From a virus: 64,000 bases of DNA. The translations under genes and the position numbers were made by a program. Below are positions 1 through 64,000 of the stretch, piece by piece. Within the stretch, counting starts at the first letter, position 1. Each line of letters opens with the position of its first letter. Location: positions 62,001 through 126,000 of IMG/VR virus record IMGVR_UViG_3300050821_003907. The stretch is one strand, 5' to 3'. The notes beneath the pieces were generated by a model. It saw only the letters and a list, made by a program, of their open reading frames with translations, was not told the DNA's origin and ran no database searches.

Positions 1-3000
1 GTACGCTTAACTTTGTTACAGGCGCAGGTAACCAATACGCTATGGCGGTTGCCCTTCCCACAAGTCAGTGGGTGCGCATTGAGCTTAGCGTCAGTCCTAA
101 CATCGTTAATAGCGCAGCAAACGCTAGTGCGACTGTAACGTGGTACCTAGGGGATAGCACTACACCCCAGGAATCAAAGACTTTTACCGGAATGTCGATA
201 GGAACCGGTCCCGCTTCAGCCCCCGCTAACTTCTACTTCGGACTACTGTCAGCAACAGGCAATAACAACTACCAGGCTTACGTTGACGATATTGCCTGCG
301 GGCCTACTCAGATAGGTCCTTACCGTACGCCTTCGGCAACAAATGTCAGCTTGCCTGGCGGTGTAGGTAGTGCTGTTCACTACATGCCTCCGCGCCCTGT
401 AAAGCAGCCGTACCCTGCCGCTGTATTCGCGCGCTCTAGCTTGGGCTTCAATCTTGTAGGACTTAACTCCTTGCAGTGGTGGTTCGGGCAAGCCTACGAT
501 TACGATTACGCTTACGACCCCACCTTCAGGTCAACTATCGTGTTCCGCTGGACGCTGACGGACAACGCTAATAATACGCTTAAGTTCAGTAAGACCTTCA
601 ATGAAGTTAAGTGGAGCAAGAATGCGTCCGCCCCAACCTGGAGCAGGCTTACCGTTCCTATTCCGCAGGGCAATAACGTATTCAATTACGCCAACGTAGC
701 CAGCTATTCCCTGGCCTTCACCAATCACAGTAGTGGCGGCACTTCTGGTTTCGTGAAAATGCATGCGTGGCTAAGCGGCTTGCAAGCTCTTCCGACCACC
801 ATCAACAATAACCCTGGAACGCCTCGCGCGAACCTCTTCAACATATTTGGCGCTCCGGGTTCCGCACGTTCACCTATTTCCGTGCAGGCCCAGCTGCCTT
901 CTCAGACAGGCAACGTAGTTCAGGAGTTTACGCAAGTCGGTTCCTGGACTGTGCCTCAAGGCGTTTACAGTGTTCAGGCTGAATGCTGGGGTGCTGGCGG
1001 GGCAGGCTCATCGTACAACACAGGCACTAACTACGCAGGCGGTGGCGGCGGCGGTGGCGAGTATGCCATGGAACCCGCGCTTACCGTAGTTCCCGGTACT
1101 AAGATTCCGTATTTCGTAGGAGCAGGCGGAGTCAGTGGTGAGCTGACTAATACCGTTCAATCGTGGAACTCATCAGGAATTGGCCACTGGCTGTGCCCGG
1201 CAAATGTAAGTTCCATACAGATTGAAGTGTGGGGCGGCGGTGCTGCTGGTTCCGCAGGCGGTGGCGGCGGCGGTGGCGGTGAATACGCCAAGGAAGCAAC
1301 GCTAGCGGTAACTCCCGGAAAGACTTACCAGTTTCAGGTAGGCCGGGCAGGTGTCCCTAACACGGGAACTAACACTGCCGCAACAGTAGCCCGAGACGGA
1401 ATCGCCTCATGGTTTATCGGTGACGCTGTAACGGTGCGTGCTAGTGGCGGAAGCTCTCCCGCTACAGGAGGTGCTAGTGGCGGCAGGGGCGGTCACGGCT
1501 CTGCTAACTCCACGCACTACAGTGGCGGCACGGGAGGCGCTTCTCCGGGGTCTGCGGGCGGCGGCGGTGCGGCTGGCGCTGGAAGCTCTAACAACGGTGC
1601 TAATGGCGCTGCGGGCGTGCGAGGAACTAACACCGGTCAAGGTGCTCACCTTACAGGCGGTGTTGGGGCTACAGGCACCAACGGTGGCGGTAATGGCGGG
1701 GCAGGTTCGAGTGTCCCTGGCTTCCCCGGAACAGGCATAACTCCAGGTGGTGGCGGGGGCGGTGGCTACAGCTCCAACGGAAAGAATTACAAGGGCGGCA
1801 CCGGAAGCACCGGTGAAGTAAAGATTACCTACCAGGTAAACCTGGGTTCACCTATTAATGGTGGCAGCACCGCTTTCGGTGCTTCGGGCCTTACCAGCGC
1901 TACAGTAACCGCTCACGGTGGCACATCAGTAGCCAATAACACCGCATCAGGCTCGGCTGGAGGAACTGGTTCTTCTAACTCTACACACTACAACGGCGGG
2001 CAGGGATATCCGTACTCTAACGGCACCGGCAACAACGGATTCGCTAGTCAGGGTAACTCTTCTTCTGCACAACTCGCTGCAACCTTTAACTACAGCACGG
2101 GTACGGGAACCACTACGGCTACTGCAAGCTCAACAAACGGTGTTGGCGTAGTCATAGTCCTGGCGGCAGCGGCAGTAAGTGACCTTACCGTGTCAGACAA
2201 CGCAGGAAATATATACCCGGCTGTGTCTAACGTAGCTATCGGCACAGGGCAGATGTACGCTTTCGCTACACCCCTGGCTGGCCAGGTAGTGAACGGAAGC
2301 ACGGTCCTCACCATCTCATCAGCAACTGCACAGCAATATGCGGCTAGCTGGTGGTACATGAATAATGCCATTGAAGTGAATGCAGCAAATATCGTCACTA
2401 ATACGGGGACTGGAACTGCCGCTAGCCTGACGTTGGGCAACACTGACGCCACTACTACAGAATACAACTGGGCATTCTGGGGCAACAGTTCTACTGTTGC
2501 CAGCACGGGTAATTCTGGTTCTGGGTCTGACGAAACTGAACTTTACACTAACCTAGGCTGGTCTATTTCGGGCGGTGCTCTTTATGGCGCTATCACGTCC
2601 ACACTTACGCCGCCTAACACTAGCGGTCGCGGAAGCACAGGAATGTCCTGGGCATCTAGCACTACCTGGGGCGGTATTTCTCTGCCTCTCGTCCTTGCTA
2701 ACCAGGGCGCTGCCACCGTATCACTGCCGACTAGCACAACTGCTAATACCTTTACTGGAACTTCCGGCACCATAACACCTAGGTTTACCTTCACCACCTT
2801 TAACACGGGCGTTATAGTATTGTTCGTAGTGCGCCCTGGTACTAGTACTGTAACGGCTGCTGATGTGGGAGGTAACACCTACACAGCTCAGGTAACCGCA
2901 AGTAATGGCGCTACAACTGCTTACATGACGGTACTGACGGCTCCTGTAACTCACAATCCAGGCACTATAACTGTCTCTGATACAGTAAGCCAGGCGCATA

Positions 3001-4319
3001 TCTTGCGAGCTTTCTACATCCCTAACTGCACAGCTTGCGATACTTCAGGTACAGCCTCGACTAACGGAACTACTAGCGTGACGCTAGCGTCCGGCTCGCC
3101 CACGAAGGCCGGAGACTTCACCTTGTATACGGGCTTTACCGCAGGCGGTAATGCCGTAACCACGTCTGCTACTGGTGGCGCTAATGCATTCATCAACAAT
3201 ACCGGTGGCGCAGGCAACCTGAACATGCAGATACTAGGTCTTTACAACATCGGCACGGCAGCTGCTGCTACGCTAACCGCAAGCACGACAGCTAGTGCCG
3301 CAATCGGGGCGGCAGCTATTTCCTTGTCGATGCCCTGGTGGGGCGGTGGCGGCGGTGCATCAGCGAATGCATCAGGACACGGCTTCCCCGGTTTTGACAC
3401 CGGAGGTGCAGGTTATGGTGGTGGCGGTCAAGGCGCTACAGGTGCGCAGGCAACATCTTCGGGTATTCAGGGAGGTGCGCCTGGCGGTGGCGGCGCTGGT
3501 GCAATAAGCAATGCAGGAGGCATCCAGCTTGGCGGCTCAGGCGGCAACGGTCGTATCAGGCTTACGTATACCCCGCCGTTGCAGGCATTTGACAATCTCA
3601 TTTTGCACATGCCGGGTTACAATTCGCCGGATACCTATAACCCGGTTAGCCCTGTTCCTGTGACAGACCCGCCAGACGGCCGGGAATACACGATGTCCTC
3701 TGTGATTCCGTGGCGTAATGCTGAATTCAATGGCACGTACGCGGTGTTCCTGGCTAACTACAACTGGTCCACTTCTGTGGGAACTAATGTAACACGGCGA
3801 ATTACGGTAACAGTAACGCAATACGAATTCCTTAACGGTCCTGGTTACAGCATGCAGGTTACCCGGCTGGTAACGCCTTCTACAGACATCGTGAATGGCA
3901 TAATTTCACTAGGCAATCTTCCGCTGCCCATTAAGCAGTACGACCCTAGTAACCAGGAACCGTATTACACTTACGGTGTAATCAGCAGTGAAAGCGGTGA
4001 CCGGTTCATGGACATCCTTTTCCTTGACACTACCGGCCAGACTGTGCTTATCAATGTCAACAATGCCAGCCCTGGCTACGGTAAATACGCTAATTACTAC
4101 ATTGATGAGCCTGATTTTGACACCGACATCAGTCCTGTGCTTGGCTCACCGCAAGGACCTGAGCGTTCCGTAAGCGTACTGGATTCAGCTGTGCTTTCAG
4201 GAGGACCATTCTTCCTGACACCGGGAGATAACTTCATCCTGGCGTACTCTACATACGGCGCACCTAATCTCGGTGTTCGATATAATCCAAGATGGTACAC
4301 TGACCGGGTGAAGTACTAA
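1..4319 (+). CDS. Large glycine-rich tail protein, 5' end outside window
   Basis: The frame is open from the first base, so the gene starts upstream; about 1438 residues are visible. The N-terminal part looks like beta-sandwich modules. Next comes a glycine-rich domain (VQAECWGAGG..., about 1000-1130) that appears interrupted by a second copy (IQIEVWGGG..., about 1195-1840). Two Thr/Ser-rich beta modules follow (about 2060-2690 and 2710-3320), each with a hydrophobic VIVL- or VIVLFV-type strand. The first domain's Gly-rich tail resumes near 3330, and a non-Gly domain ends the protein. Such proteins are minor tail or tail-tip components in actinobacteriophages. The stop overlaps the next start (TAATG), so the genes are coupled. 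The exact tail role is inferred. Confidence 0.8.
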   Translation, partial: TLNFVTGAGNQYAMAVALPTSQWVRIELSVSPNIVNSAANASATVTWYLGDSTTPQESKTFTGMSIGTGPASAPANFYFGLLSATGNNNYQAYVDDIACGPTQIGPYRTPSATNVSLPGGVGSAVHYMPPRPVKQPYPAAVFARSSLGFNLVGLNSLQWWFGQAYDYDYAYDPTFRSTIVFRWTLTDNANNTLKFSKTFNEVKWSKNASAPTWSRLTVPIPQGNNVFNYANVASYSLAFTNHSSGGTSGFVKMHAWLSGLQALPTTINNNPGTPRANLFNIFGAPGSARSPISVQAQLPSQTGNVVQEFTQVGSWTVPQGVYSVQAECWGAGGAGSSYNTGTNYAGGGGGGGEYAMEPALTVVPGTKIPYFVGAGGVSGELTNTVQSWNSSGIGHWLCPANVSSIQIEVWGGGAAGSAGGGGGGGGEYAKEATLAVTPGKTYQFQVGRAGVPNTGTNTAATVARDGIASWFIGDAVTVRASGGSSPATGGASGGRGGHGSANSTHYSGGTGGASPGSAGGGGAAGAGSSNNGANGAAGVRGTNTGQGAHLTGGVGATGTNGGGNGGAGSSVPGFPGTGITPGGGGGGGYSSNGKNYKGGTGSTGEVKITYQVNLGSPINGGSTAFGASGLTSATVTAHGGTSVANNTASGSAGGTGSSNSTHYNGGQGYPYSNGTGNNGFASQGNSSSAQLAATFNYSTGTGTTTATASSTNGVGVVIVLAAAAVSDLTVSDNAGNIYPAVSNVAIGTGQMYAFATPLAGQVVNGSTVLTISSATAQQYAASWWYMNNAIEVNAANIVTNTGTGTAASLTLGNTDATTTEYNWAFWGNSSTVASTGNSGSGSDETELYTNLGWSISGGALYGAITSTLTPPNTSGRGSTGMSWASSTTWGGISLPLVLANQGAATVSLPTSTTANTFTGTSGTITPRFTFTTFNTGVIVLFVVRPGTSTVTAADVGGNTYTAQVTASNGATTAYMTVLTAPVTHNPGTITVSDTVSQAHILRAFYIPNCTACDTSGTASTNGTTSVTLASGSPTKAGDFTLYTGFTAGGNAVTTSATGGANAFINNTGGAGNLNMQILGLYNIGTAAAATLTASTTASAAIGAAAISLSMPWWGGGGGASANASGHGFPGFDTGGAGYGGGGQGATGAQATSSGIQGGAPGGGGAGAISNAGGIQLGGSGGNGRIRLTYTPPLQAFDNLILHMPGYNSPDTYNPVSPVPVTDPPDGREYTMSSVIPWRNAEFNGTYAVFLANYNWSTSVGTNVTRRITVTVTQYEFLNGPGYSMQVTRLVTPSTDIVNGIISLGNLPLPIKQYDPSNQEPYYTYGVISSESGDRFMDILFLDTTGQTVLINVNNASPGYGKYANYYIDEPDFDTDISPVLGSPQGPERSVSVLDSAVLSGGPFFLTPGDNFILAYSTYGAPNLGVRYNPRWYTDRVKY

Positions 4320-7186
4320 TGCCCCCCACACCTAAGGTAACTCCGACTAATGTATCGTCAGTAGCTCAGTCTGCGAATAACCGCATTAACGCGCTGCTGC
4401 CGAATATTGCGTCTACTGCGAGTCCTATCACCGTATGGACTACGAACGTCATTTACGAAATGATAGCGCTCGCAACGCCGCCTACTAATACGTACAGCCC
4501 GGCCTACTACCCGTCCAGCGGCACATGGACGTGCCCTTCAGGCGTGTCCAGCGTTCAGGTTGAATGCTGGGGCGGCGGTGGCGGTGGCGGTGGCGGTAAC
4601 ACTACTAGCGGCGGCGGAGGCGGCGGCGGCGGCGAGTATGCTGCTGAGCAAAACTACCCGGTAGTACCCGGCGAGCAGTACGCATATACCTGCGGTGATG
4701 GCGGAACTAATGGCCTTACTGGCGTCCCTGGCACTACGGGTCAGAACACCGTATTTGACTTGCAAGGTGTAGGAAAAACCGGAGGCATTATCGCCCATGG
4801 TGGTCAGGGTGGTGACATCACTAGTACAGGTAAAGGCGGTGCTGGAGGCACAGGCAGTGCTAACACCACTGTGTACGCTGGTGGACCTGGCGGAACTAAC
4901 GCCAATGGCGTAGGAGATGACAGCCCGTATTCATCTCCCCTTGCTAACGGTACGCAGTTCTGGTACATAATGGACGACGACCCTGCTTACTACTCCACTA
5001 TTCAAGACAACACCGAAATTACCTCCGCACAGCAAATTAACACGATAGGAACTGCTAACTCCACTATTCTCGGTAATAGCATTCCCAACGGCGGTACTGT
5101 TAACGCCCCTGCACAAGCGCCTACTAGTTCTATTATCGGGCAACTGTACCAGGCTAATGTGGGGTGGAGCTGGACAGCTCCCAGTAGCACGGAAATGCCT
5201 TATTACCGGATAAATAATTATGGCCTGTCCACGACATCCATGACATTCTCGTGCTGGATTTATGCTGATGCAGGCGGCAATTTCACCGGTTCTAACGTTT
5301 CAGCTGGCACTATCGTATCCACGTATGACTACGCTATAACTACTAAATCGCCAGGATACGCTCTATTTATTGATACCAATAATAGGGTGAACTTCAAGAT
5401 TTCGCGCCATAACGGCAGTTCCTACACTACTCAGCTACTAACTCTCAGCACGCCTGTTGATACAACTGACTGGAATTACATCGTAGTTTCCTATAACGGA
5501 AGTACGATGTACATTTACGTATATAATTCCAGTAACCCAGGAGGATTGTCTACTTCTGGCGCTGGCCCGTCTGGTACTGGCAACCAAGTACAGGTTAATA
5601 ACAACAGCACTTACTTCGGCATTAATCCTTCTATTAACGGTCCTGACAACGGCTTCAGCGGTTACATGTCCAACCTGTGGATGGCCACAGGTGCCCTCAC
5701 TACTTCTACGTGGCCTAACGGCGTATACAACCCCTCCACAACTCCTAACACAGGTTGCGGCGGCGGTGCATCGGGCGGCGGCGGTGGCGTAGGAGGCACA
5801 GGAAGCCCAGGGAGTGTAGGAGGCGCAGGCGGCGCTGGTGGCACAGTCCCGGCTGTTCCGGCAGGCAGCAATCTTACGATTGGATACACAGGAACGACAG
5901 GAGGAGCATCTGGACTTAGCGGTATCAATCCTGCGTCTAACTCCTACGGTGGAGGCGGAGGAGGAGCTGGTAATTTCAGTCCGCTACCTACCCTGAAAAC
6001 CATGAAACTTGTGGCGGCACAAAGCGCTTCTTATGCAGGCCCGGATGCTGTAAGCAACCCTTCAGGTCAGTACACTATCAGTCTTGCTCCTCTGGTAACT
6101 AACTCATCAGAAAAACTCAGCACTAGCGCGGCCAACCTGTCTCCTGATTGCTACCAGGGAGGCCAAGCCCAAGTAGACAGCAATTACCAGGGCACGATGT
6201 CATCTGCTGTACTGCTGCCAAATGCAGCGACAACTGCCGCTAACTTCACGGGTGCGATTGCTACTATTAGCAAGCTCACCATGAGCGCTGAAATCTTGAG
6301 TCCTAATGCGGCATCGTTGCTGCTGGGCTACACGAGTGACACGACACTGCCTTCGACCTTTACGGCGAGTTCTGTAACTACTGTAACAGAATTGCCTATC
6401 CCAGCAGGCTCGCAAAATACTGTCGTAAGCTGGGACCTCACTAATAACAGTAACCTCGTCAGTGCTATAGAGGGCGGAACAGCTTGCACCCTGATATTTG
6501 GCCCTGGTAATACTCCAGGAGCCGCCTCCTATAGTAATACTGCTACAGCATCACAGTTTAGCGCGGCCTTTATCGGTGCTGGCGGAGCTGCATCCGGGTA
6601 CTTGCAAGACCTTACTATTACTGTGCAGTACAGTTCAAGTAACTGGGCAAATGGGGGTTATGGGTCTCCAGGCGCGGTAAGAATTGCTTACATAAACCCC
6701 AATGGTGTGCCTATAGCTTCTATCCAGCCGGTGGCTACAACTGACAGTCAAAACGACCAGTACGCCGCAGGATTCACAGGGCCAATTACGGCTTGGCAGC
6801 CGGGGAGCAGCCCTAAGGTCCCGGAAACTCCGCACGCTCTTAGTTCTTACCTTAACTCGTGGACAAGAAACTCCACTAGCCAGGACTTGCAGTACCAGAT
6901 GATGGGTGACGGGACTGTCCTCATTACCGGACGCCTGAATGTGCCCGCTAGTCCTGCTGCGGTCAGTACCATAACTAGTTCAATACCATCGGCATACTGG
7001 CCTTTGAATCGTATTGAAACAGGCCCGGCTACAGCGGCTAATTCAGTAAGTCCCTTCGCTTGCACGGCTTGCTCAGTGCAAATAGACACTTCAGGTAACT
7101 TCTCGGCGGTAGGACTTACCTCTTCACAGTCCGGGTACACTTTGAACGTGAACTTCCGGTATCCACTTAATAACCTAGCCGTTTAA
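4319..7186 (+). CDS. Glycine-rich minor tail protein with LamG-like insertion
   Basis: This 955-residue protein starts at the ATG that overlaps the upstream stop. A glycine-rich domain begins near residue 65 (VQVECWGGGG). It is split by a concanavalin/LamG-like beta-sandwich at about residues 290-460, recognisable by the SMTFSCWIYAD and WNYIVVSYNGSTMYIYV strands. The Gly-rich part then resumes, followed by further beta modules. The C-terminal about 100 residues (MMGDGTVLITGRL) resemble a tail-protein head domain. The Gly-rich and LamG folds suggest surface or carbohydrate contact at the tail tip. It lies directly between two other tail genes. The specific ligand is unknown. Confidence 0.75.
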   Translation: MPPTPKVTPTNVSSVAQSANNRINALLPNIASTASPITVWTTNVIYEMIALATPPTNTYSPAYYPSSGTWTCPSGVSSVQVECWGGGGGGGGGNTTSGGGGGGGGEYAAEQNYPVVPGEQYAYTCGDGGTNGLTGVPGTTGQNTVFDLQGVGKTGGIIAHGGQGGDITSTGKGGAGGTGSANTTVYAGGPGGTNANGVGDDSPYSSPLANGTQFWYIMDDDPAYYSTIQDNTEITSAQQINTIGTANSTILGNSIPNGGTVNAPAQAPTSSIIGQLYQANVGWSWTAPSSTEMPYYRINNYGLSTTSMTFSCWIYADAGGNFTGSNVSAGTIVSTYDYAITTKSPGYALFIDTNNRVNFKISRHNGSSYTTQLLTLSTPVDTTDWNYIVVSYNGSTMYIYVYNSSNPGGLSTSGAGPSGTGNQVQVNNNSTYFGINPSINGPDNGFSGYMSNLWMATGALTTSTWPNGVYNPSTTPNTGCGGGASGGGGGVGGTGSPGSVGGAGGAGGTVPAVPAGSNLTIGYTGTTGGASGLSGINPASNSYGGGGGGAGNFSPLPTLKTMKLVAAQSASYAGPDAVSNPSGQYTISLAPLVTNSSEKLSTSAANLSPDCYQGGQAQVDSNYQGTMSSAVLLPNAATTAANFTGAIATISKLTMSAEILSPNAASLLLGYTSDTTLPSTFTASSVTTVTELPIPAGSQNTVVSWDLTNNSNLVSAIEGGTACTLIFGPGNTPGAASYSNTATASQFSAAFIGAGGAASGYLQDLTITVQYSSSNWANGGYGSPGAVRIAYINPNGVPIASIQPVATTDSQNDQYAAGFTGPITAWQPGSSPKVPETPHALSSYLNSWTRNSTSQDLQYQMMGDGTVLITGRLNVPASPAAVSTITSSIPSAYWPLNRIETGPATAANSVSPFACTACSVQIDTSGNFSAVGLTSSQSGYTLNVNFRYPLNNLAV

Positions 7187-7203
7187 GGAAGGGAAGAATT
7201 AAC

Positions 7204-7497
7204 GTGAGCGCAGGTATTCAGCCGAATCTGGCGACCATTAATCAGCAAGCCGGAAGCCTCATGGTGAACCTGCTCAACAGCATTGAGCAAGCACAGGTCT
7301 TCTACCAGTACCTTAACGGTCTTGGCAGTAGCGGGCTAATAGCGCTTGGCATGGCAAGTGCTGACGCAACAGCACTTCTGTCGGCGTACAGTAACGCTAA
7401 CGCCCTTGCCAATGTTTTTTACGGACAGGCGTACACAGGACCGGCATTGCCGTATAACTTCTACAACCAGATTGTGCCGCTAACAGGCGGTCAATAA
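7204..7497 (+). CDS. Small tail-module protein of unknown function
   Basis: This 97-residue protein starts at GTG 7204, with GGAAGGGAAG about 8 bases upstream as ribosome-binding site. It is alpha-helical and rich in Ala, Asn, Leu and Tyr, with no Cys and no membrane segment. It lies between two minor tail genes and is probably a virion or tail-assembly protein by position only. I do not recognise the family. Confidence 0.7.
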   Translation: MSAGIQPNLATINQQAGSLMVNLLNSIEQAQVFYQYLNGLGSSGLIALGMASADATALLSAYSNANALANVFYGQAYTGPALPYNFYNQIVPLTGGQ

Positions 7498-7520
7498 TAA
7501 CTAGGCAAGGAGCTTAACGG

Positions 7521-9266
7521 ATGGCACTTGAGAAGAGGGACGGTTCACAGATAGTGACGTTCCTGCCTCCGCGTCCTGCTAAGTCCTTCAGCATTACTTC
7601 AAGCGGCTCAACATCAGATTCCGAGCAATTTGGCGGCAGTAACACAGATGGCAGGCGTTACGGCTGGATTAGGATTAACTCACTGCAATGGGAAACTAAT
7701 AACGACACGCAAGCTGACCTGTACAACGGCACTTCCGCTAACACGCACTCTCCCCTGGAGAACGGTGAGCAATTCCAGCTGTGGACAACTAATATCGTCG
7801 GCCTTAGCTATCCTCCCAACGCCACACTTTACGACTCAACAGGTGCGGCAGACTTGTATGAAATCTTTAACTTGCAGAATGCCCTGCCGAATGTATCTGG
7901 GGCACAAGCTCCCGTTAAGCTAAAGGACCCGCAAGTCTGCATCGTGCAAGGCATAAAGCAGGTAGCTCACGGAAGCTGGGATATCTACTTTTCTCCCGAC
8001 ATCACCGATACTATCGACACCACCGCAGACGGAATCATAACAATTCCTGTTCCGCGCGATGCTCGGTGGCTGAATGCTTACGGGCACGTAGACCAGGTTA
8101 ACTACACCTTCACTATCCCTGGCGGACCCAGTGCTTTTCAGTGCCTGTTCGTTGTGCCTCCGGACTTCAGGACTACTGCCATGGACCCCGGCCGAATCCT
8201 TCAGGTATTCCGAGGCGGTCAGTGCATCTGGGAAGGCTACACTACAGAACCCACGCCTAGTTCTACAGGGTGGCAGATAAACGCCACGGGCGCAGGTGCG
8301 TACGGCACGAACTTCACGTGCTTCTACGATGTGTGGAATATCGCTCGTCCTCTTCAACTCGCGCTGGACAGGGGACTTCGCTGGCTATTCCCGCCTGTCA
8401 TCCCTGCCACAACCAAGAACAATCCGGAGCAAGCTTACATTGGGCCGTCCCAGACTTCGGGTTCCATGACAATCACAGACTTCCTTAACCTGGTTTGCAC
8501 AACAGGACGCCTTTACTGGACATTGATTCCGCCTGTCAGCGCAGGCATTCCGGCGTGCCCTTGGCGACTAGAGTTCCTGGAATTCCCCACTGACCAAAGT
8601 GGCAACCCGCTGGCTACGGTAACATCCGACCACGCTAATTACCTTAGCCGTGAATGGCGAAGGGTTGACCAGCCGCTAGGCTCAGACCTTAACTCTACGC
8701 GTCGTCCGCCTGACTTGTACCTGGTAAGCACATCACCTGTAGCACGTAACATGAATGCTACATACAACACGCTAATCATAAACTACATGACGAAAGCTGA
8801 CCAGCTGTCTAACTCCGAGAACTCAACCGGTACCGCTGCTACTTACAACACTGCCGTAGTTGACATTCCCGAATCTGTGGCTCGTTACGGGCGTCTCGAA
8901 TACTTCCTCGACCTAACCAATGGTGGCGCGCTAAGCCACACTCAGGCAGTCAGTGTAGGGCGTAACATCCTGAACAAGTACATCCGAGTGAACTTCACGA
9001 CACCATTCTCCGTACAGCCAGGACAGCTCCTGAACAGCGGAGGACAGCCTGTAGACCTCGCATGTGACTGGTCAGGCAGGACAGTGTCCGTAATGGCGCA
9101 CGGAATTCCCATGGGTGGTGAAAGTCAGTTCGGTCCCTTGACGTTCTTCTCCGGGACATACCAGTATGACGACAACAGCCAGACGGCTACTATCACGCCT
9201 TATCAGAACGCAGGAACAGATATATCGACTGTCGTCGCCATGCTCTACCCTGGCCAGTACGCCTAG
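7521..9266 (+). CDS. Minor tail protein
   Basis: This 581-residue protein starts at ATG 7521 with AAGGAG upstream. Its N-terminus (FLPPRPAKS ... RINSLQWE) resembles a stretch of the first gene in the window (YMPPRPVKQ ... LNSLQWW), so the two share a beta module. A central region (FRGGQCIWEG ... AYGTNFTCFYDVW) resembles baseplate or tail-tip proteins that carry a gp27-like scaffold. It is the last gene of the rightward tail block, and its final four bases overlap the end of the convergent gene. The minor-tail assignment rests on position and composition. Confidence 0.75.
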   Translation: MALEKRDGSQIVTFLPPRPAKSFSITSSGSTSDSEQFGGSNTDGRRYGWIRINSLQWETNNDTQADLYNGTSANTHSPLENGEQFQLWTTNIVGLSYPPNATLYDSTGAADLYEIFNLQNALPNVSGAQAPVKLKDPQVCIVQGIKQVAHGSWDIYFSPDITDTIDTTADGIITIPVPRDARWLNAYGHVDQVNYTFTIPGGPSAFQCLFVVPPDFRTTAMDPGRILQVFRGGQCIWEGYTTEPTPSSTGWQINATGAGAYGTNFTCFYDVWNIARPLQLALDRGLRWLFPPVIPATTKNNPEQAYIGPSQTSGSMTITDFLNLVCTTGRLYWTLIPPVSAGIPACPWRLEFLEFPTDQSGNPLATVTSDHANYLSREWRRVDQPLGSDLNSTRRPPDLYLVSTSPVARNMNATYNTLIINYMTKADQLSNSENSTGTAATYNTAVVDIPESVARYGRLEYFLDLTNGGALSHTQAVSVGRNILNKYIRVNFTTPFSVQPGQLLNSGGQPVDLACDWSGRTVSVMAHGIPMGGESQFGPLTFFSGTYQYDDNSQTATITPYQNAGTDISTVVAMLYPGQYA

Positions 9267-9565
9267 AGGAACGCCAGGTTGTTGATGATAGTTTGCAGGG
9301 CCTGAATTTCCTGCTGAGCCTGGGCCGCGCTGGCGTCCCCGCCCACCATGATTACCTGCCAGAACGTGCTGCCGCTGATGTACAGGTAAAGAACAGATGC
9401 GAACAGGTCAATTCCCGGCTTGTAGCCGTGGACATCAGAACCATACTGTACGCCCGCCCAGCCATGCTGCTGCATTGACTGTGCGATAGCACCGTAAACA
9501 TCTCCGATGTCTTCAGCCGCAGGCGACAGTTCGTACTCGTGCGCAGCCCAGTAAAGTTCAGCCAT
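9263..9565 (-). CDS. Small conserved-looking protein of unknown function
   Basis: This 100-residue protein starts at ATG 9565, chosen because AAGGAGCGAG lies just upstream; an upstream in-frame ATG at 9598 lacks this. The sequence is mainly helical (MAELYWAAHEYELSP) with a C-terminal Ala/Gln-rich helix. It is convergent with the minor tail gene and overlaps its end by four bases. It is the only minus-strand gene between the tail block and the next two plus-strand genes. No motif is recognised. Confidence 0.6.
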   Translation of the reverse strand: MAELYWAAHEYELSPAAEDIGDVYGAIAQSMQQHGWAGVQYGSDVHGYKPGIDLFASVLYLYISGSTFWQVIMVGGDASAAQAQQEIQALQTIINNLAFL

Positions 9566-9661
9566 GTGTCTCGCTCCTTGCTTAAGGTTTTTGAGCACTC
9601 TGCTATTTCAAGACTATCCGATACCATTAAGGGAGACATAAGGCAAAGGGCGGTATTAGAG

Positions 9662-10243
9662 ATGGCGTTGTCAGAGATACTTCCCGTGCTCATAAGCGCC
9701 CTGAGCATGATGTTCACGGGACTTCTATGGTTGCACGGCAGAAGTGAACGGTCAGACAAGAACACCACGGCGCATATTGAGCACGTGTTCACAGAGCACA
9801 CGCAACCTGTTATAGACCGCATAACTACCCTGGAAGCACGTACCTCGCCTGAATCCCGCGACCATGAGCGTGAAGCGATTAAGAACATAATCTCAGATAA
9901 GCTGGAACCCATACAGAAGACGCTAAGCCAGCTTGAAATAAAAATTGACGTATTCTGGACTAATTTTTCCCGGGACGCTGCAATGATTCTTCATCAGCCC
10001 GACCCTGACAGGCACCACATTGACGTGCTACTGGAATCCTACATTGATGGCACGATTACGGATGACGAGAAAAAAGAACTCAAGAAGTTCTTGTACATTA
10101 TCCGTAACTGGGAGCCTGGACAGGATGTTGGATTCCCTGTGCATCCAGGCGAGCAAGTAGCGGCAGCGGTCCTGTTGCGCACCATGGATTACGTAATTGA
10201 CGCTACCCGTAAGCTGCGGACTATTCCGGAAGTCAAGGAATAA
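9662..10243 (+). CDS. Membrane-anchored coiled-coil protein
   Basis: This 193-residue protein is placed at ATG 9662 because the membrane segment starts there (LSEILPVLISALSMMFTGLLWL). A charged, probably coiled-coil stretch follows (residues about 35-105), then a helical cytoplasmic domain ending in DATRKLRTIPEVKE. It reads divergently from the 9565 gene. A weak -35/-10 pair (TTGAGC, 17 bases, CTATCC) lies near 9588-9616. With the following membrane protein it could belong to a lysis or membrane-remodelling module, but nothing proves holin activity. Confidence 0.6.
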   Translation: MALSEILPVLISALSMMFTGLLWLHGRSERSDKNTTAHIEHVFTEHTQPVIDRITTLEARTSPESRDHEREAIKNIISDKLEPIQKTLSQLEIKIDVFWTNFSRDAAMILHQPDPDRHHIDVLLESYIDGTITDDEKKELKKFLYIIRNWEPGQDVGFPVHPGEQVAAAVLLRTMDYVIDATRKLRTIPEVKE

Positions 10244-10288
10244 CAGTAAAGTTAGTTATGTAGACTTCCTTGCTGAATTGAGTTAACG

Positions 10289-10714
10289 ATGCCTGAGAAC
10301 CAGCCCCCACTTGAATCTCAGCCGAGCGTGCCTGAGAGTAACTTCATGCTTGCTGCCGAAAGGCAAGTTGACATACTTGTGGCAGCGGCTACTAGAGTGC
10401 CCAAACTACAGATTCGCGTCCTTGGTGCGGTGTGTGCTGCACTGCTAGTCATCTCTGGGGTACTCGGATACCTTGTAAGTCAGCAGTACAGCACAACGCA
10501 GGAACTGCGCAGGGATGCTGTGGTTAACTGCCAGTCAGGAAACGAGTTCAAAGCCGACCAGACTAGAATCTGGAATGAATTGATTAGTATCACCCCCGCG
10601 CCGAAGGATGCTAAGGGTCGAGCGTTCATAAGTAACTTCCGAGCTTTCGTTGAGCACGTAAATGCTCCTAAGAACTGTGCTCAGGCTTACAACGTGAAGG
10701 CAAGTGGGAAGTAA
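10289..10714 (+). CDS. Single-pass membrane protein
   Basis: This 141-residue protein has a short N-terminal segment and one transmembrane helix at about residues 45-67 (VLGAVCAALLVISGVLGYLV). An outer or periplasmic-side domain with two Cys (VNCQSGN ... KNCAQAY) follows. A TAGACT -10-like element lies at 10261-10266, but no strong ribosome-binding site is visible. Its stop abuts the stop of the convergent minus-strand block. Topology suggests a holin, antiholin or envelope accessory protein; the function is unassigned. Confidence 0.6.
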   Translation: MPENQPPLESQPSVPESNFMLAAERQVDILVAAATRVPKLQIRVLGAVCAALLVISGVLGYLVSQQYSTTQELRRDAVVNCQSGNEFKADQTRIWNELISITPAPKDAKGRAFISNFRAFVEHVNAPKNCAQAYNVKASGK

Positions 10715-11689
10715 TTACAGCTCATCGATAATCTGGTGTACGAGTTCCCCCATGCGCCTGACTTCTCGTACAGCCGTCCAGCCGGAATTAGTCTCCCAGA
10801 AACTGTCACCCAAGTCCCAGCGCAACGTAGCCAACTTGACCATCGCTTGCTGTAGCCACACTTTACCCATGGCAGCTACGTCTGAGTACCTGCCTGATGC
10901 ATAGGCGTAGTTCTTGTCGTAGCCGAAGTACGTGCGCATCGTACTCATGGAGGAGAATACCTTGACTGAAGGATAAAGCTGCTCTAGGTTTCCCTCAATT
11001 TCAGCAACCGCACAATCAATTAGGTCTTCAGGGATTTTAGCCTCTTCTTCCAGGCTTCGTCCTGTAATCTGAGCATGCGTATTAGCCGCACCTTCAGTCC
11101 GGAAATTAGGCTTACGCCATGAGCCCGTTATCTTATCGCTGTAACGCTTCCCGAAGTAACCATAATTCCGCTTGCGCTCTGCCTCCATGATGTCACGGAG
11201 ATGGTCCTTGTCTACCGCGAGGCCCTTAAGGCGCACTTTACCGCAGCGAAAGCCCTTCTCGCCAATCAGTACAGTGCCAAAACCTTCTACCACGCCTTGA
11301 ATGGTAATGGCCGTACTGTCGGCAATTACGCTAGCGTCAGCGGGCTTCCAGAAAGCCCAGAAACCACAACCGCAAGTAGGCTCAGGAGCGCTATGCTCAG
11401 GTAGCTTCCCGTACAGTCGCGCCCTGCGGCACTCACCTTCGTAGACGTCCTGGCCTGCATCCCAGCGGGTCCCGTAAGCGCCTATGAGCGCATCTTGCTT
11501 CGTCGGGTACATCTTCCACCAGCGGTAGCCTGTAACGCTGCCTATGGCCAGCTCTGGCTCTCCCGTGAAGCCCTTCATGGCTGAGCTGTTGTCCAGGTCT
11601 GCTGCCTGCCACTTACCGTAATCAGCATCGCGCACTTCATCGATGCTAGCGTTAAGCAGAAAGGTAATCTCGTCCAGCTCGTTACTCAT
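10715..11689 (-). CDS. Hypothetical protein, 324 residues
   Basis: The start is ATG 11689 (MSNELDEITFLL), just inside the end of the upstream small gene (8-base overlap). The sequence contains a Cys/Trp-rich patch (CGCGFWAFWKP), a basic central region (EAERKRNYGYFGKRYSD) and a C-terminal helical part. I recognise no family. It is the last gene of the leftward DNA-metabolism block and is translationally coupled to its neighbours, so a late role in that operon is possible. Confidence 0.6.
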   Translation of the reverse strand: MSNELDEITFLLNASIDEVRDADYGKWQAADLDNSSAMKGFTGEPELAIGSVTGYRWWKMYPTKQDALIGAYGTRWDAGQDVYEGECRRARLYGKLPEHSAPEPTCGCGFWAFWKPADASVIADSTAITIQGVVEGFGTVLIGEKGFRCGKVRLKGLAVDKDHLRDIMEAERKRNYGYFGKRYSDKITGSWRKPNFRTEGAANTHAQITGRSLEEEAKIPEDLIDCAVAEIEGNLEQLYPSVKVFSSMSTMRTYFGYDKNYAYASGRYSDVAAMGKVWLQQAMVKLATLRWDLGDSFWETNSGWTAVREVRRMGELVHQIIDEL

Positions 11690-11840
11690 ACTCAGCCTCA
11701 TCTATGGCCATGCACAAGTGCTCTAGGGTATCCATGTCCTTGTTCGAGACGTAAGAGTAACCGCAAAGCGGGGACTCCAGAGTCTCCATCTCTTCCCACA
11801 CAAAGCGGTAAAGGTTCTCCAGGGCTTGCGACCTACTCAT
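11682..11840 (-). CDS. 52-residue hypothetical protein
   Basis: The start is ATG 11840, inside the last codons of the helix-turn-helix gene, and the stop lies inside the next gene's start, as is typical of this operon. The product (MSRSQALENLYRFVWEEMETLE...) is acidic and helical. No family is recognised; the overlaps at both ends are the main support. Confidence 0.5.
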   Translation of the reverse strand: MSRSQALENLYRFVWEEMETLESPLCGYSYVSNKDMDTLEHLCMAIDEAEYE

Positions 11841-12144
11841 CCTCATCCCACAGCTCCTCAAGGTCTGGCATGTTAAGCTTCCGGCGTTCTGCCAGCATCT
11901 TAATGGCTAGTTTAGCTGCTTTGTTCGTCAGCAAGTCTTCAGGCCCTACGCCTAGTGCTATGAACAATCGCCTGAAGTAGGCTCCGGAGGGCCTGCGAAT
12001 GCCTCGTTCGTAAGAACTGATGCTCTCAACGGAAATGCCCGTGCGATGAGCCAGCTCAGTCTGAGTCATGCCTGCTACCTCGCGGCACACCTTAAGCTTC
12101 TCAGGGTCAATCCTGACGCCGCCCGTGAACGGCTTAGCTGGCAT
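11833..12144 (-). CDS. XRE-type helix-turn-helix DNA-binding protein
   Basis: This 103-residue protein has a Cro/CI-type helix-turn-helix at about residues 12-68 (VCREVAGMTQTELAHRTGIS, then SSYERGIRRPSG). The acidic C-terminus ends in ELWDEDE. ATG 12144 is preceded by GAGGAAC and overlaps the upstream gene by 11 bases. The family binds operator DNA as dimers. Here it lies within the operon rather than divergent from it, so it may regulate the block or host genes. It is not obviously an immunity repressor, since no integrase is visible. Confidence 0.8.
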   Translation of the reverse strand: MPAKPFTGGVRIDPEKLKVCREVAGMTQTELAHRTGISVESISSYERGIRRPSGAYFRRLFIALGVGPEDLLTNKAAKLAIKMLAERRKLNMPDLEELWDEDE

Positions 12145-12550
12145 GTTCCTCGCCTTTCTTTACTCCTGGCAGCCTGGTGAAAGAAGCCCCACGGCGAATG
12201 CTGTTCTTGACGAATCCCGGTTGCAGCAACCCGCAACGTTCCATGCACTTAAGAAGTTTCTTGTAGTCGTTCCACTCCAACTGCTGATTGAGGTAGAGAT
12301 GGTAATGGCCTGGCGTGGAAGACTCTACAAGAGCAGCCCTGTAGTCTATGTCCAGGACTGGCATGTGCTGGTTGTCTACGCCAAGTACCTTACTGGACAC
12401 CAATGTGGCCTCAGCTTCAGTGCAAACCTGGCGGTCGCCTAGCGCATTGTCAGGGTCAAGCTTCTGCGAGTCCCCCTGCAACGGTTTAAGTGCCCGGAAG
12501 GGCGTACGGCCCTTCATGAAGTACGGCCAAGAACTCAAGATTCCCCCCAC
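12134..12550 (-). CDS. Small conserved actinophage-type protein with primase-like DxD and SxPGHxH motifs
   Basis: This 138-residue protein carries VLDIDYRAALVESSTPGHYH, which combines a DxD and an S/T-x-x-G-x-x-H pattern. An ARGASFTRLPGVKK tail follows. Archaeo-eukaryotic primases use similar DxD and SxH elements, but they are normally further apart, so this resemblance is tentative. GTG 12550 overlaps the previous gene by 16 bases with GGTGA upstream; ATG 12517 is an alternative start. Proteins of this look are common in actinophage DNA-metabolism operons, but I know of no established function. Confidence 0.6.
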   Translation of the reverse strand: MGGILSSWPYFMKGRTPFRALKPLQGDSQKLDPDNALGDRQVCTEAEATLVSSKVLGVDNQHMPVLDIDYRAALVESSTPGHYHLYLNQQLEWNDYKKLLKCMERCGLLQPGFVKNSIRRGASFTRLPGVKKGEEHAS

Positions 12551-12783
12551 GTAAGGTCACCGCTGAAGCAAATTAGGCACTGTGCCCCACCCTGTTCCAA
12601 AATTTCCAGGCATTTCTGACACAAGAACAGGGCACCTGCTTCACCGCAAGAGCACTTAATGTGCAAGCGTACTACAGATGGCTCGCCACAAGGCTTGCCC
12701 TGAGCTACGGCATAAAATTCGCATGGAGGAGCGCTGTCCAGGTCTATTCCTGTAAGCTCTTCAATTTCTATAGTAGTGCTCAC
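12535..12783 (-). CDS. Small zinc-binding protein
   Basis: This 82-residue protein starts at GTG 12783, overlapping the upstream stop (GTGA). Several Cys pairs (CSCGEA, CQKC, CLIC) suggest one or two zinc sites. The N-terminus is acidic (TIEIEELTGIDLDS). It sits in a run of three Cys-rich genes and is probably a nucleic-acid or protein adaptor; no specific function is assigned. Confidence 0.6.
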   Translation of the reverse strand: MSTTIEIEELTGIDLDSAPPCEFYAVAQGKPCGEPSVVRLHIKCSCGEAGALFLCQKCLEILEQGGAQCLICFSGDLTWGES

Positions 12784-13103
12784 GCGTCGTCCACATCTGG
12801 TTGTGCCTTAGGATTAGCGAAGGTTACGTTATTGGCTATCATGTAATCGTACACGCAGTCCTCGCTGCAAAAATGCTGCGTCCCCTGCTCTTCCCATTCG
12901 ATGCAAGGATGTTCGGTAACAGGGCATTGAATATCGCATTGATGGCAAGTGAATACTTCACCTACCTTGCGCATCCACTCACTGCCGCACTCAGGCGTGC
13001 ACACGAACTGTATGCGTTCTCCCGCCATCTTTATCGGATGATAGCCATCTTCAAGAGACTTGGCGCAATTAGCGCACGACAGGTAACCCTCATACGCTTC
13101 CAC
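12780..13103 (-). CDS. Zinc-finger protein with multiple CxxC motifs
   Basis: This 107-residue protein starts at GTG 13103, overlapping the upstream TAG. Cys patterns CANCAKS, CTPECGSEW, CHQCDIQCP and CSEDCVYDYM suggest two treble-clef or MYM-like zinc fingers. It ends in an acidic tail (PDVDDA). It is coupled to the genes on both sides. The fold is inferred and the role is unknown. Confidence 0.6.
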   Translation of the reverse strand: MEAYEGYLSCANCAKSLEDGYHPIKMAGERIQFVCTPECGSEWMRKVGEVFTCHQCDIQCPVTEHPCIEWEEQGTQHFCSEDCVYDYMIANNVTFANPKAQPDVDDA

Positions 13104-13783
13104 TAGCCCTCCTCAGGTCGCTTGTCTCCCGGCCACACAGGCTTTACCGTGTCCGTGTCCAGCGTGTAGTCAGGACCGTACTCGTCCTCCACCAATGGTA
13201 GCTTAGGCCCCGTGCCTACCTGACCACCAAGGATAATGCCCTCAGGAAGCTCGTCAAGGCTCGTAGGCGCGTCTACAGGGTCGATGGATAGGTAGGAGTA
13301 GTCCTCATCGTCATCGTTCTCTGGGGGCCTTCCTGGCCCTCCCCAGCCGCTGTAGTCTTCTGGCTTCTCCCTGTACGCACCTTCGTTACGGAAGCCTACA
13401 TCTACACCAGGGTCAGGGTCTACGGTGTAGGGATTAGCCCGGACAGGAGCCTTAGGCTCTTCGAACTCTTCGTCTTCTGCGGAGAACTGCAATTCCTGGC
13501 GCTTGAGCTGGCGCATGATGTCCGCAGGAGACAGGGTTCTCGCGCCATTACCAGATGGACGGCTTGCCTGAGTACTGGGTGCGAGTGCCGCAGGCGCATC
13601 AGCCCCCCAATTCGGAGTCAGCTTGCAGGCATTGGTGGCTTCTCCCAGGCTCACGGCATGCTGCCATGTATCGCCAGGCCCAGGCACGGCTGCACGCAGC
13701 AAGTGAATCTCAGCGAGGCTGGCAGCCTCAGCTTCCGACTCTGCCGTTATTCCCGTGCCGCAGGTGCACGCTGCTATCCACAC
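13103..13783 (-). CDS. Acidic low-complexity protein of unknown function
   Basis: This 226-residue protein starts at GTG 13783, with AAGGAG ten bases upstream. The N-terminus has a CTCG motif and a helical region. From about residue 85 the sequence is acidic and proline-rich (SAEDEEFEEPKAP, NDDDEDYSYLSIDPVD), probably disordered. Such acidic tails often bind partner proteins, including ssDNA-binding or replication proteins, but no homology is evident. Confidence 0.55.
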   Translation of the reverse strand: MWIAACTCGTGITAESEAEAASLAEIHLLRAAVPGPGDTWQHAVSLGEATNACKLTPNWGADAPAALAPSTQASRPSGNGARTLSPADIMRQLKRQELQFSAEDEEFEEPKAPVRANPYTVDPDPGVDVGFRNEGAYREKPEDYSGWGGPGRPPENDDDEDYSYLSIDPVDAPTSLDELPEGIILGGQVGTGPKLPLVEDEYGPDYTLDTDTVKPVWPGDKRPEEG

Positions 13784-13798
13784 TTTCCGTTCAACTCC

Positions 13799-14080
13799 TT
13801 ATGCTCGATTCGTATTCCCGTCACCACGGGCATTCAGCTTGCCAGGAGACGGGAAGTTAAGGCCAATTATCGAATCTTCATGGTCACCTTCGTGACCACT
13901 TTCAAGGCAGCACCTTACGCGGCGCATCACGCCTTTAAGGTCATCCTTCCACGATTCAGTAGCGCACGAAGCATAAGGAGGTGGATACCGCTTGATAATA
14001 GTTACGCCAGTCCTGCACTTCAAGCACAGGATTTGGGCCTTTTTCTTGGAAGTTACGAAACCTTCCTTATTTGCCTGCAC
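13799..14080 (-). CDS. Small Cys/His-rich protein
   Basis: This 93-residue protein has CLKC near the N-terminus and VRCCLESGHEGDHED in the middle. The latter is a Cys/His pattern that recurs in small actinophage zinc proteins. The best start is GTG 14080, though no good ribosome-binding site is visible. The 70 bases between this gene and the HNH gene show no clear feature. Confidence 0.5.
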   Translation of the reverse strand: MQANKEGFVTSKKKAQILCLKCRTGVTIIKRYPPPYASCATESWKDDLKGVMRRVRCCLESGHEGDHEDSIIGLNFPSPGKLNARGDGNTNRA

Positions 14081-14150
14081 TCCGGGAAGAATTGCGAGGC
14101 ACCCGCAGGATAGCCTGAAGGTGAAAGCTGAAGGGGTTGCCCTAGCGATT

Positions 14151-14963
14151 TTAGCTCACCCCGTTAAGACGTTCAGGGGCGTACAGGCGCAACAATTCTT
14201 CAGCCCACTGCAATTTATCTGCCACACGCTGACCTGGCGGTTGACGGATGCTCCACAATTCTAGGTTTTCAGGGCGATTGTCATCACGTACACCATTAAT
14301 GTGATGGGGTGATTCGTGAGGCAACAGCTCACGCCCTAGAACGCGCATCAGTACTAGGCGATGTTCTCCTACCTTAACTAGGTCACCTTTAGGACCTCGC
14401 CATTGCCAGGTAATGTACCCATCCGATTCCTTAAGCCTAACAGGACAAGGACAGAGTGAAAGTAGTCCCTGGAACGGTCGTTTAGGGACACTAGTAATTT
14501 TCCGTTCACATCCACACCTAGTGTCCTGCACTAGGTATTCGTGCCCACCCTTAAAGTGCCTAAGGTATTTGATTACCCTGAAGTGGCCTACTAGCGTGCC
14601 CTCCTGCCACCGTGGCGGATTAGCAACACGCTTGCGGACGGGACTACATGCAATACAGCACTTGCTTTTTGCTAGTTTAACGGAAGATAGCAAGCGTGTA
14701 TTTTCGTTCCCGCAATCAGGGCACTCTAGGATTACCTTCAAACCTCCGGGACCATCGGGCAACAGCGCTGCTATTACTCGTTGACCATTCAGATACTCAG
14801 GCACGGGACCTAGCGTCAAGTGCAGTCCCAGCTTAGTTGTCCGATGGTACACCGAATTCGTTGTACGTCCTAGTTTTTGCGCCACTTCGGGCACCGTAAG
14901 CCCCGCACTCACCAGCGAATGCAGATGAGCTTCTTCATCAGGGGTCCAGAGCTTGTACGTCAT
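14151..14963 (-). CDS. HNH homing-endonuclease-like protein with N-terminal HTH
   Basis: This 270-residue protein begins with a SANT/Myb-like or resolvase-type helix-turn-helix (LWTPDEEAHLHSLVSAG ... KLGRTTNSVYHRT, residues 4-45). A Cys-rich middle follows (CPDCGNENT, CCIACSP), then a C-terminal HNH domain (GEHRLVLMRVLGRELL, HESPHHINGVRDDNRPENLE). The gene at 45679 has the same architecture and a near-identical HNH core, so the two are paralogues. It sits just after thyX, and a TAGACT hexamer overlaps the thyX stop. It is probably a free-standing homing endonuclease. Confidence 0.85.
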   Translation of the reverse strand: MTYKLWTPDEEAHLHSLVSAGLTVPEVAQKLGRTTNSVYHRTTKLGLHLTLGPVPEYLNGQRVIAALLPDGPGGLKVILECPDCGNENTRLLSSVKLAKSKCCIACSPVRKRVANPPRWQEGTLVGHFRVIKYLRHFKGGHEYLVQDTRCGCERKITSVPKRPFQGLLSLCPCPVRLKESDGYITWQWRGPKGDLVKVGEHRLVLMRVLGRELLPHESPHHINGVRDDNRPENLELWSIRQPPGQRVADKLQWAEELLRLYAPERLNGVS

Positions 14964-14975
14964 AGTGTCATTAGT

Positions 14976-15764
14976 CTACACCTTACGATGAGCCGGAATC
15001 CACTCGCCATTTTCCTCACGGGTAAAGTCTTGCATTAGCTTAGGGACTTCTGTCTTCATGGTTTTCGCGATGGCATCGAATACCAGGCGAATTTCCTCTT
15101 CAGCTCCTGCCGCTGTGCGAACCTCAATAACGTGCCTGAGCGTACGGATGTTGGCTGTCCAGAGAAGAGAAGTGGCTACACCATCAGGCGCAAAACGCCG
15201 CATGAACGAGGTCTTAGCCTTCTTCTCGTGGAATGGAACCCCATCATCGTCCAGCTTGAAGTGCTCGGCCATCCACTTCTGGTGCTTTTCCAGCATGTGC
15301 AGGACCTGAAGAGATTCCTCGTACAGCTCAGGGTCGTCCTTAGCCCATTGCGGCAGCCAGAACGGGATGTCTGTTAGGCGAACGAATCGCATTGACTCCT
15401 GGCTGATAGCGCAGCCAGCGCGATGCCGGACAAGCTCGTGAGTGAAAACACGGCTTACGTTGTGCAAGGCGAATGAGAAATTAGCGTGCTCAACCACGCT
15501 GCCGTGACCGCTCTTGAGGATGTTCTTGAAGTACTCAGCCTTGTCGGTGCGTACCTTGGTGACGTTAGGGTTAAGTCCTGGCTCGAAGGAACGGTAGCAA
15601 AGACGACCACCGAACTCCACCAAGTCCTCAGCATCTGAACCGAACTCATAAAGAGTATCCATCCAGTTTTCGCCACCTACAAGTTCTAGGTAGCGAGCAA
15701 CCTCATCGTAGTCCACCTCAGGCTGGGCAATAAGGAAGACTTCAGGCTCTACGAAACGCGGCAT
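14976..15764 (-). CDS. thyX: Flavin-dependent thymidylate synthase ThyX
   Basis: This 262-residue protein starts at ATG 15764 with TAGGAG upstream. ThyX converts dUMP to dTMP using FAD, NADPH and methylene-tetrahydrofolate. The signature region reads ELVRHRAGCAISQESMRFVR. The usual family pattern is RHR-x7-S; here eight residues separate RHR from the matching Ser, a one-residue difference seen directly. GSVVEHANFSF and RRFAPDGVATSL fit other family segments. The length is normal. It lies in the leftward nucleotide and DNA block and, with the class II RNR at 42-44 kb, would supply dTTP precursors. Confidence 0.93.
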   Translation of the reverse strand: MPRFVEPEVFLIAQPEVDYDEVARYLELVGGENWMDTLYEFGSDAEDLVEFGGRLCYRSFEPGLNPNVTKVRTDKAEYFKNILKSGHGSVVEHANFSFALHNVSRVFTHELVRHRAGCAISQESMRFVRLTDIPFWLPQWAKDDPELYEESLQVLHMLEKHQKWMAEHFKLDDDGVPFHEKKAKTSFMRRFAPDGVATSLLWTANIRTLRHVIEVRTAAGAEEEIRLVFDAIAKTMKTEVPKLMQDFTREENGEWIPAHRKV

Positions 15765-15772
15765 TCTTACTC

Positions 15773-16228
15773 CTAGTAGAGTGGGTCCTTGCAACCGCCG
15801 TCGCGAACGGCGGTGAACAGCATGTGCCCGAGGGCGTCCCTGGCGTCCTTAAACTTAGGACCGAGCGGGAATTGCACAGCCTTAAGCCGGTTGGTAGTAA
15901 GCCAGGGCTTCATCATAGCGGCAGGTCGCGCATGCCATGTGCACCCTGGAGTGTGTGCGAAGTAAGCCTCAACCATGTTGAGCACGAACCTGGCTACTTC
16001 TGCATCCTTGCCTTTACCACCCGCGCCACGACCTGCTACGAACTTCTCGCCTTGAATGAACCATTCATCCTTAGGGAACAAGCGCATAAGACTGCGTACC
16101 TGAAACTCGACAGTAGAGGCGTGACATTGTACGATTCCGTCTATCGCGGGCTTGTCATTATCACCCTTGTGACCCCAGACTAGGCCAGTGGATGGCCCTA
16201 CATCGATACCAAGATATCTAGTTGTCAC
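15773..16228 (-). CDS. RuvC-like Holliday-junction resolvase
   Basis: This 151-residue protein starts at GTG 16228 with AAGGAG seven bases upstream. The RNase H-fold first strand and acidic residue are clear (YLGIDVGPSTGLVWG, Asp9). A glutamate follows in FIQGEKFVAGRG, and a C-terminal acidic pair lies in KDARDALGHML. This matches small phage RuvC-like resolvases that cut branched DNA during replication and packaging. It overlaps the preceding GIY-YIG gene by four bases and precedes thyX. Confidence 0.75.
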   Translation of the reverse strand: MTTRYLGIDVGPSTGLVWGHKGDNDKPAIDGIVQCHASTVEFQVRSLMRLFPKDEWFIQGEKFVAGRGAGGKGKDAEVARFVLNMVEAYFAHTPGCTWHARPAAMMKPWLTTNRLKAVQFPLGPKFKDARDALGHMLFTAVRDGGCKDPLY

Positions 16229-16788
16229 AAAAATACTCCTTGTACAGGCAAAATACTACGTATAAATGGTAGTGCATTATCTCGAAAGTACTCATGACCG
16301 CGAATAGGTTGAAATCCGCAATTCCGCAAAAGTATTTTCATGGTGTCTTCTAGTTGGCGTGCACGCGAAAAGTTCTTGTGAATATATACAATTTCGGTAA
16401 AACCGTCACGCTTATGCGTATTTAGCCTATCGGAACCGTTCCCGCTAGTTATACCGAATTTGACTATCTGAGTGTACGGATTACGCACGACGTAAAAAAC
16501 GTCTGAAGGGGTCCGTATACATTGACTACACAGTCCTTGTCGTCTTTGCAGTACAGAGGGCCGTGGAGAACAAAGGTGCTTATTTGCGCACATAACATCG
16601 TGTGGACTAAGTGCCCCCTTCCATTCCTGATATGCACACGTACCTTGCTGTTCTTTAACTGTTAGGCGAAAAGCCGCTTCAGCTGCAAGGGACGACAATT
16701 TCCTACCCGCAGGAGGAGTTCCTGCAAAAGCTACCCTAATAAGGTCAGGATTCTTAATCACACGCTCAGGTGTCACACAGGACCTCAC
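16225..16788 (-). CDS. GIY-YIG endonuclease with one N-terminal zinc module
   Basis: This 187-residue protein is best started at GTG 16788. It has one Cys/His module (GTCAYQEWKG ... CANKHLCSPRP ... GLCSQC, residues 49-92). A GIY-YIG-type nuclease domain follows (DVFYVVRNPYTQIVKFGITS, DRLNTHKRDGF, ARQLEDTMKILL, RGHEYF). Its domain order and sequence match the last part of the 34786 gene, which carries four zinc modules. Codons are more AT-rich than those of its neighbours. It was probably acquired as a mobile homing-type gene between the SNF2 helicase and the resolvase. Confidence 0.8.
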   Translation of the reverse strand: MRSCVTPERVIKNPDLIRVAFAGTPPAGRKLSSLAAEAAFRLTVKEQQGTCAYQEWKGALSPHDVMCANKHLCSPRPSVLQRRQGLCSQCIRTPSDVFYVVRNPYTQIVKFGITSGNGSDRLNTHKRDGFTEIVYIHKNFSRARQLEDTMKILLRNCGFQPIRGHEYFRDNALPFIRSILPVQGVFL

Positions 16789-16805
16789 ACAGTACTAGTT
16801 CGGAC

Positions 16806-18731
16806 CTAATTGACATGTAGCGGCTCCCCACCAAGCAATTCGCGCACAATGCGTGGGTCCTGAATTAGTTCGCTAAGGTTCTGTGCCTTTTCCTTCAAGG
16901 CCATTCGCACCTTGGACTCGATAGTATTTCGGGCCACCACGTCGATGATGTTCACAGGTTCTAGCTGGCCTCTTCTATGTAGTCGGTCCTCAGACTGTGC
17001 GGCCTGCCAGTAAGCCCATGGGCGCTCCAGGAACACCGCAGTATGTGATTTAGTTAGGGTAATACCCACGCCGCCAGCCTGAGTAGTCACGCACATCAGG
17101 TCAAACTGACCGTCTTGGAAGCCCTGACGAGCAGCCGTGCGCTGCTTCTGGGTCTGTCCACCTACGATGTATGCCACACGATAACCCTCGCGCTCAGCGC
17201 GCTTACCAGCTAGTTCCATGAGCTGACGATGAGGACTGAACGTGACAATGGGACTGCCCTGACTGTCGTCCAGGATTTCCATCAGCACGTCTACCTTCCA
17301 AGATGGTTCCTTCATGTCAACGTGGACCTTGGGAATCATCAAACCGAAGGTTTCGCTCTTAGGGCGGTCGTCTAGCTCTTCAGTAATCGTAACGTCGCAT
17401 GCGGCACTTGCTAGCTGAGACAACCGCTGCATCTGCGCTAGCGTAGACATCACTGGCAACGGCTCATCAGAGTCCGGCAAATGCGCAATCATGTCCTTGG
17501 CCATCTCATCGTAAGCAGCACGCCATGCTGGCGGAATGTCCACTACTCGCGTTGAATACGCCTTGGGCGGAAGGTCTGTAAGAACATCAGTTTTGGACAC
17601 GCGCCGCATCGTGCCCTGCATCAGCGTATAGAACTCTTCCTTAGTATGAGGACTAAGTCCGCTGACGATATCCTGGTAATCAGTTGCCACGAAATCCGCG
17701 TAGCGTTCCTTGTAACGGTCCTGGTTCGGGAACGAGCGAGTGTCGATGATTGTCAACCCACGCCAAAAACCCCTGATGTCCCGCGTAATAGGAGTTCCTG
17801 ACATCAAGATAGCGTTGTCCACTACCTTAGCGATACGACCTGCCGCTACTGATTGCTTGGTAGTGGTGTTGCACAGCGAGTGTGCCTCATCGATGACTAT
17901 GCTCTTAGGTGTCAAGTGCATCAGAAGAGGTGGAAGCTGCTTACTGTTCTTGTCTTCCTCTTCAGGAAGATACGCTTTACCGCAGTGCTTACACCTGTCA
18001 GGGAAACCCGCAACGAACTTAAGGTCACGGTTCTTAGTCCAGCGCACTGACTTAGGAGGGTCACACTCACACCACGCTAGGTGCGGGATGTTCATGTCAG
18101 CCCGGAACACGTCATAAGACATGACGTAGATGTTGTAGCGACTGCTAAGCTTTCGCCTGTTACCCCCGCGATACGCGGCCTTTGACCAGCTAGGGAAGCA
18201 TTCTTCTAGCTCTTCCAGCCACGGGTCTACCACAGAAGCAGGGCACACCACGATAGCAGGAAACGGGTCAATACCTTGTTCGCGCATCTCCGCTAGCGTA
18301 AGGAGAGCAGTGCACGTTTTCCCAGTACCCATATCGTCAGCAAAAAAGAACCGACGATTCATAGCACCTACGAAAGCACCTGCCTCCTGGTGCGGCATAG
18401 GTATACGTTCACCTTCGAACGAAGCCTTAAGCGCACCTTCAGTAGTCCCGCGACGAACTACCTCATCAAATATCCACTGGGTAAGTGCCTGGTCAGGCTG
18501 CCACACGTGTCCACGTGCAGGCAGTGCGTTAGCTAGTTGGCTTACAACTGCCCATGTACAAGGAAGAGTAAGCTCTCCGCTGTCATCGCGCGTCTTTTGA
18601 GGGAGCGCAGTAAGCTGCTTGAACGCAGTTACTATCTCCCCCATCTGCCAGTCTAGGCCCTCAACGCTAAGCCTGATGTCATCCCCGTCAAGTCGTCCAT
18701 GGACGACTCCGGGAGCATAACGCGCGTCCAC
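16806..18731 (-). CDS. SNF2-family DNA helicase/translocase
   Basis: This protein has 641 residues from GTG 18731, chosen because AAGGA lies five bases upstream and the start follows the previous stop at 18740. SF2 motifs are complete: FADDMGTGKTCTA (Walker A), SIVIDEAHSL (DEAH), LMSGTPITRD (III), VTTQAGGVGITLT (V) and QSEDRLHRRGQ (VI). A Cys pair insert (CECDPP ... CKHCGKAYL) probably binds zinc. Phage SNF2 proteins act on DNA during replication or recombination. Its place beside RuvC-like and Cas4-like genes fits this. Confidence 0.92.
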   Translation of the reverse strand: MDARYAPGVVHGRLDGDDIRLSVEGLDWQMGEIVTAFKQLTALPQKTRDDSGELTLPCTWAVVSQLANALPARGHVWQPDQALTQWIFDEVVRRGTTEGALKASFEGERIPMPHQEAGAFVGAMNRRFFFADDMGTGKTCTALLTLAEMREQGIDPFPAIVVCPASVVDPWLEELEECFPSWSKAAYRGGNRRKLSSRYNIYVMSYDVFRADMNIPHLAWCECDPPKSVRWTKNRDLKFVAGFPDRCKHCGKAYLPEEEDKNSKQLPPLLMHLTPKSIVIDEAHSLCNTTTKQSVAAGRIAKVVDNAILMSGTPITRDIRGFWRGLTIIDTRSFPNQDRYKERYADFVATDYQDIVSGLSPHTKEEFYTLMQGTMRRVSKTDVLTDLPPKAYSTRVVDIPPAWRAAYDEMAKDMIAHLPDSDEPLPVMSTLAQMQRLSQLASAACDVTITEELDDRPKSETFGLMIPKVHVDMKEPSWKVDVLMEILDDSQGSPIVTFSPHRQLMELAGKRAEREGYRVAYIVGGQTQKQRTAARQGFQDGQFDLMCVTTQAGGVGITLTKSHTAVFLERPWAYWQAAQSEDRLHRRGQLEPVNIIDVVARNTIESKVRMALKEKAQNLSELIQDPRIVRELLGGEPLHVN

Positions 18732-18739
18732 TGCGTTCC

Positions 18740-18910
18740 TTAATCGTCCGCGAAGGTGATGGAAACGTCTTCTACGCAAGCGTTCACGGACAAGTCCCGG
18801 AGCCTGTGATTAATTTCGTCTTCGATTTCCAGTGCAGAAGCACCGTAAGAAGTAACGTCTACCGTAAGCGAGTAGATACCTGTTGAACCTTCAGGCATGT
18901 CCGTTCTCAT
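18740..18910 (-). CDS. 56-residue protein of unknown function
   Basis: The start is ATG 18910, overlapping the upstream TGA as ATGA. The product (MRTDMPEGSTGIYSLTVDVT ...) ends nine bases before the helicase GTG and its last bases provide the helicase ribosome-binding site. It looks like a small alpha/beta protein. The position between coupled genes supports it as real; the function is unknown. Confidence 0.55.
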   Translation of the reverse strand: MRTDMPEGSTGIYSLTVDVTSYGASALEIEDEINHRLRDLSVNACVEDVSITFADD

Positions 18911-19080
18911 TGGATGTTACGTCCCCACGTGTAAGCCCAGAAGCAGATGATTGCGTAAGGAATTCCTAGCAGTAGCCACCACCAGTCTTCAGTCCAGCCT
19001 GCGATGCCCGCCCCCAGAATCAGGAGGGCCACCGTGGACCAGACTATCAGGTGAGCTATAACGCCGTCAGATACTTTCAT
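18907..19080 (-). CDS. Small two-helix membrane protein
   Basis: This 57-residue protein starts at ATG 19080, preceded by AGGGGGAAT. Two hydrophobic helices (VIAHLIVWSTVALLILGAG and WWWLLLGIPYAIICFWAY) are separated by a short turn with Glu/Asp. The role is unknown; a membrane peptide inside a replication operon could tether factors or alter the host membrane. Confidence 0.6.
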   Translation of the reverse strand: MKVSDGVIAHLIVWSTVALLILGAGIAGWTEDWWWLLLGIPYAIICFWAYTWGRNIQ

Positions 19081-19168
19081 ATTCCCCCTAAGGGGTGAGG
19101 GACACGGTATTAAGCCACTGTCTTTTACATCCGGTCCTGGCACGCCCGGAATCCCTCACCGTTACTTG

Positions 19169-20023
19169 TTACTGACCGCCGTTGAGCTTGGCCAGCATGA
19201 GCTGCTGGGCCTCAGTCAGGTTACTGTCCGGACCCGGCGCAAACGGAGCGCTAGCAACAGGTACAGGCGGGGCAGGTGCAAAAGTCTGCGGAGCCACCGG
19301 AGCAGAAGGAACAGGAGCCGGAGCAGCCGCCACAGGCGGAGCCGTAGGGAGCGGAGCAGCCTGCGGGGCTGCTACCGGAACCTCGACCTGAACCTGAGCG
19401 GGAGTGCCACCCTGCGGCGGGTACAGCGTCACCTGGTAAAGCTTAGTGGCACTGAATCCCGGACGGTTGCTGGCCTTTTCGCCAGCACTCATCATGATGA
19501 TGCGCGTTCCGCCAGTGAGGTCCCGGATTCCGGCAGCCGCCATGGCACGAGCGAACTCGTCCTTAAGCGCTCCCTTAACCCAGATGGTGCCCGCACCATC
19601 GGTGAAGATGGAGCCGTGCGTGCCATCGGAAGAACCCGTAATGGTGACGGGAACGATGAGTACGAACTTCGGGCGACCGTCCTTGTACGCCTGCGGGATG
19701 CCGTTGATGTCCGTCTGCTGACGGGTGTCACTGTGGAGAAGGTCACGGGAAACGACCATGTCAAGCCATGAACCCTGAACCTTCCCGTTGAAGTACTTGG
19801 TGACACCGGCTCCGCCGCCGGTTACGCTAGGCTGGTCCCAGAAGTCTTCCAGGGTGCCGCGAGCGAGAACAGGCTCGGGAGCTGCTGCCTGCTGTACAGG
19901 CTGTGCGAACTGGGGCTGAGGCGCGTACTGAGGCTGAAACTGCGGCTGCTGGAATTGGGCCTGGGGAGCGGCAGGGGCCTGGGGTGCGTAGTACTGGGGC
20001 TGCTGGTACTGGGGCTGGTTCAT
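19169..20023 (-). CDS. Pro/Gln-rich protein with globular core, possible ssDNA-binding protein
   Basis: This 284-residue protein starts at ATG 20023. A Pro/Gln/Tyr-rich repeat tail occupies residues 1-50 (QPQYQQPQYYAPQAP). The globular beta-rich core spans about 55-200 (RGTLEDFWDQPS ... KLYQVTLYPP). A Pro/Ala-rich linker and a short conserved tail (LTEAQQLMLAKLNGGQ) follow. The core and the disordered linkers, together with the position near Cas4-like and SNF2 genes, suggest a DNA-binding role such as SSB. This is inference and no OB-fold signature is decisive. Confidence 0.55.
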   Translation of the reverse strand: MNQPQYQQPQYYAPQAPAAPQAQFQQPQFQPQYAPQPQFAQPVQQAAAPEPVLARGTLEDFWDQPSVTGGGAGVTKYFNGKVQGSWLDMVVSRDLLHSDTRQQTDINGIPQAYKDGRPKFVLIVPVTITGSSDGTHGSIFTDGAGTIWVKGALKDEFARAMAAAGIRDLTGGTRIIMMSAGEKASNRPGFSATKLYQVTLYPPQGGTPAQVQVEVPVAAPQAAPLPTAPPVAAAPAPVPSAPVAPQTFAPAPPVPVASAPFAPGPDSNLTEAQQLMLAKLNGGQ

Positions 20024-20068
20024 TAGATGAACTAATCCTTGTCTTTAGAGTGAACTGCGTATGGCGGT

Positions 20069-20113
20069 CTTACTGCCTCATGCCTTACTGCGTCGGCTTA
20101 ACTGCCTTACTGC
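20069..20113 (-). repeat. Three GCAGTAAG direct repeats upstream of the Pro/Gln-rich gene
   Basis: On the minus strand GCAGTAAG occurs at 20113-20106, 20091-20084 and 20076-20069, with a related GCAGTTAAG between the first two. Spacings are 22 and 15 bases. They lie between a possible promoter (20131-20159) and the start at 20023, so they could be an operator or leader element. The whole 20024-20237 gap holds no convincing gene; a 25-codon reading frame (MEYPRGRPLEDN...) is present but weak. Confidence 0.4.
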
Positions 20114-20130
20114 GACCTGGCTGACTGGCT

Positions 20131-20159
20131 TTTGTACGCGCCTCTTAAGTTGTCCTCAA
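20131..20159 (-). promoter_or_regulatory. Possible promoter for the Pro/Gln-rich gene
   Basis: On the minus strand, TTGAGG (20159-20154) and TACAAA (20136-20131) are separated by 17 bases. This reasonably matches a sigma70-type promoter and lies in the only sizeable gap within the leftward block. Expression from here would cover genes at 20023 and downstream. Confidence 0.35.
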
Positions 20160-20237
20160 GGGGTCTCCCTCTTGGGTACTCCATAACTCTACCACGAGGT
20201 TCGGAGTGCTTGTCTCACGTTGTCGAGGTAAAGTACG

Positions 20238-20402
20238 TCACTCGTTGTCAGGATGACGCTTCCTCAGCAGGTAACCGTACTCCCACGAGTTGATGCAGTC
20301 CTGGCAGTCCACGCCGTCAACGACCTGAACCGCGTTCTCCAGGGTGACATCGCGCCCGCAGGCGCTGAAGTCGTTCTTTCGAGTGCGCGCTAGATGCATC
20401 AT
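20238..20402 (-). CDS. 54-residue Cys/His small protein
   Basis: Tandem ATGs lie at 20402 and 20399. The product contains MHLARTRKNDFSACGRDV and VDCQDCINSWEYGY. The H...C...CxxC pattern suggests a single zinc-binding site and is common among small actinophage proteins. It starts two bases after the lipoprotein gene. The function is unknown. Confidence 0.55.
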   Translation of the reverse strand: MMHLARTRKNDFSACGRDVTLENAVQVVDGVDCQDCINSWEYGYLLRKRHPDNE

Positions 20403-20404
20403 GG

Positions 20405-21058
20405 CTAGTAACCCTTGGCCGCTAGGTACTGCGAGAACTGCACCCAGTTCGAGGCAATCATCTGCTGGGCCGTGGCAAGCGGGACCGCGCCGTCACAGAC
20501 AGCCCTATGTGCCCTGTTCTCTACCGCGTCCTTGTCGTTGTTGACACCGCCATGCTTGTCCGCAGCACCTTTAGGCTCTGGCCACAGGTTCTGCTCTACA
20601 GACGCGCCGCCTAGCTCAAGGGAAACCAGGTGGTCCAGCTCTGTGGTGCTGCCGCTGCCGTCGTAACCGTATGCAGGATAGGCAATGTCATACTTGAACT
20701 TATTAGTAAGCGATGCGGGCGGTCGTACTGATGCACTGTAACCGGGCACGCAAATGGTTTGCTGGATGTTAGCCTGCGTCACATCACTGGCCACTGCGCC
20801 AGGAGTGCACTGACTGTCCGGCAGCGGCTCACCTTGGAACATGCCAAAGTGACAACTACCAGGAGTTACCGGAGTCAGGACGAGAGAGTCCCCGTTACCT
20901 TGCACCGTAACTAGACCTGAAGTAGCTGGAGATGGTGTAGTGGCTGAAGGCACTGGGAGATAAGGCTTAGGGGAATAGTGTTGTGGTGTGTAACCGCAAG
21001 CGCTGAGTGCTATTACGCCTGACGTTAGCAGTATTCCGCCTGCTATCTTTACCTTCAT
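20405..21058 (-). CDS. Predicted lipoprotein with secreted HNH-like nuclease domain
   Basis: This 217-residue protein starts at ATG 21058 (overlap ATGA with the upstream gene). It has a lipoprotein signal: a basic N-terminus, a hydrophobic stretch and lipobox LSAC with Cys21. A Pro/Ser/Thr-rich linker follows. The conserved C-terminal domain reads ICVPGYSASVRPP ... ELDHLVSLELGGA (ELDH at 140-143), NLWPEP and DKDAVENRAHRAVC. It matches a domain common in secreted actinobacterial proteins that looks HNH-like. The product should sit lipid-anchored on the outer side of the host membrane. Nuclease activity and a role against incoming DNA are inferred. Confidence 0.75.
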   Translation of the reverse strand: MKVKIAGGILLTSGVIALSACGYTPQHYSPKPYLPVPSATTPSPATSGLVTVQGNGDSLVLTPVTPGSCHFGMFQGEPLPDSQCTPGAVASDVTQANIQQTICVPGYSASVRPPASLTNKFKYDIAYPAYGYDGSGSTTELDHLVSLELGGASVEQNLWPEPKGAADKHGGVNNDKDAVENRAHRAVCDGAVPLATAQQMIASNWVQFSQYLAAKGY

Positions 21059-21903
21059 CCCTTGACCGCCGTTCCGGGGCACCCTACTACTGTCGGGTCA
21101 GAAGCAGCCTGCGGGCGGAACAACGGGCAGTAGAAGCAGTCTTCGTACGAAGGAGTCATGGGCACGTCCCAAATAGACATGCGACCCTCGTTTACCTCTA
21201 CGGCTACAGCTTCGCGAACTTCAGTCTTGGCCAGCACGTCCTTGATTAGCTCGAAATCCTCAGCGGTTATGATGTGCTCCCACACATAGCCTTCTTCAAG
21301 GGAAGACTTGGTGCGCGGCCATGACACGAGGACTACACGGTCAACTCGCTGGCCAAGGTACATGTAACCGATTGCGTACAAGAGCATCTGAATGTAATAA
21401 TGCTGAGGAGGACCGTGTCGTCGCAGCTTGTCACGCGGACCTTCACCCTGGCACTTGTGGTCTACAAGCGAGAACGTGTCGCTGTCGTACAAGTCAGCGG
21501 TACCGGGATGCGATTGCAGCGCGCTAGGGTCAGGGCAGACCCTAGTCTCTGTCTTCCAGCGCTCCCTGTATGCACGCTCAACCAGGTGCTCCTTGTTGTC
21601 CCAGTCAAAAGCCTGCTCAAGGAACGCATGGATGGCAGTGCCGACCATGGAAGCCCACGGGTCAGAGACGTGATTGTCTGAGTGCACCTTGTGACCGGAC
21701 ATCTTGGCGACAAGAAGCCGGTCACACTCATGCCCTAGCTCACTAGGCCCCAAGTGACGCTGAACGTTTCGCGGAAGCCGGTTGGCGTAGTTAACAGCGA
21801 CGCCCTTAAGCTCACGCCAGTATGCTTGCGCCCACATTGAGTTGCCGTTGAGAACGGCTGGCGTAGCGTCTGCGAAAAAAGACGACGGATTCGTGGTCGG
21901 CAT
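21055..21903 (-). CDS. Cas4/RecB-like PD-(D/E)XK nuclease
   Basis: This 282-residue protein starts at ATG 21903. Features include LGPSELGHECDRLL near the N-terminus, HPGTADLYDSDTFSLVDHKCQG (Asp, then D-x-K of the PD-(D/E)XK core), the QxxxYxxM-type stretch HYYIQMLLYAIGYM, and C-terminal Cys residues (DCFYCPLF ... VGCPG). The N- and C-terminal Cys are those that hold an Fe-S cluster in Cas4 and AddB-like nucleases. It would process DNA ends in recombination. It overlaps the lipoprotein gene by four bases. Confidence 0.82.
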   Translation of the reverse strand: MPTTNPSSFFADATPAVLNGNSMWAQAYWRELKGVAVNYANRLPRNVQRHLGPSELGHECDRLLVAKMSGHKVHSDNHVSDPWASMVGTAIHAFLEQAFDWDNKEHLVERAYRERWKTETRVCPDPSALQSHPGTADLYDSDTFSLVDHKCQGEGPRDKLRRHGPPQHYYIQMLLYAIGYMYLGQRVDRVVLVSWPRTKSSLEEGYVWEHIITAEDFELIKDVLAKTEVREAVAVEVNEGRMSIWDVPMTPSYEDCFYCPLFRPQAASDPTVVGCPGTAVKG

Positions 21904-21918
21904 GAATGTAAGTGTAAC

Positions 21919-22290
21919 TTACGATTTCGGGTGCTTGCTGACAGGAGACAATGACCACTGACCGTTGCCGGTGCGCTTGTACTCTTCGTACAGGTCAGGG
22001 TGGTCTTCTGCGAAAGACTTCTGCTGGAAGCGGCGAGGATTACTGAAAGTAAGAGCGTAAGCTCCCCACGCACCGTTCGGGTGCGCCGGAATGTCGAACG
22101 CCTTGCCTGGCTGCTGCGGCCAGTTAGCCAGCTCTGCCGTGATGGCGTTCTTGGTTTCGTCTGCGGCAATGTCTGCCGCTGCGGCTTCAGCTTTCTGTGC
22201 GTGGTAGATGGTGAGCAGTGTCGCCAGTCGGCTGTTGCCATCAGGTTCTACTGACACGCGCTCAGGGCGCTCAGGCTGAGGTGTAGTCAT
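21919..22290 (-). CDS. Conserved-looking phage protein, 123 residues
   Basis: The start is ATG 22290, directly after the previous stop. The sequence has an Ala-rich helix (AEAAAADIAADETKNAIT) and a C-terminal part (SNPRRFQQKSFAEDHPDLYEEYKRTGNG). The helix plus a RFQQKSFAEDHP-type motif is typical of a small protein next to RecB/Cas4-like nucleases in actinophages. Its function is not known to me. Confidence 0.6.
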   Translation of the reverse strand: MTTPQPERPERVSVEPDGNSRLATLLTIYHAQKAEAAAADIAADETKNAITAELANWPQQPGKAFDIPAHPNGAWGAYALTFSNPRRFQQKSFAEDHPDLYEEYKRTGNGQWSLSPVSKHPKS

Positions 22291-22464
22291 TTACTGCCCG
22301 TCCATGATGTCTCGTTGTGCCCTGTACAACTTCGCGTCCAGCTCACTGTTCTCAGCCCCGAAGGATATAGGGCCGAAACCATCATAAGCCTGCACGTTAA
22401 TGCGCTGACGCAACAGCAGTAGTTCCGCTGAAGTAAGAGGGACGTCGATAGTAGGTTCTGTCAC
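22291..22464 (-). CDS. 57-residue hypothetical protein
   Basis: The start is GTG 22464, overlapping the upstream TGA as GTGA; the stop TAA is directly followed by the next ATG. The product (VTEPTIDVPLTSAELLLLRQ...) is helical and ends in RAQRDIMDGQ. Tight coupling on both sides supports it. No family is recognised. Confidence 0.6.
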   Translation of the reverse strand: MTEPTIDVPLTSAELLLLRQRINVQAYDGFGPISFGAENSELDAKLYRAQRDIMDGQ

Positions 22465-22820
22465 CTTTCCTCCACGTAGATATCGAAGGTGTTTCCTGAC
22501 CTAGGACGAATGCTGACGAATGAGCTAAGCGCCATTACGTTCAGGTACTTACTGCCATCACGATGCTCGTGAACACGCAGGTTAAGCGCATTCTCGTGCG
22601 TATCGTCACCGAGCTTGAACTTGATGATAGGACTCTTGCCTAGCGGACGCGTAGGGTACGTGCTGTAGTGCTCCACAAAAGTATCTGAGTCATCAGGTCC
22701 TTGCGACAACGTGTCTATATGAGCGTTGAGATTGCTGATGTACATCTGCTGAGTGCGGATGTAACGTTGCGCCCACTTAGGGAGCTTATCTATCTGCTCA
22801 TCTGTAGGTTCCGTGTTCAT
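22461..22820 (-). CDS. Hypothetical protein, helical N-terminus and beta-rich C-terminus
   Basis: This 119-residue protein starts at ATG 22820 with GAGGAAC upstream. The N-terminus reads LPKWAQRYIRTQQMYISNLN, a helix seen in many actinophage small proteins. The C-terminal half looks like beta strands (IIKFKLGDDTHENALNLRVHE). The function is unknown. Confidence 0.6.
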   Translation of the reverse strand: MNTEPTDEQIDKLPKWAQRYIRTQQMYISNLNAHIDTLSQGPDDSDTFVEHYSTYPTRPLGKSPIIKFKLGDDTHENALNLRVHEHRDGSKYLNVMALSSFVSIRPRSGNTFDIYVEER

Positions 22821-23020
22821 GCGTTCCTCGGCTTAGAAGGGATGTGCAAAGGTGCCCAGTGAGTGACGCTAGGAAGTACCCTCTCGGTGTTCCAGTGAAC
22901 CCAGTGCTCCCCGTCGTTCATCGCGAGCACCACACGGTCGTAGGTGTAATCCCACACCCAGCACAGCCTCCGCACCGGAGGCGTAACCCCGTCCTTGGCG
23001 TCTCGCCACTCAGTCGTCAT
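22817..23020 (-). CDS. Small hypothetical protein, first gene of the leftward block
   Basis: The product is 67 residues from ATG 23020 (MTTEWRDAKDGVTPPVRRLC). Alternatives are GTG 23023 and TTG 23077. It contains several Trp (LCWVWDYTYDRVVLAM, HWVHWNTERV). It is divergent from the PrimPol-helicase, so the 23021-23149 interval should hold promoters in both directions. TTGACG and TTGACA-like strings are present there but no clean -10 is visible. Confidence 0.5.
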   Translation of the reverse strand: MTTEWRDAKDGVTPPVRRLCWVWDYTYDRVVLAMNDGEHWVHWNTERVLPSVTHWAPLHIPSKPRNA

Positions 23021-23149
23021 CACGCGCTTGTCAACGTTGTCGTCAACGAGAGTATTCCCGGAACTAGACGTGGCCAAATCCCGGTTACAGCCAGCAGAGT
23101 GCTCGCCTTGAGGAGTACCCTGGAGTCTTCCCTACAGGACGGAGCAACG

Positions 23150-25483
23150 ATGCAGTTTGCCCTCACGCCTCGTGAGACAGTGCAGGACCTAGCATGGGAG
23201 ATGGCAGGCAAAGGCTGGCAGCCGGTGTTCTGCCTGGCCAGGCAGAGCGGTTCCTTCACCCCGCAGCACGGTTCCACTGGCGGCTCAGCGCTTTACGGGT
23301 GGAACGGCGAGCAGCCTGACGGCGCTCACCGGCTGGCATTCCGACCCCCGCGTAATGTCGTCGTCTTCGACGTAGACCATTACGACGGAAAGCGCGGTGC
23401 TGACACCATTGACGCGGCAGAAGCCCGTCTTGGCCCGCTGCCCCTCACCTGGAAGGTTTCATCTCGCGGAGATGAGAACCCGTCAGGGCGGTACCTGTTC
23501 CGCAAGCCTGTAGACCTTGACTTCACGGACAGCGCCCTGGCCGCATTCGGCACTGATGGCGTGACCAACGTGGAAATCGTGCGCACCGCGCACCGCTTCT
23601 CCTGGGCACCGGGTGACATCAACCACAAGAATGGCCAGGTGGTAATGTGCTTCGACCCTGACGGGGAGCCTGGCAAGCTGCCGAACGTAGATGACCTGCC
23701 TGAGCTTCCGGAAGCCTGGGTGGCCTACCTGCGTAATCCTCCTGTTCCGCAAACTGCCACGGCCTACAATGCTCCTTGCGACGGGCCAGAATGGTGGCTC
23801 GCGCAGGCTGACGATTCCCTGGGAACGCGCCAGGAACTGGCCGGTTTCGGCATGAAGATAATGAACAGCCGCCAGCCTGTGGAAACAGCCATGGAGCAGA
23901 TGCTCCGGTGCTCACTAGACCTGGACCCCGCGCGTCCCTGGCGCGAGTCGGACCTGTGGCCGCTGCTGGACAGCAACACCCAGCGCAAGGTAGCGGAGAA
24001 CCTGGCCCGCCAGGACTTCGAGTATGAGTTCGTCAAGGAGCAGTCACACGCTACTGACGAGCAACTGACCAAGGAAGCAGAGCGTACGCAAGAAGAGTAT
24101 GAGCGCAAGAATGCATTCGATGCGGCTGCCAAGCAGCGTCTTAGCGCCGTGACTAACTTCGTGATAGAGCAGAGGCCCGGCATTCCCATCTGCTTTGACC
24201 CGGATGACCCGGATTACCAGCCTGAGCCTCAGGTAACCACCTCTAACTTCCACGAAATGATTCGCGGCCTTCCTGTGTACAAGCAGGAAGTAGGCCGGAT
24301 GCTGGCGCGCAAGATTGCGGAGAAGGACGTGCGCGACCTTCTCAAGAAAGAGTTCAAGGGGTTTCAGGACATCACTCAGCAGCAGGAAATCCCTGAGCCG
24401 GAACTACTGCAAGTAGTAGGCAAGGACCAGAAGTCCTCAGCTGTTATTCCCCGCAAGACCGTGAGCGTGCTGTCGGGCCACCGTGCATCAGGCAAGACGT
24501 GGGTCGCGGCTGCTTTTGCCGCCCAGGAAATGCGGGCAGACCGGCACGTAATCTGGGTGGACTTCGAGCGCCAGCCTGCACTGCTACGGGAAAAGCTGAA
24601 GATTTGCGGCATCGTCTCAGATGAGGTTGTGCGCAATCAGCTTCACTACACCGATGAACTGCCCCCGGACCTTGCGTTCGAGGCTGCTCAGTACCCTGAC
24701 TGCCTTATCGTCATCGACGCGTGGCGTGGCTTGCAGCAAGATGTTGCCCCTGCTACTTCAGCTAACGACGGCGACGCCGTAGAGCAGGTGTACGCGGACG
24801 TGCTCAATCCTGCTGTAGGAGTAGGCGCGACCATCGTCATCCTTGACCACCTTGCCAAGACAGGCATAGGAGGCACGTTCGGTTCTGAGCGTAAGGAATC
24901 TGCTGCCGACTACGTGTTCAAGGTAGAGCAGGCACAGGCATTCTCCCGTAAGTCCGAGGGCTACTCTGCCATGACGGTCACCAAGGACCGTTACGGGCAC
25001 CACACCGTGGACACTCCTGTTGCTTACCTGTGGGTGCCTGCCGGTGAGAGCGGCCCTTCCATCAAGGACTACCCGAAGATGCCTGAGCTGCGTAACTGGT
25101 CTCCTGAGGCTGATGACCTGCCAACGCCTGAAGAGGTGCTGAGCGGCGAGGAGCGCCCCGCTAAGGCTGACAAGCCCAAGGCAGCTCGCCCCAAGCACGA
25201 AGAGGTTGAGCGCAAGCGCAGGCTCGTCCTGGGCATTGTCGGAAGGATGCCCTTGCAGTTCGGCGTGCGACCGCTGGCACACGAAGCCATGGGGCAGTTC
25301 CCAGAAATTTTCGACAACCTGGACAACACCATCGCTTTCGTCAGGCGCATGGAGCACCCCGACAATCTCATCATCAGGGACGGCGGCGGCAAGTTCGAGC
25401 TCCGTCAGCCACCGGCGACTAGTGGTGCCCCTGCTCCCGAGATGGACCTGTCGCTGCCAGAGGACTTCGATGAGGATGAGTAG
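23150..25483 (+). CDS. PrimPol-helicase (bifunctional primase-polymerase / RecA-fold helicase)
   Basis: The protein has 777 residues from ATG 23150, preceded by GGACGGAGC; longer open frame upstream is ignored because it overlaps the divergent gene. The N-terminal PrimPol domain shows VVVFDVDHYDGKRG (DxD), VSSRGDENPSGRYLF and VRTAHRFSWAPG. The C-terminal RecA-like ATPase has SGHRASGKTW (Walker A, around 24470), CLIVIDAW (Walker B) and an arginine-rich GSERKESAADYVF region. A helical linker joins them. It should prime and unwind at the fork with the adjacent DNA polymerase. Confidence 0.88.
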   Translation: MQFALTPRETVQDLAWEMAGKGWQPVFCLARQSGSFTPQHGSTGGSALYGWNGEQPDGAHRLAFRPPRNVVVFDVDHYDGKRGADTIDAAEARLGPLPLTWKVSSRGDENPSGRYLFRKPVDLDFTDSALAAFGTDGVTNVEIVRTAHRFSWAPGDINHKNGQVVMCFDPDGEPGKLPNVDDLPELPEAWVAYLRNPPVPQTATAYNAPCDGPEWWLAQADDSLGTRQELAGFGMKIMNSRQPVETAMEQMLRCSLDLDPARPWRESDLWPLLDSNTQRKVAENLARQDFEYEFVKEQSHATDEQLTKEAERTQEEYERKNAFDAAAKQRLSAVTNFVIEQRPGIPICFDPDDPDYQPEPQVTTSNFHEMIRGLPVYKQEVGRMLARKIAEKDVRDLLKKEFKGFQDITQQQEIPEPELLQVVGKDQKSSAVIPRKTVSVLSGHRASGKTWVAAAFAAQEMRADRHVIWVDFERQPALLREKLKICGIVSDEVVRNQLHYTDELPPDLAFEAAQYPDCLIVIDAWRGLQQDVAPATSANDGDAVEQVYADVLNPAVGVGATIVILDHLAKTGIGGTFGSERKESAADYVFKVEQAQAFSRKSEGYSAMTVTKDRYGHHTVDTPVAYLWVPAGESGPSIKDYPKMPELRNWSPEADDLPTPEEVLSGEERPAKADKPKAARPKHEEVERKRRLVLGIVGRMPLQFGVRPLAHEAMGQFPEIFDNLDNTIAFVRRMEHPDNLIIRDGGGKFELRQPPATSGAPAPEMDLSLPEDFDEDE

Positions 25484-25484
25484 G

Positions 25485-25643
25485 GGTGTGCTAAACGGTG
25501 TGCTGAAGGTGTGCTATGGCACACTTCAGGGTCAAGTGCTAGGTGTGCTGGAGTGTGTGCCATCCCACCCTTGTCTTTAGACAAGTGGTGGCACACCTTC
25601 AGCACAGCACACCTGGAACAGCACAAAAAGAAAAAAGCACACC
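25485..25643. repeat. GGTGTGCT direct/inverted repeat cluster, candidate replication origin
   Basis: GGTGTGCT occurs at 25485, 25497, 25508 and 25542 on the plus strand. Its complement AGCACACC occurs at 25606 and 25636, with near copies between. Larger dyads include CTGAAGGTGTGC/GCACACTTCAG around 25505-25529 and TTGTCT/AGACAA at 25571-25584 flanked by GTGCCA/TGGCAC. The 206-base gap between PrimPol-helicase and polymerase has no gene. Repeated dyads beside replication genes suggest an origin or a strong operator; this is inference. Confidence 0.55.
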
Positions 25644-25689
25644 TGACAACGAAAGTCGAAGCAGTGAAGACTGGAGGTAGGCTGAATCA

Positions 25690-27858
25690 GTGGCAAGCCG
25701 ACTGAGTGAAGACGAGAAGCTGGAACGCGCCCGCATTAAGGCCGACAAGGCCGCCGCGAAGCTGGCGGAGCGTGAAGCCGCTGCGGCTGTCCGCAAGGCA
25801 GAGATGGAACTCCGCAAGCAGGAGCGTGACGCTGAGCGTGAACGCCTTAAGGCCGAAAAGGCTGAGGCCAAGGCTCGTGAGAAGCTAGAGCTGGCTATTG
25901 CCAAGCTGGAAGAGGCTGAAGGCCCGAAGTACCAGCTACCGGCCATAGTTAACCGCAAGGGCGTTGTGGTGTCTACTGACACCGCGACTGCCTGGAGGGT
26001 CCTTCAGGACTACATGAGCGCCTTGTGCCTGGATGTCGAGACTTCTGGTTACCCACCGGGTCACGAGCACTACGCGCTCCGCACGGTCCAGCTAGGCGGT
26101 GAGCACTACGCTGTAGTACTGGACGCCGATGATGAAGAGCAGATGGTCCTGGCTTCCCTGGCGCTCAAGATGGCCGACAAGCTTCACGCGCACAGTGCCG
26201 TGGCTGACCTGGTGCCTTGCGTTATCGCTGGCCTTATCGGCTGGGACGAGGCTTGGGCCAAGATGCACGATTCCGTGCTCTACGCCAAGCTGACTGACCC
26301 TAAGCAGTCTGGGTCTGATGCCGAGGGCCTTAAGGAGCTGGCCTCAGCCCTGCTGTCGCATTACGCGACAGCGCCGCTGGCTGAAAAAGCCAAGAACGCG
26401 CTGTTCAAGGTAATGGGCTGCCTGGTCAGCACTGAAATCACCACCCCAGTTGAGCGTAATGGCTGGTACATGGTGAACAAGAATTGCGAGACCATGATTG
26501 TCTACGCAGGTTCTGACGTACTGGACCTCGGTGCGGTACTGCGCATGCTGCCTTCGCTGCCGGTGGACAACAGCGTGCTCGACCGTGAACGAGAGTTCGA
26601 GGCTATCTGCTCGCGCGTCGCGTGGACGGGCTTCAAGCTGGACACCAGTCATGTCAAGGAAATGATTGCCAAGTACGAGAAGGAGCGCGAGGAACTTCTC
26701 GCCATCGTTCAGTACTTGTCAAGTGGTCTTATCGAGAATCCGTCCTCACCAGATACAGGCGAGAAGTTGTTGCAGCTTTTCCCTGAGCTTGACGGCAAGC
26801 TGGAACTAAGCGAGAAGACCGGCAAGCCATCCGCAGCTAAAGCATCTCTTGAGCGTCCAGCCAAGGAAGGCAACGTCCTGTGCAAGGCAATCCTTGCTTA
26901 CAGGCACTCTGTGACCACCTTGGGCCTTCTTCTGAGGCCACTGGAGAACCTGTGTGATTATGGTGACGGTCGCATGCGGCCTACTGTGTACACCATCAAC
27001 GCAGACACCGGTCGCACATCTTGCGTGCGTCCTAACGGCCAGCAGTTTTCTCGCCAGGGAGGCATCAGGCAATGCGTTCGCGCTGACGAGGGTTTCCTGG
27101 GCATCGCGGCTGACTTCCAGGGATGTGAAATCCGCGTTGCGGCAGCGCTGTCAGGTGACAAGGAAGTTCTTGAAGCCGAGATTTCGCCTAAATGCTATCT
27201 GTGCGACGGTAATCCTTGCACCTGCGGTAAGCACCACACCGGACTCCACTGGCTGGCAGCTCACATCGCGTGGGGCGAAGGAGCCACCAAAGAGAACCGG
27301 TACGTTGCCAAGCGTATCATCTTCTCCAAGCTGTTCGGCGGTTCTCCAGCAGCAGGTGCTCGCCAGACTGGCGTGACCATGGAAGAGTCTCAGGCAGTGC
27401 ACGATGCGTTCTCCGAGATTGCTCCGGTGTACACAGAGTGGGACAAGTGGCTGCGTAAGTGCTTCTATGAGGGCAAGATGGTATGGCGGGACTATGAGAC
27501 CGGGCAGAACTACGGCAGTGACCTGCCTGGTAGTCGTCGTGGTATCTACCGCACGTACTCAGGCCGCAACATCTACATCAACAGCGGTCACGCTTTCGGC
27601 AATTACGCTATCCAGGGCACTGCCCGTGAACTTCTGGTAGACGGAGTCCTGCGCTGGAATCAGACTCGCTGGGCGCAGTATCCTATCCTTCCGGTGCATG
27701 ATGAAGTGCTTTCCTGGGTTCCTGCTGATGAGGCTCACGAGGCTGTTCAGGTACTTAAGCAGTGCATGGAGACTTCCGTGCTCAGCACGCCTGATTTCCC
27801 TGTCACAGTTGGTGCTGACCCTGACGAGCCGTTTGCTTACTGGCCGGACTCTAGCTGA
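25690..27858 (+). CDS. Family A DNA polymerase with 3'-5' exonuclease domain
   Basis: This 722-residue protein starts at GTG 25690 with GGAGG upstream. Residues 1-80 form a highly charged Lys/Glu/Ala helix. The exonuclease domain follows with LCLDVETSG. Polymerase motifs are IAADFQGCEIRVAAALSG (motif A, with QG where many family members have SQ), KENRYVAKRIIFSKLFGG (motif B) and PILPVHDEVL (motif C). A Cys/His insert (CYLCDGNPCTCGKHH) between motifs A and B probably binds zinc. It replicates the phage genome, downstream of the PrimPol-helicase. Confidence 0.95.
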   Translation: MASRLSEDEKLERARIKADKAAAKLAEREAAAAVRKAEMELRKQERDAERERLKAEKAEAKAREKLELAIAKLEEAEGPKYQLPAIVNRKGVVVSTDTATAWRVLQDYMSALCLDVETSGYPPGHEHYALRTVQLGGEHYAVVLDADDEEQMVLASLALKMADKLHAHSAVADLVPCVIAGLIGWDEAWAKMHDSVLYAKLTDPKQSGSDAEGLKELASALLSHYATAPLAEKAKNALFKVMGCLVSTEITTPVERNGWYMVNKNCETMIVYAGSDVLDLGAVLRMLPSLPVDNSVLDREREFEAICSRVAWTGFKLDTSHVKEMIAKYEKEREELLAIVQYLSSGLIENPSSPDTGEKLLQLFPELDGKLELSEKTGKPSAAKASLERPAKEGNVLCKAILAYRHSVTTLGLLLRPLENLCDYGDGRMRPTVYTINADTGRTSCVRPNGQQFSRQGGIRQCVRADEGFLGIAADFQGCEIRVAAALSGDKEVLEAEISPKCYLCDGNPCTCGKHHTGLHWLAAHIAWGEGATKENRYVAKRIIFSKLFGGSPAAGARQTGVTMEESQAVHDAFSEIAPVYTEWDKWLRKCFYEGKMVWRDYETGQNYGSDLPGSRRGIYRTYSGRNIYINSGHAFGNYAIQGTARELLVDGVLRWNQTRWAQYPILPVHDEVLSWVPADEAHEAVQVLKQCMETSVLSTPDFPVTVGADPDEPFAYWPDSS

Positions 27859-28019
27859 TGGCGGGAATTCCGAAAACTACCCGTAACAAGAAGCCGGAGC
27901 CGTGCAAGAATTGCGGTGAGGATGTGTGGAATCCCTATACAGGCTCTTGTGATGAGTGCCATGCGAAGGTTTATGCGGAGTTTGTGAAAGCGATGGGCTG
28001 GGAGGACGATTCCAGCTGA
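27858..28019 (+). CDS. 53-residue zinc-ribbon protein
   Basis: ATG 27858 overlaps the polymerase stop (TGATG). The product begins MAGIPKTTRNKKPEPCKNCG and contains a second pair SCDECH, so it is a CxxC...CxxC zinc ribbon with a basic N-terminus. Coupling to the polymerase suggests a DNA-associated role. The function is unknown. Confidence 0.65.
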   Translation: MAGIPKTTRNKKPEPCKNCGEDVWNPYTGSCDECHAKVYAEFVKAMGWEDDSS

Positions 28020-28031
28020 CGATACCGGAAT

Positions 28032-28060
28032 TTGAATGCCTTAAGGTACTGTGATATAGA
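28032..28060 (+). promoter_or_regulatory. Strong sigma70-like promoter before the first fibre
   Basis: TTGAAT (28032-28037), a 17-base spacer and TATAGA (28055-28060) with a TGA extended -10 precede the fibre start at 28096. GAGGAG lies at 28082-28087. This is among the best promoter matches in the window and would start a separate fibre transcript after the replication genes. Confidence 0.6.
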
Positions 28061-28095
28061 GGGCGTTTTCCGGCTAATCGTGAGGAGTGGTCAGC

Positions 28096-29835
28096 ATGTG
28101 GTTCAAGGGGTATAACGCTGACCGATTCGAATTCCTGTACTCCCAGTACCTTCCTGCTACCAGTGTTGCTGCCGCAACTTGGGGACTCTACGCTAGTGTT
28201 AGTGGCGGCGAGAATTACTGGTACCTTCAGGGTTACTCAACTGCTGCTGCCTTGGCTGCTGACGTTAATGCCTTTGTGGCCGCTGCTGGCGGAACCCCGT
28301 GGATGGTAATAGGCGACCTGACCACAATTTCTACCACGACAGTGCTCGTGGCCATTAACTTCGAAGTGGCTAAGGGATTCACCGACACTGGCACGGGCAT
28401 TGCTGTTCGCGGTTCCTGGTGCACACTCGGGTACACGCCTTACGCGAACTACGCTGCCGCTCGCACCGCTATTCTCGGCATTACCTCAACGGCTAACGAG
28501 CCTGTTCACAACGTGAGGAACCACGGTGCCGTAGGTGACGGTGTAACCGACGACCATCTGGCTTTCCAGTCGGCCGTTAATGCGGCTAGCACCGCAGGCG
28601 GCGGTGTCGTTTACATCCCTGAAGGTTCTTATTACATCGGAAGCCGCGTTACCCCTCAGAGCACAACAATCATTCAGGGTGCGGGCATGAACACCACCAC
28701 GCTTATCAGCGGAGTAGCGTTTGACTACGTGTTCTACACAAGCAATAGTGGTAGCGGCATTCAGGATTTCACGCTACGTGACCTGACGGTTAACGTGAAT
28801 AACGTTTCGCATGGTGCTGGCATCCGTTTTGAATACGCCACCCGGATTCTCGTAGAGCGTGTTCACATCCAGAACGTGTCCAATGGCTGGGGTGCGGTAA
28901 TTGGCGCTCCGGGAGCCACGAGTACTTACATCAATACAGACATTAAGTTCCGTGATTGCTTCTTCGATACGCAGAACAGCACGCTTGAGATGCTGCTTAT
29001 CATGAACACTCAGCACGCAGAGGTAATTAACTGCAAGTTCTACAATCAGACAGCTTCCAGCGGTCCCGGCCTAGGCATTTATCAGGTTTGCGATGATATC
29101 CAGGTAAGCCACTGCATCTTTAGTGCTATTTCGGGTCCGGCTATTTACTATTCCCTGTCCTGCAATAATATCACCATCGATAACTGCGCTTTTTACGGAG
29201 TAAATGGTGGCACGGGCGTTCAGGGCACTAATCTTTCTGACAATGGGGCGTTCGGGTACGGTTACGTATACGGCCTTTCAGTGACTAATTGCTATTTTAC
29301 GGGGCTTGCCGTAGGACTTCAGCTAGGAGCCACTAAGGGTGCCTTGGTTGACACCTGTAATTTTGACTCGAATTACAACATCGCTATTTTCCTGAATGCA
29401 GGAAACCAGGGCGTTTCGGCCCTGGCTAAGTACTGGACGATAGCGAATTGCCGGTTCCGGAATAACAACCAGCAGGGCACTAATGGCACTATCCACCCCG
29501 CTATCTTCTTTTCCACAATTGCCGGAAGCATGTACGGCAAGTTGACGAATTGCTCTTTCTGGGATGACGGTGCAGGCGGCGTTAATACCCAGTTCTGTCC
29601 TATATCCTTTTACGGGCCAGGAACATGGGATTACATAAAGGTAACTGACTGCTATATTGAGCAGCATTCTACTACTAACGTGAACCAGCAGCTGTTCCTG
29701 GTGAACAGTGCACTCCTCGGCTCAAACGTGGCAATCCTGAACTCCACGTACTCCACAGGGACGGTCACGATACCTGTTAATGCACCGAACCAGCTCAAGG
29801 GTTTCTCTGTAGCCATGGGCATCGCTCTAGGGTAA
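28096..29835 (+). CDS. Tail fibre/spike with pectate-lyase-type beta-helix
   Basis: This 579-residue protein starts at ATG 28096 (GAGGAG upstream). The N-terminal about 130 residues form an adaptor (NAFVAAAGGTPWMVIGDLTT ... YTPYANYAAARTAIL) also seen in the 44077 gene. The beta-helix starts at GAVGDGVTDDHLAFQSAVNA and runs through many N-x-x-I/V-x-N-C-x-F rungs. The C-terminus (LKGFSVAMGIALG) is the same as in the next fibre. Such proteins bind or cleave surface polysaccharide. The catalytic residues are not identified. Confidence 0.8.
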   Translation: MWFKGYNADRFEFLYSQYLPATSVAAATWGLYASVSGGENYWYLQGYSTAAALAADVNAFVAAAGGTPWMVIGDLTTISTTTVLVAINFEVAKGFTDTGTGIAVRGSWCTLGYTPYANYAAARTAILGITSTANEPVHNVRNHGAVGDGVTDDHLAFQSAVNAASTAGGGVVYIPEGSYYIGSRVTPQSTTIIQGAGMNTTTLISGVAFDYVFYTSNSGSGIQDFTLRDLTVNVNNVSHGAGIRFEYATRILVERVHIQNVSNGWGAVIGAPGATSTYINTDIKFRDCFFDTQNSTLEMLLIMNTQHAEVINCKFYNQTASSGPGLGIYQVCDDIQVSHCIFSAISGPAIYYSLSCNNITIDNCAFYGVNGGTGVQGTNLSDNGAFGYGYVYGLSVTNCYFTGLAVGLQLGATKGALVDTCNFDSNYNIAIFLNAGNQGVSALAKYWTIANCRFRNNNQQGTNGTIHPAIFFSTIAGSMYGKLTNCSFWDDGAGGVNTQFCPISFYGPGTWDYIKVTDCYIEQHSTTNVNQQLFLVNSALLGSNVAILNSTYSTGTVTIPVNAPNQLKGFSVAMGIALG

Positions 29836-29906
29836 GAAGCGCGAATACGGTACGCTGGATATGACCGCCATCCCTTACATGAGCGTGCTAGGAGGCAGTA
29901 GCTCCC

Positions 29907-32162
29907 ATGGCCCCTTCCTATATCACGCTAACTGTTGACGTTTACAACGGGGCAGGAGCGCAGCCTTCTCGGGGTTATGCGTATTTCGCGCCCAACGTTA
30001 CCCTGACGAACTCCACAGACCACATGGTGGTCACGCAAGGTGCCATAGCAGCGCCCTTCACTAACGGTGTAGCTCCCACAGTAAGCCTGCTGCCCACTGA
30101 CAACGCTAATTTCACGCCTAATGGCTGGGCCTGGACGGTCATATTCAGCCAGAATCCTCCTGTAGACGGTGCGCCAGCTAACTTCAGTTTTGACTTGCCT
30201 GCCGGACCCGCCAATTTTACGGCAACTAATGCTTCTCCTTGTGTTTTCACCTGGACGCCTACTACTACGCTTACAACGCTGCCCGCAGGCACCGGGATTA
30301 AGCTGAGCGGCGGAAGTGTTCCCGCAGGATTCACGGCAGGCACTACGTATTACGTGATTAACTCGTCTGGCTCTACTTTCAACCTGGCGGCTACCGTAGG
30401 CGGTAGTGCCATTAACTCCACGGGCAGCGGTTCAGGCACGCTAAGCGTAGTGAGCATGTTCTTGTCGGCGCTGACACCGCTGTCTCCTACCATTCCCACT
30501 ATCGCGCCTTTCGCGCCGGGACTTTCAGCCAACGTGGTAGTAACCGCTTCAGGCGCGGTGGCGACTAACGTGGTGACTGAGGTAGACGCTAGCACGGGCA
30601 ATAAGGCGATGACGCTGCCAGCTCCAGTCAATGGCGCAATGGTAGTAGTGGAGAAGTGGGACACTACAGGTAATACTGTCACCATTTCCGGCAGCATAAG
30701 AGATTCGGCTGCTTCTGTAACGCTTCAAGCTCAGTACCAGTCGTACATGTTCCTGTGCTGGGCCACTACCTGGTGGCCTGTCGCTTACACGACGCCTACA
30801 GCTACGCTGGACCTCAGATATCCCGTGTGGTACAGCGTTAAGTGGTACGGGGCTAAGGGTGATGGCGTAACTGATGACCATACGGCTTTCCAGAATGCCG
30901 TCAACGCGGCTAATACCGCAGGTGGCGGCATCGTCTACGTTCCCGCATCTTCTTACTATATAGGCAGTCGTGTTACGCTGAAGACAGGCGTGACTATCGT
31001 GGGCGACGGTATTGACTCTACTGTCCTGATAAGCGGCGTGGCCTTTGACTATGTGTTCTACAGCAGCGATAGCGTAAATGGTCTTCAGGACAGCGTTGTC
31101 CAGGACATGACGATTAACGTCAACAACGTATCGCACGGAGCCGGTTATCGTATTGAGTATGCTACGAGGGTAAGCGTACTGAGGGTACGGTTCCTTAATG
31201 TGTCCAACGGATGGGGCGCGGTAGTAGGCATCGGCGTCGGCAGTACCAGTACTTACGTTAACACGCAAATAAAATTCCAGGACTGCTACTTTGACACCCA
31301 GAATAGCACGCTTGAAATGCTGCTGATAATGAACACTCAGCACATGGAGGTCATTAATTGTGACTTCTATAATAACACTGCTTCTAGCGGACCTGCTCTA
31401 GGTATTTATCAGGTGTGTGATGATATTCGCGTGTCTAATTCCACCTTCCGGTCTATCACGGGCCCGGCTCTTTATTACTCATTGTCCTGCAATAATATTA
31501 CCGTAGATGATTGCGCGTTTTACGGGGCTAGCGGTGGCACGGGCATTCAGGGCACTAACCTTTCCGACAACGGCGCTTTCGGGTATGGCTGGGTGTTTGG
31601 ACTGACAGTAAGTAACTGCTATTTCACCGGCCTTGCAATCGCTGTGGAGCTAGGGGCCACTAAGGGCGCTGTAGTTGATAACTGTAATTTCGAGAGTAAT
31701 TATAATATCCCTATTCTTATTCACCAGGGTAACCAGGGTGTTTCTAATACGACGGAGTACTGGATTATCACCAATAGCCGATTCCGTAATAACAACACGC
31801 AGAATACGCTTGCCTCTCTCCATCCCTGCATCTTGTTTCAGGGTGTCGGTGGCAGCATGTTCGGCCGGATTGAAAAGTGCAACATCTGGGACGACAGTGC
31901 GGGCGGTGCTCACACTCAGATTTATCCCATCTGCTTCGTCGGTGCATTTACCTGGGACTACATTAAGATATCCAATTGCTACTTTCAGCAGTACGCCACA
32001 ACTAATGCCGCCCAGCAACTGTTTCTTTTCAGCAGTGCAGTTAACGGGTCTCACGTTATAACCGAAAGTTCCACGTTTGCCACCGGTTCCGTCACGCTTC
32101 CGGTTAACACCGCACCTCAACTCAAGGGTTTTTCCGTCGCCATGGGCATCGCGCTAGGATAG
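29907..32162 (+). CDS. Tail fibre/spike, paralogue of the preceding one
   Basis: This 751-residue protein starts at ATG 29907 with AGGAGG upstream. The N-terminal about 190 residues (TLTVDVYNGAGAQPSRGYAYF ...) match the free-standing protein at 33451. From GAKGDGVTDDHTAFQNAVNA onward it parallels the previous fibre nearly rung by rung and ends in the same LKGFSVAMGIALG. A different N-terminus with a shared beta-helix suggests domain swapping after duplication. It probably contacts the host cell surface. Confidence 0.8.
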   Translation: MAPSYITLTVDVYNGAGAQPSRGYAYFAPNVTLTNSTDHMVVTQGAIAAPFTNGVAPTVSLLPTDNANFTPNGWAWTVIFSQNPPVDGAPANFSFDLPAGPANFTATNASPCVFTWTPTTTLTTLPAGTGIKLSGGSVPAGFTAGTTYYVINSSGSTFNLAATVGGSAINSTGSGSGTLSVVSMFLSALTPLSPTIPTIAPFAPGLSANVVVTASGAVATNVVTEVDASTGNKAMTLPAPVNGAMVVVEKWDTTGNTVTISGSIRDSAASVTLQAQYQSYMFLCWATTWWPVAYTTPTATLDLRYPVWYSVKWYGAKGDGVTDDHTAFQNAVNAANTAGGGIVYVPASSYYIGSRVTLKTGVTIVGDGIDSTVLISGVAFDYVFYSSDSVNGLQDSVVQDMTINVNNVSHGAGYRIEYATRVSVLRVRFLNVSNGWGAVVGIGVGSTSTYVNTQIKFQDCYFDTQNSTLEMLLIMNTQHMEVINCDFYNNTASSGPALGIYQVCDDIRVSNSTFRSITGPALYYSLSCNNITVDDCAFYGASGGTGIQGTNLSDNGAFGYGWVFGLTVSNCYFTGLAIAVELGATKGAVVDNCNFESNYNIPILIHQGNQGVSNTTEYWIITNSRFRNNNTQNTLASLHPCILFQGVGGSMFGRIEKCNIWDDSAGGAHTQIYPICFVGAFTWDYIKISNCYFQQYATTNAAQQLFLFSSAVNGSHVITESSTFATGSVTLPVNTAPQLKGFSVAMGIALG

Positions 32163-32172
32163 GATTAATGAC

Positions 32173-33435
32173 ATGAAGCAAGTCGTACTTAACTACTCGT
32201 TTTCCGTCTCTGGCCTGACGGTAACCCTTAGCGACTTCACGGCTGCCAGCCCGGTGGACCTGAAGCGGCTGTACCTGATAGTGGACGTTACCACTAACCA
32301 GATACTCTATAACTTCGCTGACAGCTCAGTCGCCACCGCTACCATCAGCAGCAATAACGTAATCACGTTGTCCGCGCTTCCCACGGGTCCAGCCAATGGC
32401 GACTCGCTCCAGATTATCTACGACTTGCTGCCTACCGACCCGGTAGCCTACGAAGTACCCCTGGCGTTTCCCGGTTCAATTATCGAAACGCTGTCAGGCT
32501 GGACTTCAGCCACAACGATTAACACCACGCAGAACATTTACCTAGGACCGGCAGCATCGGCTCCTGCTATCATCGTGTCGCTAGACCAGACCAGCACTAT
32601 TTCTGGCGGTGCCATCTCATTCCAGGCGACATATGATGGAACGAACTGGTCAACAGTTCCGTCTAGTTCAGTAGTTGACCCCACTTCAGCTAACTACGCT
32701 ACCATTGCACTGCCTTACACACTGGTGGCGAGTACCAACAAGGTGTTCATGCTGCTGAACAGGGGCTGGCAGGGACTGCGGATAATCCTTTCCACGGCTA
32801 TTACGGGTACGGCTACCGTAACTCCGTACGTTACTATCCTGGGCGATTCTCCGGTTAACCAGGTAGTTGGCACGCCGACTGGCACCACGCCACCTCCTAA
32901 TGCAGTTCCCATTGGCATTAACGGTGCAGGTAACTCCTTGATTACCCCGCTAAGCGCGTACCACGTTGGGCCCTCAGGCGCGGGTGATTATTACCTGGCC
33001 GTAATGAACTACGCGTACAACGGCCAGACGGGAGGAGGGGATGCCACGCGCACTAACATGGATAACATCATCTGTGTTGCCGCTGCTGCTTACACGTCTA
33101 CCCAGACTCAGGCTGACCAGACCAACCCGACAGCCAAGGGCATAATGATAGTGGTTAACGTCACTTCGGCAGGCACGGGTTCTATTACCCCTGAGATTGA
33201 CGTGAAGGACCCTGTGTCCAGCGCGTACGTTTCCATTATGACTGCATCTGCGGCTATCGTGGCTAACGGCACTTACACTTACCTGGTTTACCCCGGCGCA
33301 GCGTCTACCGCAGGAACCAACAACGGGCTTACCCAGACTTCCCAGAACGTGCTCACCCGTACATGGCGCGTCAAGGTAACTGCCAACAACGCCAACTCAG
33401 TAACCTACAGTGTCGGAGCCATGCTAATCAACTAG
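32173..33435 (+). CDS. Virion surface/fibre-associated protein
   Basis: This 420-residue protein starts at ATG 32173, with AGGAT upstream. The composition is beta-rich and Thr/Ser/Ala/Gly-rich with few charges, like the adjacent fibres. There are two sandwich-like parts, one around IYLGPAASAPAIIVSLDQT and one at the C-terminus. No catalytic motif is visible. It probably decorates or connects the fibres. Confidence 0.6.
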   Translation: MKQVVLNYSFSVSGLTVTLSDFTAASPVDLKRLYLIVDVTTNQILYNFADSSVATATISSNNVITLSALPTGPANGDSLQIIYDLLPTDPVAYEVPLAFPGSIIETLSGWTSATTINTTQNIYLGPAASAPAIIVSLDQTSTISGGAISFQATYDGTNWSTVPSSSVVDPTSANYATIALPYTLVASTNKVFMLLNRGWQGLRIILSTAITGTATVTPYVTILGDSPVNQVVGTPTGTTPPPNAVPIGINGAGNSLITPLSAYHVGPSGAGDYYLAVMNYAYNGQTGGGDATRTNMDNIICVAAAAYTSTQTQADQTNPTAKGIMIVVNVTSAGTGSITPEIDVKDPVSSAYVSIMTASAAIVANGTYTYLVYPGAASTAGTNNGLTQTSQNVLTRTWRVKVTANNANSVTYSVGAMLIN

Positions 33436-33450
33436 CAGGACAGGACGGCG

Positions 33451-34020
33451 ATGGCAGTTAACTACGTCACGATTACCTGTGACCTGTACAACGGTAGTGG
33501 CCAGCCTGATGCTTCAGGAGGTTTTCTGTACTTCTCGCCGTCCAGCACGGAAGTCGATTCCATTGATGGCGTAACTTTGTCTAGCCCTGTCGGCGTTGAG
33601 TTTCAGGGTCAGGTTCCGCAGATTTCCCTGGCAGCTACGGACAACGCCAACTTCGCTCCTTCAGGCTGGAGCTGGAAGGGCGCTTTCGGGCTTAACCCTG
33701 AAATCACAGACCCTCCGGCAGCGTTCACTTTCTTCCTTCCGGCTGGCCCAGCAGCGTTCACAGCCACGCATGCTTCTCCCGCCGTGTTCACGTGGACACC
33801 TACCACAGCACTGACAGCCATAGCAAACGGCACGTCTGTGCAGCTCAGCGGTGGCTCCCTGCCGGGAGGCTTCAGCGCGGCTACCACCTACTACGTGGTC
33901 AGCTCTTCGGGCAGCACGTTCAGCCTCGCAGCCACGCTAGGCGGCGCTGGCATCAACTCTACAGGGACAGGCTCAGGCAACGTGGCAGTCACAGGCGTGT
34001 TCTTGTCATCCGTCATCTAG
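33451..34020 (+). CDS. Free-standing fibre N-terminal module
   Basis: The product is 189 residues. The segment FTATHASPAVFTWTPTTALT and the following GGSLPGGFSAATTYYVVSSS match the N-terminal domain of the 29907 fibre, but no beta-helix follows and the gene stops at FLSSVI. It may be a truncated fibre or a separate attachment subunit that binds the same site on the tail. ATG 33451 has AGGAC upstream. Confidence 0.65.
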   Translation: MAVNYVTITCDLYNGSGQPDASGGFLYFSPSSTEVDSIDGVTLSSPVGVEFQGQVPQISLAATDNANFAPSGWSWKGAFGLNPEITDPPAAFTFFLPAGPAAFTATHASPAVFTWTPTTALTAIANGTSVQLSGGSLPGGFSAATTYYVVSSSGSTFSLAATLGGAGINSTGTGSGNVAVTGVFLSSVI

Positions 34021-34035
34021 GTGTATCCTGTAGGC

Positions 34036-34260
34036 ATGCCCCGCAAGCACAAGTACAGCACCCTGAAAGCACTGGCAGCTGCCTATAAGTCGGGTGAGCT
34101 TAGCGATGAGCCGCTGTGGCTTGACAACGATTGCGCTTTTGTTTACGTAAACGAAAATCCGGATGACGATGATTCAGGTGTAGCGGTATTCTATAGTGAC
34201 CCGTACCAGATTATGTGCGAGGCGCTGGACTTGCTGGGAATCCCACACGAGGGGGTCTGA
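34036..34260 (+). CDS. Small hypothetical protein, likely leaderless
   Basis: This 74-residue protein begins MPRKHKYSTLKALAAAYKSG and has an acidic middle (NENPDDDDSGVAVFY). TATCCT (34024-34029) lies six bases before ATG 34036 and there is no ribosome-binding site, which fits a leaderless transcript. GTG 34021 is an alternative start. The stop overlaps the next start (TGATG). The function is unknown. Confidence 0.55.
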   Translation: MPRKHKYSTLKALAAAYKSGELSDEPLWLDNDCAFVYVNENPDDDDSGVAVFYSDPYQIMCEALDLLGIPHEGV

Positions 34261-34499
34261 TGAATAATCCTAATTCTTTGTGCGTAAGGCTAAGGCTCTG
34301 GCTAGCCCGTAAGCTGGACATCGGTCCTGACGCAGGCGAGGGCTGGTGCATCAAGTGCTCACTGCACGGAGGCAAGACGTTCATCACTTCCGCAGACGGC
34401 ATAATGCCTCATGTCAGGCTAGACCATCATGGCGCTACAGTTACCGCTCGTACATCTGTGCCTGTATGCAAGAACGAGGACCCGGATGACCTGGTTTAA
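34260..34499 (+). CDS. Small Cys/His protein
   Basis: This 79-residue protein starts at ATG 34260, overlapping the previous stop. It contains GWCIKCSLHGGKTF and HVRLDHHGATV, a CxxC...HxxxH arrangement that suggests a C2H2-like zinc site. It is coupled to its neighbours on both sides. The function is unknown. Confidence 0.55.
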   Translation: MNNPNSLCVRLRLWLARKLDIGPDAGEGWCIKCSLHGGKTFITSADGIMPHVRLDHHGATVTARTSVPVCKNEDPDDLV

Positions 34500-34746
34500 T
34501 AACGACTGTGTTCGCAGGGCTGTAGCCGCTGAAGTAATCTCACTAGGCATCGAGACAGACCCAGATTTTGAGAAGGCCCTGTACCAGGGCATCCGCGAAG
34601 CTTTCATGGATTTCAACTGGCGAGATTACGGGCTTGACTACGTAGCGGAAACAATCGGTGACGCTGAGGAGTGGATGGATGCGCTAGGCAGCGAAGTGTT
34701 CTATGCTGTTAAGTACACGACCGAATCCTGGAAGGAAAAGCAGTGA
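34486..34746 (+). CDS. Small acidic protein of unknown function
   Basis: This 86-residue protein starts at ATG 34486, with GAGGA six bases upstream and a 14-base overlap with the previous gene. The product is helical and acidic (MTWFNNDCVRRAVAAEVI ... DAEEWMDALGSEVFY). No family is recognised. Confidence 0.55.
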   Translation: MTWFNNDCVRRAVAAEVISLGIETDPDFEKALYQGIREAFMDFNWRDYGLDYVAETIGDAEEWMDALGSEVFYAVKYTTESWKEKQ

Positions 34747-34785
34747 GCCGGGAATATTTGGGCTATTTGGGGTGTTATAATTTCC

Positions 34786-35928
34786 GTGAATAATGCTCAA
34801 AAATCCGCGCAGGCGGAGGCCAATTTTCGTGCTCGTGTCGCTGTACTCGGTGGAGAATGCTTGTACGAGCATTGGAAGGGTATTAAGGTCCCTCATCACG
34901 TGAAGTGTGAAAATGGGCATAATTGCTATCCTTATCCGGGTAACTTGCGTCAGCCTAATAGAGGGCTGTGCGGTAGGTGCATAAGAGTTACCTCTGAGGA
35001 AGCTCATGCCGATTTTCGTAGGCGTATTACGGAATTGGGTGGTACGTGTCTTTTTGAGGTGTGGCTGGGTTCTAATACTCGGCATCACGTGCGTTGCAGT
35101 AACGGTCACGATTGCTATCCCTTGCCAGTTAGTGTGCGAAGTGGAAGTAGTCACCTGTGTAATAGCTGTACGGGCAGGGCGGCAGTAGCCGAAAGAGATT
35201 TTCGAGCACGAGTTGAAGAACTCGGTGGTGTTTGTATTTTTGTAGAATGGCTGGGGTCACAAGAAGGTCATCACGTTCGGTGCGCAGAAGGTCATGACTG
35301 TTATCCACTTCCTAATAAAGTTCAGCAGGGAGCAGGATTGTGCTTCACTTGTTCAGGGCTAGACCCAACAGTGGCGGAAGCTGTTTTTCGGACTCGTGTG
35401 CAGGAACTAGGTGGCACGTGTGTGTTTGATACGTGGGTTAATGCTCATACGGCGCTTCATATAGTATGCCGCGAAGGTCATGATTGCTTCCCTATCCCGA
35501 ATAACGTTCAGCAAGGTCAGGGTATTTGTTATCGATGCGCTGGACGTGAGTGGACAATTTTTTATGTAGTGCGTAATTCAAGAAGAGGCGCAGTAAAATT
35601 TGGTATTACAAGCAACGATGGCTCGGCTAGATTTCGTAGTCACAGGCGGGATGGTTATGACGAAGTGCTGCACTGGCAAACGCTTAGTGATGCTAAGCTC
35701 TTGGAGGATTACGTAAAAGAAGTTCTTGCTCAGCAAGGCTTTGCCCCCGTTAGGGGGCGAGAATATTTTCATGAAACGGCACTTGCGACTATCATAGGCA
35801 GTGTAGAGAAGTGGAATGCAGAATTGGCCCTTGAGAGGAACAGTCGTGTCTTATCGTTATGGGCGTTTGCCCGCACATCCGGAGAGCACTCATCCCCGTG
35901 TTCACCTAGCCGATTACATCCCCGCTGA
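34786..35928 (+). CDS. GIY-YIG endonuclease with four tandem zinc modules
   Basis: This 380-residue protein has four repeats of about 55-60 residues, each with LGG-x-C, a Trp, H-x-x-C-x-x-GH-x-C and a final C-x-x-C (for example HVKCENGHNCYPYP, HVRCSNGHDCYPLP, HVRCAEGHDCYPLP, HIVCREGHDCFPIP). A GIY-YIG-like nuclease follows (IFYVVRNSRRGAVKFGITS ... RFRSHRRDGYDEV ... RGREYF). The start is GTG 34786; TATAAT ends only four bases before it. Codons are AT-rich compared with neighbours. The C-terminal 83 bases overlap the next gene. A mobile homing-type nuclease is likely. Confidence 0.8.
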   Translation: MNNAQKSAQAEANFRARVAVLGGECLYEHWKGIKVPHHVKCENGHNCYPYPGNLRQPNRGLCGRCIRVTSEEAHADFRRRITELGGTCLFEVWLGSNTRHHVRCSNGHDCYPLPVSVRSGSSHLCNSCTGRAAVAERDFRARVEELGGVCIFVEWLGSQEGHHVRCAEGHDCYPLPNKVQQGAGLCFTCSGLDPTVAEAVFRTRVQELGGTCVFDTWVNAHTALHIVCREGHDCFPIPNNVQQGQGICYRCAGREWTIFYVVRNSRRGAVKFGITSNDGSARFRSHRRDGYDEVLHWQTLSDAKLLEDYVKEVLAQQGFAPVRGREYFHETALATIIGSVEKWNAELALERNSRVLSLWAFARTSGEHSSPCSPSRLHPR

Positions 35929-36613
35929 GCTTCGTGCAGCAACCCTGCCGGGTACCATCGACTGGGCATCGCGCGTGTCCCAGTGGCCGATGTATGCCAA
36001 CGACAGTATTGGCGACTGCACTTGCGCGACTGTTGGTCACGAGATTCAGGCTTTCACGGCTTTCGCGAACAGCGAAGTAACGCTGCCGGTGGCCGATATC
36101 GTGGACCTTTACTCTCAGGTGTCTGGCTATAATCAGCAGACAGGTGCCAACGACAATGGCGCGGTTATCCAGGACGTTCTACAGTACTGGCACGACCATG
36201 GCGTAGCAGGACACAAGATTTCCGCTTTCGCCTCCGTCAACATCGCCAGCGTAACCGACATGCGCCTGGCGCTGCGGTGGTTTGGCAGTGTGTACCTTGG
36301 CGTCAACGTTCCGCAGTCCGCAGAGGACCAGTTCTCTGCGAACCAGCCGTGGACGGTTGACCCGAACGCTAACAACACCATTATCGGTGGCCACGCTATT
36401 CCGATTCAGGAGTGGGACCCGGCCTGGATGCGCATCGTGACCTGGGGCAAGCTCCAGGAGATGTCCTACCAGTGGTTCCAGTCTTACTGCGAGGAGGCTT
36501 GGGTAGTTATTACCCCCGACTTCCTGAAGAAGAGCGGCCTTGAGGCTTCGGGCGTTTCTCTTGCCCAGCTCACTGCTGACTTCAAGGCCCTTGGAGGCAA
36601 CTCTTACACGTAA
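35846..36613 (+). CDS. Papain-like cysteine peptidase-fold protein
   Basis: The protein has 255 residues from GTG 35846 (GAGAGGA seven bases upstream). NDSIGDCTCATVGHEIQAF carries a candidate catalytic Cys. IIGGHAIPIQEWD carries a candidate His, and TWGKLQEMSYQWFQ sits where papain-like enzymes have Asn-Ser-Trp-Gly, but no Asn is visible. No signal peptide is seen. The gene begins inside the GIY-YIG gene and is followed by a 25-residue membrane peptide and a terminator, forming a small unit. It may act on the virion, on the host or in release. Confidence 0.6.
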   Translation: MSYRYGRLPAHPESTHPRVHLADYIPAELRAATLPGTIDWASRVSQWPMYANDSIGDCTCATVGHEIQAFTAFANSEVTLPVADIVDLYSQVSGYNQQTGANDNGAVIQDVLQYWHDHGVAGHKISAFASVNIASVTDMRLALRWFGSVYLGVNVPQSAEDQFSANQPWTVDPNANNTIIGGHAIPIQEWDPAWMRIVTWGKLQEMSYQWFQSYCEEAWVVITPDFLKKSGLEASGVSLAQLTADFKALGGNSYT

Positions 36614-36624
36614 GGAGGCAGAAC

Positions 36625-36702
36625 ATGGTTACTGGCTGGCTGGCAGTCCTTATCGCTGTCGCTCTCATCCTGCTAATCATCTTTTTCGTCCGGCGTCTAT
36701 AG
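36625..36702 (+). CDS. 25-residue single-pass membrane microprotein
   Basis: ATG 36625 is preceded by a full TAAGGAGGCAGAAC ribosome-binding site. The product is one hydrophobic helix (WLAVLIAVALILLIIFFV) bounded by MVTG and RRL, so it should insert with the arginines inside. It follows the peptidase-like gene by 11 bases and ends six bases before a terminator. This pattern suggests a real, highly expressed peptide, possibly holin-like or a membrane partner of the peptidase. Confidence 0.7.
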   Translation: MVTGWLAVLIAVALILLIIFFVRRL

Positions 36703-36708
36703 CGCTAA

Positions 36709-36736
36709 GGTCCCCGGAACAAGCCGGGGACCTTTT
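36709..36736 (+). terminator. Intrinsic terminator
   Basis: A 9-bp perfect stem, GGTCCCCGG (36709-36717) and CCGGGGACC (36724-36732), has a 6-base loop and is followed by TTTT and more T-rich sequence. It ends the peptidase-microprotein unit. Confidence 0.85.
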
Positions 36737-36758
36737 ACTTTACGGTATGCTTGCACGC

Positions 36759-36977
36759 ATGAAGTACTTCGTCAAGACTGTGCGCCTGCCACACCTGAAG
36801 CCGGGGGTGGACATGGTTGAATCGCTTGAACTGCACGAGAGCCAGCGTATTGTCAGTGTTGTAGGAGCATCGCCGCCGTTGGCCACGGATTCAAGCATTG
36901 AGCTTATCGTGCTAATCGAGGAGTCTCCTTACTTTGCCAGGGGTGGCCTAGTTCCGTACAGTGTAGGCCCATCTTAA
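36759..36977 (+). CDS. 72-residue hypothetical protein, likely leaderless
   Basis: ATG 36759 has TATGCT (36746-36751) seven bases before it and no ribosome-binding site, directly after the terminator. The product (MKYFVKTVRLPHLKPGVDMV ...) looks like a compact beta protein with few charged surfaces at its C-terminus. No family is recognised. Confidence 0.6.
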   Translation: MKYFVKTVRLPHLKPGVDMVESLELHESQRIVSVVGASPPLATDSSIELIVLIEESPYFARGGLVPYSVGPS

Positions 36978-36983
36978 ATATGG

Positions 36984-37026
36984 GACAGCTGCTAGACTGT
37001 ATTAAAACGCCACTTTAGGAGCTGTC
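36984..37026 (+). promoter_or_regulatory. Inverted repeat masking the fibre start, with internal -10
   Basis: GACAGCT (36984-36990) pairs with AGCTGTC (37020-37026), which fills the space between AGGAG (37017-37021) and the GTG start at 37027. TGC-TAGACT, an extended -10, lies at 36990-36998 inside the loop. Transcripts from upstream could fold and hide the start, and transcripts starting near 37005 could not. The -35 is poor. The regulatory role is inferred. Confidence 0.5.
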
Positions 37027-39228
37027 GTGACTTACAACACCGTTACGCTGCAAGGCAACGTAATCTACACCAACGGTAGTGGTGACGTTGTCACGGTTAC
37101 GCTGATTCCTACGACATGGTATTACGACATCCCGAATGACACCATTGTCAATCCGCAGTCCCTTTCAGCTACGGCTAACTCTGCGGGTGCGTGGTCTATT
37201 GCCGGGATTATCGACCCGACACCTGACGGCTCAGGTATTCAGTGGACACTTACGGTCAAGGACGCTAACGGCACTACGGTGCTGTACAGTCAGCACGTGC
37301 AAATTGGGTACACTAACGGAGCCACGCAACAGTTCCTGGCGCTTGCCCCTTCGGTAGCTAATACCTCTTTGCTAACTGCCCTTCCCCTTCCGGCAGGCAC
37401 TGCCACAGCTGGGCAGGTTCCCCTTGCCGCAGGCAGTACATCTAATTCCACGTGGGGTAACAACACCGCATTCCTTAACGTCAAGACCATGTACGGTGCT
37501 AAGGGTGACACTAAGAATGTCACTGACGGGGCCATTACGGCCAGCAGCAAGACTCTCACTAGCGCTAGTGCTAACTTCACGTCAGCAGATGTTGGCAAGA
37601 CTGTCATAGTAGCGGGCGCAGGTGCATCAGGTAGTTTCACTACGCTAACCACGACTATCGCGGCTTATGTGTCTTCTACGTCTGTCACGCTTACCGCTGC
37701 TGCGACGAATACGGTTAGCAGTGCAGGCGTATGCTATGGTACTGATGATGTCAATGCTATCCAGAATGCAATTAATGACGCGCTGCTGGCAAGCGTGGGC
37801 ACCCCTAATAACACTAACGGCGCTACGGTTTACCTGCCGCCAGGCCGTTACCTGATAGCTAGCGCGGGCTTGCTTCCCGGTTACTACACCAGCGGGTCCA
37901 CAGTTGGCTACCCGGCTTCTACGGTTACCTTCCAGGGAGCTGACCTGTCCAGTACATCGCTAGTTGCGGGCAGTCAGTTCGTGTTTAACGGGATGATTGC
38001 GTATGGTCGCGGTGGTACGCACATCAACGTATGCCAGATGAATTTTTCAGACATCACGTTTGACGGTAACTGCGCTCAGGGCCTCGGGGGCGCACTGAAC
38101 ATTGACAATGCGGGTGGTGGCGGGCTTGTTGCACTGCCGTGGCCTGGCACGAGTGCCTACACAGGCGCAGGTCTCATAAACAATGTCCGTTCAGGCCGTT
38201 ACCACACGTTCATGCGCTGCAAGTTTTACCGGCCTACAGGCTACGGCTTCCAGCCGACAACAGGCATCAGGCTACTCGGTTGCGAGCTCATGAACATGGG
38301 GCAGTACAACACGGGAGCCGGTGGTTACGATAACCTGGGGTCGGGCCCGGCAGATGCTATTGTAATCGGCTGTAACTGGCACGATTCCAGCGGTAATTTT
38401 TGCGACTTCGTTTCAGGAACTCCCGGTGACTTCATCCGGATGATTATGATTGGCTGTACCAGCACTAACCACACCGCTGGAGGTGCCTGGGGCCTGGGCC
38501 AGGGGTCAGTATTCGTCGGCAACAGCCTGCAAAATAATACCGATGTAGGCTCTGCCGTGTTCTACGATGCGGGAACCGCAGCGGCAAACAGGAGCCGTAA
38601 TGTCGTTACGGGAAACGTGCTGGTTAACATGAACGGCACGGGAACCAATGCTTACGAAGCTTACTGGAACGGGCAGTACGGCGATATTTACACCGCAAAC
38701 TCCATCGGAGACGGCACGCTGGGCACTACTGTTCTTCTGGACAGCACGTCAGGCAATGTTAACAACCTTAACTACGAGCCAGCAGCACTTAATGCGTCTC
38801 TCACGAATGTGGCAATGCCAGGCGCAGGAGATGGTGTTTACACCAGGCTCACCACGTGGGGTAACTCTTCGAGCAGCGTCACGGTCAACATCGCTAACTC
38901 ATCAGGCAACATCTGCATTGCCTTGTATGCCCCGAACTCTACCGGAGGACCTGGTAACCGGATGGCCACTACGGGTTCGGTGGCTTCACCAGGAACAGGC
39001 TTGCAGACGATTAACTTTACCTCGACGGTTATACCCGGAGTAGGCTGGTGGATTGCCATTGCCGCCGATAATAACTCAGTTACATTCAAGGGCTTCGCCT
39101 CTAGTGCAGCTACTGCACCAGACGGGGACTCATATTGCTTCGCTGCTGCCAGCCAGATGCCGTTGCCTTCTACAGCTCCTGCCATTTCATCAGCTATAGC
39201 GCCGAACTTTGTGCTGTTGTCTGCGTAA
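37027..39228 (+). CDS. Tail fibre/spike with interrupted pectate-lyase-type beta-helix
   Basis: This 733-residue protein starts at GTG 37027. The N-terminal about 105 residues form a beta-sandwich adaptor (VTLQGNVIYTNGSGDVVTVT). The beta-helix entry splits the usual GDG-TDD motif: YGAKGDTKN and CYGTDDVNAIQNAIND are separated by about 80 residues of Thr-rich insert. Many rungs follow (IVIGCNWHDSSGNFCDF). A jelly-roll-like C-terminal domain begins near NASLTNVAMPGAGDG. It probably binds host surface glycan. Confidence 0.78.
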   Translation: MTYNTVTLQGNVIYTNGSGDVVTVTLIPTTWYYDIPNDTIVNPQSLSATANSAGAWSIAGIIDPTPDGSGIQWTLTVKDANGTTVLYSQHVQIGYTNGATQQFLALAPSVANTSLLTALPLPAGTATAGQVPLAAGSTSNSTWGNNTAFLNVKTMYGAKGDTKNVTDGAITASSKTLTSASANFTSADVGKTVIVAGAGASGSFTTLTTTIAAYVSSTSVTLTAAATNTVSSAGVCYGTDDVNAIQNAINDALLASVGTPNNTNGATVYLPPGRYLIASAGLLPGYYTSGSTVGYPASTVTFQGADLSSTSLVAGSQFVFNGMIAYGRGGTHINVCQMNFSDITFDGNCAQGLGGALNIDNAGGGGLVALPWPGTSAYTGAGLINNVRSGRYHTFMRCKFYRPTGYGFQPTTGIRLLGCELMNMGQYNTGAGGYDNLGSGPADAIVIGCNWHDSSGNFCDFVSGTPGDFIRMIMIGCTSTNHTAGGAWGLGQGSVFVGNSLQNNTDVGSAVFYDAGTAAANRSRNVVTGNVLVNMNGTGTNAYEAYWNGQYGDIYTANSIGDGTLGTTVLLDSTSGNVNNLNYEPAALNASLTNVAMPGAGDGVYTRLTTWGNSSSSVTVNIANSSGNICIALYAPNSTGGPGNRMATTGSVASPGTGLQTINFTSTVIPGVGWWIAIAADNNSVTFKGFASSAATAPDGDSYCFAAASQMPLPSTAPAISSAIAPNFVLLSA

Positions 39229-39231
39229 TAA

Positions 39232-39260
39232 TTGACACATTAACTCTTCGCATGTAAGCT
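39232..39260 (+). promoter_or_regulatory. Consensus-like sigma70 promoter
   Basis: TTGACA (39232-39237), a 17-base spacer and TAAGCT (39255-39260). The expected leader to ATG 39315 contains a small hairpin (CCTC-GG/CC-GAGG around 39275-39293) and GGAGGG before the start. It directs the 39315 gene and perhaps those downstream. Confidence 0.65.
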
Positions 39261-39314
39261 TTCACATACCACCTCGGGATGGACCTGAGGAGCAAGAACC
39301 CACGGAGGGTTATA

Positions 39315-40259
39315 ATGGCGCGAGCCGTCCCGCAGGTTGTACGGAAGTATGAGCAGGTTACCTATGAGCGTGAAGTGCTCGGTAATGAACCTGTCAAGGA
39401 ACATCGCGAACCCAAGCTCATCGATACCAAGATTGACGTCAATTTCTACCTGACTGAAGAAGAAGCCCAGCATCTTTATACCGCCCTGGAAATGGGCATT
39501 GATGCTATGGGTAAGGAAGTCAGGAATTATGGGACTCACCGGTCTATGGTGTTGCCTGGGCGTGAGCCGATTAGCTCCACCGCAGACTGGGATGGAGCAT
39601 TCAAGGCAGGCAAGTCTCTAGCAGACATTCTTTTTGACGCTCTCATCACAGCAGTGGAGCACCGGACGGTCGATGAGGAGCCGGAAGAGCCTAAGAAGAT
39701 ACCGGAAGACCTAATACTGTCTGAACTCCCATTCCGTTTGCTTGAATACTATGCTGGGCACCTAGGGCTAGGCGGTAATAGCAAGAACGGTCGAGAATTC
39801 CTTATCAGGGAAGCTGCTTTCGGACGTACCTTTATTGAAGACCACGTAGAAGAAGCAGAGACAGAGCTAGAATCACTAGGATTCCTGCAATGGGAAGTTG
39901 TACCTAACACACCTGAGGGTCTGATTCTTAAGGTCACTGATGCCGGGCGCGTGTTCTTGAAGGCATCTAAGGCGAATACAGTGAAGTCTTTTGCGCCTAT
40001 TAAGTGGAGGAATTACGACACTAATCTGCTAGGCGTAGGGCGTCCTGCGCACAAGGATTCCTGTACTGTCCAGGCTAATCACCACCTTCCTCATTGCGAG
40101 GCAGTAAATAAGTGTGATGCAAAAGCATGTACGTGTGCGGAGGCATTTCCGGAGCGTAATGTAGTGAAGTGGAAGGACCACACTGAGTGCTTTGAAGGCG
40201 GTGGCTGCTTTAAACTTACTCCTGAGCAGGAGAAGGCAGCAGTACACGACGATAAGTAG
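39315..40259 (+). CDS. Hypothetical protein with winged-helix-like middle and Cys-rich C-terminus
   Basis: The protein has 314 residues from ATG 39315 (GGAGGG upstream). It has a charged N-terminus (VRKYEQVTYEREVLGNEPVK) and a middle part (LPFRLLEYYAGHLGLGG ... EFLIREAAFGRTFIEDHVEEAETELESLGFLQWEVVPNTPEGLIL) that reads like a winged-helix regulator. The Cys/His-rich end (CTVQANHHLPHCEAVNKCDAKACTC) may bind metal. It is the first gene behind a strong promoter. The function is unknown; DNA binding is a possibility. Confidence 0.6.
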   Translation: MARAVPQVVRKYEQVTYEREVLGNEPVKEHREPKLIDTKIDVNFYLTEEEAQHLYTALEMGIDAMGKEVRNYGTHRSMVLPGREPISSTADWDGAFKAGKSLADILFDALITAVEHRTVDEEPEEPKKIPEDLILSELPFRLLEYYAGHLGLGGNSKNGREFLIREAAFGRTFIEDHVEEAETELESLGFLQWEVVPNTPEGLILKVTDAGRVFLKASKANTVKSFAPIKWRNYDTNLLGVGRPAHKDSCTVQANHHLPHCEAVNKCDAKACTCAEAFPERNVVKWKDHTECFEGGGCFKLTPEQEKAAVHDDK

Positions 40260-40267
40260 CAGACAAC

Positions 40268-40328
40268 TTACTCTCTCCCTTGTGGTAGACTCGGTCCTAG
40301 CTCATGAGGAGCACAAGGGAGAGAGTAA
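40268..40328 (+). promoter_or_regulatory. 17-bp perfect inverted repeat masking the ribosome-binding site, with internal promoter
   Basis: TTACTCTCTCCCTTGTG (40268-40284) pairs perfectly with CACAAGGGAGAGAGTAA (40312-40328). The right arm contains the AAGGGAGAGAG ribosome-binding site for ATG 40334. In the 27-base loop is TGG-TAGACT (40283-40291), an extended -10. Read-through RNA would form the 17-bp stem, and RNA begun near 40298 would lack the left arm. There is no T-tract, so it is not a normal terminator. The switch is inferred from the layout. Confidence 0.65.
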
Positions 40329-40333
40329 ACAAC

Positions 40334-40912
40334 ATGAAGAATATTATTGTCAACACGTCCGCTAATGGCATGGACCATGTCACGCAAGGTGACTTCTGGA
40401 AGACCACAGCCACCAATGGCGCAGGTCTCGTAGCAGATATCTTCAAGAACCCAGATAAGCTAATGGCTACCTTTGCACACGTGACTGCGGTTAAGTTTGA
40501 GGATGAGCCAGCTCTCGGCGGAGGCGGCGGTGGAGCTATTCCATGGAAGGCATGGGAAGCTTCGTACGAGTACAGGTCTAGTGTAGGCGCTGAAACTAAA
40601 ACTGAGCCAGTAGCGAGTCAAGTGCAGTCTCTTGAAGATGAATGCCGCATTATAGGACTACCTACGTGGCGACTAACCGCACTCCACGAGGGTAATCCTG
40701 TCGTTAATGTATATACCCGCGAAAGTTGTGCGTCAGGGAATATGCTACACGTAGCTACAATCGTCGTTAAACCGGATGATGAGTTTAACATCACAGAAAA
40801 CGCAACGGCTGCTGGTAGTGTGCTTCGGACACACTACACCGACTTCACCAAGTTGGTAGTGGACCTTCTTGACGCCGCCCAAGCTATCAAGGACGCCGGG
40901 AATACCGAGTAG
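40334..40912 (+). CDS. Hypothetical protein behind a hairpin-masked start
   Basis: The protein has 192 residues from ATG 40334; an in-frame ATG at 40304 has no ribosome-binding site. The sequence contains a glycine run (LGGGGGGAIPW) and two Cys. The rest looks alpha/beta (DDEFNITENATAAGSVLRTHY). I recognise no family. It is the only gene in the window flanked by long perfect inverted repeats on both sides (40268-40328 and 40934-41034). Confidence 0.6.
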   Translation: MKNIIVNTSANGMDHVTQGDFWKTTATNGAGLVADIFKNPDKLMATFAHVTAVKFEDEPALGGGGGGAIPWKAWEASYEYRSSVGAETKTEPVASQVQSLEDECRIIGLPTWRLTALHEGNPVVNVYTRESCASGNMLHVATIVVKPDDEFNITENATAAGSVLRTHYTDFTKLVVDLLDAAQAIKDAGNTE

Positions 40913-40933
40913 CCTGACAACGTTGTAGCGAGG

Positions 40934-41034
40934 GCAGGCGGGAGCAGAGTTCTCCAGCGGTCAAGAGGGCCGTACCCGCGCCACGCGGGATTTGTTTCTT
41001 ACGGGAGAGTTGAACTAGCTCTGCTCCCGCCTGC
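40934..41034 (+). terminator. Terminator hairpin nested in a 16-bp inverted repeat
   Basis: The outer arms are GCAGGCGGGAGCAGAG (40934-40949) and CTCTGCTCCCGCCTGC (41019-41034), a perfect match. Inside is CCCGCG-CCA-CGCGGG (40975-40989) followed by ATTTGTTTC, an intrinsic terminator. The outer stem can be extended by a few pairs at GAGTTC/GAACT. The inner part is not a tRNA: the T-arm is absent and the base at position 33 is not T. Competition between outer and inner stems could tune read-through. Confidence 0.6.
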
Positions 41035-41054
41035 ATCTGACCTAGGAGACCGGT

Positions 41055-41471
41055 TTGTCGGGGTTCATGACGCAGTACCTGCGGGGGGACGGGCGTCCTA
41101 CGCATGACCTGAGCAACCTGATGCTTGGCTATAATCCGGAAGTGCGTTATGACCGGGGATGCCGGTTGTCTGACATCGACGGGGTGCTGGATAGTCGCGG
41201 TAAGGTCTGCTTCGTGGAGATGAAGCATCCGCATGAGGGAAGTGACCGGGGCCAGAGGCGTCTGTACGAGGCGCTAGCGCGGCTAGGAGCGGTCATGGAG
41301 CTGACAGAGTACCCCGACAAGCAATGGGCTGGACGCGTCTTCTCGTTGCGCTGGGGCTTTGATTGGGTGCTGCCCGATGTGGCGGCTGTAGAGCAGTTCG
41401 GTTTTTACTGGGCTAAAGACGCTAACATTTACATCAGTCAGGGGAGTACCCCGGAGGGAGCATTGCCTTGA
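41055..41471 (+). CDS. Small PD-(D/E)XK (VRR-like) nuclease
   Basis: The protein has 138 residues from TTG 41055 with AGGAG six bases upstream; ATG 41067 is the alternative. The core reads RLSDIDGVLDSRGKVCFVEMKH (Asp, then E-x-K) followed by GQRRLYEALARLG, which fits a compact PD-(D/E)XK fold. No partner domain is present. It may process DNA or be a small Holliday-junction or Vsr-like enzyme. It overlaps the next start. Confidence 0.65.
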   Translation: MSGFMTQYLRGDGRPTHDLSNLMLGYNPEVRYDRGCRLSDIDGVLDSRGKVCFVEMKHPHEGSDRGQRRLYEALARLGAVMELTEYPDKQWAGRVFSLRWGFDWVLPDVAAVEQFGFYWAKDANIYISQGSTPEGALP

Positions 41472-41683
41472 GCATTACGCCTAAGATAATTCCTGAGGTC
41501 CTGTGTCCCTGCGGTAGAGCGATGATGCCCTGGAGCACTTGGCTGTGCCGGATATGCTATCTCGAAAAGGAGATAGGCTATGCCCTGTCGGAGCTTGAGC
41601 GCGGGGGAAACGCGCCTAGTTACGACCCTCCGAAGTCATGGCATGAACTGGGTATGGACCGGCTACGGAAGCTGCTAAGCTAG
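41468..41683 (+). CDS. Small zinc-ribbon protein
   Basis: This 71-residue protein starts at TTG 41468, overlapping the upstream TGA as TTGA, with GGAGGGAGC upstream. CPCGRAMMPWSTWLCRIC forms a CxC...CxxC metal site, followed by a helical Leu-rich end. It is coupled to the nuclease gene. The function is unknown. Confidence 0.6.
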   Translation: MSITPKIIPEVLCPCGRAMMPWSTWLCRICYLEKEIGYALSELERGGNAPSYDPPKSWHELGMDRLRKLLS

Positions 41684-41687
41684 GTAG

Positions 41688-41933
41688 ATGAGCGAAAATG
41701 AATGGGACTACAAGCCCGTAACGGTGCCTGCTGAAAAGGCGCAGGATGTTGAGAACCAGGCTGACGAGTCTGTAGAAGAGCCTGACCTTGAGGCGGCATG
41801 GGAGGCTGAGCAGCCCCACCGGGATGCGCGTGATGCTGAGATGGAAGACATTCTCAATGCCCATCACTCAGCAGCGGACCACCACGTATCTGACCGGCAG
41901 CATCACGGTTCCTGGGGTCCTCACCATCATTAG
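41688..41933 (+). CDS. Acidic protein with histidine-rich tail
   Basis: This 81-residue protein has a very acidic N-terminal half (ENQADESVEEPDLEAAWEAE). The C-terminal part is rich in His (NAHHSAADHHVSDRQHH ... GPHHH), which could bind metal. A terminator follows directly. No family is recognised. Confidence 0.55.
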   Translation: MSENEWDYKPVTVPAEKAQDVENQADESVEEPDLEAAWEAEQPHRDARDAEMEDILNAHHSAADHHVSDRQHHGSWGPHHH

Positions 41934-41956
41934 ATGAGTCTTCGCTCATCAGTTTT
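41932..41956 (+). terminator. Intrinsic terminator before RNR
   Basis: GATGAG-TCTTCG-CTCATC (41932-41949) is followed by AGTTTTT. A second hairpin, GCCTTA-CCCTGA-TAAGGC (41960-41977), lies just downstream in the leader region of the RNR gene. Confidence 0.7.
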
Positions 41957-42008
41957 TAAAGCCTTACCCTGATAAGGCAGCCCTTGCATCGCCACCTCTG
42001 GAGGACCC

Positions 42009-44027
42009 GTGTCTTACTTGTTCAATGCCGAATATCTATCCTTCCAGCTAAGCTGGGAATTCCTCCAGGGATACAAGGACAAGAAGCCTAACTGGGGATT
42101 TCAGGCAGGTGCAGGGAATTCACTAGGTGAGTACTCATGGATTTCAAAGTACGCAAGGCGTAAAGATGACGGAACGCGGGAGCGTTTCTGGGAAGGTCTT
42201 GCTCGCGTCATCAACGGCATGTACTCAATCCAGCGGGACCACTGCTCTCAGTACCGACTGCCGTGGGATGAGCGCAAGGCGCAGGAATCCGCAGAAGAGG
42301 CGTACGAGCGGGCATTTGCCGGTAAGTGGTCGCCGCCAGGGCGTGGCCTGTGGATGATGGGCACTGAGCTGGTGAATGGCAAGGGTGATTCCTCGGCTCT
42401 CCAGAACTGCGCGATGGTTAGCACGGAACCTTTCAATGGTGACGCAATACTGCCTTACGTTCGCATCATGGACATGTCCATGATGGGCGTAGGTGTTGGC
42501 TTTGACACCAAAGGAGCAGGCAAGGTAGAGATTCACGAGCCGGGTCAGCCTTTTCCGCATCAGATTGGTGACAGCCGCGAGGGCTGGGTCAAGTCTGTAG
42601 CCGCTTTGCTAAGGGCTTTCTTCACGGGCGCTCGCATGCCTAACTTTGACTACTCCCAGATTCGCCCGGCAGGCGCACCAATCAAGGGCTTCGGCGGTAT
42701 CGCGGCAGGGCCAGACCCTTTGCGCAAAGGTCATGAGACTATCGTCAAGCTGCTGGCAGGGCGTGAGGGCCAGGTTCTCACTAGCACAGACGTAGTGGAC
42801 ATCGCCAATGTAATCGGCAAGCTGGTAGTCAGCGGTAATGTACGGCGCAGTGCCCAGATTGCACTCGGTGACATTCATGACAGGGATTTTCTGAAGCTGA
42901 AGGACTGGGAGCTTAATGTTGAGCGCATGGGCGCTGACGGCTGGGGCCACCTTTCAAATAACAGCATTATCGCGCACAGTGGTGATGACCTTAGCCATGT
43001 AGCTGACGCTATCCGCATGAATGGTGAGCCGGGCGTAGTCTGGCTGGACATGTGCCGCGATTACGGTCGTGTTTCTGATGGCAAGGACGGTAATGACTGG
43101 CGAGTAGCTGGCATTAATCCTTGCGCTGAGCAGCCTCTAGAGAACATGGAATGCTGCACGCTGGTGGAGACTTACCCTACTAACCACAGTGACTACCTGG
43201 ACTACCAGCGCACTCTTAAGTTTGCGTACCTGTACGGCAAGACCGTAACTCTCCTGCCTACTCGCTGGCCTGAGACCAACGCTGTGATGCAGCGTAACCG
43301 ACGTATAGGGCTGTCGATGACAGGACTAGCACAGTTCGCTGAGCATCAGGGCACGCAGGAACTCACGCTATGGCAGGACAACGCCTATGAGCATCTTCGC
43401 ATGCGTGATGCCCAGTACTCCGAATGGCTAGGCGTGCGGGAGTCTATTCGTATCACCACCATAAAGCCGTCCGGTACTGTGTCTCTACTGTACGGCGTAA
43501 CGCCGGGCGTGCACTGGCCGGTGGCCAGCGGATACTACATCCGAACGGTACGAGAGGCTAAGGGCAGCGCGGTTGCACGTGCGTTTGAGGCCGCAGGTTA
43601 CCTCGTTGAGCCGTCTGTCATGGACCCGGATAGCATGGTCGTCATCACATTGCCTGTGCAGACGCCGCCTATGCGCAGTCAGAACGATGTTTCCGTGTGG
43701 GAAAAGGTCAGCCTTGCGGCTAGCTGCCAGCGCTGGTGGTCAGACAATGCCGTGTCCGTGACAGCTACTTTCCGGCCTGATGAGTCTAACCAGATTCCTG
43801 CTGTTCTGCGTGCATTCGATGGCCAGCTAAAGAGTCTTAGCTTCCTGCCTGCTGACACGGAAACCTATCCGCAGATGCCGTACCAGATGTGCAGCCTGGA
43901 GTACTGGGAGAGCCTGCGAGACAACATCATGCCCATTGACTGGGAGGGTCTTTACATGGACGAGTCCCTGCCGGACGCTGAAGGTGAGCGGTACTGCACC
44001 ACAGATGCTTGTGAAATCAAGCGCTAA
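42009..44027 (+). CDS. nrdJ: Class II (adenosylcobalamin-dependent) ribonucleoside-triphosphate reductase
   Basis: This 672-residue protein starts at GTG 42009 with GGAGG five bases upstream. It reduces ribonucleotides to deoxyribonucleotides. By analogy with the Lactobacillus leichmannii monomeric enzyme, the thiyl-radical Cys is C372 in INPCAEQPLE with E374. The redox pair is C134 (LQNCAMVST) and C383 (ECCTLVE), and the C-terminal shuttle pair is C663/C668 (CTTDACE). Spacing matches the family. No small subunit gene is nearby, as expected for class II. With ThyX it supplies dNTPs. Confidence 0.95.
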   Translation: MSYLFNAEYLSFQLSWEFLQGYKDKKPNWGFQAGAGNSLGEYSWISKYARRKDDGTRERFWEGLARVINGMYSIQRDHCSQYRLPWDERKAQESAEEAYERAFAGKWSPPGRGLWMMGTELVNGKGDSSALQNCAMVSTEPFNGDAILPYVRIMDMSMMGVGVGFDTKGAGKVEIHEPGQPFPHQIGDSREGWVKSVAALLRAFFTGARMPNFDYSQIRPAGAPIKGFGGIAAGPDPLRKGHETIVKLLAGREGQVLTSTDVVDIANVIGKLVVSGNVRRSAQIALGDIHDRDFLKLKDWELNVERMGADGWGHLSNNSIIAHSGDDLSHVADAIRMNGEPGVVWLDMCRDYGRVSDGKDGNDWRVAGINPCAEQPLENMECCTLVETYPTNHSDYLDYQRTLKFAYLYGKTVTLLPTRWPETNAVMQRNRRIGLSMTGLAQFAEHQGTQELTLWQDNAYEHLRMRDAQYSEWLGVRESIRITTIKPSGTVSLLYGVTPGVHWPVASGYYIRTVREAKGSAVARAFEAAGYLVEPSVMDPDSMVVITLPVQTPPMRSQNDVSVWEKVSLAASCQRWWSDNAVSVTATFRPDESNQIPAVLRAFDGQLKSLSFLPADTETYPQMPYQMCSLEYWESLRDNIMPIDWEGLYMDESLPDAEGERYCTTDACEIKR

Positions 44028-44076
44028 GAATCCTCTATACTGAAGGTATAAACTCACTACGGTACGGAGATACCTA

Positions 44077-44577
44077 ATGTCGGAATCAGTAAGTGCAAAT
44101 CTTCCTGTAGCCTGGGCGACTAGTGGCCTATTCGCCAGCGGGACTGTCGATATTCCTGTAACCCCCTCTACTACTTGGCTAAATAGCCTCACGCCTTCTA
44201 GTAACGTACCTTTCCTGTACGTAGCCGGGTCTTATCAATTGTTTGCGGAAGTGTTTGATGCAGTTCCTATTGCAGGTTTCGGCAACTGGGACGGTGCTCT
44301 CACTAACCCTGGGCAGACCCTTAGTGCTATTCAGACTGTAGTTGCTGATTTCGTTGCAGCAGCAGGCGGTGGCTGGATGGTTATTGGTGATATCACTACC
44401 GGTGAAGGTGCTCTAGCAGCGGTTAATCTTTCGGCTATAACCGGCATGGGTCAGAGCGGAAACGGTATTTCGTTTAACACAGGTTCGACAGTTACTTCAG
44501 GTTACGCTCCATACGCTAACTATTCGGATGCACAGGCAGCGATTCTATCAGCTATGGGTAATTACAGCTTCCTGTAA
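44077..44577 (+). CDS. Free-standing fibre adaptor-like protein
   Basis: This 166-residue protein contains FVAAAGGGWMVIGDITTGEG and GYAPYANYSDAQAAILSAMG, which match the N-terminal module of the 28096 fibre (FVAAAGGTPWMVIGDL ... GYTPYANYAAARTAIL). No beta-helix follows. ATG 44077 is preceded by ACGGAGATACCTA; TATACT lies at 44036-44041. It may fill the same attachment site or cap fibres, and its stop overlaps the next ATG. Confidence 0.65.
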   Translation: MSESVSANLPVAWATSGLFASGTVDIPVTPSTTWLNSLTPSSNVPFLYVAGSYQLFAEVFDAVPIAGFGNWDGALTNPGQTLSAIQTVVADFVAAAGGGWMVIGDITTGEGALAAVNLSAITGMGQSGNGISFNTGSTVTSGYAPYANYSDAQAAILSAMGNYSFL

Positions 44578-45128
44578 TGAACGAGTCATCAGCTATAGCG
44601 TGGTTTCTGCACGCGCTAGATACTCCACGTGGCCACGTTATAGCTGATGAGCTAATGACCATGGCACAGTCCGCAGAATTTCCTGTAAAGCCATTCATCA
44701 CCTGGGTAGCGGTAGGGCAATGGGAAGATGTCACACTACGGAAAGCTCATGTCTGGAGCAAGCAAAATCCTACAGGGTCAGTTCTTTATACGCACACCAA
44801 AGGTGCTTTTCACGAATGGGATACCCAAGCTCCGTGGCGCAAGGGGATGGCGGAACGCTTGATGTACCCGTGGATGGCCCGGTTGCAAGACCTTACTGCT
44901 TACGATACCGTGGGCGTCTGGTGTGTTACTCCCGAAGAGTTTCCCGGCTTGGCAGACTGGCCTTATTATCCAGGTAACTTCTGGTGGGCACGAGCGAGTT
45001 ACATGTCACAGCTCACTGAGCTCCCCGTTCTCACAGAAGAGACCCGAGGAAAAGCTGAGGGGTGGGTTACTTCTGGAAACCCTGTGGTGCATGCTTTGCA
45101 GCCTGGTTGGCCTACTTTTCCCGTCTGA
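44577..45128 (+). CDS. Possible glycosyltransferase-like protein
   Basis: The protein has 183 residues from ATG 44577, overlapping the previous stop (TAATG). VLYTHTKGAFHEWDTQAPWR and PYYPGNFWWARASYMSQL recall motifs of bacterial glycosyltransferases that act on surface polysaccharide (HTKG and GNFWW patterns). No membrane segment is seen. Its place after a fibre-adaptor gene and before secreted and membrane proteins fits surface or virion glycosylation. The assignment is tentative. Confidence 0.45.
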   Translation: MNESSAIAWFLHALDTPRGHVIADELMTMAQSAEFPVKPFITWVAVGQWEDVTLRKAHVWSKQNPTGSVLYTHTKGAFHEWDTQAPWRKGMAERLMYPWMARLQDLTAYDTVGVWCVTPEEFPGLADWPYYPGNFWWARASYMSQLTELPVLTEETRGKAEGWVTSGNPVVHALQPGWPTFPV

Positions 45129-45134
45129 TATACT
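45107..45134 (+). promoter_or_regulatory. Promoter for a leaderless secreted-protein gene
   Basis: TTGGCC (45107-45112), a 16-base spacer and TATACT (45129-45134). The -10 ends seven bases before ATG 45142 and there is no ribosome-binding site, so the mRNA probably starts at or next to the ATG. Confidence 0.5.
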
Positions 45135-45141
45135 GAGGGTC

Positions 45142-45642
45142 ATGACTCTACTACGCAGGATTACAATCGCGCTAGGAGCAGTATTCATTCTCGCAGGGTT
45201 CGGGGCAGGCGTGGCATCAGCCGCCACTGTTCCTCCGCACACCCCGCCCTACGCGTTGATTCACGAACGTAATGTCAGCGATGTTCCTGTCTGGCTCAAG
45301 CTGCAAGATGCCGACCCATTCACTGGACGGTACGGCTATGAGCCGCTAGGCAACGGAATGGTATCGCACGTCCGCTGGACTAGCGTAAACAGCACTACCG
45401 TGAACGGCACGGGAGAATGGAACTATGGTTTCATGGGACTGTGCGTCAACGGTCCTGTTAGCATCGCGTTGCACGGCACCGGCTGGAAGTACGGCACCAT
45501 CAGCGTGACGCTTCTACAGTACTGGGTCACTAATACCGGAGGGCATACCGCGTGTCCGCCTGACGGACACGGCACGGCCCATTCCACGGCTCACAGCCAC
45601 CTGGCCACTAACGACCCGACTCTCAACCTGATTCATTTCTAG
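45142..45642 (+). CDS. Secreted protein with Sec signal peptide
   Basis: The protein has 166 residues from ATG 45142. The N-terminus has MTLLRRITIALGAVFILAGF and an Ala-x-Ala-type site (GVASAATVPP), a typical Sec signal peptide for residues 1-29. The mature part is beta-rich with two Cys (GLCVNGPV, TACPPDGH) and a His/Thr-rich end. It is exported by the host; a role at the cell surface, such as receptor masking or exclusion, is possible but not shown. Confidence 0.65.
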   Translation: MTLLRRITIALGAVFILAGFGAGVASAATVPPHTPPYALIHERNVSDVPVWLKLQDADPFTGRYGYEPLGNGMVSHVRWTSVNSTTVNGTGEWNYGFMGLCVNGPVSIALHGTGWKYGTISVTLLQYWVTNTGGHTACPPDGHGTAHSTAHSHLATNDPTLNLIHF

Positions 45643-45647
45643 CGGAA

Positions 45648-45685
45648 TAGTCATGCCTCGTTCAACGTTGAACGAGGCATGACTA
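45648..45685. repeat. 38-bp perfect palindrome containing the HNH start codon
   Basis: The left arm TAGTCATGCCTCGTTCAAC (45648-45666) is followed directly by its exact complement (45667-45685) with no loop. ATG 45679 lies inside the right arm. It follows the secreted-protein stop by five bases. There is no T-tract. It could terminate, act as an operator, or fold and hide the start of the endonuclease. Confidence 0.8.
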
Positions 45686-46347
45686 CTAAGTGGACGCCAC
45701 AAGAAGATAGGTATTTGGCTACGGCTGTCACGGTAGGCATGCATTCGTCTAAAATAGCTGAAAAGCTCGGGCGCACAAAAGCGGCTATACACCAGAGAAT
45801 GCAGACTAAAGGACTTAAGTCCACACTAACTTCAGGTTCGCGGCATTCTTCGGCTGTCCCTTACCAGTATAGTGCGAGCGATATAGTCGGTAATTTTGAG
45901 ATTATTAGTCCCTTGCGCCGTGGTAGCGGTGGACATATTTACCTTGTTAAAGATACTAGGTGTCACCATCAAGGTGAACTTTTGCACTTCACACGCAGAC
46001 CCCTTAATGGGCGCGTTAAGTTGTGCGAATGTCCCATACGGCTGCGTACTTCGTATGGATATCTTAAGTGGGTATGGCGGCTACCTTCAGGCAAGCTTAT
46101 TGAAGTTTTTGAGCACCGTATAGTGATGGAAGGTATTATCGGTAGAGAGCTACTGCCACATGAATCTGTTCACCACATAAACGGTGTTCGTGATGACAAT
46201 AGGCCAGAGAATTTGGAACTGTGGGTGGGTGCGGGAAGACAGCCTAGCGGAATCCGGGTCCTGGATTACGTAGCATGGCTACAGGATGAGCTGAAACGGT
46301 ACGAGGGAATACTTCTGACAAGCAACGAGTTATACTCGACGTCATGA
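45679..46347 (+). CDS. HNH homing-endonuclease-like protein, paralogue of the 14151 gene
   Basis: This 222-residue protein starts at ATG 45679 inside a 38-bp palindrome. The N-terminal helix-turn-helix is KWTPQEDRYLATAVTVG ... KLGRTKAAIHQRM. The C-terminal HNH domain is FEHRIVMEGIIGRELL, HESVHHINGVRDDNRPENLE. It has the same order of domains as the 14151 gene and a near-identical HNH core, but lacks the latter's Cys-rich middle. The stop overlaps the next ATG (ATGA). It is probably mobile. Confidence 0.85.
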   Translation: MTTKWTPQEDRYLATAVTVGMHSSKIAEKLGRTKAAIHQRMQTKGLKSTLTSGSRHSSAVPYQYSASDIVGNFEIISPLRRGSGGHIYLVKDTRCHHQGELLHFTRRPLNGRVKLCECPIRLRTSYGYLKWVWRLPSGKLIEVFEHRIVMEGIIGRELLPHESVHHINGVRDDNRPENLELWVGAGRQPSGIRVLDYVAWLQDELKRYEGILLTSNELYSTS

Positions 46348-46724
46348 CTACTATTTTGCTACTTGCCCTGCTGATAGCAGGCTTCTTCTGGTACCGAAGA
46401 GCTAGACAGGCTCGGCTGAACCAGCAGCAGGCCATGAGGCGTCTCTACAGAGGCCCTATAAGGCGTGCCAGGCGCGCTGCCTACCGGCAGCGGAAGTCCA
46501 CTCGTGGCGGGCGCTATGTCTCTAAGGAACTGCGTGCGGCCATCCTGCAACGAGACAATTTCACGTGCCAGCACTGCGGCATTAACCGCCAGACTCATCC
46601 AGATGTTCGCCTGGAGCTGGACCACATCACGCCTTATTCCTGGGGTGGCAAGACAACTTACGCTAATCTTCAGGTTCTGTGCAGGCGGTGCAACCAGCTT
46701 AAGGCCAACAAGTTCGCGGGGTAG
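46344..46724 (+). CDS. Membrane-anchored HNH nuclease-like protein
   Basis: The protein has 126 residues from ATG 46344. Residues 3-16 are hydrophobic (TILLLALLIAGFFWYRR), making an N-terminal membrane anchor, followed by a very basic linker (YRGPIRRARRAAYRQRKSTR). The HNH core has C75/C78 (FTCQHCG), D93-H94 (LELDHITPYSWGG) and C113/C116 (LCRRCNQLK). TATACT ends seven bases before the ATG. Membrane anchoring with the nuclease on the cytoplasmic side is inferred from the positive charges. It could cut DNA entering the cell. Confidence 0.75.
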   Translation: MTTILLLALLIAGFFWYRRARQARLNQQQAMRRLYRGPIRRARRAAYRQRKSTRGGRYVSKELRAAILQRDNFTCQHCGINRQTHPDVRLELDHITPYSWGGKTTYANLQVLCRRCNQLKANKFAG

Positions 46725-46727
46725 TGG

Positions 46728-47114
46728 ATGAAGAGCAAGCAAATCCTTCTCGGCCTAGTCATAGGTGCGATTGTAGTAGCGCTAATTCAGTTCTATCCAG
46801 ACTGGCAGCACTGGATAGCTTACGAGACCGGCAGTGCCAACACCTCTTCTTCGCCTCCGAATTACGATTACTGGTCGGGCTTCGGCAGTGTCTTCCCGTG
46901 GTCCATGGGAACTCTGGGTTCCTTGCTAGCGCTAATCTGGGTGCACACCAAGAAGGCAAACTGCCACACGCACAAGTGCTTGCGAATCGGCAGTTATCCT
47001 GTCGGTGATTATAAGGTATGTAAGAAGCATCACTTTGAGGCGACAGGTTCACACCCGACTATCGAGCATATTAGAGAGCATTATCAGAGGAAGCATTCGC
47101 TTTCCCAGAAATAA
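46728..47114 (+). CDS. Two-helix membrane protein with Cys/His cytoplasmic domain
   Basis: This 128-residue protein has membrane helices at about residues 4-22 (QILLGLVIGAIVVALIQF) and 56-72 (SMGTLGSLLALIWVHTK). A Cys/His motif follows (CHTHKCLRIGSYPVGDYKVCKKHH), a pattern of small actinophage membrane proteins. It precedes the endolysin-like gene and follows the membrane HNH gene, so lysis or membrane exclusion roles are both open. Confidence 0.65.
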   Translation: MKSKQILLGLVIGAIVVALIQFYPDWQHWIAYETGSANTSSSPPNYDYWSGFGSVFPWSMGTLGSLLALIWVHTKKANCHTHKCLRIGSYPVGDYKVCKKHHFEATGSHPTIEHIREHYQRKHSLSQK

Positions 47115-47164
47115 CTAAGCACGGTATCCTTTGAGAGAGTACTCAACCCTGGAGGATACCGTGC
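47102..47164 (+). promoter_or_regulatory. Promoter inside a hairpin that masks the endolysin start
   Basis: TTCCCA (47102-47107), a 17-base spacer and TATCCT (47125-47130) form a promoter. GCACGGTATCCT (47119-47130) pairs with AGGATACCGTGC (47153-47164), which covers part of GGAGG and the whole GTG start (47161). An inner TTGAG/CTCAA stem adds to it. RNA from upstream can form the 12-bp stem, and RNA started near 47137 lacks the left arm. The same logic is known for T4 lysozyme e. Confidence 0.65.
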
Positions 47165-48234
47165 CTATTGCTCGCTCTCTTAAGACCCTCAAGACGAGGG
47201 TCGCCTCGGCATTCACGCCGCAGCTTGGCGCGCTCAAGGGCACGCCTGTCATCTACATGGAAGACGCTGTAACTGTAGGCGACCTTCAGCCGGGTTATCC
47301 TGCGTACGCTGGTTACTACAACGGCACTTACGCCAACCTGACGGCAATGCGCCAGCGCTTCCCGAATGCTTACATCGTGAGCGTGTCTCCGGACGGCGCT
47401 AACGGTTCCATGTGCATCGACATTGAGCCAGGTGACGCGGTCCCTGGTGATGCTCCCGGCTTCTGGCACAACGCCAGTCACGGCGGCGCAATCAAGCCGT
47501 GGTTCTACGGCAGTGCAAGCTGGACGCAGTCTATCGTCAATGCCCTCACCGCAGCAGGAATCCCGCGTTCTGCTTACTTCATCTGGTCTGCACACTACAT
47601 CGGCGCGCACATCTGCGGACCTGGAAGTTGTGGTTACCCGCAGGCAGACGCTACTCAGTACGGCAGTAACAACGCTTACGACACGTCTATAGTACCGACT
47701 TACATGGTCGGAACTGGACCGCTTCCGCCGCCGCAGGAGCCTACAATCAGTGAAGGCAGCACCGACAAGGCTGCTGTTGACAAGCTGCGCATTCTTCTTG
47801 ACTCGCACAACGCAAAGCTAGGCAACGCTGATGGTGGCCCGGATGTGTTTGGCCCTGTAGTACTAAAGGCTGTGGAAGAATTCCAGTCTGTCAATAAGCT
47901 GGCAGCTGATGGCGTTGTTGGCCCTGTCACCTGGGCAGCCCTGTTCAGCAAGAATTCTAAGCCCATCCCGGATGGTCCCCCGCCCGTACCTCCCACGCCT
48001 GCACCTAAGGCTCTCACAGTGGCTGAGGGCGTAACCGCTACGGTTTCCTGGGATGTAGTGCCGGGCGCTACGCAGTACGTACTGCTTGTTGCTCAGCAGA
48101 ATGGCAAGGTTTCGTCTTACACGGTGGACACGCCCGGTGCTGAGATATTCGTGAACCGTGGCTGGACATACAAGGTTACCGTTCGCGCTAATGTCAAGGG
48201 TTCCCTGATTGCTTACTACACCTTGGTAGTCTAA
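47161..48234 (+). CDS. Endolysin-like protein (glycoside-hydrolase-like domain plus peptidoglycan-binding domain)
   Basis: The protein has 357 residues from GTG 47161 (GGAGG five bases upstream). Residues about 35-185 resemble a GH25/DUF1906-type barrel: MCIDIEPGDAVPGD (C85, D87, E89), PWFYGSASW, IPRSAYFIWSAHY and DATQY. A peptidoglycan-binding domain follows (about 200-265, GGPDVFGPVVLKAVEEFQ ... DGVVGPVTWAALF). A C-terminal fibronectin-like module ends it. Peptidoglycan cleavage is inferred; no signal peptide is present, so a holin would be needed. Confidence 0.75.
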   Translation: MPIARSLKTLKTRVASAFTPQLGALKGTPVIYMEDAVTVGDLQPGYPAYAGYYNGTYANLTAMRQRFPNAYIVSVSPDGANGSMCIDIEPGDAVPGDAPGFWHNASHGGAIKPWFYGSASWTQSIVNALTAAGIPRSAYFIWSAHYIGAHICGPGSCGYPQADATQYGSNNAYDTSIVPTYMVGTGPLPPPQEPTISEGSTDKAAVDKLRILLDSHNAKLGNADGGPDVFGPVVLKAVEEFQSVNKLAADGVVGPVTWAALFSKNSKPIPDGPPPVPPTPAPKALTVAEGVTATVSWDVVPGATQYVLLVAQQNGKVSSYTVDTPGAEIFVNRGWTYKVTVRANVKGSLIAYYTLVV

Positions 48235-48431
48235 CGCACACCGTGCAAATCGATACCATATTCGATAGCTGCATACTCAATCATGTCGCGGACGCGCTCC
48301 AGGGCTTCCCAGCAGTCGTCTCCAAGCTTGTCTTGGAGCGCTCCGTGATACATCTGAGTGTTGACCAGTCGCCACGCTGTCCTGACATCTTGCGCTGACC
48401 TGATAGGCGGGTTCTCAATATCGTTAGGCAT
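48231..48431 (-). CDS. Small helical protein of unknown function
   Basis: The protein has 66 residues from ATG 48431 (MPNDIENPPIRSAQDVRTAW), overlapping the upstream stop as TAATG. Its end overlaps the convergent endolysin gene by four bases. The sequence is a helical bundle with acidic ends. The function is unknown. Confidence 0.55.
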   Translation of the reverse strand: MPNDIENPPIRSAQDVRTAWRLVNTQMYHGALQDKLGDDCWEALERVRDMIEYAAIEYGIDLHGVR

Positions 48432-48673
48432 TAATCTTCCCAACCATCAGGATAAGGGCAGTGGTCGAGGGCATTGCGAAGGTAATTATCCACTAGTTCG
48501 AAATCTTCCTTAGCATCTATGCACCGGATAACAGCATCGCGAATGTAACCAGGCAGGTCGTCAGGCAATGAATTCAGGCTTAGTCCGTACTCTAGCACCA
48601 GTCCGGAGAACCCACCTTCCCAGTCAGCCTTAGCTGCCATGTCGTAACTGTTACGGTACTTGTCAGCAGTCAT
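48431..48673 (-). CDS. 80-residue hypothetical protein
   Basis: The start is ATG 48673 (MTADKYRNSYDMAAKADWEG), overlapping the previous gene by 11 bases. The product is acidic and mostly helical (LPDDLPGYIRDAVIRCIDAKED). No family is recognised; it is coupled with its neighbours. Confidence 0.55.
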   Translation of the reverse strand: MTADKYRNSYDMAAKADWEGGFSGLVLEYGLSLNSLPDDLPGYIRDAVIRCIDAKEDFELVDNYLRNALDHCPYPDGWED

Positions 48674-48794
48674 CTATGCACTCACTTCCTTCTTTTGGGT
48701 CTACTTCGCAGCAGTTCTTGCAGATAGAAGTTCCGAGAGAATCAGAATAGCTTACGACGATATGACCTTCTGGATGAAATCCTGTTCCAGCCAT
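48663..48794 (-). CDS. Small Cys-rich protein
   Basis: The protein has 43 residues from ATG 48794, with AGCGGGGGGC upstream. It contains MAGTGFHPEGHIVVSYSDSL and SICKNCCEVD ... ECIDDC, so a possible metal site. The function is unknown. Confidence 0.5.
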   Translation of the reverse strand: MAGTGFHPEGHIVVSYSDSLGTSICKNCCEVDPKEGSECIDDC

Positions 48795-48807
48795 TATAAG
48801 CCCCCCG

Positions 48808-49350
48808 CTATATACGTTTATTACCATTGCGATAGGGCCTCGTGGCATTGTATTCCATCTTGCGCAGGTAATCCAGTTCCAGGTTCAGGTCAAATAGCTG
48901 AGCGCAAGCATCCACAGTCCCAAGTAGCAGTCCCAGGCCACGACCTATTTCCTGCTCACCTGTAATCCTGTAAGACTCTGTGACACCGGCAGCGCAAGCA
49001 TGCATGTCGTTCAGGCAGCGGCTAACCATGTCATATTCATCTCGGGTGTCCATGTCCCAGGTAACGTGAGGCACAAGGTCGTGGGAAATCCGGACTTCAT
49101 AACGCCCGATATTGTCCATGGTGCGGATGAAGACATCGGCTAGCTCAATGCCAAACCCGTCAGGACCGCCAGAGTCAGACTGGTAAGGGATGAAGCGAGC
49201 GTTCTTGTATGCCTGCCAGGCTTCTGCAATCTCCGTGTGGATTAGCGCCATGGCTTCAGGTACCTGGACGACCATGTCGTCCCAGCCGTGCTTGGCACAC
49301 CAGGTCCTGACTTCATCCTTGATTTCAATCAAGCGTATCGTAGTGAACAT
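48808..49350 (-). CDS. MazG-like NTP pyrophosphohydrolase
   Basis: The protein has 180 residues from ATG 49350, overlapping the previous stop (TAATG). LIHTEIAEAWQAYKNARF and GFGIELADVFIRTMD supply the E-x-x-E ... E-x-x-D metal-binding pattern of MazG/all-alpha NTP pyrophosphatases. A second, unrecognised helical half follows. Such enzymes clean abnormal nucleotides or lower (p)ppGpp-type signals in infected cells. Confidence 0.65.
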   Translation of the reverse strand: MFTTIRLIEIKDEVRTWCAKHGWDDMVVQVPEAMALIHTEIAEAWQAYKNARFIPYQSDSGGPDGFGIELADVFIRTMDNIGRYEVRISHDLVPHVTWDMDTRDEYDMVSRCLNDMHACAAGVTESYRITGEQEIGRGLGLLLGTVDACAQLFDLNLELDYLRKMEYNATRPYRNGNKRI

Positions 49351-49535
49351 TACAGTCCCAGTTCTCTAAGAATCTTGTCGGCAAAGTCTAGTCCCTCGCG
49401 GGTGTACTCGCCAACAGGTACCCACGTATCTACATTAAACCATCCGTCGTCCCGGACGTATTCCTGAATTCTGACAGTTCCCCTGCTAACGAATGCGCGA
49501 TAACGTCCGTCTTCAGATTCCCAGTCAGCGCTCAC
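49350..49535 (-). CDS. 61-residue hypothetical protein
   Basis: The start is GTG 49535 with TAGGAG seven bases upstream. The product (MSADWESEDGRYRAFVSRG ...) has several Trp/Asp and looks like a small beta-rich domain with a C-terminal helix (LDFADKILRELGL). The function is unknown. Confidence 0.5.
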   Translation of the reverse strand: MSADWESEDGRYRAFVSRGTVRIQEYVRDDGWFNVDTWVPVGEYTREGLDFADKILRELGL

Positions 49536-49544
49536 CGGTGTCTC

Positions 49545-49691
49545 CTACTGTCGCTGGTAGGCTTCTGCGAAGCGCTCGTAGTCTTCTTGCTTAATCTTGC
49601 CGTCCGGAAGTGGGCCGAACTTGGCCACTATCCACTGAACGAATTCCGGGTACTGTATTGCCAGGTGCTTCCAGGTAATGTTGGTGCTCAC
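49545..49691 (-). CDS. 48-residue hypothetical protein
   Basis: The start is GTG 49691 with GGAAGGAAG upstream, overlapping the previous gene's stop (GTGA). The product begins VSTNITWKHLAIQYPEFVQW and ends EDYERFAEAYQRQ. It is helical. No family is recognised. Confidence 0.5.
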   Translation of the reverse strand: MSTNITWKHLAIQYPEFVQWIVAKFGPLPDGKIKQEDYERFAEAYQRQ

Positions 49692-49813
49692 AGTGTCTTC
49701 CTTCCTGCTGTCTTCCAGTAGTGGCGGGCCATTACTTTTTCCTTAAGCCTCATGGGCAGTAGCCAGAACCACCAGGATTCCATGTACGCGAAACTGTCCT
49801 TGTTCTTAGCCAT
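49688..49813 (-). CDS. 41-residue hypothetical protein
   Basis: ATG 49813 overlaps the end of the GGQ-protein gene. The product (MAKNKDSFAYMESWWFWLLP ...) has an aromatic, hydrophobic middle and a basic C-terminus, so it could contact the membrane. Coupling on both sides is the main support. Confidence 0.45.
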   Translation of the reverse strand: MAKNKDSFAYMESWWFWLLPMRLKEKVMARHYWKTAGRKTL

Positions 49814-50159
49814 CGTCTACCACCTTCCACTGCTTGCCGTCCTTTATCTCAATGCGCAGGTTGTTGTCCTGCATGTCTTTCTCAACCCGCTGTTCAGGAG
49901 ACTCACCTTTAAACCATAGCTGCCTGTTTACCCACAGTTTGAACAAGGCGTGCTCGGTCATGCGGCGGAATGCACGTCGCTTGTTCATTAGCTGGGAGCG
50001 CTCTTCTCGCGACTCGCCACGTGCACCGGACGGGTGGTGGATGATTCTGATGCCTGTGTTGCTCGTATTCTGGTGTTGTCCACCTGGACCGCCAGCAGAG
50101 AAGTCCTGAACTTCACAGTCTTTTATGGTCACGGAGAACACGTGCTCTTTCTTAGGCAA
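49806..50159 (-). CDS. GGQ-motif release-factor-like protein
   Basis: The protein has 117 residues from TTG 50159, supported by GGAG seven bases upstream. The GGQ motif and its context (FSAGGPGGQHQNTSNTG) and RIIHHPSGARGESREERSQL match the catalytic domain of class I release factors and ArfB-type peptidyl-tRNA hydrolases. The codon-recognition domains are absent and the C-terminus is not the basic ArfB tail. It probably rescues stalled ribosomes or hydrolyses peptidyl-tRNA. It overlaps both neighbours. Confidence 0.75.
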   Translation of the reverse strand: MPKKEHVFSVTIKDCEVQDFSAGGPGGQHQNTSNTGIRIIHHPSGARGESREERSQLMNKRRAFRRMTEHALFKLWVNRQLWFKGESPEQRVEKDMQDNNLRIEIKDGKQWKVVDDG

Positions 50160-50319
50160 GCTTATACTCCATGCCGTCCTTGTAGCCTGTCTCGTAAGCC
50201 TCTCCCAGCACGTCCATTAGCGCGATGGGGATGCCCTTGTGCTGAGTCTTCTGCCACTTCTTGCACATTTCCCAGACAATTTCGTCGCGACGCTTCTCGT
50301 ACTCTGACTTCATGTCCAT
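50152..50319 (-). CDS. Small helical protein, first gene of the 48-50 kb block
   Basis: The protein has 55 residues from ATG 50319 (MDMKSEYEKRRDEIVWEMC); ATG 50313 is an alternative. It is rich in Lys/Glu and helical. It is divergent from the 50350 gene, with only 30 bases between starts, so promoters of the two directions must overlap. The function is unknown. Confidence 0.5.
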   Translation of the reverse strand: MDMKSEYEKRRDEIVWEMCKKWQKTQHKGIPIALMDVLGEAYETGYKDGMEYKLA

Positions 50320-50349
50320 ACCAACGCTGAGCCATGGTACGATATTCCT

Positions 50350-50598
50350 ATGAACGAACTGATTCTTCGCCTTAAGGCCCTGTTCCTCGGAGTCGAGAAG
50401 GTTGCCAAGTCCGACGAGCAAATCGTCGCGAACATCGTCGCCAAGGACCGGGTGGCAGTCATGGCTGCCCTCCAGGCCGCAGAGGACGCCGCTATCGCTG
50501 CCGTCAAGGCAGACACCCCCGAGGTAGAGGCGCTAGTAAAGGCTGCCGTCAAGGACGTTGTAGACGCCCTGCTGGCCAAGCTGCCGACCATCCTCTAG
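50350..50598 (+). CDS. Small alanine-rich helical protein, likely leaderless
   Basis: This 82-residue protein starts at ATG 50350, with TACGAT (50338-50343) six bases before and no ribosome-binding site. The sequence is almost all helix (AALQAAEDAAIAAVKADTPE ... VKAAVKDVVDALLAKLPTIL), probably a coiled coil. The function is unknown. Confidence 0.6.
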   Translation: MNELILRLKALFLGVEKVAKSDEQIVANIVAKDRVAVMAALQAAEDAAIAAVKADTPEVEALVKAAVKDVVDALLAKLPTIL

Positions 50599-50617
50599 CA
50601 TGCGGTAGGCTAGGGGC

Positions 50618-51010
50618 ATGAACGAGAATTTCGGTGCTCCTGGTGGTTACTCTCCGGAAGAGATGATGGCTCTTGAAGGCTACACGCCGGAGAGGCTAGA
50701 GTCATTCCGTGAAGAGACTAAAGCGCGTGTTGAAGAGGCGCACCGCAAGTCACTAACGGATAAATTGCGTACCCAGAAGCCTGTAGTCCTGGCTGAGCAA
50801 GAGAAGCCTTTGCGTAACGTCACGGTCCTGCTGGGCAACGGCAAGCTCATCACTTTCCGCAAGGTGTCTGACCTTGACTTCGGCGTTAAGGGTGATGACG
50901 GATTCAGTGCCTTGTACTTGCTAGGTGAAGACGGTAATGTCATTGCCCAGTTCGAGCCTACAACATGGGCAGCTTACTACTACGCCGAGCACTGCCAGGG
51001 AATACAGTAA
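50618..51010 (+). CDS. 130-residue hypothetical protein, likely leaderless
   Basis: ATG 50618 has TAGGCT (50606-50611) six bases before it. The N-terminal helix (EETKARVEEAHRKSLTDKLR) is followed by a beta domain (NVTVLLGNGKLITFRKVSD ... YLLGEDGNVIAQFEP). No family is recognised. Confidence 0.55.
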   Translation: MNENFGAPGGYSPEEMMALEGYTPERLESFREETKARVEEAHRKSLTDKLRTQKPVVLAEQEKPLRNVTVLLGNGKLITFRKVSDLDFGVKGDDGFSALYLLGEDGNVIAQFEPTTWAAYYYAEHCQGIQ

Positions 51011-51033
51011 GCCGCTCGGCTGTTATCGTTGTC

Positions 51034-51177
51034 ATGACTGTGCAGCAGCTACTCACTCAGCTCACCGGACTCGGCCTGGGCGGTCTTGACGAGAGCGATT
51101 CTCAAGTCGTGTTCAAGGACGGCACTCCGCTCACCACAGTGGCCACGGACCTTACCGGCAAGGTGATACTCTCATGA
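51034..51177 (+). CDS. 47-residue hypothetical protein
   Basis: The start is ATG 51034 (MTVQQLLTQLTGLGLGGLDE). A TTATCG/TATCGT -10-like string lies four to five bases before the ATG and no ribosome-binding site is visible. The next gene overlaps the stop (ATGA). The function is unknown. Confidence 0.45.
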   Translation: MTVQQLLTQLTGLGLGGLDESDSQVVFKDGTPLTTVATDLTGKVILS

Positions 51178-51386
51178 AGCGAACTGACCGAGAAAAGCAA
51201 GCACGAGACGTAGAGCGCCTGTATAAGCTTACAGAGCTGAACCAGGAGATGTACGGCATCACAGGTGATAGTGACCTGACTCATACGGATTACATTCACC
51301 TCGAAGTCCTTATCGAGAAGGCTTTCAGCCAAGGTGAGATGTTCGGTTACGATGACGGCTGGGCAGATGCCCCGGATGGATGGTAA
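51174..51386 (+). CDS. 70-residue charged helical protein
   Basis: The start is ATG 51174, overlapping the previous TGA. The N-terminus is basic (MKRTDREKQARDVERLYKL) and the C-terminus acidic with Trp (GYDDGWADAPDGW). No family is recognised; it is coupled to its neighbours. Confidence 0.55.
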   Translation: MKRTDREKQARDVERLYKLTELNQEMYGITGDSDLTHTDYIHLEVLIEKAFSQGEMFGYDDGWADAPDGW

Positions 51387-51388
51387 TC

Positions 51389-51547
51389 ATGGAACTGCGT
51401 TATGCATTGTTCAGCTTCGCTGCGTTTGTCTGCGCGATGTCATCAATAATTACACTCGCCACGCAGAAGAACTCAGCAATCCGGGTGATTGCCACCATCC
51501 TGAACATGTTCATTATCTGGCTGCTAATCTGGGGCGCGTTGTCCTGA
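51389..51547 (+). CDS. Two-helix membrane microprotein
   Basis: This 52-residue protein starts at ATG 51389. Two hydrophobic segments (ALFSFAAFVCAMSSIITL and VIATILNMFIIWLLIWGAL) are joined by a short basic turn (TQKNSAIR). The stop overlaps the next ATG (TGATG). It is probably an inner-membrane hairpin. The function is unknown. Confidence 0.55.
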   Translation: MELRYALFSFAAFVCAMSSIITLATQKNSAIRVIATILNMFIIWLLIWGALS

Positions 51548-51675
51548 TGTTGCATCCAGAACCCTACGATGTGTGCCGGGACTGCAATCACCCGCGTTCA
51601 GCTCATGGTTCTGCCACAGTAGACACAACTAGCAGTTGCTTCAGGTGCGGTTGCTGGGGATTTGAGGAAGAATGA
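51547..51675 (+). CDS. 42-residue zinc-ribbon microprotein
   Basis: The start is ATG 51547, overlapping the previous TGA. CRDCNHPRSAHG and CFRCGCWGFEEE form a CxxC...H...CxxC site. The next ATG overlaps the stop. This is a typical actinophage zinc microprotein of unknown role. Confidence 0.5.
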   Translation: MLHPEPYDVCRDCNHPRSAHGSATVDTTSSCFRCGCWGFEEE

Positions 51676-51800
51676 ACAAGTGTGATTACAACTTGCACAG
51701 GCCAGATGGCACGTGGGGACCTTGCAAGCAAGAAGCTGATTATGAACTAGCCTGGTGCAGCACTAAGATATACCTTTGTCGCGACCACTGGAGTAACTGA
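51672..51800 (+). CDS. 42-residue Cys/Trp microprotein
   Basis: The start is ATG 51672 (MNKCDYNLHRPDGTWGPCKQ), overlapping the previous stop. Four Cys and a final HWSN suggest a metal-binding microprotein (CRDH). The next ATG overlaps its stop (TGATG). The function is unknown. Confidence 0.5.
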   Translation: MNKCDYNLHRPDGTWGPCKQEADYELAWCSTKIYLCRDHWSN

Positions 51801-51994
51801 TGGCGGCTCATCCCGAGGTAGGCACTCCCGGTACTTGCCAGCGGCATGTTTACTGGGCGGGTGATAACGTAAGTTATCCTTGCGGTCAGCCGGGAACTCT
51901 TCAGCGCGACCCGTTCACCCGTGAAATCTGGGAGAGCGAAGACTACGTGTACTTCTGTGACTACCATTTCTCGGAGCGAGCAGATGATATATAA
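51800..51994 (+). CDS. Small Cys/His microprotein
   Basis: This 64-residue protein starts at ATG 51800. GTCQRHVYWAGDNVSYPCGQ and VYFCDYHFSE form a C..H ... C ... C..H set like those in the previous gene, so the two may be relatives. The function is unknown. Confidence 0.5.
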   Translation: MAAHPEVGTPGTCQRHVYWAGDNVSYPCGQPGTLQRDPFTREIWESEDYVYFCDYHFSERADDI

Positions 51995-52178
51995 CCAGGA
52001 CGGCAAGCTGAAGCTAGCCGGACGCTATCTCGCCACTAACGAGAAGTACGAGCAGTTCGTGACTGACGATGTTGATGAGCTGCACGAGTGGGTGAACGCA
52101 CAGCAGGGTCCGTGCCACATGCAAGACATCGGATTCTACCTAGGCCCTATCCTAGAGGACATGAACCGTGAACGTTGA
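51984..52178 (+). CDS. 64-residue hypothetical protein
   Basis: The start is ATG 51984, overlapping the previous gene. The product (MIYNQDGKLKLAGRYLATNE ...) is acidic and ends NRER; the next gene begins inside it. No family is recognised. Confidence 0.5.
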   Translation: MIYNQDGKLKLAGRYLATNEKYEQFVTDDVDELHEWVNAQQGPCHMQDIGFYLGPILEDMNRER

Positions 52179-53556
52179 GCACATAGGCCACGCCGGTTTC
52201 ATCGTCACGTCAGGTGACAAGAAGCTAGTATGCGACCCGTGGTTTAACCCTGCGTTCCTTAAATCCTGGTTTCCGTGGCCTGATAACAGGCACCACATGG
52301 ACGCAGCGCGCACCGCTGACGCCTTGTACATCTCGCATGCACATGAGGACCACTTCGACCGTGAGTTCCTGAAGACGATGCCTGACAAGGGCATTGAGGT
52401 GCTGGTTCCCAGGTTCAGGTCTAGCTATCTTACTAAGGAAATCAAGGAGCTAGGCTTCATTAACGTCCACGAAATGGTCCACGGTTCTACGTACTGGCTG
52501 TTCAAGAACCTTGACGTGAAGATGCTCATTGACCAGTCACACAAGGAAGACTCTGCCCTTCTGTGTGAGGACCTTGAAACAGGTTATCGTTTTCTGAATA
52601 GCAACGATTGCGAGCTAGCTGCAAATGACTGGCCGCAGGACATAGACCTCCTGGCTGCTCAGTATTCTGGGGCGTTCTGGTATCCTCACTGCTATGATTA
52701 CACGCAGTCCCAGCAGGTTGCCAAGGCAAAGGAAGTCGTCAAGAACAATATCGACAGGCTTTGCCGTCGAATCAAGCTCACGGGCGCTAAGAAGTACTTG
52801 CCATCGGCTGGACCAGCTGTATTCCTGGACCCTGAACTGCGGCACTATAACTTCAGCGGTATCTTTCCTCAGTTTGTTGATGTAGAAGAGGAAATTGAGC
52901 GGCAATGCCCGGACATTACATTTCACAGCGCTATGCACGGCGGAATTTACTTCTTTGCTGATTACCTCCATGACCGGCGTCATGAGTGGCAGTCCTGGTT
53001 TTACGAAGACTATGCTCCGGCTGAATCTCACGAACTGGCAGCACATTTCCGTAATCTTGAGCGGACTAACAGCGTGTTCCTGCAAGATTATCGCACCGAC
53101 CTGGCTATCTACTCCGGACGAGATGACTGGCAGGTACAGCTAGGCGTGGTGAAGGGTGAGCTTGAGGAAAGCTTTGACCCGCACTATTTCATGAACGTGC
53201 CACCGCGTGTGCTGCGAGCTGTGCTGGACGGACGGGCTACGTGGGAGACGGCGCTGCTGTCCAATCGCATTAAGCTCAAGCGCAACCCTGATAAGTACGA
53301 TTATAAGCTCATGGGACTGCTTAGCTTCGGAGACCGGCCTGCTCAGACTCGTGCCATGCACCGAGCGCAGCGGGCTAGCGAGACCATTACCCGCGACGGC
53401 CTTATCCTGCCCAGGTATTGCCCCCATGCTGGGGAGGATTTGTCTATCGCAACTATCTGCGATGGTGTTATTGAATGCCCTCGGCATAACTGGTCTTGGA
53501 CAACCTCAGGTGAATGTATTACCGCGCAAATTCCCATTGAGGTGAGAAAAGCATAG
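52168..53556 (+). CDS. Metallo-beta-lactamase-fold protein with C-terminal Rieske [2Fe-2S] domain (CMAH-like)
   Basis: This 462-residue protein starts at GTG 52168 (GAGGA upstream). The UlaG-type metallo-beta-lactamase domain has HIGHAGF and ISHAHEDHFD (H57, H59, D61, H62), LNSNDCEL and YSGAFWYPHCYDY. The C-terminal Rieske motif is YCPHAG (C418, H420) and CPRHNW (C437, H440). Vertebrate CMP-Neu5Ac hydroxylase (CMAH) fuses the same two domains in the opposite order. A redox enzyme acting on a nucleotide-sugar or a DNA-base derivative is possible. The substrate is unknown. No partner reductase is nearby. Confidence 0.75.
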   Translation: MNVEHIGHAGFIVTSGDKKLVCDPWFNPAFLKSWFPWPDNRHHMDAARTADALYISHAHEDHFDREFLKTMPDKGIEVLVPRFRSSYLTKEIKELGFINVHEMVHGSTYWLFKNLDVKMLIDQSHKEDSALLCEDLETGYRFLNSNDCELAANDWPQDIDLLAAQYSGAFWYPHCYDYTQSQQVAKAKEVVKNNIDRLCRRIKLTGAKKYLPSAGPAVFLDPELRHYNFSGIFPQFVDVEEEIERQCPDITFHSAMHGGIYFFADYLHDRRHEWQSWFYEDYAPAESHELAAHFRNLERTNSVFLQDYRTDLAIYSGRDDWQVQLGVVKGELEESFDPHYFMNVPPRVLRAVLDGRATWETALLSNRIKLKRNPDKYDYKLMGLLSFGDRPAQTRAMHRAQRASETITRDGLILPRYCPHAGEDLSIATICDGVIECPRHNWSWTTSGECITAQIPIEVRKA

Positions 53557-53559
53557 AAT
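53531..53559 (+). promoter_or_regulatory. Promoter for leaderless 53566 gene
   Basis: TTCCCA (53531-53536), a 17-base spacer and TAGAAT (53554-53559), six bases before ATG 53566. The -35 is the same as the endolysin promoter's at 47102. It lies inside the end of the Rieske gene. Confidence 0.55.
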
Positions 53560-53565
53560 TGGGGT

Positions 53566-53994
53566 ATGAACTTCGCGTGGTACTTCGTCGTTTACCACTG
53601 GCTGGAGCTGAATGGCTTCTACAGGGACATCCTGGCCAGTGTTATTGGCCTTGGCGCTGCGCGTACCATAGCGGCACGTCCCCTGCGGGGCGTAAAGGCA
53701 TCTCAGGCACGTCAAGAGGACCTTCTGGATACCAAAACCCCTGGCGGTCTTGCTGAGGTTCACGCGGAACTCAAGGCTTTGCGTCACCTTCTGAGTGACA
53801 CCAGCGAAACCAGTCAAGGGCATGAAGACGAAGACGAGACGCCGGAAATGGACGACAAGGACAAGGGCGGGGAATCTAGCGGCAAGCGAGGCTGGCTTAC
53901 CCAGTATCGCAGGTCCCGTAAGGGACACGGTGGAGCGGGCGTTCCTGAGGCTCCCCGGGAGCCTCCGCATTTTCTGCCGCCAGGGCACCGCTAA
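53566..53994 (+). CDS. Small protein with hydrophobic N-terminus and charged tail
   Basis: This 142-residue protein starts at ATG 53566. The hydrophobic N-terminus (FAWYFVVYHWLELNGFYRDI LASVIGL) may be membrane-associated. From residue 65 it is highly charged (EDEDETPEMDDKDKGGESSG). It ends in a basic/proline tail (RRSRKGHGG ... PPHFLPPGHR). The stop overlaps the next gene's ATG (TAATG). The function is unknown. Confidence 0.55.
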   Translation: MNFAWYFVVYHWLELNGFYRDILASVIGLGAARTIAARPLRGVKASQARQEDLLDTKTPGGLAEVHAELKALRHLLSDTSETSQGHEDEDETPEMDDKDKGGESSGKRGWLTQYRRSRKGHGGAGVPEAPREPPHFLPPGHR

Positions 53995-54731
53995 TGACTT
54001 CTAAGTACGAAAAATTGTGCGTCAGATGTAATCAAGTATTTACTACTCTGGATAAAAGACAACGTTATTGCAGTAAAGAGTGTTGGTACTCACATAATAG
54101 TACTGAGGTACTAACTTATACAGAAGCTAAGATTTATTTGAGCAGTATAAAGGCTGCACGAGGTTGCGAGAATTGCGGTTACTGTAATCCGATTGCCTTG
54201 GATTTTGACCACGTTGACCGCTCAACCAAGCTAGCTCCTCTAGCACGTTTGTCTAGAACTAGCGTGAAACAATCAGTGTTGCAGGAAGAATTGGCTAAAT
54301 GTATGGTCTTGTGTGCGAACTGTCACGTCATTAAGACAAGGGATAATCAAGATTGGCGCCGTCCCAGTAAGCGCATTATTTGCGGATTCCTTATAGCAGG
54401 AACAGACTTGTGCCAGTTGAGTTCAGGACATAGTGGCGGTCATAGGCGAATTAGTTCTAGCACTAATACTAATAGTCGCAGAAAGGAGCGCCGTATTTGG
54501 GTAGACGCGCTTAAACTAGCGGCGGCCTGTACAGACTGCGGCTACGATACTGATGCTAGGGCGCTACAGTTTGACCACGTAAATCGTGGTGATAAACTAC
54601 TACCGGTGGCGTCGATGCTTCATTATGACGAAGAGCGTTTGCGCGCTGAAATCGCTAAATGTGTAATTCGCTGTGCTAACTGTCACAGGCTTAAGACAAA
54701 GGCAGGAGGTGAGTATAGGCATGGCTTCTAA
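53994..54731 (+). CDS. Tandem-HNH protein with N-terminal zinc ribbon
   Basis: This 245-residue protein has LCVRCNQVF ... YCSKEC as an N-terminal zinc ribbon. Two HNH-like units follow: CENCGY ... LDFDHVDRSTK ... VLCANCHVIKT and CTDCGY ... LQFDHVNRGDK ... IRCANCHRLKT. A CGFL/GHSGGHRR linker lies between them. The units are clear duplicates. Codons are AT-rich compared with the surroundings. It is probably a mobile endonuclease. The last 11 bases overlap the next HNH gene. Confidence 0.75.
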   Translation: MTSKYEKLCVRCNQVFTTLDKRQRYCSKECWYSHNSTEVLTYTEAKIYLSSIKAARGCENCGYCNPIALDFDHVDRSTKLAPLARLSRTSVKQSVLQEELAKCMVLCANCHVIKTRDNQDWRRPSKRIICGFLIAGTDLCQLSSGHSGGHRRISSSTNTNSRRKERRIWVDALKLAAACTDCGYDTDARALQFDHVNRGDKLLPVASMLHYDEERLRAEIAKCVIRCANCHRLKTKAGGEYRHGF

Positions 54732-55086
54732 GTATGCTTCCGGTTCTGTTTACAGGCGGATGGCAAAGTTCGTTTTCGAGCGCTGGGGAGACCGTTGCCA
54801 CTTACACCTTTGCACGCACCACAATGCCCGGCACCTGGACCATGTTGAGCCGCAGACTGAGAACGAAGCACGCAAGCATGACGTGACTAACCTACGGCCA
54901 GTGCATGGCTCGCCAGGGAATCCCTGCCGTGAGTGCTCACAAGCTGCGGGCAAGAACATCTACTGTAATCAAATCAGGGGTGGGTACACCATTGACCGGG
55001 CCATACGGAAGCTGCGAGAGCTTACGGGGCTGCCGATTCCTGACTACGGAAAACCTGCTCAGCAGCCCCGTGCACGCGAGTGGTAA
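54721..55086 (+). CDS. HNH nuclease-like protein
   Basis: The protein has 121 residues from ATG 54721, with AGGAGGTGAG upstream. CHLHLCTHHNARHLDHVEP and DVTNLRPVHGSPGNPCRECS show Cys/His residues and the D-H of an HNH site. The usual final Asn/His is in NLRPVH. It resembles small phage HNH proteins, for example those that assist packaging or nick DNA. Its end meets the convergent minus-strand gene at 55087. Confidence 0.75.
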   Translation: MASKYASGSVYRRMAKFVFERWGDRCHLHLCTHHNARHLDHVEPQTENEARKHDVTNLRPVHGSPGNPCRECSQAAGKNIYCNQIRGGYTIDRAIRKLRELTGLPIPDYGKPAQQPRAREW

Positions 55087-55239
55087 CTAGATTGCTACTA
55101 GCGTGGGTACGCCGTACTCATCACTGAGGTCAATCCAGTAGCCGCGAAGGCAGCCGATGATAATTCCGGCCTGCTCAGGATGTGCACGCTGCACGTCCTT
55201 CAGCCACGCCTCACTCATGTGCCAGCGCTGCGCGACCAC
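55087..55239 (-). CDS. 50-residue hypothetical protein
   Basis: The start is GTG 55239 directly after the previous stop, or ATG 55218. The product (MSEAWLKDVQRAHPEQAGII ...) is helical with a beta end. It abuts the convergent HNH gene. No family is recognised. Confidence 0.45.
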   Translation of the reverse strand: MVAQRWHMSEAWLKDVQRAHPEQAGIIIGCLRGYWIDLSDEYGVPTLVAI

Positions 55240-55410
55240 CTAGAGGATGAGCTGGAAAAAGCTGCTGACGAAGGACTCCGTTGGCTGGACGACAGCTTTC
55301 GCCACGTAGAATTCAATCTCGTCCTTGGTATACCAGTAAGGCCCAACGTACTTCCGGTAGACGCAGTTCTTGTCAGCAGCCTTGAATTCCTGGGGCCTGA
55401 TGCGTGCCAT
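55240..55410 (-). CDS. 56-residue hypothetical protein
   Basis: ATG 55410 overlaps the previous stop (TGATG). The product (MARIRPQEFKAADKNCVYRK ...) has a basic N-terminus. No family is recognised; coupling to the DNA-binding gene upstream suggests a related task. Confidence 0.5.
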   Translation of the reverse strand: MARIRPQEFKAADKNCVYRKYVGPYWYTKDEIEFYVAKAVVQPTESFVSSFFQLIL

Positions 55411-55721
55411 CAGGCGATGTCTCTGTACGTCTTGCCTGTGATGACCTGGCGAATTGAGCTGCGTGACGGCATGTTCGGCTGCTTGGAAATCTGCCAGTCG
55501 CTCAGCCCTTGAGAATTCAGCCGCTTGATTTCCCGCACGGTATCATCACTCATCGCACGGTCCTTGCGCGCCTTAATTGGCTTGCTGTGACTAATGCCAT
55601 TAAGCACGTTGTAGATTGTAGACGGGTTCACGTCATACTCCCTGGCGAGTGCCGTTACCCCGGCAGCTTGTCGCAGGACCTTAATCATTTCGGCGTCATT
55701 TGTAGTAAGCTTACGGCTCAT
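55410..55721 (-). CDS. Helix-turn-helix DNA-binding protein
   Basis: The protein has 103 residues from ATG 55721 (GGAAGGG upstream). It has two helix-turn-helix-like units: LTTNDAEMIKVLRQAAGVTA LAREYDVNPSTIYNVLNG and SDDTVREIKRLNSQGLSDWQISKQ. This arrangement is typical of resolvase/Mor-type or homing-endonuclease DNA-binding domains. It may regulate the divergent 55777 gene or be the remaining targeting part of an endonuclease. Confidence 0.65.
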   Translation of the reverse strand: MSRKLTTNDAEMIKVLRQAAGVTALAREYDVNPSTIYNVLNGISHSKPIKARKDRAMSDDTVREIKRLNSQGLSDWQISKQPNMPSRSSIRQVITGKTYRDIA

Positions 55722-55776
55722 GTCACGAAACCCTTCCTCATCCGCAATAGTTAATTCCCTGTGGTAGGCTTGCGCC

Positions 55777-55986
55777 ATGGATGTAATGCACTTGGTTCAG
55801 AACCCTGTGATGGACCCCATTGACCTTTGTGAATACCCCGTGGAAGTGTCGCAGAACATAGGACTCAGGCTTGCGGCTGCTGAAGGACTTACTGAAGCAG
55901 AGGCACTAGACGCTTTCATTGAAGCCCTTCCTGACACCGTGACCACCGATAAAGGTGACATCCGCCTTATGTTCGTGGTGAGCTAG
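55777..55986 (+). CDS. 69-residue acidic protein, likely leaderless
   Basis: ATG 55777 has TGG-TAGGCT (55762-55770), an extended -10, six bases before it and no ribosome-binding site. The product (MDVMHLVQNPVMDPIDLCEY ...) is acidic. It is divergent from the helix-turn-helix gene. The function is unknown. Confidence 0.55.
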   Translation: MDVMHLVQNPVMDPIDLCEYPVEVSQNIGLRLAAAEGLTEAEALDAFIEALPDTVTTDKGDIRLMFVVS

Positions 55987-55993
55987 GAGCGAC

Positions 55994-56305
55994 ATGAGCG
56001 ATACTCTTGACGACAATCCCGGTGGCGCAACTAAGTTCACGCTGCCGTACATAGAAAAGGTGCTAGGGAAGTTCCCGTTCATCGGAGTCAGTGAGCGTGA
56101 CCAGATTCTGGCTAACCTCAAGGATGGTAAGCAAGTGCTCATGCACCTGGAGGGACGTCCTGACAAGGAATGCTTCCTGATGATTGTCAAGGTAGGTGAC
56201 GGGCTTTACGGCGCTAAGACGATGCCTCATGACATCGGGCAAGCACTACTTGCAGCCAACGAAATCCTGTTTTCCCTAGAGCAACCTGATGAGCCTGAAG
56301 AGTAA
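55994..56305 (+). CDS. 103-residue hypothetical protein
   Basis: ATG 55994 is preceded by TAGGAGCGAC. The product (MSDTLDDNPGGATKFTLPYI ...) looks alpha/beta with an acidic C-terminus (LEQPDEPEE). It ends a two-gene rightward unit. The function is unknown. Confidence 0.6.
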   Translation: MSDTLDDNPGGATKFTLPYIEKVLGKFPFIGVSERDQILANLKDGKQVLMHLEGRPDKECFLMIVKVGDGLYGAKTMPHDIGQALLAANEILFSLEQPDEPEE

Positions 56306-56462
56306 TTCACAGGGACGCGTATCCACTTTCCGTAGAGCCTCACATGCCAGCAACGATTCTCAACTCAGTCAGTTCATCCTGCTCAGCAAAGCAGGTGGCA
56401 CCGAACTAACGAGGAAAACCTTCACCGATACTTTCCCTACCCGAAGCAAGTGGCTGTTGTAA
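56289..56462 (+). CDS. Possible 57-residue Ser/Thr/Arg-rich protein (weak)
   Basis: ATG 56289 begins inside the previous gene's end in another frame and runs to TAA 56460-56462 (MSLKSNSQGRVSTFRRASHA ...). There is no ribosome-binding site and the composition is low in acidic residues, so this may be chance. Otherwise 56306-56514 holds no gene that I can support. Confidence 0.25.
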   Translation: MSLKSNSQGRVSTFRRASHASNDSQLSQFILLSKAGGTELTRKTFTDTFPTRSKWLL

Positions 56463-56506
56463 GCGGCGAAAGGAGGAAGACCGCCCGCGCCCCTGTGAAT
56501 ATTAAC

Positions 56507-56522
56507 CCAGCTTGTTAGCTGG
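56507..56522 (+). terminator. Small hairpin at a convergent gene end
   Basis: CCAGCT-TGTT-AGCTGG (56507-56522) lies at the convergent end between 56305 and the minus-strand gene ending at 56515. It has no clear T-run on the plus strand and only a weak one on the other, so it is a weak terminator candidate. Confidence 0.35.
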
Positions 56523-56892
56523 AAGCATCGCGACGGTAAACTAGCGTCGGCTTATGGACTTCAAAAAACTTCTCGATGGGACGAGCTCCGACTACAGCGG
56601 GCACGGAACTGTAGGTAACCGAGCAAGACGTGAAGCACTCAATGACAAATCCATCACAACTAGCCCACGCCTTGCGCACGTACCAGTCAATGCCTCCGCT
56701 GCCGCGCCAGACATCGCCTACCTTGACCTCAGGCTGGACTTTATCCATCATGGCGTAAGGCAGAAACGCTTGGCGAGGCGCAGTTTCGGAATGGGAAACA
56801 GTAACCCAGGCACCGGTACTGCCAGGCATGTCAATCTTAGTGCGAAACTCCTTGATGACGACCTCGTCACCTTCGCTGAATGCGTCTGTCAT
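56515..56892 (-). CDS. 125-residue hypothetical protein, GDVWxx-type
   Basis: The protein has 125 residues from ATG 56892 (MTDAFSEGDEVVIKEFRTKI). KVGDVWRGSGGIDWYVRKAW and the beta-rich body recall small actinophage proteins with a VKxGDVWxxxxG motif. GAIYRDDAGVVWQATSD in the 61133 gene is similar. The function is unknown. Confidence 0.55.
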   Translation of the reverse strand: MTDAFSEGDEVVIKEFRTKIDMPGSTGAWVTVSHSETAPRQAFLPYAMMDKVQPEVKVGDVWRGSGGIDWYVRKAWASCDGFVIECFTSCSVTYSSVPAVVGARPIEKFFEVHKPTLVYRRDASS

Positions 56893-57134
56893 GATTGCTC
56901 CCCTTCTAGCATTACTTCCCCATCCGCGCCAAATCGCTTGACCAGGACCCTCTCGCCACCGTACAACGCGAAGATGACCTGGCTTATTCCGGCGTTCTTG
57001 GCTAGCATCTGCGCGTCCCTGAGGGCCTGCGTGACGCCCTTGAGCGTGCCGGGGTATATCGTGACGCTCGGCCATGGACAGGGCTTCTCCGTGCCGCTAC
57101 GACGCATGTATCGGTCAGGCTTAGACTCCGACAC
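56889..57134 (-). CDS. 81-residue hypothetical protein
   Basis: The start is GTG 57134 (MSESKPDRYMRRSGTEKPC), overlapping the upstream gene by 14 bases. There is a helical part (TQALRDAQMLAKNAGISQVI) then a beta end. The next gene overlaps by four bases. No family is recognised. Confidence 0.55.
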   Translation of the reverse strand: MSESKPDRYMRRSGTEKPCPWPSVTIYPGTLKGVTQALRDAQMLAKNAGISQVIFALYGGERVLVKRFGADGEVMLEGEQS

Positions 57135-57501
57135 GCGCCAGCTCGTCCGGTACTAGCTCTCCGTCACGGAAGCGCCAGTTCTGCCCGTAGTAATTGGCGT
57201 ACTTCTCAGGACCCTCATTATCCAGCATCTCTTCAATAGCTAGCATCACCTCTAGGGCCTCTTCAACGATGAAGCCCATGACCGATACCTGCCACAACTC
57301 ATGCTCTAGGCCGCCAGCACGGTTCCAGCGCTTGCTGCTGGAATGGATGAACACCGTTGGACCGCCCCAGATATTGTTGGATATGTCTGCCGCGTAATCG
57401 TAGGAAACTTCTGCCGTGCGCACGTTAATAGCTTGCAGGTGCCCAGTGCATGAGTCCCATAGGCTGGAAAGAACAGGTGCACGGAACATGCGTTCAGTCA
57501 T
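57121..57501 (-). CDS. 126-residue hypothetical protein
   Basis: ATG 57501 overlaps the upstream stop (TAATG). It has a mix of beta and helix, with a conserved-looking FIVEEALEVMLAIEEMLDNE helix and GQNWRFRDGELVPDELARV at the end. No family is recognised. Confidence 0.55.
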   Translation of the reverse strand: MTERMFRAPVLSSLWDSCTGHLQAINVRTAEVSYDYAADISNNIWGGPTVFIHSSSKRWNRAGGLEHELWQVSVMGFIVEEALEVMLAIEEMLDNEGPEKYANYYGQNWRFRDGELVPDELARVGV

Positions 57502-57743
57502 TAAAACGGATATCCAATCGGGAATACCTTCTTGAAAAGCTCTCGTGCTTCGGTAATAGGCTCAGGCGCGTGAGTGTGAGGATTGAATGTACGGTCTGAA
57601 CGAATCAGATTGTCGGCTACACACATGTCGTATGCCTTAGCTAGTTCGTGCAATCGCCTACGGATAAGTGCGGCATCATTGCCTGCGCTACGGTTACCGT
57701 GTGGCTTTACGCGAATAATGATGTAGCACTCTTCGTTAGTCAC
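57501..57743 (-). CDS. 80-residue hypothetical protein
   Basis: The start is GTG 57743, overlapping the upstream stop (GTGA). The product (MTNEECYIIIRVKPHGNRSA ...) has an alpha/beta look with a basic helix (ALIRRRLHELAKAYD). The function is unknown. Confidence 0.55.
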   Translation of the reverse strand: MTNEECYIIIRVKPHGNRSAGNDAALIRRRLHELAKAYDMCVADNLIRSDRTFNPHTHAPEPITEARELFKKVFPIGYPF

Positions 57744-57907
57744 GGTAGCTCCTTAATGCCCAATGCCGCTACCCAGCCATCAAACTCCCTGTGCCACGAG
57801 GGTGCGTTGGACCGGGAGCTGAACTCAGCACTGATGTCAATATAGTCTTCTCTTGCCTGCGCAAGCAATCTCGCAAGAGCTTCTTTGTCAACGCTAACGC
57901 GACTCAT
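57740..57907 (-). CDS. 55-residue hypothetical protein
   Basis: The start is ATG 57907 (MSRVSVDKEALARLLAQARE), overlapping the previous gene by 14 bases. It is helical with a Trp-rich end (SNAPSWHREFDGWVAAL). No family is recognised. Confidence 0.55.
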   Translation of the reverse strand: MSRVSVDKEALARLLAQAREDYIDISAEFSSRSNAPSWHREFDGWVAALGIKELP

Positions 57908-58136
57908 TTGCACTCCTCAGTCGCTTGGTAAGTTCTTCTTGCATGTACTCGTAGCCTCGTGGCAGTGGACGCGTCAGGCTGTGTTCCTTTAGCATGTGCA
58001 CGCACAGCTCTACTTCACAGTCAGCATCACTTTGAAAACGTCCGCACTGCCAGTCCCAGTCACACTGCTGTATACCGTTATCATCTTCACTAAGGTCACA
58101 GTAGGCTTCATACGCGGTGTAAGGCTCAACAGGCAT
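57894..58136 (-). CDS. Cys-rich acidic small protein
   Basis: This 80-residue protein starts at ATG 58136 with AGGAG upstream. The Cys/Asp/Trp-rich centre (QQCDWDWQCGRFQSDADCEV ELCVHML) could bind metal. It ends in a basic region. The function is unknown. Confidence 0.55.
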   Translation of the reverse strand: MPVEPYTAYEAYCDLSEDDNGIQQCDWDWQCGRFQSDADCEVELCVHMLKEHSLTRPLPRGYEYMQEELTKRLRSANESR

Positions 58137-58143
58137 GATTCTC

Positions 58144-58623
58144 CTAATTACAGTACTTGTAGCCCGACACTTCCACCAGGAAACCGCCTTGGACAGCGCG
58201 CTCCATCAGGTAGTCCACCGTGCCAGCTTCTGAATACTCGTCCAGGCCAGCAGGGATTCGCAGGTTACGGCTAGTGGTGCTGTTGACAATGCCCGGCGCG
58301 GAGAACGCTACGTTGATTGTCTTGACGTTCTCAGTGAGAGACAACGGCTCATCACATCCGCAATTCTGACAGGTGAAACCCTCAGGTGGCAGGTAAAAGC
58401 ACTTATGGCACGATGCCTTGACTTCCCACTCACGTACATCAAAGGCGCTAGCGATGGCTGCCAGCGGCGGCGGGTAGCGCGTGCCCTTTTCCATGCGCAG
58501 GATGTGGCTCTTGTGCACGCCACCTAGCAGCATTCCTACAGCCGCCAGTGACATCTTGTTCTCAGTGCGCAGACGCCGCAGGGAACGACGTGCCAGCTCT
58601 TGGTCTTGCTGAAGCTTATCCAT
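58144..58623 (-). CDS. XRE-type helix-turn-helix protein with zinc ribbon
   Basis: This 159-residue protein starts at ATG 58623 (AAGGA upstream). The helix-turn-helix is at about residues 12-70 (LRRLRTENKMSLAAVGMLLG ... HKSHILRMEKGTRYPPP). A zinc ribbon follows (SCHKCFYLPPEGFTCQNCGC). It is likely a transcription regulator with an added metal site, perhaps of this leftward operon. No operator is identified. Confidence 0.75.
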   Translation of the reverse strand: MDKLQQDQELARRSLRRLRTENKMSLAAVGMLLGGVHKSHILRMEKGTRYPPPLAAIASAFDVREWEVKASCHKCFYLPPEGFTCQNCGCDEPLSLTENVKTINVAFSAPGIVNSTTSRNLRIPAGLDEYSEAGTVDYLMERAVQGGFLVEVSGYKYCN

Positions 58624-58634
58624 AGTGGTCCTTA

Positions 58635-58952
58635 TTACATGCCGTGAGTGAGTCCGTCTGCGGTTCTTACAGTAAGCTTCAAACCCGACGGCATCGTTTT
58701 TAGCTCTATGAGGGTAAAGTCTCCGTAATCCATCACGAGGTCTAGGTAGGCTAGTAGACTGCTGACTTTTTGTCGAATTTCCAGGTCGTAACTGTACCAG
58801 TCATACGCCACGAATTCCGTGTCAGGCAAGTCATCGTCACCATGCACGGGACTGAAAAGTACCGCAGCGCCTTGAGGTGCATTATGCGAGATGCCGTTAT
58901 CGTCTACACCCCCAACATGGAACCCGAACTGGTATTTCACCAGCTCTATCAT
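58635..58952 (-). CDS. 105-residue hypothetical protein
   Basis: ATG 58952 overlaps the previous TGA (ATGA). The product is acidic and beta-rich with several aromatic residues (TEFVAYDWYSYDLEIRQKV). No family is recognised. Confidence 0.5.
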   Translation of the reverse strand: MIELVKYQFGFHVGGVDDNGISHNAPQGAAVLFSPVHGDDDLPDTEFVAYDWYSYDLEIRQKVSSLLAYLDLVMDYGDFTLIELKTMPSGLKLTVRTADGLTHGM

Positions 58953-59134
58953 TCGAACTTCTCCACTCCGAGGAACAACGGGCCTAGCTCAATGTGAAGC
59001 CAGTACACCGAACTGTTAAAGCTGATGTAGAGGTGGACCCAGTCGCGCCAGCTTCTGTTACGAACAGGACTCGTAGCCAGAGGTGACCAGTACGCGTAAG
59101 AGTGCCCTTTAGTGAGGACAATTTCAGGTTTCAC
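58949..59134 (-). CDS. 61-residue aromatic-rich protein
   Basis: The start is GTG 59134 (MKPEIVLTKGHSYAYWSPLA), overlapping the upstream gene by four bases. Many Trp/Tyr (SWRDWVHLYISFNSSVYW) suggest a small beta domain. The function is unknown. Confidence 0.5.
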   Translation of the reverse strand: MKPEIVLTKGHSYAYWSPLATSPVRNRSWRDWVHLYISFNSSVYWLHIELGPLFLGVEKFE

Positions 59135-59355
59135 GTTAGCGCTTTCCTTCCCTCAGTGCCCAGCACCGCTATCTCCACGAGCCGCATGGTGTAGACGTGC
59201 TCCAGGGCACCGCGCATAGTGCGCTTCCAGTAATCACTCACGCCGTACTGGTTGCACTCAGGGTTAACGCAGAACCACTCCCAGCGCATTCCCGGCTTGT
59301 ACCGTTCACCCCGGCGCTTGCGCACATGACAGTGGTGCTCGTGGTCCCAGTGCAT
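59131..59355 (-). CDS. Small Cys/His protein
   Basis: ATG 59355 overlaps the MazG-like stop (TAATG). The product is HWDHEHHCHVRKRRGERYKP ... WFCVNPECNQYG, with a CxxxxC/His cluster that may bind zinc. It is basic, so nucleic-acid contact is possible. The function is unknown. Confidence 0.5.
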   Translation of the reverse strand: MHWDHEHHCHVRKRRGERYKPGMRWEWFCVNPECNQYGVSDYWKRTMRGALEHVYTMRLVEIAVLGTEGRKALT

Positions 59356-59792
59356 TACTGCACATCCCAGGGTAGCTCTTCCTGGTTCTCCAGGAGCCGC
59401 TTGATGGCAGGTTCTGCGGGCATGTAATTCGGGCCCTTGAGAATCTTGCCGTCATCGCGCAGGAGAGGCTGGCAGTCTGGCCCAATCTTAGACATGTTCG
59501 ACAGGTGGACTAGCCGCAGGACTTCATCCAGGTTAATGCCGTAAGTAATCGCAGTCCCGTAGGCTACGTACACGACGTCAGCTAGTTCCTTGGCAATAGC
59601 CACGAGTTCATCTGACTCAAGAGCCTCAACAAGCTCACGCGTTTCCTCCCACTGAAGAGATGAACGCAGGCTTATCTCCTGGTTGTCAATGTTTGCGGGC
59701 TGCGCGGGCGTGTTGCGCATGGGCAGGTCGAACATCGCGTGGAAGTTAGCGACTTCCCAGGCCACATCGGACACACCATCTGGTGTAGGCAT
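59355..59792 (-). CDS. MazG-like nucleotide pyrophosphohydrolase
   Basis: This 145-residue protein starts at ATG 59792, overlapping the methyltransferase stop. SLQWEETRELVEALESDE and AIAKELADVVYVAYGTAITY supply the E-x-x-E ... E-x-x-D pattern of all-alpha NTP pyrophosphatases. A short Pro-rich C-terminus follows. It would hydrolyse non-canonical or modified NTPs; pairing with a DNA methyltransferase suggests nucleotide housekeeping. Confidence 0.72.
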   Translation of the reverse strand: MPTPDGVSDVAWEVANFHAMFDLPMRNTPAQPANIDNQEISLRSSLQWEETRELVEALESDELVAIAKELADVVYVAYGTAITYGINLDEVLRLVHLSNMSKIGPDCQPLLRDDGKILKGPNYMPAEPAIKRLLENQEELPWDVQ

Positions 59793-60862
59793 TAGTATCC
59801 TCCTTCTATGTCAAGGGCGTGCTTAAGTGCTTTTGCAACACATGTAGCGAGCGTCGGCGGCACGGCATTACCGATTAGCCGGTAGGCTGAGCTGGCAGGG
59901 ACCGCGTTCCACGGCAGGTCCACCGGAAAGGTCTGCAACGCAGCAGCTTCCTGCGCGGTAATCCTGCGGTGAACATAACCACTGTCTCCGCGATAAGGAC
60001 GGGCACCATCTACGAGAAAGGGGTGGTACCACTCTACCCACGGAGATACACTACCACCCGAGTTCAAGCTGAGAGAATCAATGAACGGAGTCTTGTTACC
60101 TCCCATTATTGCTGGAAGGGTATAAGCAGGTGCGTCTAGGTTCAGCGGTCGTGCTCCGTTGAATAGCATTCCACTGTACGGACTACTGCGAAGCACAGGA
60201 TTGCGGGCGAATGTAATCTTTGCGTTCGACTTAATGTCGTTGCCCAGCGCTCCGTAAACAGGCATTTCCGATAGGACACTGCGAACTGTGCCGCCCCGCA
60301 TGCGCTGGTCAAACATAGCACACGTAAACGGTATGGAAATGCTGGAATTCTTGGGGAATCCTGCCAGGAACAAGCGCTCGCGGTGCTGGGGCACGCCGTA
60401 TTCTGCGGCATCAACCACTAGCGCGCACAAGTCGTAAGACTCCCGGAGGAAACTTTTCAGGCGCTGAAAAGCTGAAGCATGCCGGGAACTTGTAAGGTCC
60501 TTTACGTTCTCCATGAGGAATGCACGAGGCTTCTTTGCATACACCACTGCTGAAAATGCGAATATCATCTGGCTTCGAGGGTCGTCAGGGTCTTGATTGC
60601 CTGCCCTGCTGAATCCCTGGCACGGCGGCCCACCGATGATTACGTCGGAGTCAGGGATTTCCTCTTCCCAGTTAGCGTGCATGATGTTGCCGGTAGAAAA
60701 ATGAGAATCACGCTGGGACATGTAGTTACGTTGCATGGCAGCATCGTGAATCACCTTGGCGTGAGGGTCGGTATCGTTAGCCCACTGCACATCGAACCCG
60801 GCATTCGTAAAGCCAATGTCAAGTCCGCCTGCTCCAGAGAACAAGCTTGTAACGGTAGTCAT
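59792..60862 (-). CDS. C5-cytosine DNA methyltransferase
   Basis: The protein has 356 residues from ATG 60862 (overlap TGATG). Motifs in order: SLFSGAGGLDIG (I), IIGGPPCQGFS with catalytic C81 (IV), FLMENVKDL (VI, E118), PQHRERLFLAGF (VIII) and YRLIGNAVPPTLA (X). The target-recognition part lies at about 190-320. No restriction partner is adjacent, so it probably protects phage DNA from host restriction or marks it. The target sequence is unknown. Confidence 0.95.
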   Translation of the reverse strand: MTTVTSLFSGAGGLDIGFTNAGFDVQWANDTDPHAKVIHDAAMQRNYMSQRDSHFSTGNIMHANWEEEIPDSDVIIGGPPCQGFSRAGNQDPDDPRSQMIFAFSAVVYAKKPRAFLMENVKDLTSSRHASAFQRLKSFLRESYDLCALVVDAAEYGVPQHRERLFLAGFPKNSSISIPFTCAMFDQRMRGGTVRSVLSEMPVYGALGNDIKSNAKITFARNPVLRSSPYSGMLFNGARPLNLDAPAYTLPAIMGGNKTPFIDSLSLNSGGSVSPWVEWYHPFLVDGARPYRGDSGYVHRRITAQEAAALQTFPVDLPWNAVPASSAYRLIGNAVPPTLATCVAKALKHALDIEGGY

Positions 60863-61146
60863 CAGGTGTCCACCCCCTTTTCCTTACTGCCCGCCAGGTG
60901 CGACGTATGAAGCCTGCCAAGTATCCACTCTTCACCTTGGCGCATTGCTTTCTTGCGGAATTTCTCGCACCCTATCAGCATTCCAGACTGAGACTGGACA
61001 ATCCAGCCTCGAACAGGCCCACGGCTGACGGCAGCAAGCTTCTCGTATCTTCCCCCGGACTTCCTGAGCATGAGAATCCTTGAGCCGTCAGCCTCATGTT
61101 CCCAGAACATCGAGCTCTCACCGGGGTTTAGCTTAACGCGGCGCAC
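60862..61146 (-). CDS. 94-residue hypothetical protein
   Basis: The start is GTG 61146, overlapping the upstream gene by 14 bases. The product (MRRVKLNPGESSMFWEHEAD ...) looks beta-rich and basic, ending in SHLAGSKEKGVDT. It is coupled to the methyltransferase. The function is unknown. Confidence 0.55.
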   Translation of the reverse strand: MRRVKLNPGESSMFWEHEADGSRILMLRKSGGRYEKLAAVSRGPVRGWIVQSQSGMLIGCEKFRKKAMRQGEEWILGRLHTSHLAGSKEKGVDT

Positions 61147-61480
61147 TGGCTTGCCAGATGAGCGTTAGTGCTCCGGTAGCACAGCTACGTGAGTACTGGC
61201 CAACGTCTCCGAACCTGCGAAGCGGAGTGCTAGTGTTAGTTTTACAGTCACTGGTGGCCTGCCAGACCACACCTGCGTCATCGCGGTAGATAGCCCCCGG
61301 AATAAGCGTGTCAGGAATGCGCACTACCATCGTGATGTGAGCCGGGTGAACGTAGGATGATGTGTTAGCGACACCTCCCCTGACTTCAAAGCCATTTGCG
61401 TCTGACCGCGTAACGCGACCCCGGATTGTAACCTCTACAAGCTCATCATCACGAGGGTAAATGAATGCGTTGTTAGACAT
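61133..61480 (-). CDS. 115-residue beta-rich hypothetical protein
   Basis: The start is ATG 61480. The beta-rich N-terminal part (VEVTIRGRVTRSDANGFEVR GG) is followed by a GAIYRDDAGVVWQATSD motif like that in the 56515 gene. These look like related small phage proteins. The function is unknown. Confidence 0.55.
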   Translation of the reverse strand: MSNNAFIYPRDDELVEVTIRGRVTRSDANGFEVRGGVANTSSYVHPAHITMVVRIPDTLIPGAIYRDDAGVVWQATSDCKTNTSTPLRRFGDVGQYSRSCATGALTLIWQASAPR

Positions 61481-61646
61481 CTTTACGAGACTCCTGTCGT
61501 GCTCGCTCGATTACCTTGAGGGACAGTTCCGGGAACAGTTTGTCACCCTTGTGGAACAGTTCCATGTCAAGGTAACGTTCGAATGCTTTAAGCGCATTAC
61601 GGTAGAGGACCGGATTAGCGTCCCCTGCTGACTGGTTCTTGCTCAT
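61473..61646 (-). CDS. 57-residue helical protein
   Basis: ATG 61646 has AGGA upstream (GTGGAGGACCGG). The product (MSKNQSAGDANPVLYRNALK ...) is helical and ends RQESRKDV. The next gene overlaps by eight bases. No family is recognised. Confidence 0.5.
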   Translation of the reverse strand: MSKNQSAGDANPVLYRNALKAFERYLDMELFHKGDKLFPELSLKVIERARQESRKDV

Positions 61647-61668
61647 CCGGTCCTCCACGTATGTGCTG

Positions 61669-62601
61669 CTACTTACTGGGAATTACGATTCCGCTGCTGC
61701 TACCTGGCCAGCAAGAGAACCCGGCAGGCGGGTTAAGCTGACCATCAGAGATGGCGTTCATGCACTGCTGCACTAGCACCAGCGGGTTATTGGCGACAGA
61801 CTGCTCGATGATGTTGTTCGCCTTGGCTTGCGCCTGGGCAGTCTTCTCTGACTGCTGTGCGACATCAGTCTTAGCCGTCTGGGCCAGCACTGTGTTGATG
61901 CGATTCCGGACGGTCTGGTCGTACGTCAGCGGCTCAACGATGAGCGTGTCAATATGCACATCATTGCCGATGCGGGCAGTCAGCGCGCTGGCAACCTCAG
62001 CCGATAGCTGAGCCGTGCTCGGGTTGCCGGGCGTTCCCGGTGCCGCATTGGTGGCGAGCAGCTTAATGGGGTCGTACCCATCATAGACGCTGTTCATCGC
62101 GACGTTCAGTTCCGGCTGAACCAAAGCCGTAGCCACGTTAGCGGTGTTGCCCTTGTACGCACGGAACAGGGTGTCCGTCGCGCTCGGGACTAGCTGCCAG
62201 CGGAGCTTGACGTCTGCCTGAGCAGTCTGCTGCCCGGCAACGCGGACAGTAAGCGTGTAGTTCATGTTCTGGACGCTCTCGTCCATTAGTGACATGTTCT
62301 CCCACGGGGCAATCCAGTGAGGACCAGGGCCGTCGTAGCTAAGTACCTTCCCGAAGGAAGTTGTCACGCCGATATCGTAGGTTCCCACTGCATTGAACGA
62401 GCTGACAGCCAGCATGATGGCCGCCATGACACCAGCGAACGCGCCGATGCCTGTAGCCCAGTAGCCGATGAAGCGCATGTCTTGCGCATCAGTCGGATGC
62501 GTGTTGGGAGAAGCTGCGCCCTTCCGCAAGAGGACGGTTGTGATTACCATCGCAACCAGGAGTGCTGCGAAGAGAATCGCAAGGATGAAAGTGACAGGCA
62601 C
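61669..62601 (-). CDS. SPFH/band 7 membrane protein
   Basis: This 310-residue protein has two N-terminal hydrophobic helices (residues 3-25 and 47-69). The SPFH/prohibitin domain follows (TYDIGVTTSFGKVLSYDGPG PHWIAPWE ... RWQLVPSATDTLFRAYKG) with a helical stalk (AQAQAKANNIIEQSVANNPL). Band 7 proteins organise membrane microdomains and bind proteases. A phage copy could protect or remodel the host membrane, or scaffold exclusion. No signal for secretion beyond the helices. Confidence 0.85.
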   Translation of the reverse strand: MPVTFILAILFAALLVAMVITTVLLRKGAASPNTHPTDAQDMRFIGYWATGIGAFAGVMAAIMLAVSSFNAVGTYDIGVTTSFGKVLSYDGPGPHWIAPWENMSLMDESVQNMNYTLTVRVAGQQTAQADVKLRWQLVPSATDTLFRAYKGNTANVATALVQPELNVAMNSVYDGYDPIKLLATNAAPGTPGNPSTAQLSAEVASALTARIGNDVHIDTLIVEPLTYDQTVRNRINTVLAQTAKTDVAQQSEKTAQAQAKANNIIEQSVANNPLVLVQQCMNAISDGQLNPPAGFSCWPGSSSGIVIPSK

Positions 62602-62611
62602 TTAAGATTCC

Positions 62612-62749
62612 TTAGGCCGGGACGGGTTCGCGGGCAGGCTCGGGAGCAGCAGGCTCAGTGACAGGAGTCTCCGCTGGCTCTTCCAGCGGCTCCAGTTCAA
62701 TCTTGCGGAGAGGTCGCCCTATGTCTCCGTTGCGTGGTGTGGGTACCAT
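62612..62749 (-). CDS. 45-residue Pro/Glu-rich protein
   Basis: ATG 62749 is preceded by CGGAGGTAG. The product (MVPTPRNGDIGRPLRKIELE, then many Pro/Glu/Ala) is probably disordered. A TTGGCA/GATACT pair (62789-62762) upstream is a weak promoter candidate, but its expected start would leave almost no leader. The function is unknown. Confidence 0.5.
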   Translation of the reverse strand: MVPTPRNGDIGRPLRKIELEPLEEPAETPVTEPAAPEPAREPVPA

Positions 62750-62802
62750 GTCTACCTCCGTAGTATCGTACGGTGTAACAAGTTGCCAAGGGCACGTATT
62801 CC

Positions 62803-63063
62803 CTAGGCTGGCGCGTGAGGCGGCCCTGGCTGGGAGAAGTCAGCGTAAGGAAGTCGTTCCTCACAGCCGTTTTGTCCCCGCCACATCTGGTAATCGTACT
62901 TGACCTTAGGCAGGTAACCATCTTTGTCACATGCCCTTGCAATCCAGATGACATCACACGTCGGGCAGTGCAGCATGTAGTTAAGCGCCTCGTAGCGCTC
63001 TCCGTTATTGCCGCAAAGCCAGCAGGTAAGGAGGCATTCCCCAGTGCCAGTAGCAGGACCCAC
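62803..63063 (-). CDS. Small zinc-binding protein
   Basis: The protein has 86 residues from GTG 63063, chosen because AAGGAGG lies eight bases upstream. LLTCWLCGNNGERYEALNYM and HCPTCDVIW form a CxxC...CxxC site. The C-terminus is Pro-rich. No family is recognised. Confidence 0.6.
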   Translation of the reverse strand: MGPATGTGECLLTCWLCGNNGERYEALNYMLHCPTCDVIWIARACDKDGYLPKVKYDYQMWRGQNGCEERLPYADFSQPGPPHAPA

Positions 63064-63091
63064 GGGGAACACCTCCTTAGTAGTGGTGAGG

Positions 63092-63253
63092 CTAGGCACT
63101 CTGGAACCGTCGCACGGGTGGTGCGAAGAATGCGCCAGGCGTGTACTCATCCTCAATGTCCAGCAAGAAGCCCTGCGTTTGTATCCAGTCTTGCAGGGTC
63201 CTGTTGCTAAGACCATCACACGGGAACTCTTCATCGAACGTCGAGTCGTCCAT
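63092..63253 (-). CDS. 53-residue acidic protein
   Basis: The start is ATG 63253 (MDDSTFDEEFPCDGLSNRTL). The product is acidic with aromatic residues at the end (GAFFAPPVRRFQSA). The following gene's AAGGAGG lies downstream. The function is unknown. Confidence 0.5.
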   Translation of the reverse strand: MDDSTFDEEFPCDGLSNRTLQDWIQTQGFLLDIEDEYTPGAFFAPPVRRFQSA

Positions 63254-63258
63254 GTCGT

Positions 63259-63591
63259 CTACTTAGGTTCGTAGACAGTGACGGTCTTAGGCTTTGCCTG
63301 TACCTCTTCAAAGGTACCGTCCCAGTCGTAGCCGTAGTGAGAAGCGTAGTAACCTTCCTTGCGGAATAGCTGGTCACCGATGCGAATAACCATCCAGGCT
63401 TCCGACCCCAGGTCAGTGCCGCCGTAGTTCTCTTCACCCTTAAGGCGAACTTCCTTACCCCGCAAGGTGATGGTGTACTGATTACGACTGCCGTAGCTGC
63501 TGTACAGGTCGGAGTTCAGCTCGCCCCAGCCAACATCGTCAAGGATTTCCTGAAGAGCTTCCAGTACTTCCGCGCGTGTGTAGTCAGTCAT
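63259..63591 (-). CDS. Hypothetical protein, tandem paralogue of the next gene
   Basis: This 110-residue protein contains IRIGDQLFRKEGYYASHYGY DWDG and ends TVTVYEPK. The 63601 gene ends with FEVGNQLFKKEGWADSYGDSEW ... YTTVYEPKSD, so the two are tandem duplicates. The N-terminal helices differ more. No family name is recognised. Confidence 0.65.
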   Translation of the reverse strand: MTDYTRAEVLEALQEILDDVGWGELNSDLYSSYGSRNQYTITLRGKEVRLKGEENYGGTDLGSEAWMVIRIGDQLFRKEGYYASHYGYDWDGTFEEVQAKPKTVTVYEPK

Positions 63592-63600
63592 CAGCTTCTC

Positions 63601-63930
63601 CTAGTCGCTCTTAGGCTCGTAGACGGTGGTGTACTTCTTGGATGCCTTTACCTCAGTAACGTCACCCTCCCATTCAGAGTCTCCATAAGAGTCAGCCCAG
63701 CCCTCCTTCTTGAAGAGCTGATTGCCCACCTCGAAGATTACGAAGTTCTCTTGCGAGTCCTGCTCGTAACCATCATAGGAACTCCCTAGCTTGGTTTCCA
63801 CGATAGTGAAGGTAACAGGCTCATCGTGCAGCCAGATAGCACCGAGGTATCCGACGCCACGCCGTGCCACCTGCTCCCAGTTGATGACTTCAGCGGCGTC
63901 CTTGACTTCAGTCAGGGAATAACTAGTCAT
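63601..63930 (-). CDS. Hypothetical protein, tandem paralogue of the previous gene
   Basis: This 109-residue protein starts at ATG 63930 with GGGAGAGG upstream. The N-terminal helix is followed by a beta domain (PVTFTIVETKLGSS ... QLFKKEGWADSYGDS) and the C-terminal TTVYEPKSD. The first bases overlap the end of another gene by eight. A duplication product beside 63259 is clear; the role is not. Confidence 0.65.
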   Translation of the reverse strand: MTSYSLTEVKDAAEVINWEQVARRGVGYLGAIWLHDEPVTFTIVETKLGSSYDGYEQDSQENFVIFEVGNQLFKKEGWADSYGDSEWEGDVTEVKASKKYTTVYEPKSD

Positions 63931-64000
63931 TGACCTCTCCCGTTAGTTGCAGCTTGTGCTTGTTCTCCAGGTGCCTGCTCACGTAAGCACAGTCTGGCTT
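63923..64000 (-). CDS. Partial CDS at window end
   Basis: An open minus-strand frame enters at position 64000 and ends at TAG 63925-63923. It gives 25 residues (KPDCAYVSRHLENKHKLQLT, then GEVND). It overlaps the next start by eight bases, the same style as other genes here. Cys and His suggest a small metal-binding end. The N-terminus lies outside the window. Confidence 0.45.
   Translation of the reverse strand, partial: KPDCAYVSRHLENKHKLQLTGEVND

Follow-up and report, generated by a model that had tools for sequence, protein, structure and literature searches.

A proposed start-occluding hairpin with a promoter-like motif in its loop in a probable actinobacterial phage

We propose that a perfect 17-bp hairpin (hairpin A) lying before a gene of an uncultured phage is probably an RNA switch that occludes the translation start, and is set by where the transcript begins. 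We infer its transcription, repression and role from the sequence and from modelled folding. RNA reading in from the upstream genes would contain both arms and close the start, while RNA begun at a putative promoter at the entry to the loop would lack the left arm and leave it open. The hairpin and the promoter-like motif are kept in a close relative in which the neighbouring gene has been replaced, and thus this looks like a real on/off arrangement.

Results

The window, a 64-kb stretch, runs from base 62001 to base 126000 of a virus record 181,160 bases long. The ribonucleotide reductase and DNA polymerase of the phage are nearest to those of actinobacterial phages, at <60% identity, and this is probably an uncultured phage of actinobacteria. 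All comparison is between two genomes, this phage and the one close relative found in the collections searched (IMGVR_UViG_3300021404_000005), the reductases of which are 97% identical. Elsewhere in the genome 34 tRNA genes are arrayed in <5 kb (L003 9332-14058), and a 16-bp perfect inverted repeat with nested repeats lies between the primase and DNA polymerase genes (25499-25606). The gene at 52168-53556 encodes a protein that combines metallo-beta-lactamase-like and Rieske iron-sulphur domains. Record positions 18,994-19,075 (L003, minus strand) match tmRNA over 82 nt (Rfam RF00023, E 1.9e-23). The match comprises the tRNA-like domain without the mRNA-like part and is preceded by TGATAAACT; the first 20 kb of the relative, which correspond to this region, gave no tmRNA match. 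The element may have persisted as a tRNA-like relic or may serve as a decoy.

An earlier note had described perfect 17-bp arms at this position, of which the right carries the ribosome-binding site for ATG 40334. Both arms are exactly where it placed them, forming 17 of 17 pairs (100% complementary) around a 27-nt loop, and AAGGGAG is located within the right arm, ~12 nt upstream of the ATG when counted from GGAG. The coordinates of this and related features are collected in Table 1. Stems of at least 17 bp occur twice in the window, against none in 100 dinucleotide shuffles, where the longest stem was 14 bp. Searches for a second copy of the arm found none in the window with three or fewer mismatches allowed, and none in the whole record with two or fewer. 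There is no match of hairpin A to an Rfam family at gathering score, and weak miRNA matches to the region were rejected as being at the level of chance.

Table 1. Positions of hairpin A, the adjoining genes and other stems over translation starts. Positions are those of the window except for the last row.
Feature	Position	Strand	Remarks
Hairpin A, left arm	40268..40284	+	TTACTCTCTCCCTTGTG; core 14/14 identical in relative, foot changed together with right arm
Hairpin A, right arm	40312..40328	+	CACAAGGGAGAGAGTAA; carries ribosome-binding site
Hairpin A, loop	40285..40311	+	27 nt, 26 identical in relative; contains AUG (40304)
Shine-Dalgarno region	40316..40323	+	AAGGGAGA; by inspection
Extended -10 promoter-like motif	40283..40291	+	TGGTAGACT (TGCTAGACT in relative)
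Predicted transcript start of short, open RNA	40298..40300	+	from spacing to -10; openness predicted
Controlled gene (putative), 192 aa	40334..40912	+	no known family; ~50% identical protein in one relative
Upstream gene, presumed source of read-through RNA	39315..40259	+	largely replaced in relative
Stem P, over AGGAG before GTG 37027 (tail-spike-like gene)	36984..37026	+	TGCTAGACT inside (36990-36998)
Stem D, 19-bp perfect palindrome over ATG 45679 (HNH gene)	45648..45685	+	
Stem E, GGAGG and GTG 47161 in right arm	47116..47167	+	TATCCT ends left arm; arms identical in relative
L005 stem, start in left arm	L005 11470-11542		18-21 bp; Shine-Dalgarno sequence and ATG buried from within gene

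RNA spanning 40200-40400 is predicted to fold at -71.5 kcal/mol (z -4.8 relative to shuffles). When the bases before 40298 are removed, a check that the earlier note had suggested, the structure of hairpin A vanishes and z becomes +0.2. We also calculated the predicted energy required to free the start region (40316-40336) as a function of the position of the RNA 5′ end. RNAs that begin at or before 40268 need 18-21 kcal/mol and those that begin within the left arm or the early part of the loop 5-7 kcal/mol, and 3.4 kcal/mol suffices for those that begin at 40298-40300. Thus modelling agrees with the suggestion that long RNA would be closed and loop-promoter RNA open, the predicted cost falling from ~20 to ~3 kcal/mol. 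In the relative the corresponding values are 21-25 for the long RNA and 0.7 for RNA from the loop promoter. Among the 352 predicted starts of the phage that at 40334 ranks tenth, with a cost of 19.7 compared with a median of 9.4.

The flanked gene had been said to be of unknown function, and indeed its product matches no known family. Searches of phage, viral and genome collections returned no homolog beyond that in the single relative, and the predicted structure of the protein is unusable (pLDDT 42). The ATG in the loop was rejected as the start of this gene; it is in frame here, but out of frame in the relative, where the homologous protein begins at a GTG matching ATG 40334. The latter is therefore taken as the conserved start. 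Since the loop AUG is in frame here and is not buried, some translation of the long RNA might nevertheless bypass the stem. At 40934-41034 a 16-bp perfect stem closes a conserved, structured, tRNA-like-looking element containing a nested terminator-like stem; one pair is changed on both sides in the relative, and there is no tRNA call in this segment.

The genes upstream of hairpin A are co-directional with it, and the interval 39200-40268 shows no strong terminator. They look like late tail genes. Tail-spike-like genes, with a copy of the motif at 36990, lie upstream, and late read-through RNA is therefore plausible.

The relative has a hairpin A with a perfect 21-bp stem. The cores of the arms are identical at 28 of 28 positions and the loop at 26 of 27, compared with 38% identity in the tail of the upstream gene and ~55% in the coding sequence. 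Since the upstream gene is largely replaced, the hairpin, the promoter motif and the gene appear to move as a unit. At the foot of the stem two pairs have changed on both sides with pairing kept, and within hairpin A itself the two genomes contain no G-U change of the kind that would separate RNA pairing from DNA symmetry.

The putative promoter is the extended -10 sequence TGG-TAGACT, which the earlier note had placed beside the left arm. It is present there, its TG being the final two bases of the arm, it is conserved in the relative, and it belongs to a recurrent motif, TGNTANACT. This is rare, with 12 copies in 362 kb (both strands) of this genome and 8 in the relative, and it is found at the loop entry of hairpin A in both phages. 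From these counts the chance of one copy in this loop on this strand is ~1e-3. Four sites are at matching places in the two genomes. For several copies an ATG or GTG follows after 6-7 nt, a spacing like that of leaderless RNA; others precede starts with a Shine-Dalgarno sequence. There is no -35 element here, and a -35-based promoter scan was empty on this strand. Between genes TGNTANNNT, the general motif, shows barely any enrichment, whereas TGNTANACT is enriched; since the latter was narrowed after the data had been seen, its intergenic enrichment is suggestive, and conservation at matching sites in the relative gives the better support. An unsupervised search for hexamers before starts returned chiefly Shine-Dalgarno words; TAAACT and TAGACT showed weak enrichment. 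Taken as sequence patterns, the recurrence and conservation of TGNTANACT are evidence for a putative loop promoter. No sigma factor of family Sigma70_r2 (PF04542) was found in the phage.

How general are such stems in this phage? About ten long stems lie on starts, some of which are kept by compensatory or G-U changes. Starts fall within stems of at least 14 bp in 7 of 363 cases against 0.7 expected at shifted positions, a count based on crude gene calls in which two of the seven are doubtful and for which the excess is weak in the relative. Besides hairpin A, two start stems have a TGNTANACT-type motif, one of them in the relative only. The relative retains stem P, in which one A-U pair has become G-U. 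The junction corresponding to stem D there has a different perfect hairpin, with TGCTATACT-N7-ATG inside, for which the predicted opening cost is 26 on the long RNA compared with 0.1 on RNA starting at the ATG. The HNH endonuclease gene (45679-46347) is present here and absent from the relative; its position coincides exactly with the start-site hairpin and ATG of the following gene, as though it had been inserted there. The 18-bp stem at L005 11470 has two compensatory and two G-U changes in the relative, and start stems at L004 11104, L004 11430, L007 1089 and window position 61605 are also kept; no counterpart in the relative was found for the hairpin at L008 3330-3418. The sister stems differ in sequence from hairpin A and from each other. 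Where the blocking arm is inside the gene, as at L005 11470, a loop promoter cannot free the start and so a second mechanism must exist. The start stems of this phage thus follow more than one logic.

Discussion

As we envisage the switch, RNA from the upstream genes would contain both arms and form the 17-bp stem (21 bp in the relative), burying the Shine-Dalgarno sequence so that the gene at 40334 would be hardly translated. RNA polymerase beginning at the extended -10 in the loop would make RNA without the left arm, and the start site would therefore be open. The gene would then be expressed from its own promoter alone, whatever gene sits upstream. We count in favour of this a stem far beyond chance, the paired changes, the predicted opening costs, the recurrence of the motif and the precedent in T4, together with the sister layouts at 36984 and in hairpin D of the relative. 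The interpretation given in the earlier note is, at every point that can be tested on sequence and modelled folds, supported as a whole.

The arms might instead be an inverted repeat in the DNA, two half-sites for a repressor or other protein that flank the -10 and control transcription of the gene at 40334, with the RNA stem a by-product. In favour, the repeat brackets a promoter-like motif, strict conservation is seen in the repeat cores, and the symmetric changes at the foot would preserve a DNA repeat equally. Yet the usual operator half-sites are far shorter than 17-21 perfect bp, and the arm falls exactly over the Shine-Dalgarno sequence. The sequence of the arm is unique in the genome, on which ground a repeated operator was rejected. 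At junction D the sequence has changed wholly with a hairpin retained, and the G-U changes in sister stems preserve RNA pairing but break DNA symmetry. We therefore regard an operator as unlikely.

A processing site is distinctly unlikely as the whole explanation. Here RNase III or a similar enzyme would cleave the stem in read-through RNA and leave a stable message downstream, its start exposed (or destroyed). Double-strand RNases could plausibly act on perfect stems of 17-21 bp, and the present stem lies between genes; however, the conserved extended -10 and loop would be left unexplained, as would the position of the arm on the ribosome-binding site, both here and in the sister genes. Such processing is compatible with the proposed switch, and the two could operate together.

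It is very unlikely that ribosomes ending translation of the upstream gene open the stem, making a promoter unnecessary. The upstream stop codon (40257-40259) is 8 nt before the left arm, but the reach of a terminating ribosome would be limited to the first few bases of a 17-bp stem. Moreover, most of the upstream gene has been replaced in the relative, where by inspection just a 24-codon frame ends ~10 nt before the stem, and the conserved loop would have no explanation. That the hairpin is the transcription terminator of the upstream gene is scarcely credible and was rejected: there is a stable stem soon after the stop codon, but no T run follows either arm, a 27-nt loop would be unusual, and the terminator scan gave a single candidate nearby, at 40975, and none at hairpin A.

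Returning to the start-occluding switch, the direction of any delay, with the start closed early and open late, is borrowed by analogy from T4. Since the upstream genes resemble late tail genes and the promoter resembles a host-type one, the time order may be the reverse. If a host sigma factor reads the loop promoter, the gene at 40334 could be expressed early and be silent on late RNA.

More tentatively, it is possible that this phage group uses promoters within hairpins as a general device, a kind of translational insulator. A gene whose start-covering hairpin contained a host-type or leaderless promoter of its own would be silent on read-through RNA, and such genes might be swapped as cassettes without leaking. 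The extreme form would be hairpin D of the relative, where the start codon would also be the transcript start, so that long RNA would be closed and short RNA leaderless.

The promoter-like motif resembles those of mycobacteria, which rest on TANNNT without a -35 element and are made more active by TGN (PMC3898074). The phage motif is likewise an extended -10 without a -35, comparable to the extended TGNTANNNT promoters, and its copies 6-7 nt before ATG or GTG are like mycobacterial leaderless starts (PMC3898074). In contrast to TGNTANNNT the phage form is narrower and is sometimes inside a start hairpin, and the consensus is a mycobacterial one that may not be that of the host.

Among actinobacterial phages, the SAS/ESAS elements of cluster K mycobacteriophages include 17-bp inverted repeats just before many translation starts (PMC3203893), similar in length and position to those found here. 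They differ in having one consensus per subcluster, spacers of 4-13 bp, and repeats that lie upstream of the 13-bp GGGATAGGAGCCC. No such combination of GGGATAGGAGCCC with 17-bp repeats shared by many starts is found in this phage; the stems here differ in sequence from one another, and the start signal lies within the arm.

A close parallel is in T4. Genes e, soc, 49 and I-TevI, and likewise T4 segB and Aeh1 mobE, have hairpins that sequester the start and are associated with a late promoter in or close to the left strand (PMC3014915, PMC2988022), and for gene e and I-TevI read-through RNA is closed and promoter RNA open (PMC3014915, PMC2988022). The earlier note had likened the present arrangement to those of e and I-TevI, and as a likeness in type of mechanism the analogy is supported, the sister genes sharing the layout. 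Folding predicts that the start signal is sequestered in a stem on upstream RNA, and a conserved extended -10 at the loop entry, with no -35, may give RNA without the 5′ strand. Unlike T4, the phage group and the controlled gene are unrelated, and in place of the T4 late promoter TATAAATA, which is not present, there is the host-type TGNTANACT (TAGACT preceded by TGG). The likeness in mechanism is unaffected by this, but the case for placing hairpin A within the T4 set is weakened. If our reading is correct, a T4-style start-occlusion switch has arisen anew in a phage group that is unrelated to T4 and probably actinobacterial, where it uses another type of promoter and is a recurrent device. 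It would also provide a rule for phage genomes, that where a long stem covers a start and has a -10 in its loop, the gene ignores read-through RNA, and guesses of its timing based on operons would therefore fail.
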